Assembly: GCA_021781625.1 (NCBI GenBank)
Contig: JAJXWL010000091.1
Coordinates: 1 to 7,356 of the forward strand
Origin: a bacterium
GTDB taxonomy: Bacteria; Spirochaetota; Spirochaetia; JABEVK01
Direction: 5' to 3'
Length of the DNA stretch: 7,356 bases
The translations under genes were made by a program, and so were the position numbers. Positions 1-7,356 of the stretch are shown piece after piece. The notes beneath the pieces are model-generated. The model had not been told where the DNA came from, did no database searches, and saw only the letters and a list, made by a program, of their open reading frames with translations. Position 1 is the first letter of the stretch. Each line of letters begins with the position of its first letter.

Positions 1-434
1 ATTTTAGCCACAGCATAGGCTTCGTTGGTAACCTCTAAAGGCCCCGTCAGCAGGTATTCTTCTTTTAAAGGTTGCGGGGCCATCTTGGGGTAAATACAGC
101 TTGACCCCAAGTTAATCAGTTTTTTTACCCCATAAACATACGCCGAATGAATTACATTCTGAGCAATTGCCAGGTTTTCATAAATAAAGTCCGCAGGGTA
201 AGTCGAGTTTGCCCCAATCCCCCCCACTTTAGCTGCGGCTAAAATCACCATCTCGGGTTTTTCTTGGGCAAAAAAGTCTTCCACGTCTTTTTGTCGGGTT
301 AAGTCCAGCTCATGATGGGTTCGCGTCACAAGGTTGGTATAGCCTTTGGCCTTTAAACTTTTCATGATGGCCGAACCGACTAAACCTCGGTGTCCGGCTA
401 AGTAAATCTTGGTATTCTTGTCCAAAGTCGTCAT
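1..434 (-). CDS. fcl: GDP-L-fucose synthase, N-terminal part (runs off left edge)
   Basis: Cytoplasmic epimerase/reductase that converts GDP-4-keto-6-deoxymannose to GDP-L-fucose with NADPH; it follows Gmd in the pathway. The window holds 144 complete codons from an ATG at 434-432. The Rossmann nucleotide-binding motif GHRGLVG lies at residues 14-20. GSSCIYP, carrying the catalytic Ser, is at 110-116. The short-chain dehydrogenase Tyr-x3-Lys pair is Y140/K144 in EAYAVAK, right at the window edge. These motifs match the GMER/WcaG family closely. The family is usually a little over 300 residues, so about half the gene lies outside. The start codon is one base beyond the gmd stop, so the two genes are almost certainly cotranscribed and translationally coupled. 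No internal defects are visible. Function is secure; the missing C-terminal half cannot be checked. Confidence 0.96.
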
Positions 435-435
435 C

Positions 436-1551
436 TCATTCAAAGTAGTTATTGGTACGGTAACCGCCCTCTTGTAGGTAGCGGTCCTTGGTCATCAAGT
501 GAAGGTCGCTGGCCATCATGTCGGCAACAAGGCTCTTGAGGTCGTGTTCCGGCACCCAACCCAGCTTTTCTTTGGCTTTCGTAGGGTCACCAATCAACAA
601 GTCAACTTCAGTGGGCCGAAAGTACTTCGGGTCCACCGCCACAACTTCTTGCCCCAGTTTGACCTGGTATTTAGGGTTATGACAGGCTTTCACAACCCCT
701 TTTTCGTTGACCCCTTCACCTTGAAATTCTACCTCAATCCCCGCTTCTGCAAAGGCCAACTTCACAAAGTCTCGGACAGTCGTAGTCACACCTGTGGCAA
801 TAACCCAGTCTTCCGGCTGGTCGGCTTGCAAAATCATCCACATCATGCGTACATAGTCTTTGGCGTGTCCCCAATCGCGCTTACTTTCCAAGTTGCCCAA
901 ATAAAGCTTATTTTGTAAGCCCAAGGCAATCTTAGATGCCGCTCGGGTAATCTTGCGGGTAACAAAGGTTTCCCCGCGAATGGGGCTTTCATGGTTAAAT
1001 AATATGCCGTTGCAGGCAAAAAGATTGTACGCTTCCCGGTAATTTACAGTAATCCAATAGGCGTACATCTTCGCTACGGCATACGGACTTCGGGGGTAAA
1101 ATGGAGTCGTTTCTTTTTGGGGGATCTCTTGAACTTTCCCGTACAGCTCACTCGTCGAAGCCTGATAAATTCGAGTCTTCTTCTCTAGACCCAAAATTCG
1201 AATCGCTTCTAGAAGACGTAAGGTACCCAAACCATCGGCATTTGCCGTGTACTCGGGGGTTTCAAAGCTGACCGCAACATGGCTCATGGCCGCAAGGTTA
1301 TAGATCTCATCGGGTTGGGTTTCTTGGACCAAACGAATTAGGTTAGTACTGTCGGTCAAGTCCCCGTAATGCATTTTGAACTTAACGTCCTTTTCGTGGG
1401 GGTCTTGATACAAATGGTCCACGCGGTCGGTATTAAACAAACTCGCTCGGCGTTTCAAACCATGTACCATATAACCTTTTTTCAGCAAGAATTCTGCCAA
1501 ATAAGCGCCATCTTGGCCTGTAATCCCTGTAATCAGCGCGGTCTTCCCCAT
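436..1551 (-). CDS. gmd: GDP-mannose 4,6-dehydratase
   Basis: Extended short-chain dehydrogenase that turns GDP-D-mannose into GDP-4-keto-6-deoxy-D-mannose, the precursor of GDP-L-fucose and related deoxysugars. The protein has 371 residues, the normal length. The NADP-binding GxxGxxG motif is at residues 9-15 (GITGQDG). The catalytic set is T133, E135, Y157 and K161, found in STSELYG and SPYAVAK. The stretch [16 protein letters not shown] (185-200) and the [16 protein letters not shown] region are also typical of Gmd. The start is supported by an AGGAGA ribosome-binding site 9 nt upstream on the minus strand (about 1560-1566). It is followed immediately by fcl. A promoter or operator probably lies in 1552-1758, which contains an inverted repeat. 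The gene makes activated sugar for a surface polysaccharide, which agrees with the Wzi-like gene upstream on the same strand. Confidence 0.98.
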
Positions 1552-1758
1552 TATTAACTTTCTCCTGCAAACAAAGACATAACAAATCCTTCCGTTACCC
1601 GGATTCGATTTAAAAAGATTGAATCAACCCTTTTTCGCCGCCGAAACACGCTAAAAAAGGCCTCTTTCGAGTGGTGTTCAAGGATTGAACACTAACCTAG
1701 GCATTACATTTTGTAAATGGCAAAGCGTGATTCATATACTGCAGAAATTCTAATACAT
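1552..1758. other. Intergenic region upstream of gmd
   Basis: This 207-nt stretch separates the decayed HEPN/MNT gene from gmd, both on the minus strand. I see no coding potential. It carries one clear inverted repeat at 1674-1692 and the gmd ribosome-binding site. No convincing sigma70-type -35/-10 pair and no canonical terminator with an adjacent T-run could be assigned on the minus strand, so it is open whether gmd-fcl has its own promoter or is read through from upstream. Confidence 0.6.
1674..1692. promoter_or_regulatory. 8-bp inverted repeat, candidate operator
   Basis: GTGTTCAA, a 3-nt spacer (GGA), then TTGAACAC form a perfect dyad about 120 nt upstream of the gmd start. On the minus strand a run of T comes only 17 or so bases after the dyad, so it is not a canonical intrinsic terminator. 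The symmetric half-sites would suit a dimeric regulator of gmd-fcl. The regulatory role is inference; only the symmetry is seen. Confidence 0.4.
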
Positions 1759-2258
1759 TCAAAGCTGTTCTTCCACACGGATAAGCTCAGACAGCCACCC
1801 GACAAACTTTTCATGGTAAGGGGCAAAGCGTTCAGCAGTTTTTGAACAGTTTTTCTGTACGTAGGCAATCTTTTCAGGATTCAGCCGAGACTTGTACAAA
1901 TTTCTAAAGACGTGCCGAAATCGCCGTAATTCATCAACCTCATCTTGGAATTTTTCATCAAACAGGGCAGGTCTCAGGGCAGGTATCTCTAACTGCATCT
2001 TTTCAAACGCACAATACAAATTGTGAAAGGCGTAAGCAACAGCAATCGAGGCTCGTCTTCAGGAGAAAGTCTCCACCTTTCTTGGAAAACCTCTAATTCC
2101 TTCTGGCATCGTACAATAAAGCCGTAATCCTGCAACAATTCAGCTTTTAATTCAAGAAGTCTGGTCTCGCTTTTTGTCGTTTCCCCTTCAACAGCCAAAT
2201 CCATATCTGAATACCTACAAAAAGCTTCTTCCGATGTGAAGGACGAATTCGAACTCAT
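1759..2258 (-). pseudogene. Decayed HEPN/MNT module: MNT fragment fused to a frameshifted HepT-like gene
   Basis: Two reading frames together spell a broken HepT-like ribonuclease. The first frame (2258 to about 2050) begins with YSDMDLAVEG at residues 16-25, which is the metal-binding motif region of an MNT nucleotidyltransferase rather than of HepT. It then passes into a HepT-type N-terminal helix (RLLELKAELLQDYGF). Near 2049-2054 the frame must change by one base, after SPEDE, to continue as ASIAVAYAFHNLYCAFE. After CAFE (about 2001) the sequence jumps to MQLEIPALRPALF, skipping the roughly 30 residues that, from memory, intact relatives have there. The family motif FRHVFRHxY (R-x4-H-x-Y) reads FRHVFRNLY here, so the catalytic His is Asn (codon 1902-1900). 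The first frame starts by ATGA overlap with the upstream antitoxin gene. Taken together this is a dead or non-catalytic remnant. The family consensus is recalled, not searched. Confidence 0.75.
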
Positions 2259-2581
2259 AGGTTTTCATCCACTTCACGTTCGTATACAACAATGGCCTTG
2301 CGCTGGATATGCTCCTTCAGCTCCTGACTTTCAATGTTATTCTTGTCCACGAGGTCAAACTGATACGGAAGTAAACTTTCTTCATTCAGAAGAAAACTCG
2401 CCTCCCGAATCGTGTCAAAGTCTAGTTTCACCCCTTCCAACGCTAAATCAACATCACTTCCTTGTTTAAAATTACCTTTAGCACGGCTTCCAAAAACCCA
2501 AACTCTTTCAATCTTAGGAAGGTTCTTCAGGACCTGTTCAACCTCTGCACAATCTTGTTCTGACAAACCTGGAATGCTCAT
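2255..2581 (-). CDS. MNT-type nucleotidyltransferase antitoxin (HI0073/MntA-like)
   Basis: Minimal nucleotidyltransferase of 108 residues. In characterised HEPN/MNT pairs such as HepT/MntA of Shewanella the antitoxin transfers AMP to the toxin and silences it; the same role is inferred here. The diagnostic GS-x10-D-x-D motif is intact: G31-S32, then D43 and D45 (in SDVDLALEG). The third acidic residue is probably D76 in YQFDLVD, completing the metal site. The ATG overlaps the toxin stop as ATGA (2581-2578), and its own stop overlaps the ATG of the next, decayed gene in the same way (2258-2255). Both overlaps point to translational coupling. The length and the order (HEPN gene first) fit HI0074/HI0073-type operons. 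Base composition is AT-richer than in the flanking polysaccharide genes, suggesting acquisition as a unit. Confidence 0.9.
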   Translation of the reverse strand: MSIPGLSEQDCAEVEQVLKNLPKIERVWVFGSRAKGNFKQGSDVDLALEGVKLDFDTIREASFLLNEESLLPYQFDLVDKNNIESQELKEHIQRKAIVVYEREVDENL

Positions 2582-2973
2582 TTCTTGGACTCCATGGTGT
2601 GCGCTAAAGACTCAAACAGTTTTATATACTCTTCCTTGATCAGGGCTTCCACTTTTTTTGCCGCGATCTCATCGTAAGTATGAGACGTCAAATTCCTATC
2701 TTCTAACCCTTTAAGCCAACCTCTACCGTTCTCAATTAGACCTTGTTCATAAGCTTTTTTAATAGCCTGTCTGGGACTAGACACCTCAGAGAAGCCTTGG
2801 GTTTCTAAATAGTCTTTGAGAACTTTCCAACCCAGTTCAAAGGTCATCTCAAAATATTGAATCATTCCCGCACGCTGAACTTCATCAGGTGAACTAATGT
2901 TTAAAGCAGTTTGCAAACTTTTCAAAGTTTTTTGAAAATTTTGCAACCTCTGTACCCACCGAATATCTTCCAT
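2578..2973 (-). CDS. HEPN-domain toxin / nucleotidyltransferase-partner protein (HI0074/HepT-like)
   Basis: All-helical protein of 131 residues from the HI0074 (nucleotidyltransferase substrate-binding) family, the partner of the MNT gene it overlaps. The sequence RNLTSHTY at residues 93-100 is an exact R-x4-H-x-Y motif, the RNase active site of HepT-type toxins; its Tyr is the AMP-accepting residue in the Shewanella system. FELGWKVLKDYL (45-56) and the segment around SPRQAIKKAYEQGLI (66-80) are typical of the family. Assigning toxin activity is inference; some HI0074 members are only described as binding partners. A GGGAG ribosome-binding site lies 9 nt before the ATG, and its GGAG can pair with CTCC next to the start codon. 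The gene begins 23 nt after the Wzi-like gene on the same strand, so it may be read from that promoter. GC is 37% in 2701-2760. Confidence 0.88.
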   Translation of the reverse strand: MEDIRWVQRLQNFQKTLKSLQTALNISSPDEVQRAGMIQYFEMTFELGWKVLKDYLETQGFSEVSSPRQAIKKAYEQGLIENGRGWLKGLEDRNLTSHTYDEIAAKKVEALIKEEYIKLFESLAHTMESKK

Positions 2974-2996
2974 GGAGCCTAACTCCCTCTTCTATT

Positions 2997-4568
2997 CTAC
3001 CACAGGTATTGCACCATGAGCTGACAAGTAACGTTGAAAACATTGTTGGTAGGAACTTGGTTACGGTTATAGTCCGTAGCCCACGAGAACAATCCCGAAA
3101 ACACCCAGCTCTTCCAAAGGTAGTCGGTTCGCAGTGCCGTTCGCATCTCGACATCGTTCATGTTTTCGCGGTTCGAAGTTCCTGTGACAGGTAATGTTCC
3201 CAAGTACAACGCCGAAACGTCGTTTGCCCAACGGCGGAACTCAAACCCAAAGTGCCACGAAGGGTAGTACAGGTCTGCATACAAGTACTGAGCCTCTGAG
3301 CCGTTCCCGATGCCACCACCTAGCACCATTCCATCATTCGTATAGCCAGCGCCATAGCTTGACGACCAACCAGAATAAAAATCGTACCCTTGATAATACC
3401 CATTATAATTAATGAGGCTTTCTACCGCTTGCGATAGGATAGTTTCTTCGACGCCGACCCCCAAAATCCCTCGCTCTGGCAAAGTAAAGGTCTTTTTCAT
3501 CCCCAAGGAATAAGCTTGCTCATGATTCGGGTTAATCCAGTACATCGAGATGGGGCTGTAGTCGTTTTTGCCCCATTCCCCATACGTTTCAAACCCAATC
3601 GAGGGGAACTTCAGGTCGTAGGTCAACGAGACGTGTTGATGACTCACTCCCTTACCTAAAGTATTAGAACTATTACCCGGGTCAAATAAAAAGAGTGCCG
3701 TGGCGATTTGCGGGTCCAAGTCATTCCAGTTCGAAATGATGGTTCGTCCCGCCCCTATGGTGAGTTCCGGAAAGAACGACGGCTGGTACCCAACAAATAA
3801 CCCGCCAAAGAACCGGTCCGAAGGCCCGGCATTCGGGTCCCAATAGGGGGACGTGTTCAATTTGCCGTACATCAGCTGGGCTTCAACTTTTCCAGCCGGA
3901 GTGGGCAGGGTGTTGAGGCCCAAACGCAAGTGCGGTATGCCCTCTGCGTTGGCACTTAAGAGCAAGGGGTTAAAGACGGTCGGGCCAAACACGGCATTCT
4001 GATTGCTCGCCGAAAGCACCATCGGCCCCCAATTCAGCCGTACTTCGGTATTCTCTAGCCCGACGTGGGCAAAAGGGTCAGTCCCAAAACGCTGAGGGGT
4101 ATCTATATATTGTCCATCCGCCGACGCCAGGGGCTGAGCGGCGATCCCCGAAGGCTTTAAGGCAAAATCTAGGTTCTGCGAACCCCAGGCTTCTAATCCC
4201 AAACGAGCTGTTAAGTACCCCCAAGCCAAAGTCCCCGAAGCCTTTGACCAGCCGGTAAGGCCTTTACCATGCCAGATTCCCCCCGTATTAAAGGTCGACG
4301 CGTACGCGGTGTTCTCGACCACCCCCGCTTCACTGGTACCCATGGTAAATACCTGCTTTTTAGGGTCGGGGAGTTGCCAGGGCCCTTCATCGTGCAAGGC
4401 CCGTTCATCAATGGTGGTAAAGACCAACTGGGGAGCCTGAGCCAACCCTGCCGTCACCATCCATTGTTGATACCGCCAAAGCGGATCCTCAGGACTGGGG
4501 AGTGTCTGTGACCACAAATTCAGCGTTCCCCACAAAAAACCAAGAGATATTAGAGTTATTTTCTTCAT
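2997..4568 (-). CDS. Wzi-like capsule-assembly outer-membrane beta-barrel protein
   Basis: Predicted outer-membrane barrel of 523 residues. Residues 1-20 are a signal peptide (MKK, a hydrophobic core, LWS before Q21). The rest is rich in alternating aromatic and hydrophobic strands and ends in an aromatic residue (QYLW), as barrel substrates usually do. Regions recognisable from the Wzi capsule-assembly family are IWHGKGLTGW (98-107), the TPQRFGTDPFAHVGLENTEV block (157-176) and PLLLSANAEGIPHLRLGLN (201-219), followed by barrel strands such as FFGGLFVGYQPSFFPELTIG. Wzi of E. coli binds and organises capsule at the cell surface; the same role is inferred here, supported by the nearby GDP-fucose genes. 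The start is backed by TAGGA about 10 nt upstream (4579-4583 on the minus strand). It is transcribed divergently from the peptidase cassette. A role as a general porin is the main alternative. Confidence 0.8.
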   Translation of the reverse strand: MKKITLISLGFLWGTLNLWSQTLPSPEDPLWRYQQWMVTAGLAQAPQLVFTTIDERALHDEGPWQLPDPKKQVFTMGTSEAGVVENTAYASTFNTGGIWHGKGLTGWSKASGTLAWGYLTARLGLEAWGSQNLDFALKPSGIAAQPLASADGQYIDTPQRFGTDPFAHVGLENTEVRLNWGPMVLSASNQNAVFGPTVFNPLLLSANAEGIPHLRLGLNTLPTPAGKVEAQLMYGKLNTSPYWDPNAGPSDRFFGGLFVGYQPSFFPELTIGAGRTIISNWNDLDPQIATALFLFDPGNSSNTLGKGVSHQHVSLTYDLKFPSIGFETYGEWGKNDYSPISMYWINPNHEQAYSLGMKKTFTLPERGILGVGVEETILSQAVESLINYNGYYQGYDFYSGWSSSYGAGYTNDGMVLGGGIGNGSEAQYLYADLYYPSWHFGFEFRRWANDVSALYLGTLPVTGTSNRENMNDVEMRTALRTDYLWKSWVFSGLFSWATDYNRNQVPTNNVFNVTCQLMVQYLW

Positions 4569-4619
4569 TACGAGATTTTCCTACAAATTTTTTTGGAATT
4601 TTGCAAAACTTTTTTGAAG

Positions 4620-4639
4620 CAAAGTGCAAATTCACTTTG
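4620..4639. repeat. Inverted repeat 1 in divergent promoter
   Basis: CAAAGTG, a 6-nt spacer, then CACTTTG: a perfect 7-bp dyad. No T-run follows on either strand, so it is more likely an operator or leader hairpin than a terminator. Its half-site core AGTG is shared with the second dyad 12 nt away. Confidence 0.5.
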
Positions 4640-4651
4640 TTCTTAGGGGTG

Positions 4652-4674
4652 AGCACTCAAAAAAACAGAGTGCT
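4652..4674. repeat. Inverted repeat 2 in divergent promoter
   Basis: AGCACTC, a 9-nt A-rich spacer, then GAGTGCT: a perfect 7-bp dyad ending 46 nt before the first peptidase-like start codon. It could be an operator or a hairpin in the 5' leader of the cassette transcript. No T-run follows, so it is not an intrinsic terminator. Confidence 0.5.
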
Positions 4675-4720
4675 TACCTGGCGTTGCTGGGTTAAAAATC
4701 ACCACGACTAGGAGTAACCT

Positions 4721-5302
4721 ATGTCAAAATACTTTGCTCGCTACTGGAAAGACAGCGCCTACGACGCCTCTTCACCAGAGTCCATGACCGGACTGAAGCG
4801 AAAACTCACCTTCCCCTGGGGAGAGGAAACCCTCGATATGAGCTTCTTTCAAGCTGCCGTATCGTCGGTATCAACCTTGGGAGGCTCGGTAAAACTTTGC
4901 CTCAACGGCAACGAGCTTGTTCCCGAGCACGTCTTACTTGAATGGTTTCTAGACCACGAGAATCTCGAAAGGATGGACTTTATCTACCGTAGCCTTCCCG
5001 CCGACGAAGCCGCTCAGATGAACGCTTTCACCTGGCTGGCGAATGCCGTGCGAGACGTGTTCAACATCCAGGCGGCCATGATCGAAGACCTTACAGTCAA
5101 AGACATGATCGAGTACCTCAAAACCAAGAACGTGCTCCAGATCGAAAGTCAAGACAAGGAATACTTCGCTCTGGTTGGCTATGAAGGAAACGAGGAGGAC
5201 GACGAATGTTTCGTCACCAAAGAAGGTTGGCAACACGATGGCCAATTCGGAATGGATTGTCCAAATCAACTCTCACCCCGTGCCATCGCGTACTGGCTAT
5301 AA
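4721..5302 (+). CDS. C39-like papain-fold protein, catalytically dead paralogue (copy 1)
   Basis: Protein of 193 residues, first of three tandem paralogues. I do not know a named gene for it; the fold is assigned through copy 3, which has the C39-type cysteine peptidase motifs. Aligned with copy 3, the Cys position is S41 (DMSFFQAAV against ETCGPTAAI), the His position is E147 (KEYFALVGY against GHYLALVAY) and the Asp position is E168 (ECFVTKEGW against NEFIYHDSW). All three catalytic residues are therefore replaced while the surrounding framework remains, including EWF at 74-76, the N-terminal YWKDSAYDAS stretch and the C-terminal PRAIAYW. No signal peptide or membrane helix is visible, so the protein is probably cytoplasmic. 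TAGGAG sits 6 nt before the ATG. It opens the five-gene cassette behind the divergent promoter. An intact frame with all catalytic residues lost suggests a retained non-enzymatic role such as binding or inhibition. Confidence 0.75.
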   Translation: MSKYFARYWKDSAYDASSPESMTGLKRKLTFPWGEETLDMSFFQAAVSSVSTLGGSVKLCLNGNELVPEHVLLEWFLDHENLERMDFIYRSLPADEAAQMNAFTWLANAVRDVFNIQAAMIEDLTVKDMIEYLKTKNVLQIESQDKEYFALVGYEGNEEDDECFVTKEGWQHDGQFGMDCPNQLSPRAIAYWL

Positions 5303-5312
5303 CACAAAACTT

Positions 5313-5318
5313 AAGGAG
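5313..5318 (+). promoter_or_regulatory. Ribosome-binding site fixing the start of copy 2
   Basis: AAGGAG is 6 nt upstream of the ATG at 5325. The frame is open further upstream to an ATG at 5175, but that part overlaps copy 1 out of frame and has no homology to the paralogues, so 5325 is the true start. Confidence 0.85.
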
Positions 5319-5324
5319 AAACAC

Positions 5325-5915
5325 ATGAGTATCATTGGAGCAAAACGCTGGGATTCGAACCCCTATTTCGACTGCTACTGGCCAAACTTGGCGGGGCAGA
5401 AAAGAGTCGTCCCTAATCCCTTAGAGGATATCACTATCGACATGAGTGGACCCCAAGCCGCAGTGACGGCCATTGCCGCCACAGGTTTTAATGTCCTTCT
5501 CAAACCCCTGGGAAACTTTATTCCTCGTCCCGAAGGTCTGTACGTGAGCTGGTTTCAAAAGCCCGAACACGCCGAATACTTTGACCATTACTACAAGGTC
5601 ATCGACAAAATCATCATGGACGACTGGTATTCTTTCTTTGCTTCAGAATTCTTTAGCTGTTTTACAACCGAGCTAGATAAACTGAGTGTCAACGAGGTCC
5701 TGAGAAACCTTCGCCACAACAGAGCCCTGCAAGTTCGTTACAAAGGCACCGAGCACGATATCGCGTTGGTAGCCTACGATACCCAAACGAACGAGTTTAT
5801 CCTCAAAGAAGCTGACCAGTTTTCCCCAGTTCCCGAAGACAAGCTCGTCGAGCTGTTCGAACCCAAAGCCTTTGCTTATGGGGCAATCCGTCCCGAAGAA
5901 TTCAGGAGATACTAA
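5325..5915 (+). CDS. C39-like papain-fold protein, probably inactive paralogue (copy 2)
   Basis: Protein of 196 residues, second of the tandem paralogues and in some ways intermediate between the others. At the nucleophile position it has S41 (DMSGPQAAV), keeping the GP that follows Cys in copy 3. The His is kept as H144 (EHDIALVAY). The Asp position is E162 (NEFILKEAD). A Ser-His-Glu set might in principle act as a weak hydrolase, but loss of Cys in this fold normally means loss of activity. Shared framework includes SWF at 75-77, NEFI at 156-159 and PKAFAY at 180-185. Unlike its neighbours it carries about 11 extra residues after the family's normal C-terminal end (IRPEEFRRY). No signal peptide is seen. 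It starts 22 nt after copy 1 with a strong AAGGAG, and its stop codon directly abuts the ATG of copy 3. Confidence 0.75.
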   Translation: MSIIGAKRWDSNPYFDCYWPNLAGQKRVVPNPLEDITIDMSGPQAAVTAIAATGFNVLLKPLGNFIPRPEGLYVSWFQKPEHAEYFDHYYKVIDKIIMDDWYSFFASEFFSCFTTELDKLSVNEVLRNLRHNRALQVRYKGTEHDIALVAYDTQTNEFILKEADQFSPVPEDKLVELFEPKAFAYGAIRPEEFRRY

Positions 5916-6521
5916 ATGGCCATTCATGGAACCTCACATTGGAACGACCGAAATAAGGCGTACTACCAACAAAGCAACAACCCGACCGAACACATGCTCA
6001 AGGTGAGACTCCCACACGGAATCTCTTGGCTTGAAACCTGCGGTCCCACTGCGGCGATCAATTGTATCGCTTCGATGGGAAACCCGGTAGAGATCTATAC
6101 CCCCGGAGGTTACCTCCCCCAGCCCGAAGAAGTCCTCAGCGACTGGTTTAACGACCCGCAAAACTTCGAACGGATGAAGCACATTTGGTCGGTTCTGAGT
6201 CCCGAGGAGGTAGCAGGGAACGAAGTCCTAGACTGGTACCCGCTGGCCCTTCGCCAAGTGTTCGATGTGGCCGCACACCTTGTCAGCGATTTAACCGCTC
6301 AAGATGCTGTAGCTCACCTGTGCAGTGGCGGTGCTCTTCAAATCTGTTTGAAGTCGCCTGGTCATTACCTCGCTTTGGTTGCTTATGACGATATCACCAA
6401 CGAGTTCATCTATCACGATAGCTGGGCAGAACGCTGGCCTGAAGGCGATGGGTTTTGCCGTCGAATGACAATGAACGAGTTCGCAACCAACCGCAGGCCC
6501 AAAGCCCTGGTGTACTGGTGA
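5916..6521 (+). CDS. C39-like (papain-fold) cysteine peptidase, intact triad (copy 3)
   Basis: Protein of 201 residues with a complete cysteine-peptidase catalytic set: C42 in ETCGPTAAINC, H150 in PGHYLALVAY and D168 in FIYHDSW. CGPTA near residue 42, GHY about 110 residues later and an HDSW-type motif soon after are the usual signature of C39-like peptidases. There is no signal peptide, no ATP-binding region and no transporter domain, so it is not a bacteriocin-processing transporter. The N-terminal pattern HWNDRNKAYYQQSNNP resembles the leading segment of phage-type C39-like endolysins, from memory only. Substrate is unknown: peptidoglycan cross-bridges or a protein are both possible. The ATG follows the copy 2 stop with no gap, using AGGAG at 5904-5908. 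The next gene begins 4 nt after its stop. It is the only copy likely to be an active enzyme. Confidence 0.82.
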   Translation: MAIHGTSHWNDRNKAYYQQSNNPTEHMLKVRLPHGISWLETCGPTAAINCIASMGNPVEIYTPGGYLPQPEEVLSDWFNDPQNFERMKHIWSVLSPEEVAGNEVLDWYPLALRQVFDVAAHLVSDLTAQDAVAHLCSGGALQICLKSPGHYLALVAYDDITNEFIYHDSWAERWPEGDGFCRRMTMNEFATNRRPKALVYW

Positions 6522-6525
6522 GACA

Positions 6526-7011
6526 ATGTTGAACACCACGCCGGAACACAAAGGACACGGCTTAGCTGCCGCAATTTGTTTTCTGGCGGGGGTAGCTCTC
6601 TTAGTGCAAAGCCCTTTTCTCCCTGCGGGAATTGGGCTGCCTGCCAGAGTCGCTCCCGCCGTCATCGCCCTGACCTTCGCGTTGCTATTCTGGGGCTTGT
6701 TAAGCGTACAGAATATTCTGCAATTGATCGCGATGATCAAAGGGCAAACCTACGTCCCCCAACAGGACAACGTACAGCAACTGGATGCTGTACAGGAGGA
6801 AGCTCATGATATGGCTCGAAAAAATCCGTCTGGCGTTAATGGGCTTAGTAGCCCTAGCCGCAGTAACGATGGGAGTAGCTTGGGGGTTTCGTTACCTCTT
6901 AGCTCGAGCACAAGCTGTCAAAGCCCAAAAAGCTCTGGAGAGCTGTCTTCAGAAACAAACCCGCCTTCAGGAGCAAACAGCTCAAGAACGGAAGTTTCTG
7001 CAAACCGCTAG
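6526..7011 (+). CDS. Small two-helix membrane protein with suspicious C-terminal tail
   Basis: Open frame of 161 residues; not recognised as a named family. Two hydrophobic helices are clear: about residues 12-32 (GLAAAICFLAGVALLVQSPF) and 43-71 (from APAVIALTFALLFWGLLS onward), joined by a short LPAGIGLPARV loop. A hydrophilic stretch follows up to about residue 93. Size and topology up to that point would suit a holin-like inner-membrane protein. From residue 94 on, the frame overlaps the next gene by 206 nt and becomes Ser/Pro/Asn-rich low complexity, as expected for an out-of-frame reading of that gene. The real protein therefore probably ended near 6809, where a TGA lies in another frame in an ATGA junction with the next start. 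A one-base loss in the purine run 6794-6801 would explain this. It starts 4 nt after the peptidase stop, with a weak GGTGAG before it. Confidence 0.6.
   Translation: MLNTTPEHKGHGLAAAICFLAGVALLVQSPFLPAGIGLPARVAPAVIALTFALLFWGLLSVQNILQLIAMIKGQTYVPQQDNVQQLDAVQEEAHDMARKNPSGVNGLSSPSRSNDGSSLGVSLPLSSSTSCQSPKSSGELSSETNPPSGANSSRTEVSANR
6794..6800 (+). promoter_or_regulatory. Ribosome-binding site fixing the start of the last cassette gene
   Basis: AGGAGGA lies 5 nt before the ATG at 6806. An in-frame ATG at 6785 would place this Shine-Dalgarno inside the coding region and has no comparable site of its own, so 6806 is preferred. Confidence 0.8.
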
Positions 7012-7054
7012 CCCAGCCGACTTAGACCGCTACGCTGACCGTTTATTCCCTTAA
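6806..7054 (+). CDS. Small single-helix membrane protein with coiled coil
   Basis: Protein of 82 residues from the preferred ATG (89 if the ATG at 6785 were used). Residues 8-30 form one transmembrane helix (RLALMGLVALAAVTMGVAWGF). Residues 33-68 are a charged, Gln/Glu/Lys/Arg-rich amphipathic helix likely to form a coiled coil, with a single Cys at 47, and the protein ends in ADLDRYADRLFP. This membrane anchor plus coiled coil architecture is that of Rz-type inner-membrane spanins, but similar shapes occur in many unrelated small proteins, and I do not recognise the family. It is the last gene of the cassette, with a strong ribosome-binding site, and is followed by an intrinsic terminator 42 nt after its stop. 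The upstream gene's frame runs through most of it, which is probably an artefact of a lost stop codon there. Confidence 0.7.
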   Translation: MIWLEKIRLALMGLVALAAVTMGVAWGFRYLLARAQAVKAQKALESCLQKQTRLQEQTAQERKFLQTASPADLDRYADRLFP

Positions 7055-7071
7055 GATCGTTGAGTTTTCGT

Positions 7072-7097
7072 TTTAGCCTTTTGATTTAGCCTTTTGA
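7072..7097. repeat. Perfect 13-bp tandem duplication
   Basis: TTTAGCCTTTTGA occurs twice head to tail with no mismatch (7072-7084 and 7085-7097), directly before the terminator stem. It looks like a recent slippage or duplication event in the trailer of the cassette. Confidence 0.9.
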
Positions 7098-7123
7098 CCG
7101 GGAGCCCACACTCCCGGTTTTTT
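7097..7123 (+). terminator. Intrinsic terminator of the peptidase cassette
   Basis: ACCGGGAG, a 6-nt loop, then CTCCCGGT form a perfect 8-bp, GC-rich stem followed at once by a run of T. It ends the plus-strand cassette. The minus-strand side has no matching T-run after the stem, so it is unlikely to terminate the convergent gene well. Confidence 0.93.
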
Positions 7124-7136
7124 ATATCTTTGTTTT

Positions 7137-7356
7137 TTACAGCTTTTCGATTTCTTCTTCACTCAGTCCGGTCATTTTACTGATGGTCTTGATATCAAAA
7201 CGGGCCTCTTTCATTCGTTGTGCCACTTGCTTAAGTTTATCTTCACCAATTTCAAGACCTTCAACTCTTCCCTCAAATCTTCCTTCATTTCTAGCTTTGG
7301 GTATTTCGACGTTCAAATAATATTGAGCAGTTTCATCGGCAATCTTACCCTTCCAT
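7137..7356 (-). CDS. Rpn-family nuclease / transposase-like protein, C-terminal part (runs off right edge)
   Basis: The last 72 codons of a gene entering from the right edge and ending in TAA at 7139-7137. The segment has the features of the C-terminal tail of Rpn (recombination-promoting PD-(D/E)XK nuclease, transposase_31-like) proteins. These are a helical YYLNVEIPKARNEG region, a short glycine-phased repeat (EGRFEGRVEGLEIGED) and a final helix-turn-helix-like SKMTGLSEEEIEKL. The nuclease core, which would carry the catalytic acidic residues, is outside the window, so activity cannot be judged. Such proteins promote recA-independent recombination and are commonly found scattered in many copies through genomes. 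The gene converges on the peptidase cassette, with the cassette terminator between them. Related PD-(D/E)XK family proteins with the same tail are possible alternatives. Confidence 0.72.
   Translation of the reverse strand, partial: WKGKIADETAQYYLNVEIPKARNEGRFEGRVEGLEIGEDKLKQVAQRMKEARFDIKTISKMTGLSEEEIEKL

What the first reader, a model, noticed from the sequence alone, without database searches (positions are those of the whole stretch)
4721..6521. Tandem triplet of C39-like peptidase paralogues in which only the last copy keeps the catalytic triad
Three adjacent genes of 193, 196 and 201 codons align over their full length, sharing the N-terminal W-rich start, a WF motif after the proline-rich loop, LVxY and a C-terminal P(R/K)AxxY. 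Copy 3 has C42, H150 and D168. Copies 1 and 2 both have Ser at the Cys site and Glu at the Asp site; copy 2 keeps the His and copy 1 has Glu there. All frames are open and have good ribosome-binding sites, so the dead copies look maintained. Possible roles are regulatory or inhibitory partners of the active enzyme, subunits of a hetero-oligomer, or ligand-binding versions of the fold. I know of no described system with this layout.
Basis: partly seen in the sequence, partly recalled or inferred. Interest (0 to 1): 0.78.

Follow-up and report, generated by a model that had tools for sequence, protein, structure and literature searches.

The report
Lysis operon with two dead endolysins
A spirochaete-like bacterium appears to carry a phage-type cell-lysis operon with no phage structural genes in view, in which the presumed wall-cutting enzyme is preceded by two apparently dead copies of itself that evolution has kept intact, suggesting an endolysin with dedicated non-enzymatic partner proteins.

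Summary
In detail: three adjacent full-length paralogues (c1, c2, c3), of which only c3 has the Cys/His/Asp triad. c3 belongs to a papain-like endolysin-type family found in 48 viral loci, one copy per fetched stretch; in one prophage it lies between portal and head-protease genes, next to small membrane proteins. In the window c3 is followed by a 2-TM holin-like gene, a nested 1-TM Rz-like gene and a terminator, and upstream lie polysaccharide-synthesis genes. The operon looks like a stand-alone, phage-derived lysis cassette, comparable to a type 10 secretion system, but no o-spanin was found and the downstream side is almost unseen.

A Spirochaetales MAG has the same order c1-c2-c3-hol-rz. 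Protein searches found four c1 and four full-length c2 clusters. All eight have Ser at the Cys site and Glu at the Asp site; c2 keeps His in four of four. The N-terminal QxNNPTE motif of the active family is not conserved in either. Against the MAG, pN/pS is 0.43 (c1) and 0.47 (c2): constrained, not freely decaying. Best reading: c1 and c2 are pseudo-endolysin partners or regulators of c3. No interaction or activity was tested.

The parts
4621..4720 (+). 5' region of the operon: hairpin AGCACTC/GAGTGCT; the c1 Shine-Dalgarno is paired in the predicted minimum-energy fold
   Evidence: Fold z -2.67 (window) and -3.01 (L001) against 200 shuffles; two-sequence alignment with one two-sided stem change; Rfam none
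4721..5302 (+). c1, pseudo-endolysin (Ser/Glu/Glu at the C/H/D sites), 193 aa, no TM segment called
5325..5915 (+). c2, pseudo-endolysin (Ser/His/Glu), 196 aa, no TM segment called
5916..6521 (+). c3, papain-like endolysin-type protein with Q19, C42, H150, D168, 201 aa, no TM or signal-anchor segment called
6526..7011 (+). hol: 2-TM small membrane protein, candidate holin; its C-terminal tail overlaps rz in another frame
   Evidence: no family above cut-off
6806..7054 (+). rz: 1-TM protein, candidate i-spanin, ATG 6806 behind AGGAGGA (start chosen by eye; the ORF list starts it at 6785)
   Evidence: 92% identical over the aligned part in L001; TM; no family above cut-off
7096..7119 (+). intrinsic terminator-like stem after rz
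   Evidence: 3 terminator-like sites found against 3.5 expected in shuffles, so the scan alone is not significant; a like stem and T run after rz in L001, read by eye

Best explanation
The five genes form one stand-alone lysis operon of phage origin on a spirochaete-like chromosome. c3 is the active papain-like endolysin, held in the cytoplasm until hol opens the inner membrane; rz acts on the outer membrane. c1 and c2 arose by duplication of a c3-like gene, lost catalysis (Cys to Ser, Asp to Glu), and are kept as non-catalytic partners. Most likely they bind c3 (and perhaps each other) in the cytoplasm and set its activity, stability or release. Shown: homology, gene order, changed catalytic residues, recurrence in a second genome, constraint, phage relatives of c3. 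Inferred: that hol and rz are a holin and a spanin, that the genes are co-transcribed, that c3 cuts peptidoglycan, that c1 and c2 have no activity, and that they act on c3.
Against: No interaction, transcription or activity data. hol and rz have no phmmer match among ORFs of 60 or more residues in the viral loci and hit no holin or spanin family; their roles rest on size, TM count and position. About half of the viral loci show no small TM ORF on a given side. No lipobox ORF (o-spanin) was found in the window. Only about 300 nt downstream of rz are in the window and about 150 in L001, so a prophage on that side is not excluded. Phage_portal (PF04860) and Phage_sheath (PF04984) gave no match in the incomplete G001, but PF04860 also missed G257, which has a portal by PHROGs, so that negative is weak. 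Silent sites are near saturation (pS 0.62-0.71) and only one pair of genomes was compared. Left alone with the family, c2 does not join c3: the two are together in 2% of 200 bootstrap trees.
Confidence: 0.5

Rival explanations
1. c1 and c2 are wall- or ligand-binding versions of the fold: they leave with c3 through the holin lesion and hold it on peptidoglycan, like separately encoded binding subunits.
For: Fold kept in c2 (model pLDDT 91.7). In c2 the nucleophile helix, His strands and Glu strand are more invariant across the four clusters than the rest (33 of 45 against 55 of 151, Fisher p 1.5e-5; segments chosen by hand).
Against: The N-terminal QxNNPTE motif, near-invariant in the active family, is not conserved in either dead copy, and the loop after D168 is shortened, so the original substrate is probably not bound the same way. 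The same test on c1 gives 18 of 36 against 59 of 157, p 0.19.
Confidence: 0.17
2. c2 (Ser/His/Glu, all conservative swaps) is a serine-type hydrolase in the papain fold, as silicatein is, and the operon has two chemistries.
Against: The family's invariant Gln19 (109 of 109; its role as oxyanion residue is my inference) has no Gln opposite it in c2 in any of the four alignments compared, and three of four c2 have no Gln at all before the Ser. Ser and Glu are equally fixed in c1, which has no His.
Confidence: 0.1
3. The locus is the edge of a degraded prophage and c1 and c2 are leftovers on their way out.
For: The c3 family is a phage family. c1 and c2 evolve faster than c3 (49% and 53% against 82% identity). 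Downstream sequence is mostly unseen.
Against: pN/pS well below 1 with open frames in both genomes. Eight dead protein clusters are full length. Order and 5' region are conserved, and a like terminator stem follows rz in both. Ser and Glu are in both genomes, so the constraint acted after those changes.
Confidence: 0.13
4. c1 and c2 are decoys or immunity factors that interfere with incoming phages using the same endolysin family.
For: Related endolysin-type genes are common in viral contigs; dead copies were found only in a few clusters.
Against: They stand in line with an active endolysin-type gene and holin-like and Rz-like genes, which a defence role does not need. No test made.
Confidence: 0.05

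Closest known systems
Type 10 secretion systems (ChiWXYZ of Serratia marcescens; HolA/PepB/Rz/Rz1 of Yersinia entomophaga; PMC10847048, passages seen)
   Same: Holin-like, endolysin and spanin-like genes together, outside a visible prophage, of apparent phage-lysis descent
   Different: Papain-like endolysin, two dead endolysin paralogues, no o-spanin found, no known cargo or secretion data, other phylum
Single-copy papain-like endolysin-type gene of viral contigs and of the G257 prophage (44 full-length viral loci and L053 here; hosts of the contigs not determined)
   Same: Same family as c3, about half beside small membrane-protein genes
   Different: One copy in each fetched stretch; in G257 inside phage structural genes; all 45 have Cys/His/Asp
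Endolysins with separate or truncated non-catalytic subunits (PlyC, named in passages and otherwise recalled; CD27L/CTP1L, search listing only)
   Same: A catalytic chain with a non-catalytic partner (recalled)
   Different: Those partners are binding domains, not dead paralogues of the catalytic domain (recalled)
Active/inactive peptidase paralogue pairs (PqqF/PqqG, ClpP/ClpR; recalled, no call)
   Same: Dead paralogue kept as partner of the active enzyme
   Different: Other folds and functions
Phage Mu releasin gp25 (PMC9239132, abstract and outline seen)
   Same: Another phage-lysis protein controls an endolysin
   Different: gp25 is a membrane-tethered protein acting on a SAR endolysin; c3 has no TM segment called

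Membership tests
Peptidase_C39_2 (PF13529) / papain-like fold | Profile match above the curated cut-off | tested here: not met
   c3 21.9 bits against cut-off 24; c1 and c2 no match. The precomputed table lists PF13529.14 for 55 of the 64 family proteins, the window's own c3 cluster P0001 among them
Peptidase_C39_2 (PF13529) / papain-like fold | Papain-like fold | tested here: met
   c3 model pLDDT 94.6, c2 model 91.7; papain-fold matches. c1 was not modelled
Peptidase_C39_2 (PF13529) / papain-like fold | Cys-His-Asp triad | tested here: met
   Met by c3 only; c1 and c2 tested and not met
Phage endolysin | Encoded in phage genomes beside lysis-type membrane proteins | tested here: met
   For the c3 family, in about half of the viral loci on a given side and in the G257 prophage
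Phage endolysin | Cleaves peptidoglycan | not testable with these tools
   No assay
Type 10 secretion system | Holin, endolysin, i-spanin and o-spanin genes together | tested here: inconclusive
   Endolysin-type, 2-TM and 1-TM genes present; no lipobox ORF of 25 or more residues found on the + strand after 6400
Type 10 secretion system | Located outside a prophage | tested here: inconclusive
   Upstream is polysaccharide-synthesis DNA; a terminator-like stem follows rz; downstream nearly unseen
Type 10 secretion system | Releases cargo proteins by lysis of a subpopulation | not testable with these tools
   No experiment

The most novel reading that the evidence does not exclude
This is a hetero-oligomeric endolysin: two dedicated pseudo-endolysin subunits, retooled from the enzyme itself, hold or license the active endolysin in a bacterial, non-phage lysis operon, giving lysis a control layer besides the holin.
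Probability: 0.3. Interest if true: 0.75.

Novelty: new variant of a known kind. Interest (0 to 1): 0.58.

Why it matters
Lysis control is thought to rest on holins, anti-holins and membrane-tethered endolysins (recalled). A conserved pair of dead endolysin paralogues beside an active one would point to control of the enzyme by its own pseudoenzymes. It would also extend bacterial use of phage lysis cassettes to an uncultured spirochaete-like lineage. The family itself is of use: it is in 48 viral loci, yet the two members tested (c3 and the G257 copy) match no PHROG strongly and named phage records gave no match.

Tried and rejected
Simple decay of c1 and c2: not supported, given pN/pS and open frames. 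C39 domain of a secretion transporter: set aside, as no transporter ORF was seen in the window (by eye) and the relatives are phage genes. Ordinary prophage endolysin: set aside, as viral loci carry one copy and upstream DNA is host-type. Named phages: tblastn of c3 found no match in 50,697 records. Dead copies in viral contigs: 11 stretches matched the single peptide pattern scanned, none confirmed. Other genomes: triplet in 1 of 7 genomes of the order (2 of 7 had any match) and 1 of 392 of the phylum sample (10 had any match, several weak; that profile included c1 and c2). hol: 1 of 7 genomes of the order. Solved structures by sequence: nothing under E 0.18. Rfam: none up to E 5. Sigma-70 scan: 0 sites against 2.0 expected. 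Paper searches: no dead-and-active endolysin tandem in their listings; seen were passages, one abstract with outline, and listings for the rest.

That depends on the alignment. In some searches two of four c1 have a Gln at column 19 and c2 has Asn at column 22; they mostly do not (compared). Only loss of the motif as a whole is safe.

Trees: c1+c2 one clade at 100/99, midpoint root, long-branch warning. With c1 alone it joins c3 at 73/80 (78% of bootstrap trees); with c2 alone it does not (2%). segments were chosen by hand and are part of the fold core. One search called one hydrophobic stretch in L001 c1, taken as a buried helix. Rows dropped: P0001 (window's own c3), P0073 (55% coverage, carries another Pfam domain), P0069 (99% copy of window c2) in counts of eight; L042, L049, L050, L051 (cut or split) in the 45 full-length loci. 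L007/L008, L013/L014, L019/L020 and L023/L024 score identically and are probably not independent.

Full report
Observation. They are true paralogues: global scores are 12-17 SD above 1000 shuffles, and a family profile built without them finds window c1 at E 7e-15 and c2 at 2e-17. c3 carries C42, H150 and D168; c1 and c2 carry Ser and Glu at the first and last site, and c2 keeps the His.

Surroundings. c3 is followed by a 2-TM protein and a 1-TM protein whose gene is nested in another frame of the first, then a terminator-like stem. Neither protein reaches a family cut-off or has a match among the viral-locus ORFs. Upstream, on the other strand, are a 523-aa protein that looks porin-like by eye, a MntA-like ORF (below cut-off) with an HI0074-type partner, and a GDP-mannose dehydratase. 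In L063 these continue into epimerase, Wzz, aminotransferase and nucleotidyltransferase genes: polysaccharide synthesis, not phage. Downstream of rz only about 300 nt are visible, with part of an ORF on the other strand.

Recurrence. A Spirochaetales MAG (L001, G001) has the same order c1-c2-c3-hol-rz with the same upstream genes, a like terminator stem and 5' region. That the window is also spirochaetal is inferred from this (gmd 95%, c3 82% identical). Profile searches of a 5.8-billion-protein collection, limited to relatives sharing short exact words, gave four c1 clusters and four full-length c2 clusters plus one partial. P0068 (c1) and P0072 (c2) both have a longest contig of 2508 bases, compatible with one contig but not proved. 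Of 392 genomes of the phylum sample and 7 of the order, only G001 has the triplet.

The dead copies. In all eight, the aligned residues are Asp40, Ser42, Gln45 and Glu168; seven have Arg69; these are the same in the three alignments holding all eight that were compared. The c1 His site reads E, N, N, L; c2 keeps His in four of four. The QxNNPTE segment of the active family is not conserved in either copy, but column by column this depends on the alignment: a Gln stands at column 19 in two c1 clusters and an Asn at column 22 in c2 in some alignments and not in others. The loop after D168 is shortened. c2 folds like c3 (pLDDT 91.7). Window against L001: c1 49%, c2 53%, c3 82% identical. pN/pS: c1 0.43 (0.35-0.54), c2 0.47 (0.39-0.59), c3 0.18 (0.13-0.24); gmd 0.05, porin-like 0.15, HEPN 0.17, MNT 0.31; hol 0.40 (0.25-0.65) and rz 0.09, which overlap and constrain each other. 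Silent sites are near saturation and this is one pair of genomes, so the values are rough, but free decay (ratio near 1) is excluded. As Ser and Glu are in both genomes, the constraint acted on already changed proteins. c1 and c2 form one clade (100/99, long-branch caution); taken alone, c1 leans to c3 and c2 does not, so the exact origin is open.

Mechanism. No TM or signal-anchor segment is called in window c1, c2 or c3, so c3 would wait for the holin in the cytoplasm together with c1 and c2. A changed N-terminal motif and shortened loop argue against mere substrate competition; constraint and shared retooled residues argue for a partner or regulator. That is inference. Rivals are wall-binding subunits, a serine-type c2, prophage leftovers and anti-phage decoys, as listed.

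Comparison. [quoted passage not shown] This operon resembles one on paper, but membership is not established: no o-spanin found, no cargo, unseen downstream side. In the library searches made I saw no described tandem of dead and active endolysins; mostly only listings were seen.

Verdict. Real, constrained, and a new variant of a known kind; interest 0.58, limited by narrow distribution and by the lack of any interaction evidence.

Noticed in passing
window 4621-4720 and L001 6738-6835: Structured 5' region (z -2.67 and -3.01) in which the predicted fold pairs the c1 Shine-Dalgarno; one stem pair changed on both sides; no Rfam match. Could be translational control of the operon.
   Followed up: partly
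window 6526-7054: rz lies mostly inside the tail of the hol frame, in another frame; rz 92% identical to L001 with low silent change in both genes.
   Followed up: partly
loci L005-L053: The c3 family is an endolysin-type family in 48 viral loci with no match in 50,697 named phage records; the G257 copy hit no PHROG and c3 only one weak unknown one.
   Followed up: partly
window 1759-2258 (-): Two overlapping ORFs beside the MntA-like/HI0074-type pair (2255-2973) look like one gene split between frames.
   Followed up: no
window 2997-4568 (-): Divergent 523-aa protein, outer-membrane-like by eye, 83% identical in L001, without Pfam or NCBIfam match.
   Followed up: no
G336 contig 111, 1907-2496 (L054, L062): The family gene is in two overlapping frames in this genome.
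   Followed up: no
window 7137-7355 (-): End of an ORF that resembles Rpn/PD-(D/E)XK transposase-type proteins (recalled); no Pfam match.
   Followed up: partly
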